DNA of 13,203 nt from Patescibacteria group bacterium UBA1449 (GTDB lineage Bacteria; Patescibacteriota; Microgenomatia; UBA1400; UBA1449): positions 1,254 through 14,456 of the forward strand of contig DCTD01000065.1 of NCBI GenBank assembly GCA_002335355.1, written 5' to 3'. Shown here piece by piece: positions 1 through 13,203 of this stretch. The position numbers were made by a program, and so were the translations under genes. The notes beneath the pieces are model-generated. The model ran no database searches and was not told the origin of the DNA. It saw nothing but the letters and a program-made list of their open reading frames with translations. Every line of letters starts with the position of its first letter. Positions within the stretch are counted from its first letter, which is position 1.

Positions 1-100
1 CAAGTACATGCCAGCCACTTTCGAGTACTTCGGATATTGCTGTATCAATAGCGTGTTTATGGTCGAAATACTCACTTTTAAAATCATTAAAAACAATCAT
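1..100 (-). CDS. DegT/DnrJ/EryC1/StrS-type aminotransferase, N-terminal fragment (3' end outside window)
   Basis: Reading the minus strand from the ATG at 100-98 gives 33 open codons to the window edge, starting MIVFNDFKSEY and continuing to VLESGWHVL. This matches the usual opening of sugar aminotransferases of the DegT/DnrJ/EryC1/StrS family, where a '(F)-x-D-(L/F)-(K)-x-(E)-Y' start is followed by a helix and 'VL-(E/D)-SG-W'. Family members use PLP to aminate keto-sugars bound to a nucleotide. The PLP lysine lies in the missing part, so activity cannot be judged. The start lies only 3 bp after the stop of the upstream SDR gene and has no Shine-Dalgarno sequence, so translational coupling is likely. 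An SDR followed by an aminotransferase is a normal pairing for amino-sugar synthesis. Only about a tenth of the usual length of roughly 370 residues is visible, so the family call rests on a short stretch. Confidence 0.72.
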   Translation of the reverse strand, partial: MIVFNDFKSEYFDHKHAIDTAISEVLESGWHVL

Positions 101-103
101 ATT

Positions 104-1093
104 TTAAAAGTAATGCGAGTGATATTTTTCGTAGTACTTAATAGTTCTTTTTATGCCTGTTGATAGTGTTGTTTTTGGCTGCCAGCTACAATACTGTCTA
201 ATCTTTGAAATATCTGCCCAAAAATCCCCTGGCTCCTGAGCTTTACGTTCGTAGGTGAATGGAGCAAACACGAATCTTCCAGATTTTGCTTTTGTAACAA
301 TTGTCTTTGTTAAGGCTAAAAAGGACGTTGGTTTACCACTAGCAATGTTAAAGATCTCACCATATGCTGTTTTTGTTAAAGCGAGACTGAGGAGTGCATT
401 CACACAATCATCGATATATAAAAAATCCCGGATAATTTTTCCTTTTGAAAAAAGAGGAATAGTATCATTTGTTAAGGCTTTTCTGATAAACCAGTTAACT
501 ACGCAGTACTTATCATGTTTCATTTGCGCTCTCGGCCCATAAACGTTTGTCATTCGGGTTAAGATTGCGGGAATACCGTGGATTCGATGATAGGTACTGA
601 CAATTTGTTCAGCAGCTAAATGAGAGATTTCATGAATGCCTGTTGGTTGAGAAATATCAGACTCTTTTGCCGGGTTAGATGCTTTACCATATTGGCCTCT
701 AGTTCCTCCATAGATAAACACTCCCTTAGGGTTATATTTTCGGAGTGCTTCAAGTACTGTTGCGGTTCCTCGAATGTTGATATCCAAATCAGGATAAGGA
801 TTAGATAAGCTTAATACGTGGGATACCTGGCCAGCCATGTGAAAAACGAAGTCTTTATCCTCTACCAGGTAAGCCATGATGTTTTCATCACGTACGTCCG
901 AAAGGCTAATAGTTACTCTACTTTTGATAGATCTTACATTGAAAAAATTTGCGCCATGTTCAGGCATAAGGTTATCAACAAGAGTCACCTCAGCACCTAA
1001 ACGAACAAGTTTAACTGCTAGACTACTACCAATAAAACCTAGTCCACCAGTAATCAAGACATGCTTTCCATGATACGTACTTACTAAAGACAT
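104..1093 (-). CDS. NAD-dependent epimerase/dehydratase (extended SDR) with altered YxxxK motif
   Basis: This 329-residue protein has the size and layout of an extended short-chain dehydrogenase acting on nucleotide sugars. The Rossmann motif GGLGFIG is at residues 16-22 and an acidic residue (D40) ends the second strand, which favours NAD. The 'HMAGQ' stretch (85-89), YGGTRGQYG (128-136), TNVYGPR (182-188) and RDFLYIDD (222-229) are family landmarks. The catalytic Tyr-x-x-x-Lys should fall in the segment before 'LAAEQ', but the sequence reads H154-E-I-S-H158, so both Tyr and Lys are replaced by His. The protein may therefore use altered chemistry or have a binding or structural role. It is followed 3 bp downstream by the aminotransferase start, which suggests a nucleotide-sugar pathway. 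Substrate cannot be read from the sequence. A good promoter lies immediately upstream with almost no leader. Confidence 0.9.
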   Translation of the reverse strand: MSLVSTYHGKHVLITGGLGFIGSSLAVKLVRLGAEVTLVDNLMPEHGANFFNVRSIKSRVTISLSDVRDENIMAYLVEDKDFVFHMAGQVSHVLSLSNPYPDLDINIRGTATVLEALRKYNPKGVFIYGGTRGQYGKASNPAKESDISQPTGIHEISHLAAEQIVSTYHRIHGIPAILTRMTNVYGPRAQMKHDKYCVVNWFIRKALTNDTIPLFSKGKIIRDFLYIDDCVNALLSLALTKTAYGEIFNIASGKPTSFLALTKTIVTKAKSGRFVFAPFTYERKAQEPGDFWADISKIRQYCSWQPKTTLSTGIKRTIKYYEKYHSHYF

Positions 1094-1099
1094 AGCTTT

Positions 1100-1127
1100 A
1101 TATTATGCAGTTTTCAGGCAATATCAA
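1100..1127 (-). promoter_or_regulatory. Predicted sigma70-type promoter of the SDR gene, near-leaderless
   Basis: On the minus strand TTGATA (1127-1122) is followed after 16 bp by TAATAT (1105-1100). The expected transcription start, 6-7 bp further on, falls at or next to the ATG at 1093. No Shine-Dalgarno sequence is present, so a leaderless or near-leaderless message is predicted. The motif match is good, but this is prediction only. Confidence 0.5.
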
Positions 1128-1170
1128 GATGCAAACTATAAACGGCTATAGGTGGGCAGGGAGGACGTGC

Positions 1171-1770
1171 TTAACGGCACTTGAGTGCTTCGTGAAGCAT
1201 TACCATGTGGTCATCTACAAATGTTAGCATTTGCAAGCGATTAGTACTTTCAGCCAACACTGCTGCTAGTTGATGATCACCAATGATGTCATAAACCCAT
1301 TTGGCAACATCGTTAGGTTCTCGTTCCAAACGGAAGTCAATTACTTGATCATCAACTCTTTCTAAGGCTTGTTTTAACTCTTCAAGGCTTGCAACTTTAG
1401 TGCCATCAACGAAATAGAAAGGATATTCAGCTTTCTTTAACCATCGAGCGGCAACATAATATGGCAGGTTAACTGTTCTCATCATTTGACGTTCCAGTGC
1501 AACGATCGTTCCCCATCGTGTTGAAGTTTTTTTCATTTCTTCAGCCAATTCATGGTCGCCGACGACTTCTTCAACCCAAGTAGCAATGTCGTTTTTACCG
1601 TCTTTGATATGTTCGGCGATAATATCTTCTCTGACAATCCGTAAGGCCTGTTTTAATTCCCACAGGTTATTAACAATAATACCGTTGCTAAAACGAAAAG
1701 CTGCGCCACTTGGAGTAACTCGGGCTTGCCATTTAGCTGCAAGGTAACGATTGGCAGAAGTGTAAATCAT
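1171..1770 (-). CDS. Protein of unknown function with two tandem copies of a ~95-residue domain
   Basis: This 199-residue protein has no signal peptide or membrane segment and is probably cytoplasmic. It consists of two copies of one domain. Copy 1 spans about residues 9-102 and copy 2 about 105-199. Each copy has an 'AA(K/R)W' start, an aromatic 'F-F--G' strand, a 'LEELKQAL' helix, the motif 'ND-(I/V)-A-x-W-V' (residues 60-66 and 153-159) and 'GDH-(E/Q)-LA' (71-76 and 164-169). This pattern resembles small domains annotated as DUF5752 or relatives, seen in archaea and uncultured bacteria, but I cannot confirm the family without a search. No catalytic residues are recognisable. It lies upstream of the SDR on the same strand with a 77-bp gap, so it may be a separate unit. 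The ATG at 1770 lacks a Shine-Dalgarno sequence. A TAATAT element about 34 bp upstream could serve as a -10. Confidence 0.75.
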   Translation of the reverse strand: MIYTSANRYLAAKWQARVTPSGAAFRFSNGIIVNNLWELKQALRIVREDIIAEHIKDGKNDIATWVEEVVGDHELAEEMKKTSTRWGTIVALERQMMRTVNLPYYVAARWLKKAEYPFYFVDGTKVASLEELKQALERVDDQVIDFRLEREPNDVAKWVYDIIGDHQLAAVLAESTNRLQMLTFVDDHMVMLHEALKCR

Positions 1771-1897
1771 GGCAGTATTGGTGCAAGTGCACTCAAAAAA
1801 CGAATATTAGTAAAAATATGCTTCTCTTTAATATTGAACTGATTTTTTAACTTTGTAAAGAGTGAGTTTTAAAACTGCTTAATCTAGGGTTAGGTGT

Positions 1898-2050
<153 letters not shown>

Positions 2051-2059
2051 TTCATTTAT

Positions 2060-4432
2060 ATGAATAAAACAAAAACGGCATCAAGTAATGTAAACAAAAA
2101 GAAGAGTACTACTAAACCTAGGTCAAAGAGTATTGTAAAGATAAAAAAGAAGCCTGAAGAGTTAAATGAGAAAAAAAGGAGAGTAAAAATTGAGATATTA
2201 AAAGCTCCGACTAAAAAAAGTGTTCCGGAACGTTTGCTTGATACCGTAATAACTGGAAAAGTATGGTTTGGTGGTCTTTTCATTGGATTTCTTTTTTCTG
2301 TTTTATATATATCGACTGCTCCAGTAACCAACGTTTCCTATGCCGACTCTGATGAACTACTGGCAATTGCCTACAACATGGGTGTTGCCCATCCTCCTGG
2401 ATATTCTCTTTACATGCTTTTGCTTCACTGGTTCTTACATCTTCCTATCCCTGGAACAATTGCCTTTAAAGGACATGTATTAAGCGCTCTTTTTCAAGGG
2501 GGTGCTTTAACGTTTATTTTTGTTACTGTATGGCGATTGATCGAATACATTCAAGTTAATGCTACAAAGAAAATCAGTATCATTACTCTTGAAAAAGACC
2601 GCTGGCTATTAAGTGTCATTGCAACGATTCTACTGGGTTCGTCATTTCTGTACTGGCTTTATGGATCAATTACTGAAAAGTATGCGTTCAATAATCTCCT
2701 TATTGCCCTACTAATTTGGTTATCAGTTACGTTTTTAACTTCACAAAGACATTTACTTGCACTATCCTACTGGATTGGATTAGGAATTGTTTCAGGATTA
2801 GCTTTGTCCCATCATCAAACTACTATTTTACTGTTTCCGTTAGTAGGGGCAGTTATGTATTTTGTTAGACCTCGGTTACAGCACGAAGTTAGTGTGTTTC
2901 TTGTTTCAGGTGTTGGTGTGTTTGCACTTTCACTCGGAGTCTTATTCTGGCAGAACACGCTACCTAGTTCTGTAAGCTGGAACTTTGAACCGACATTCCA
3001 AGGATTGGTTGATCATGTAACCCGTAAGGACTTTGGGACTACCGGTAATGAGACTGTTTTTAGTGCTTACATACCATCAGTTGACATCTCTGGAATGGTA
3101 AAAACTCTGCCTGTATACTTGAAAACGCTTGTTCAACACTTTGGGTATGTAACAATTCTTATAACTGTTGTTGGAGCTATAGTCCTTTGGCAACGAAGCA
3201 AAAGACTTGGTAAGGTACTTGTGATACAAGCCTTAATAGTTACAGTCCTTTTTCCACTCTATCTCAAATGGCCAGTCAATATTGGCACGCAAGCCATAAC
3301 TATGCGGCAGTATTTAATGGGATATATGGTAGTGCCTCTCTTATTGTCAGGCGGCTGGTTGTTTGTTTTAGCTCGTCTTTCAAAGGTTTTAGAAGTTGCT
3401 GGGATTAAACGACATATCGGTTATGGAATACTGTTGTTTATTGCAATAGTACTGCCAGCGTATAAAGTAATAAACACATATTCTAAGGTAAACTTACGAT
3501 CATTTACCATTGTACATGATCTCCATAAACACATACTTGAAGATCTTCCCCAAAACTCAATGCTTGCTTGTTTTACGGATCTATCCTGTTTTGCGCTTCT
3601 CTATGCACAAGAGGTTGAACATACTCGACCCGATGTTATTCTAGTGCCTGCAGCTCACCCGTTAGTTCACAGTAAGTTAGAGAGTTATCAGGGATTAAGA
3701 GGCTTTACCTATCCTGATGACCCCTACTTAACACTTGACTATCTTACGTGGAATATTGGCAAACGGTCCGTTTTTGTTGTTGATATGACACCTGATTTTT
3801 TTGATTTGCTCGGTACTGAATATAGTTTTACCTATCTTATACCTTATGGGTATTATGGTGAGTTAACGCGGCGAGTTCCAGATGAACTACCGGTAACGAG
3901 CTATGAGTTAACTGATAGAATGTATGCTACTAAAGTTCCACCAGAAGATTTAATGGGTACGTTTGTGAAAAGTACGTTTGCTAGGTTCCATGTAACCAAT
4001 GCAAGTATCTATCAGAAAATGGCAAACCGTAATCGGGCCCGCGATGAGCTTAATATTGCTGCAAACTTAATGTTCCAAGTTCCTCAAGCCTCTCCACAAG
4101 AAATTGAAATGACACGAACAAGTATTGAGTCAACACTTCCTGTGATTAACTATAAACCTGGTTCAACCAATCAAGGGATTGAGGATATTCTTAAGATTGT
4201 AAATGATTATCTAGAAAAAGGAAGATTACAAAAAGCATATATAGGTGCACGAGGTACCATTGTTATTGATCCACTTACAGAAGAAGGAAGATTAAAACTG
4301 GCGGAAATCCATGAACGCATGGGAGATCGAAAATTTGCCTTGTTGGAGTATAAACACGTGTTGCTTTATCATCCAGAAAACGAAACTGCTCAACAAAAAG
4401 TGAAAGAGTTGCAGTCAATAAACTTTAAGTAA
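2060..4432 (+). CDS. DUF2723-type GT-C membrane glycosyltransferase with C-terminal TPR, copy 1
   Basis: This 790-residue polytopic membrane protein belongs to the DUF2723 family, whose eukaryotic relative TMEM260 is a protein O-mannosyltransferase. Residues 1-60 form a lysine-rich cytoplasmic tail. The first membrane segment (about 69-87) leads into an external loop with YADSDE (94-99), the likely acidic catalytic motif of the GT-C fold, and HPPGY (111-115). Further membrane segments run to about 470, with 'DHVTRKDFG' near 318-326 in another external loop. The soluble part contains FTDLSCF (505-511), YAQEVE (515-520) and RPDV (523-526), all typical of the family. About 700-785 is TPR-like (ending near 'ALLEYKHVLLYHPEN'). 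It probably transfers a lipid-linked sugar to exported proteins. It is the first gene of a two-gene operon. Donor and target are unknown. The first 60 residues are absent from the paralogue downstream. Confidence 0.88.
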   Translation: MNKTKTASSNVNKKKSTTKPRSKSIVKIKKKPEELNEKKRRVKIEILKAPTKKSVPERLLDTVITGKVWFGGLFIGFLFSVLYISTAPVTNVSYADSDELLAIAYNMGVAHPPGYSLYMLLLHWFLHLPIPGTIAFKGHVLSALFQGGALTFIFVTVWRLIEYIQVNATKKISIITLEKDRWLLSVIATILLGSSFLYWLYGSITEKYAFNNLLIALLIWLSVTFLTSQRHLLALSYWIGLGIVSGLALSHHQTTILLFPLVGAVMYFVRPRLQHEVSVFLVSGVGVFALSLGVLFWQNTLPSSVSWNFEPTFQGLVDHVTRKDFGTTGNETVFSAYIPSVDISGMVKTLPVYLKTLVQHFGYVTILITVVGAIVLWQRSKRLGKVLVIQALIVTVLFPLYLKWPVNIGTQAITMRQYLMGYMVVPLLLSGGWLFVLARLSKVLEVAGIKRHIGYGILLFIAIVLPAYKVINTYSKVNLRSFTIVHDLHKHILEDLPQNSMLACFTDLSCFALLYAQEVEHTRPDVILVPAAHPLVHSKLESYQGLRGFTYPDDPYLTLDYLTWNIGKRSVFVVDMTPDFFDLLGTEYSFTYLIPYGYYGELTRRVPDELPVTSYELTDRMYATKVPPEDLMGTFVKSTFARFHVTNASIYQKMANRNRARDELNIAANLMFQVPQASPQEIEMTRTSIESTLPVINYKPGSTNQGIEDILKIVNDYLEKGRLQKAYIGARGTIVIDPLTEEGRLKLAEIHERMGDRKFALLEYKHVLLYHPENETAQQKVKELQSINFK

Positions 4433-4440
4433 ATCTGAAT

Positions 4441-6717
4441 ATGAAATTGCCCAATATTAGTCCAAATCTTATTGGTGCTTTAGTGGTTTGGATACTATCC
4501 TATGCTGTCTATATATTTAGTGCAGCTAGGACTAACCCAGGATATGCGGACTCAGATGAGATGATTACTGTTGGCTATGGACTTGGTGTGGCTCACCCTT
4601 CAGGCTATCCATTACTAGTGACACTCATAAAACTATTTACTCTCATGCCGATTAATGGCAGCATCGCTTTTAAAGCTAATCTACTAAGCGGTTTTTTACA
4701 TAGCTTAACAGTAGTCTTTGTATATCTAATTGGGATTGAGGTGCTGCGTGTGTTGTCTTCAAAAAAGGAAGTCTCTGAACAAAAAATAATACACAAGACT
4801 GTAATGGTTGATAAGACTGCAAAAGAGAGTGAAGTTTTACCTGTTTTAGTTGCCGCAGGCGGCAGCTTATTACTAGCATTTTCAGCGCTATTTTGGTTGT
4901 ACTCAGGTGTTATAGAAGTTTTCGTTGTTAGTGATTTTTTGGCAGTTTTGGCCATTTGGACAGGATGGCAATGGAGAAAGACTGTATTAAATCAAGTTAG
5001 GAACTCGAAAAGAGAATGGGCTTGGTTTTCTGTAACATGTATGTTGGTAGGGTTGGGTATTTCACACTTACATACCTTTCTCTTTCTACTGCCAGGATTT
5101 GGACTACTGTTGTTATTAACTCTATTGCGAGTGAAGAAACAACGGATGTATCCGTGGTATTCGTATGTTTTTCTTGTTTTATTAGTTAGTGCTGGATTTA
5201 TACTCCCTAATCTTCTGCTCTTTTGGTTAAACAGCCACCAAGCCAATGTCTCCTGGCACTTTCCTCAAGACATTTCAAGTTGGTGGGAGCATGTAACCCG
5301 GAGAGCTTATGCTGGTTATTATCCGGAACGTGATGTTCAAAGTGGTGCTTATATAGGGTTCTTGGATTTCAGTCAATATATTCGTACATTTCCCTATTAC
5401 TGGAGGTATATAAATGATCACTTTGCCTATGTTGGTGTTAGCCTTGGTTTGGCTGGAGTGGTGTGGTTATTCCAAAAACACAAAGAGTTGTTAGTAATTC
5501 TTGGTTCATTTTTCCTTTTTGCAGGGTTACTGTTAGGTTTGTATCTTGGTGTACCAGAAAATACTCCTAATAACTTAGAATACCGGATGTTAACCGGTGT
5601 TATTCAACGCCAATACTTGTTGGGAGAAGTGTTATGGGCGCTCTTAATAATCGTTGGGTTATGGGCACTAGTTCAAGTTATTAAACACTATCAAAAATTT
5701 GACTATCATAAAACATTGTTAGTTGTGATTGGCCTTGTCATCACCTTAGTTACTTGGTCATTTTGGGATAACCATACGATGGGGATTCAAAAGAATAACC
5801 GTTTGGCACAAGTTTATGCCCATGAAGTATTAGAAAACGCGGATAAAGACTCGGTAATTATTTGTTTCTCTGATTTTGCCTGCTTTTCCTTGCTTTATGC
5901 TCAGGAAGTAGAGGGATTGCGTCCAGATGTTGCAGTTGTAACTAAGAATGCCTATATAAAGAAATATTATTTAGATAGAAATCCTGAATTAACTGGTTTC
6001 AATTACTCTGAAAACCCTTACTTTATTGCTGATATTCTCACTTGGAATGTTGATAAACGGACGACCTATCTGACTGATGCCACCAGTTTTTATATTAACT
6101 ATATTGGCTTGGAAGGGAATCCATTCTTTCTTATCCCTGAGGGGTATCTATTTAAAGTGACAAAAAAAGTTCCGGAGATTATTGGTTCATTTGATTACCC
6201 GGTTACTAAATACTTACTTTCCCTACCAAAATCAGAGAAAGACTTCTACTTGGTTGGTCAACAGGACTATTTTGCAAACTTTCATACACTCATGGCTGTA
6301 ATTTATAGTTATCTTGGGCTTAAAGATGAAGCCAGGATGAATTTTCAGTTAGCCTTAACATTAAACAATAAATATGAAGTAGCTCAAAACTTATATGGCA
6401 GTTTGGCTGGTTACGCAGGGAATCCACAGTATGCGTTAGGTATGGAAAGTTCTAGTTCAGCCTACTATCTTCAAGCGGGAATAGATAGAATCAATCAGAA
6501 AAAGTTGGATGAAGCATACAAGTATGTACAAAAAGCTACCTTTATTGATCCCTTAAATCACGAAGCGAGACTTCAACTTGCTAACCTGTATCGTTTAGGA
6601 GGGTATTATATGGAAGCAAAAATGGAATACCGTAATGTGTTAAAAATTAAGCCTGATGATGCTGTGGCACAAAAAAGCATAGCGGATATACTGGAAAAAG
6701 AGAGTAATAGACCTTAG
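4441..6717 (+). CDS. DUF2723-type GT-C membrane glycosyltransferase with C-terminal TPRs, copy 2
   Basis: This 758-residue protein is a clear paralogue of the upstream gene and starts 8 bp after its stop without a Shine-Dalgarno sequence, so the two are almost certainly cotranscribed. The first membrane segment is at about 8-28. The GT-C acidic motif YADSDE is at 35-40 and HPSGY at 52-56. WWEHVTRRAY is at 281-290 and membrane segments continue to about 440. The soluble domain shows CFSDFACF (475-482), YAQEVEGLRPDV (486-497) and TPR-like repeats at roughly 612-645, 683-716 and 717-750. A charged loop between the early membrane helices (about 105-132) differs from copy 1. Two divergent copies may form a heteromer or handle different acceptors or donors. 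The gene ends in TAG, overlapping the stop codon of the convergent lipoprotein gene. Confidence 0.88.
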   Translation: MKLPNISPNLIGALVVWILSYAVYIFSAARTNPGYADSDEMITVGYGLGVAHPSGYPLLVTLIKLFTLMPINGSIAFKANLLSGFLHSLTVVFVYLIGIEVLRVLSSKKEVSEQKIIHKTVMVDKTAKESEVLPVLVAAGGSLLLAFSALFWLYSGVIEVFVVSDFLAVLAIWTGWQWRKTVLNQVRNSKREWAWFSVTCMLVGLGISHLHTFLFLLPGFGLLLLLTLLRVKKQRMYPWYSYVFLVLLVSAGFILPNLLLFWLNSHQANVSWHFPQDISSWWEHVTRRAYAGYYPERDVQSGAYIGFLDFSQYIRTFPYYWRYINDHFAYVGVSLGLAGVVWLFQKHKELLVILGSFFLFAGLLLGLYLGVPENTPNNLEYRMLTGVIQRQYLLGEVLWALLIIVGLWALVQVIKHYQKFDYHKTLLVVIGLVITLVTWSFWDNHTMGIQKNNRLAQVYAHEVLENADKDSVIICFSDFACFSLLYAQEVEGLRPDVAVVTKNAYIKKYYLDRNPELTGFNYSENPYFIADILTWNVDKRTTYLTDATSFYINYIGLEGNPFFLIPEGYLFKVTKKVPEIIGSFDYPVTKYLLSLPKSEKDFYLVGQQDYFANFHTLMAVIYSYLGLKDEARMNFQLALTLNNKYEVAQNLYGSLAGYAGNPQYALGMESSSSAYYLQAGIDRINQKKLDEAYKYVQKATFIDPLNHEARLQLANLYRLGGYYMEAKMEYRNVLKIKPDDAVAQKSIADILEKESNRP

Positions 6718-6721
6718 TCTA
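6708..6721. other. Small inverted repeat over the overlapping stop codons
   Basis: TAGAC-CTTA-GTCTA forms a 5-bp stem with a 4-base loop exactly where two convergent genes end. The plus-strand TAG is at 6715-6717 and the minus-strand TAA at 6716-6714. There is no T-tract on either side and the stem is short, so it is a poor intrinsic terminator. It may be chance. Confidence 0.3.
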
Positions 6722-7838
6722 CGTGTTGAGTTTCGGTTTGGATGACTATTTCGTTATATTTTTCCATGAGAATCTTTTTGTTGCCTTTAAAGTCACTAAG
6801 CCATAAACGGTTGAATTGACTGGGTCCATCAACAATCGTTTCTTCAATTAAATACTGTTTTTCTGACCAAGGTGTAAAATGAGGCCGCTGCAATTCACTT
6901 GCAATTTCAAGTGGAGATCGAGCAATTTCTTTTTTCGTTGAATAGTCATAAACTCTCCAATAGCCACTTTTTGTTAATAGAAAGAGTGAGTTATTAATCC
7001 GTTTTACTGTAATTATTTGATCATTTTGATTAAGAGTGATTAGTGGTTTGGGTTGGTCCGGGTTAATAACTGAGAAAAACTCAAGAACATTGTTGTTTAT
7101 CATCAGTACACCTGTAGCATCTGGAGCCCAAAAAACCCAGTTTCTATCAGCTAGGTTGGTTTTTGAAAAAAACTGTTTTGAAAAAACGCCTTGACTGGAT
7201 GTGAACATAAACTTAGGATTATTTTTTGTTTGACCATAACCAGAAACAAATAAGACAGTATTACCGTCGGGAGCTAATTTAAAGACATTGCCATAGGGAT
7301 AGGGAATATCAATCTTAGTCTCTTGTTTGGAGTCTAAAGCAATCGTATAGAGCCTGTTTCCATTGTCAGTAATAAACATCACTGTATCTTGATTAGGGGC
7401 AAACTCTAAATACGGATATGTATTAAGAAAATCGTTAGCAGGATAAATCAATTGAGCTTTCTGTTGACGAATGTTGAGCGCAATAAATCCTTTTGTAGGG
7501 GTATACCAGACAACCCATTGTTTGCTTGGACTGACAACAAAGGTGTCTAGACTAGTTTTTGCAGGTAGTTCATCCTTACTAAAGGTATACACTTTAAGAG
7601 GCTTAGCAAAGTCTGGATCGATAAGGTAGAGCTCAGCATTATTTGCTATCGCAATTAGACTATCGCCTTTTAAGATATCTTCTATGGTAACTGAAGAGTC
7701 TTGACTGTTTGCTAGTTGCTGTATTGATGAACTTTTTGGGGAAAGATTAATTGTGGGAGTACAAGCAGTAAACGATACAATGGTAAAAAAGACAAACACT
7801 ATATATAAAAGATTTTTCGGCTTGCACATAGCATTCAT
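6714..7838 (-). CDS. Lipoprotein with TolB-like/WD40-like beta-propeller repeats
   Basis: From the ATG at 7838 this encodes 374 residues. A short basic start and a hydrophobic stretch (LLYIVFVFFTIV) end in a lipobox-like SFTAC. The cysteine, about residue 26, would be lipidated and anchor the protein to the outside of the membrane. The rest has repeated strand-turn units typical of TolB-like propellers, such as 'VVSPSKQWVVWY', 'LEFAPNQDTVMFIT', 'KLAPDGNTVLFVS' and 'FWAPDATGVLMI', each with an S/APD-x-x-x-(V)-x-(F/W) core. No catalytic residues are seen, so a binding or scaffold role is likely. An in-frame TTG lies 6 bp upstream and another ATG lies 9 bp inside. All three starts keep the signal peptide. 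It is the last gene of the minus-strand surface cluster and overlaps the convergent glycosyltransferase by 4 bp. Confidence 0.82.
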   Translation of the reverse strand: MNAMCKPKNLLYIVFVFFTIVSFTACTPTINLSPKSSSIQQLANSQDSSVTIEDILKGDSLIAIANNAELYLIDPDFAKPLKVYTFSKDELPAKTSLDTFVVSPSKQWVVWYTPTKGFIALNIRQQKAQLIYPANDFLNTYPYLEFAPNQDTVMFITDNGNRLYTIALDSKQETKIDIPYPYGNVFKLAPDGNTVLFVSGYGQTKNNPKFMFTSSQGVFSKQFFSKTNLADRNWVFWAPDATGVLMINNNVLEFFSVINPDQPKPLITLNQNDQIITVKRINNSLFLLTKSGYWRVYDYSTKKEIARSPLEIASELQRPHFTPWSEKQYLIEETIVDGPSQFNRLWLSDFKGNKKILMEKYNEIVIQTETQHVD

Positions 7839-7871
7839 GATCAATCTACCTAGTAAAGTGCCACTGAATAA

Positions 7872-7907
7872 ACACTATCGTTAGTGTATCACGAACTATC
7901 AATAGTT
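7872..7907. repeat. Two adjacent inverted repeats between cohesin and lipoprotein genes
   Basis: ACACTA-TCGT-TAGTGT (7872-7887) has a perfect 6-bp stem with a 4-base loop. AACTAT-CA-ATAGTT (7894-7907) is a second perfect 6-bp inverted repeat. Both contain an ACTATC core, so they look related. They lie in the 74-bp gap before the lipoprotein start. They could be transcript hairpins of a weak terminator or attenuator, or paired operator half-sites. No U-tract follows on the minus strand, which weakens the terminator reading. Confidence 0.5.
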
Positions 7908-7912
7908 GTTAC

Positions 7913-9130
7913 TTAGGTTTCTTTACTGTTCTCTCTTTCAGGATTAAGTCCCTGCATGATTTCTGAAACTGTTTCTTCAAATTCAGACTGGAATTTATCT
8001 GAACCAGATTTTTCTTTCAAGATTTCCATTTTTGTTTCCAGAGCTGCCAGTTCCCCGGATATCAGCTCTTCAATATAGCGGGCTTTAAGCTTGGAACTTC
8101 GGCTATTCATTATCATTTTCCAAATGGCAACAGCTAAGAGAATTAAAAAGGTGAGTGTGGAAATAAAGTTGATTAAAACGACCGTTTTATCTGCTTTAGA
8201 CTTACCTGGTATTAAGAGATCCCGTAGGCCTTGGACTGCCATAACTTCTCCTTGGCTGCTAGGTTCTGAAAGATTATTTTCAGCTACAACAAAAGGGGTG
8301 GCATTAGGTCGAGGTGAAAGGGGGGGTGGAGCAGGAATAGTATTATCTTCTTCAATTACTTCTAGTTGAGAATTACTGCCAGTTGATGTTGTTCCACTTG
8401 AACCAGTTCTTGTGAAATTATCAGTAACATCCACAACGGTTACATCATCAAATAAGACTGTTTGATTTACGATTGGTGTAGGTGATGGTACCGGTGTGGC
8501 CGAGGCTGAAGCGGTTGGTGTCGGCGTAGCTGTTGGAGTCGGAGCTACAGTTGGGGTTACTGAGGGTATTGCAGTTGGGGAAACCGTTGGTTGAGCAGTG
8601 CCGGTGATTGTTAGTGTAAATGGGTCCATTGCTCCCGGTACAATCGTTGATCCTAGAAAGGCAAAATAGCTATCGGAGAATGTAAGTGAAGTTGTACCAT
8701 CTTTATATGGTGTTAACGTAACTGTAGCTATGAGTCCATCACTACCATTATATCCTGAACCGGTAAAACCACAGGTCAAGACTACTTTGCTGTTATAAAA
8801 ATAGGGAGTGACCTTAGTTAAGTTTTCGCCGGGAGGTGCCGAGTTGGCTGGGGTCCACATTGAGCATTGAGAGTTGACGATACTAATTGAAGTTGCTGTA
8901 AAGTAATTGCTGTCGAAATTAACAACTGCCTGCATGGCTCCTATTTGATTTCCGTCAGTGTTTAAGTGAAGCTCGTACCGTTCAGCAGTACCTGAGGTGA
9001 CTTCAGTTCTGCCATAGATATAAAAGTACGGATTGGCGTAAGCCTTATCTGGAGTGAGAAGAAAAAAACCAAAAACGAATGGTATCAAGACGGTAATACG
9101 AAAAATCACACTACTTGCCATAGCTTTCAT
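7913..9130 (-). CDS. Secreted, membrane-anchored cohesin-domain protein with Pro/Thr linker and cytoplasmic coiled coil
   Basis: This 405-residue protein begins with a signal peptide (about 1-32, ending in AYA). Residues 34-176 resemble a cohesin-type beta-sandwich: 'YELHLNTDGNQIGAMQAVVNFD' aligns with the NTDGKAVNAVSLYVAFD stretch of the neighbouring cohesin gene, with matching cysteines at C89 and C120. A linker rich in Pro, Thr, Ser and Ala spans about 178-222, and a second polar, proline-rich stretch runs to about 300. A membrane helix (about 317-340) is followed by a charged, probably helical cytoplasmic tail (343-395). Cohesins bind dockerins, and a dockerin protein is encoded two genes upstream in the cluster. 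The linkers are candidate O-glycosylation sites. It is preceded by its own predicted promoter, with the upstream cohesin gene ending 59 bp before. The cohesin call rests on pattern, not on a search. Confidence 0.8.
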   Translation of the reverse strand: MKAMASSVIFRITVLIPFVFGFFLLTPDKAYANPYFYIYGRTEVTSGTAERYELHLNTDGNQIGAMQAVVNFDSNYFTATSISIVNSQCSMWTPANSAPPGENLTKVTPYFYNSKVVLTCGFTGSGYNGSDGLIATVTLTPYKDGTTSLTFSDSYFAFLGSTIVPGAMDPFTLTITGTAQPTVSPTAIPSVTPTVAPTPTATPTPTASASATPVPSPTPIVNQTVLFDDVTVVDVTDNFTRTGSSGTTSTGSNSQLEVIEEDNTIPAPPPLSPRPNATPFVVAENNLSEPSSQGEVMAVQGLRDLLIPGKSKADKTVVLINFISTLTFLILLAVAIWKMIMNSRSSKLKARYIEELISGELAALETKMEILKEKSGSDKFQSEFEETVSEIMQGLNPERENSKET

Positions 9131-9149
9131 TAGATATGCTTACTCTAGA

Positions 9150-9178
9150 ATTATGACGATTTTATCGTTACTTTGCAA
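9150..9178 (-). promoter_or_regulatory. Predicted promoter of the large cohesin gene, with palindrome in the spacer
   Basis: On the minus strand TTGCAA (9178-9173) and CATAAT (9155-9150) are separated by exactly 17 bp. The spacer contains ACGAT-TTT-ATCGT (9156-9168 on the plus strand), a perfect 5-bp inverted repeat. A regulator bound there would block the promoter, so it is a candidate operator. The predicted leader is about 12 nt. Confidence 0.5.
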
Positions 9179-9189
9179 TCTTGAAGTAC

Positions 9190-9735
9190 TTAAATACCAT
9201 TAAGGATGAGAAGTTTGTGCTCAATGGGTGTACTGAAAATATTAGTTCCCTTACCGTCATTCAGTAAAATCTGACTTTTATCTGTAATCGTTAGAGAAGC
9301 TTGACCAATGTTAGTTGTATAAAAGTCTACAACGGCAATAACACTTTCACCGGTAAATCCAGGACTAGGTGCCCCACATGATATCGAGATAGTTCCTGCA
9401 GTATTATTAAACTTGTTTTCTGGATAAAACTGACAAAAAGAGTCTGATGTATTGACATTTAAAATTCTTAATTTTTCTGGATCAAATGCTACGTATAAAC
9501 TGACCGCATTTACTGCTTTGCCGTCCGTATTAGCAATAAACTTCACCTGATAGGGAGAGCTAACAGATACTGTTTCAGAGGCATCTATCTTATAAGTTCC
9601 TGATGCGTTCTGACTACCAAGAGTAGTTGGTGTCAGTGACTTGCCTTGTAAACGGAATAGCAAGCCAACAGAAAAAACGAGAGTAAACCCAAAGATGGAT
9701 AAAAGAATCCAGTAGACTGTGTTTGATAATCTCAT
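9190..9735 (-). CDS. Small membrane-anchored cohesin-domain protein
   Basis: This 181-residue protein has one N-terminal membrane anchor (about 8-28, uncleaved in appearance) followed by a short linker and a single cohesin-like domain (about 55-178). Characteristic stretches are KFIANTDGKAVNAVSLYVAFD (around 65-85), 'SFCQFYPENKFNNTAG' (99-114), 'ISCGAPSPGFTGE' (118-130), 'IAVVDFY' and the final 'LLNDGKGTNI'. Cys101 and Cys120 match the pair in the larger cohesin protein and could form a disulfide outside the cell. Its expected partner is a dockerin. It starts 11 bp after the stop of the coiled-coil gene, across a run of seven T residues and without a Shine-Dalgarno sequence, so it is probably cotranscribed with that gene. 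The domain makes up nearly all of the protein, suggesting a simple membrane receptor for a dockerin partner. Confidence 0.85.
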   Translation of the reverse strand: MRLSNTVYWILLSIFGFTLVFSVGLLFRLQGKSLTPTTLGSQNASGTYKIDASETVSVSSPYQVKFIANTDGKAVNAVSLYVAFDPEKLRILNVNTSDSFCQFYPENKFNNTAGTISISCGAPSPGFTGESVIAVVDFYTTNIGQASLTITDKSQILLNDGKGTNIFSTPIEHKLLILNGI

Positions 9736-9746
9736 GACAAAAAAAG

Positions 9747-11417
9747 TTATTTAATGAACTTTAAGGAGTTTAGCATAATATCGATTCTTTTGGCATCATC
9801 ATCTGAGAGGGTATTGCTGTAGGTAGCATACCAAATGTCTAAAATATAGTCATTATATTTAACAAAGTATTTATCTCCAGGATACTCTGAAAAATCTTCT
9901 AATTCTAAGAAAAGAGCTGGCCGGTCTCTAAACGTAGTCTCTTTGACCTTATATTTAAGACTGCTGGTTTGGATAAGCTTCCAGTATTCTTTCACATCCA
10001 AACCTGTTTCAATAGCTTGAATCTTAAAAACGTAACCAGTCTTTCTAATAAAGGTTATGCTACTATCGGTTTTAATTACATTGACAGCGTTTACAGGATA
10101 GTTGATTTCAATACCGAAAGTTGGATCTTTTAAGGTTTCCCATTTGGTTTCTGCAAAGGGGACGTTAGCTTGGGAAGCTGCATACTTATCATCACTAGCA
10201 CCTTTTGTTTCCGGTTGAGGAGGTGTTGAGGGTTGGGCCGGTGTTGGTTCTTGACTAGCGGCTGGCATCTCGTCTATTTTTTTTTCCTGAGCTTCGGGTT
10301 GAGTCTGTTGGAGCTGTTGTTGTGATTCTGGAGGTAGATACTCCTGGACCAGTGAAGTATTTACTTCAGTACTTCGGTTTAGAAAATACCAACCAGCTCC
10401 ACCTAAAGCAAAGACAAAAAAGAGAGTTGTAGCTAGAACAATGATTGGTTTTGGTACTTTTGATAACAAGCCTTTTTTCTCAGGTTCGGTTACTAGCGGC
10501 GCAGGTGTAGGGGATGGTGTTAGTGTTGTCTGAGGTTGTGCTGGTGGGGTGGGTGATGCTGGCGTTTCTGTCTTAGGTGTAGACTCGTCTGTTTGAGGGG
10601 GAGGAGTGGGTGATACTGGTGGTGTAATTGGAGTTTGAACTGTTGTTTGTTGCTGGTTTTGACCATCTGCAGATACTGGTGTTGTAGGGGTGGTAGGTAC
10701 AACTGTAGCTGATGGAGACGGAACAGAACTTTGAGTGCTTAAATTCTCATTTTCTACTAGATGATTCATGGCACTTACTATTTCCTGGAGTTCTTTTGAA
10801 ATGGAAAAAAACTTATTGTTTTGAATTGGTTCAGTTCGGTGAAGATCTTTACGTAAATCCTTAATGGTTGATTCAAGTTGCTGGCGTTCATGTAAGAATG
10901 ACTCTTTTAATGTATCAATTTCTTCTTTAAACTGTGATTCTTTGTTGAGTGAATGCTCTAATTCTTTTTCGAGAAGTAAGATTTTCTCTTCAACTGAGTG
11001 ATTTTTAAAGTCAAGCTCATCATCATTACAATTATGACTTTCATTTCTTTGTAATGACTCGTGACTATTTTTAGGTTGCACGCTTCTACCTTCTGTAGTT
11101 GGTAGGCGGCGAGAGTGTGAGGGGCTATCATTGACTGAGTTTTGTAAGATCTCGCTTTGACTTTGTTGACTAGAAAGATCTCTCATTTTCTGACTCAACT
11201 CACTCTTTAGCTGTTTTACTTGAGTAATGTGGTCCTCTAATTCGGCTAATTTTAAGTGAACTAAGTCAGCAGGGTTCTCTTCACGTCTTATGACACTGTG
11301 ATAGGGTACATCAGGTTCTCTATAGCTACTGGTAGCCAATCTTTTGAGGGGACGATAAAATCCCGGTTGAGTGCGCGAGGCTTTGGAAGTGACAAGGTAT
11401 TTTTTTGTTCTAGCCAT
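9747..11417 (-). CDS. Coiled-coil, single-pass membrane protein with Pro/Thr linkers and extracellular C-terminal domain
   Basis: From the ATG at 11417 this encodes 556 residues. The N-terminus is basic (MARTKKYL). Two predicted coiled-coil stretches lie at about 49-91 and 141-196. A Pro/Thr/Gln-rich linker spans about 229-311. A membrane helix at about 324-345 follows KKGLLSKVPK, so the N-terminal half should be cytoplasmic by the positive-inside rule. Outside the membrane a Gln/Pro-rich stretch (about 350-410) leads to a globular domain (about 425-556) containing 'DPTFGIEINYPVN', a strand pattern common in PsbP-like domains of uncultured bacteria. The frame is open 29 codons further up to a TTG at 11504, but those residues look unlike a signal or a conserved start, so the ATG is preferred. 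It sits between the dockerin gene and the small cohesin gene. It may link cytoplasmic filaments to the surface complex, but the function is unknown. Confidence 0.8.
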   Translation of the reverse strand: MARTKKYLVTSKASRTQPGFYRPLKRLATSSYREPDVPYHSVIRREENPADLVHLKLAELEDHITQVKQLKSELSQKMRDLSSQQSQSEILQNSVNDSPSHSRRLPTTEGRSVQPKNSHESLQRNESHNCNDDELDFKNHSVEEKILLLEKELEHSLNKESQFKEEIDTLKESFLHERQQLESTIKDLRKDLHRTEPIQNNKFFSISKELQEIVSAMNHLVENENLSTQSSVPSPSATVVPTTPTTPVSADGQNQQQTTVQTPITPPVSPTPPPQTDESTPKTETPASPTPPAQPQTTLTPSPTPAPLVTEPEKKGLLSKVPKPIIVLATTLFFVFALGGAGWYFLNRSTEVNTSLVQEYLPPESQQQLQQTQPEAQEKKIDEMPAASQEPTPAQPSTPPQPETKGASDDKYAASQANVPFAETKWETLKDPTFGIEINYPVNAVNVIKTDSSITFIRKTGYVFKIQAIETGLDVKEYWKLIQTSSLKYKVKETTFRDRPALFLELEDFSEYPGDKYFVKYNDYILDIWYATYSNTLSDDDAKRIDIMLNSLKFIK

Positions 11418-11531
11418 GGCAGAATTTAGAAATAATGTACCATTTATAACATTAGCAATTTTAAGAAGTACTTGCAAGATGGAAGCGGAATCAATACGTA
11501 TCAACTTAAGCCAATAATGCGATTCAGATAT

Positions 11532-12770
11532 TTATATGCCCCAGTAGTACATCATAATACTAAAGTCAACTAAGTTAACTAAATTATCATTATTAATATC
11601 TGCTGCTGGGCTGGTTGAACCCCAGTAGTACATTAAAATACTAAAGTCAGTTAGGTTGGTGTGGCTATCGCAGTTTAGGTCTCCATGAGATACATCACAT
11701 GCTGCAGGAGAAGGTGTGGGTCCAGAACTAGGTAAGATAGTAAACTGTAAGGCATTACTAAATAAACTTTGAGTTCCACCACTGTTTTGGACTAGTGCGT
11801 AAAGACGATAGTCGCCAGGTATATAGTCGTTAGTATTGGTGATAGTATAGTCCCAGTTTCCATCACTTGTAGCTGTAGTATAGTAGGTTCTCAGGGGAGA
11901 CTCTGTAAAAACACTTACATCACCTAACGGAATAGTTGATCCTTGAACGATTAGGTTTGTTCCTTGGACAATCTCACTTGTGTTAAGTTCGACAGTTGGA
12001 GACAGTAAGAGATTTGAGATGGTTGTTAGTTGATAGATCGGAGTATAGATTTCAATATTAATTGGGGAAGTAGTTCTATTGCTTTGATCAACACCGTACA
12101 AAGAAATATCGTGAGTATCAGGGTCTAATCCTCCAAAGAATTTGTTAAAATACCCGTTACTGCCTCCTGCAGTATCGGTTCCAATGACGGTACCGCTTTC
12201 ACTAAAGGTGACAAACGTACCTGGAGCAGAGTATCCCGAAATTGATAATGATGCTACCGGTGGAGCAATGGAAGCGGATATTGAAACAATACCAGAAAAT
12301 GGAGTTGCCATGAATGAAGCTAAGTTCTTAATTATATCGCCGTTTACGTCTTCAGAAATTATGACTTTAACAGTATACTCACTTTTCGTACTAGGATTAG
12401 TTGCTGTTATTCCAACAATCTCAATGTTACTACCCGGTAGAATGACTATTCCGGTAATTAATACTTTGTTTGTGTCTACAGTAATCGTTGGACTCCCCAT
12501 GTAATCTCCAGATAGAGCAGTCGCTTGTGTAATATCGTGAAAATGTGTCAGTTCAACTATGATATAGTCTGTTGTTGTTACCATTTGTGAATTAACTGGT
12601 ACCGTAAATGAGATTGTATGAGAGACATTTCTCTCATCTATATTGGAATTACTAAGCACATCAACGGGGTTTTCTAGGTTACCAGCTGCATGTAAAGGGT
12701 GTGAAAAACTTCCCAACCAGGTAAGGAAAGAAATAGTAACAATAAATACTAGCAGGGCAGAGAGGCGCAT
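11532..12770 (-). CDS. Secreted Ig-like protein with C-terminal type I dockerin
   Basis: This 412-residue protein has a signal peptide ending near HAA (about residue 29). Residues 30-160 form a beta-rich domain. Two Ig-like domains follow at about 168-242 ('SGYSAPGTFVTFSESGTVIGT') and 250-348. After a short Pro/Ser linker (350-357) come two dockerin repeats. Repeat 1 holds D364, N366, D368, N372 and D375, and repeat 2 holds D391, N393, D395, N399 and D402, each followed by 'DFSI-MYYWG'. These fit the calcium-binding loop consensus D-x-N-x-D-x3-N-x2-D of type I dockerins, which dock onto cohesins outside the cell. There is no membrane anchor, so the protein is probably held at the surface by the cohesin proteins downstream. 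An extended -10 promoter lies upstream. No catalytic domain is visible, unlike cellulosomal enzymes. Confidence 0.88.
   Translation of the reverse strand: MRLSALLVFIVTISFLTWLGSFSHPLHAAGNLENPVDVLSNSNIDERNVSHTISFTVPVNSQMVTTTDYIIVELTHFHDITQATALSGDYMGSPTITVDTNKVLITGIVILPGSNIEIVGITATNPSTKSEYTVKVIISEDVNGDIIKNLASFMATPFSGIVSISASIAPPVASLSISGYSAPGTFVTFSESGTVIGTDTAGGSNGYFNKFFGGLDPDTHDISLYGVDQSNRTTSPINIEIYTPIYQLTTISNLLLSPTVELNTSEIVQGTNLIVQGSTIPLGDVSVFTESPLRTYYTTATSDGNWDYTITNTNDYIPGDYRLYALVQNSGGTQSLFSNALQFTILPSSGPTPSPAACDVSHGDLNCDSHTNLTDFSILMYYWGSTSPAADINNDNLVNLVDFSIMMYYWGI
11539..11657 (-). repeat. DNA-level duplication within the dockerin coding region
   Basis: The 38-bp segments 11539-11576 and 11620-11657 match at 33 positions and are offset by 81 bp (27 codons). 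They encode the 'NL-DFSI-MYYWG' ends of the two dockerin repeats. Nucleotide similarity this high suggests recent duplication or conversion between the repeats, or strong selection on both. Confidence 0.75.
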
Positions 12771-12808
12771 AACTGCAATAACATCATAATATGCACTTTA
12801 TGTTAAAA

Positions 12809-12817
12809 ATTATAGCA
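12809..12817 (-). promoter_or_regulatory. Extended -10 promoter of the dockerin gene
   Basis: On the minus strand TGCTATAAT (12817-12809) is a perfect TGn-TATAAT extended -10 element. No convincing -35 lies upstream, as is usual for such promoters. Transcription would start near 12802, giving a leader of about 32 nt before the ATG at 12770. A second TATTAT element lies at 12791-12786. No Shine-Dalgarno sequence is seen. Confidence 0.5.
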
Positions 12818-12846
12818 AAAGAGGGGAGATGAGAGAACTGGACTAA

Positions 12847-13203
12847 TTATCCCTTTGCAATTACTTTCAGTATCTTAGCAACACGATTTCTACCAACAAT
12901 TATAGTAACGACAAATCCTACTAATGCTACTGCTGCGATAAAAGTAACCAAGACAATCAGTTTTGGTACCACAGTAGATTTCACTACTGCTGTCAGCGGT
13001 AGTTTATTTTGACCGTAGGTAGCAATTAGTGTAGCAGTGTAACTTCCAAGCAGACTACTCTTATCCCACTTAGTATCCATTTTTCGGGTTGCACCAGGTA
13101 AGACATTTCGACTATCGAGTGGAATTTCAGCTACTTTTTTACCAAATAAGTCAGTAATGACAATAGTTCCCTCTGGTCTAATATGAGTGTTACTTTCGTT
13201 TCT
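12847..13203 (-). CDS. C-terminal part of a membrane-anchored Ig-like/DUF916-like surface protein (5' end outside window)
   Basis: The frame is open from the window edge at 13203 to the TAA at 12849-12847, giving 118 residues. An internal ATG at 13080 is not a convincing start because the 41 codons before it continue the same domain. Visible motifs are 'N-THIRPEGTIVITDLFG', 'AEIPLDSRNVLPG' and 'GSYTATLIATYG', the strand pattern of the last domain of WxL/DUF916-type surface proteins. A membrane helix ('LIVLVTFIAAVALVGFVVTII') and a basic tail (GRNRVAKILKVIAKG) end the protein, so the domain is outside and the tail inside. It precedes the dockerin gene by 76 bp on the same strand and is probably part of the same surface cluster. 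The N-terminal domains are not visible. Confidence 0.75.
   Translation of the reverse strand, partial: RNESNTHIRPEGTIVITDLFGKKVAEIPLDSRNVLPGATRKMDTKWDKSSLLGSYTATLIATYGQNKLPLTAVVKSTVVPKLIVLVTFIAAVALVGFVVTIIVGRNRVAKILKVIAKG

Follow-up and report, generated by a model that had tools for sequence, protein, structure and literature searches.

Organization of the operon

The window, by which we mean the whole 13,203-nucleotide stretch of DNA analyzed here, lies in the genome of Patescibacteria group bacterium UBA1449, which spans 1.19 Mb in 113 contigs (listed completeness 92.4%, contamination 6.2%) and agrees with the reduced genome assumed in the initial annotation. On the minus strand, the 3' end of a gene for a WxL-interacting protein, docA, a coiled-coil membrane protein gene, coh1, coh2 and a lipoprotein-like gene follow one another in the order of transcription. 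The cluster had been placed at 7913..12770, with coordinates, strand and gene order that are right; the operon nevertheless extends upstream of this interval into the WxL-interacting protein gene (12847 onward), and the two cohesin genes, which do lie downstream of the dockerin gene, are separated from it by the coiled-coil gene, which intervenes before coh1.

The first feature is the C-terminal 118 residues of the WxL-interacting-protein homologue (12847..13203, minus strand), with a C-terminal membrane helix assigned by eye. Its gene continues outside the window (L010:2101-3045, with one undetermined residue), where the WxLIP_PGBD domain falls. In the same genome, PF06030 matches at C57:14622-14918 with 33.3 bits (cut-off 27.3), and the orthologues of the protein score 38.8 and 32.4 bits. 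This gene adjoins docA in G000, G001, G002, G003 and G016 and a docA-like gene in G029. Its product, which the initial annotation did not include, is a possible wall anchor. Among the part of the neighbours that was scanned, no protein matched a Pfam WxL domain.

The second gene, docA (11532..12770, minus strand), encodes a signal peptide (by eye), an N-terminal beta domain, an Ig-like region and a C-terminal two-loop dockerin at approximately residues 359-412. It is followed by the gene for a proline-rich, coiled-coil membrane protein (9747..11504, minus strand) that is kept beside coh1 in relatives and whose C-terminal extracellular domain we take to be PsbP-like. This product has no Pfam or NCBIfam match above cut-off, and because the orthologue at L044 begins MARTKK, the start of the gene is more likely the ATG at 11417. 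Next come coh1 (9190..9735, minus strand), with a cohesin at approximately residues 43-181 on an N-terminal membrane helix, and coh2 (7913..9130, minus strand), with a signal peptide (by eye), a cohesin fold at approximately residues 31-178, a P/T-rich linker, a C-terminal membrane helix and a coiled coil. The last gene (6714..7844, minus strand) is lipoprotein-like, with a lipobox-like SFTAC seen by eye, and its product matches no Pfam family above its cut-off; it lies directly downstream of coh2 at L044 and L045 as well, and is not there at L046. Facing the operon on the plus strand are two TMEM260-like protein O-mannosyltransferase genes (2060..6717; PF11028, 94.9 and 97.3 bits), and such genes also occur near coh1 and coh2 at L044, L045 and L046. 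In keeping with the statement in the initial annotation that no glycosidase is encoded here, no such Pfam family was found among the ten window proteins scanned. No tRNA was found in the window, and promoter and terminator scans gave counts close to those of shuffled sequences (22 versus 17.7 and 3 versus 4.5, respectively) and carry no weight.

The dockerin of docA

The dockerin module of docA (residues 359-412; 11535..11696, minus strand) contains two D-x-N-x-D loops. In the Pfam scan, PF00404 matches residues 362-407 with 25.0 bits against a cut-off of 22.9 (E 2.2e-5), and the whole-genome search with the same model gives E 6.5e-6; both calcium loops are complete (DLNCDSHTNLTD and DINNDNLVNLVD). 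The two-repeat dockerin that had been read from the letters alone is thus borne out by the profile search proposed with it. The best PDB sequence matches of docA are the type I dockerin 5nrm (E 6.6e-5) and 2yik (E 1.3e-4), an endoglucanase with a dockerin-like stretch. The two 21-residue repeats are identical at 14 of 21 positions, and such internal symmetry in known dockerins is linked to two binding modes. The titles of PDB entries 2vn5 and 2vn6 refer to it.

By aligning docA with 86 of its relatives (P0052-P0138; 87 sequences in total, leaving aside 33 weaker or shorter relatives of the 120, P0139-P0171, and 20 further relatives that were found), the conservation of its parts may be compared. 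With the regions delimited by eye, conservation is highest in the dockerin, at a mean majority-residue fraction of 0.77, followed by the Ig-like parts (0.57 and 0.59), the N-terminal domain (0.49), the linker (0.39) and the signal peptide (0.28). Two strict dockerin loops are present in 80 of the 87 sequences, one in 6 and none in 1. Two of the seven sequences without both strict loops, P0086 and P0134, appear cut short.

Cys367 falls inside loop 1, and Cys358 immediately precedes the module; the two are predicted to form a disulphide. This cysteine-clasp pattern occurs in 6 of the 72 dockerin ORFs of the order, five of which are docA orthologues, and it therefore marks this branch and not the order. 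As for the rest of the protein, the Ig-like label given to docA in the initial annotation is weak for docA itself (Big_13, 18.2 bits, cut-off 27), but several relatives carry a precomputed PF17936 or PF19077. The description of the protein as non-enzymatic is supported in that no enzyme family was recognized in docA.

Cohesin folds of coh1 and coh2

The proposed search with a cohesin profile was less clear. With PF00963, coh1 scores 16.7 bits and coh2 14.3 bits, against a cut-off of 24.1, although among the coh1 orthologues L044:8214-8741 reaches 33.0 bits (L045:10000-10548, 19.3 bits). The model matches 15 of 21 members of the coh1 family at E<=1 and 1 of 30 members of the coh2 family, and the coh2 profile finds coh1 at E 2.3e-7. 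Since both proteins fall below the Pfam cut-off, their folds were compared, and the structure models of coh1 and coh2 both adopt the cohesin fold. Solved cohesins top both structure-match lists, in which a missing family is not thereby excluded, and the adhesin domain CLIPPER is also among the matches to both models. The reading of the two domains as cohesin-like is therefore upheld by fold. Sequence and profile searches of solved structures with coh1 and coh2 gave nothing useful; the sole cellulosomal row, 3ghp against coh2, has E 0.34 and lies mostly outside the cohesin part. A scan of the genome contigs with the coh1 alignment found two loci.

The opposite membrane anchors that had been described are also seen in the models, in which coh1 has an N-terminal helix at residues 5-31 and coh2 a long C-terminal helix from residue 312, together with an N-terminal helix that resembles a signal peptide by eye. 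In addition, coh2 carries a conserved juxtamembrane motif, QSLRDLLIPGKSxADKTVV. Disulphides are predicted between Cys101 and Cys120 of coh1 and between Cys89 and Cys120 of coh2.

Conservation in related genomes

The question of whether the cluster is conserved, raised in the initial annotation, can be answered in the affirmative. The order WxL-interacting protein, docA, coiled-coil protein, coh1, coh2, lipoprotein is kept at L044 (G001) and L045 (G002), in both further family members that came up in the searches, and the coiled-coil gene holds its place between docA and coh1 in both. At L046 in G016, which belongs to another family, the coiled-coil gene, coh1 and coh2 stand together beside TMEM260-like genes, with the coiled-coil gene next to coh1, and docA and the WxL-interacting protein gene are on a different contig. 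Of the order's 88 genomes, five (G000, G001, G002, G003 and G016) contain a strong docA match (E<=1e-100), and strong matches to both coh1 (E<=1e-40) and coh2 (E<=1e-90) occur in four of these five and in no other of the 88; G003, which is 89% complete, has a strong docA match without strong coh1 or coh2. As the strong-match genomes fall into two families, this pattern reflects co-inheritance and is not independent evidence.

A longer, distant relative of coh1 was found in G029, G032, G034, G063, G064, G067 and G087 (E 8e-21 to 7e-29), and these seven genomes were taken into an adjacency test that left aside the weaker matches in G040, G078 and G035. The gene just upstream of the distant coh1 ends in dockerin-type loops in all seven genomes, compared to 2 of 88 other ORFs there. 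Three of the seven (L047-L049) were already known when the test was designed, and the four fresh ones (L126-L129) all agreed. The Pfam dockerin model matches four of the seven adjacent products, each under the cut-off, and does not match the other three; one of the four exceeds the cut-off once its in-frame neighbours are included (24.6 bits). The first loop is EF-hand-like or degenerate in several of the seven. Separately, one of the two other loop-ending ORFs resembles a true dockerin. The distant coh1 proteins carry a CxxC near the N-terminus in 7/7 and a second CxxC in 5/7. The idea that they share the putative disulphide of coh1 was rejected, the cysteine pair being missing in all seven.

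Second cluster and cohesin-dockerin co-occurrence

Another finding is a second cluster in the genome of the window, on contigs C91 and C83, encoding an additional cohesin and two dockerin ends. Each contig ends inside a gene, and the two probably adjoin in the genome. C91 encodes a fibronectin-domain membrane protein (29.3 bits), a dockerin protein (28.6 bits) and the start of a gene without a Pfam match. C83 encodes a dockerin end (26.5 bits) and a cohesin membrane protein with a fibronectin-like domain (23.6 bits, under the cut-off), the cohesin of which scores 22.1 bits in the whole protein (under the cut-off) and 25.2 bits with its neighbours in frame. The C91 fibronectin protein has no Pfam cohesin match, yet it is related to the C83 protein (phmmer E approximately 1e-20). 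Altogether, PF00963 matches this genome three times, in three ORFs, and the model misses divergent cohesins. With a second cluster in the genome and a WxL-interacting protein in the operon, the complex is probably not the minimal one that had been suggested. In G002 (L053), a single gene contains both a cohesin (17.9 bits, under the cut-off) and a dockerin (28.9 bits), and its neighbours encode a relative of the second-cluster dockerin protein with a CBM60 module (66.8 bits) and a cohesin-fibronectin protein (cohesin 19.2 bits, under the cut-off), an arrangement that resembles an adaptor scaffoldin tier. ORFs with two cohesins are found elsewhere in the order, for example in G078:C17, G005:C12 and G016:C26.

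The three dockerin ORFs identified in this genome have no match to an enzyme family; since a contig boundary truncates one of them and the assembly is 92% complete, an enzyme-bearing dockerin protein may be missed. In the order as a whole there are 73 dockerin matches in 72 ORFs, 63 of which give a PF00404 match at E<=1e-3 at the protein level (24, 24 and 15 of 24). Single dockerin ORFs match peptidase S8, GH26, metallophosphatase, GDSL lipase, M64, GH43, WbsX and alginate lyase. At most 9 of the 72 match enzymes, in addition to a few beta-helix proteins, so dockerin proteins that match enzyme families are a minority in the order, where a missing Pfam match does not prove a missing enzyme.

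At a Pfam threshold of E<=1e-3, 25 of the order's 88 genomes have a cohesin, 47 have a dockerin and 18 have both (Fisher P 0.024). In a sample of 379 genomes from the phylum, cohesins occur in 113 and dockerins in 152: 77 genomes have both, 36 cohesins only, 75 dockerins only and 191 neither, which gives an odds ratio of 5.4 (P 5e-13, kinship ignored). The same searches of 14 control genomes matched a cohesin in 1 and a dockerin in 2. Within the order, a dockerin lies within 2 kb of 24 of 44 cohesins, where approximately 0.86 would be expected within 5 kb if they were randomly placed; ten of these 24 pairs share one ORF, and the members of the other 14 lie in different ORFs (11 genomes). The other 20 cohesins have no dockerin nearby at E<=1e-3. 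For the WxL-interacting protein, 5 of 40 matches lie within 2 kb of a dockerin.

Proposed mechanism and alternative explanations

Based on the dockerin sequence, the cohesin folds, the membrane helices of the models, the conserved operon and the gene adjacency, it is probable that the operon encodes a calcium-dependent surface scaffold, in which the dockerin of docA is held by coh1 and/or coh2, with a WxL-type tether to the wall and a display that is not enzymatic. The docA protein would be secreted and its C-terminal dockerin captured by membrane-anchored coh1 and/or coh2, probably in a calcium-dependent manner. The WxL-interacting protein would tie the assembly to peptidoglycan and help to place docA at the wall. 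The displayed part would then be an Ig-like, non-enzymatic stalk or adhesin, and the products of the adjacent O-mannosyltransferase-like genes may add sugars to the Ig-like domains or to the P/T-rich linker of coh2. In our view, attachment to another cell would be the likeliest use of such a scaffold.

The cohesins and dockerins of other Microgenomates have been published as parts of cellulosomes, and the operon could likewise belong to a true small cellulosome whose cohesins gather dockerin-bearing enzymes that degrade polysaccharides. GH26, GH43, alginate lyase, peptidase S8 and other matches in single dockerin ORFs of the order would fit this, as would the CBM60 in G002, but each catalytic family is matched by one ORF of its batch, and neither the three dockerin ORFs found in this genome, one of them truncated, nor the ten window proteins scanned match an enzyme of this kind; we regard it as quite improbable. 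Somewhat less improbable, though still unlikely, is that the cohesin-like domains now serve as general adhesion or stalk domains that bind no dockerin, and that the dockerin of docA serves another receptor, such as the second-cluster cohesin. The distance of coh2 from PF00963, the CLIPPER matches, the presence of at least one further cohesin in the genome (on C83) and the separation of docA from coh1 and coh2 in G016 all point in this direction. On the other hand, the gene order is tight in the three genomes of the family, a dockerin-type gene adjoins the coh1 relatives in all seven further genomes, and solved cohesins head both structure lists.

The contact between dockerin and cohesin might also join the cell's own membrane to its wall in a WxL-type module for envelope or wall homeostasis, without a role between cells. 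The WxL-interacting protein gene beside docA in five genomes and beside a docA-like gene in G029, the membrane helices of both cohesins and the coiled-coil membrane protein in the operon are consistent with such a module; a secreted Ig-like protein, however, would be an odd linker, and Pfam recognized no WxL-domain protein among the neighbours scanned. This explanation appears very improbable.

Returning to the surface scaffold, it may be one instance of a widespread and mainly non-enzymatic attachment apparatus of Patescibacteria, a calcium plug and socket directed at host or neighbour cells and made up of membrane cohesins, a secreted dockerin adhesin and a WxL-type wall anchor, with disulphide-stapled dockerin loops and cohesins; this wider proposal is tentative, and we hold it to be rather doubtful. 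To our knowledge, disulphide-stapled dockerin loops and cohesins are not known from cellulosomes.

The scaffold would bear on the means by which ultra-small patescibacteria attach to other cells. If the reading is right, two small, well-defined domains would open part of this question to bench experiments, and the cultivated epibiont Southlakia, with its essential dockerin-domain protein (PMC10633639), points to an organism for such study. If the operon encodes a surface scaffold and not a cellulosome, carbon-cycling inferences drawn from cohesins and dockerins, such as those in PMC9123182, would need a second look.

Comparison with known systems

The WxL/WxL-interacting protein system is known for its role in Gram-positive bacteria. 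The operon is like it in the WxLIP_PGBD domain and the C-terminal membrane helix (by eye), and unlike it in that no WxL-domain protein was recognized among the neighbours scanned and a dockerin-cohesin pair takes the neighbouring places. In the open literature searched, which leaves most subscription papers out of scope, no WxL-dockerin-cohesin operon was recognized.

In patescibacteria, SEML1_0315 of the Southlakia epibiont is an essential dockerin-domain protein (PMC10633639), and it is like docA in being a dockerin-domain envelope protein, although Southlakia belongs to the Saccharibacteria; the word "cohesin" is absent from the main text of that paper. Dockerins of a giant Omnitrophota ORF may act as adhesins, as suggested in PMC10066038. 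Closer in lineage, a Shapirobacterales genome was reported to encode cohesins and a dockerin, interpreted as a cellulosome (PMC9123182), where a Roizmanbacterium cohesin/dockerin case is also cited (Geesink 2020). The domain pair is therefore not new to the lineage. These Microgenomates reports concern the same wider lineage and the same pair, read there as cellulosome parts, and in the portions of PMC9123182 drawn on here neither this gene order nor a WxL link was found.

Compared to cellulosomes of the Clostridium thermocellum type, the system is similar in its type I dockerin, its membrane-anchored cohesins and the cohesin-dockerin protein of G002, which recalls an adaptor scaffoldin. It differs in that the dockerin ORFs found in the genome match no enzyme, and in that the window has no scaffoldin in which several cohesins are strung together with a cellulose-binding module. 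Finally, non-cellulosomal cohesins from Clostridium perfringens (2vo8, 2jh2 and 2w1n) and Archaeoglobus fulgidus (2xdh), which place the fold outside the cellulosome, are among the best structural matches of coh1 and coh2, at a sequence identity of approximately 12-18%; coh1 and coh2, however, are carried on membrane proteins in an operon with a dockerin gene and do not form part of a secreted glycosidase.

Conserved features of coh2 and docA

In coh2, a membrane-anchored cohesin-fold protein, most of the invariant alignment columns lie in the juxtamembrane motif GEVxxxQSLRDLLIPGKSxADKTVV and the helix that follows it (window 8030-8251, approximately residues 294-367), where they outnumber those found in the cohesin domain. 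It is likely that coh2 interacts with a partner located either at the membrane or within it.

In the dockerin protein docA, Cys358 and Cys367 flank or fall in the first loop (window 11670-11699, residues 358-367), Cys358 just ahead of the dockerin module and Cys367 inside the loop; they are conserved in 97% and 99%, respectively, of 87 aligned sequences, and the loop C-D-x-N-x-D-x2-C is present in all seven partner proteins of the distant coh1 relatives. The calcium loops of these dockerins are possibly disulphide-stapled. The seven coh1 relatives themselves (loci L047-L049 and L126-L129) all have a CxxC near the N-terminus, at residues of about 49-61, and five have a second CxxC close to the first, in a zinc-ribbon-like arrangement.

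Genomic neighbourhood and possible larger scaffolds

Two TMEM260-like O-mannosyltransferase genes (Pfam PF11028; window 2060-6717) are located near the cohesin genes, as they also are at three related loci (L044, L045 and L046), and they may act on the surface proteins. In three genomes (L047:5421-8107, L048:7343-10053 and L055:6806-9633), a dockerin-cohesin locus adjoins DNA-uptake-type genes, which encode a Competence protein (PF03772), a protein of the metallo-beta-lactamase fold and one of helix-hairpin-helix/SLBB type.

Some patescibacterial genomes, among them G261, G154 and G181, contain 8 to 15 dockerin matches each, and in G154 and G181 single ORFs (945 and 969 aa) contain two cohesin matches. 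These two-cohesin ORFs possibly represent larger scaffolds.
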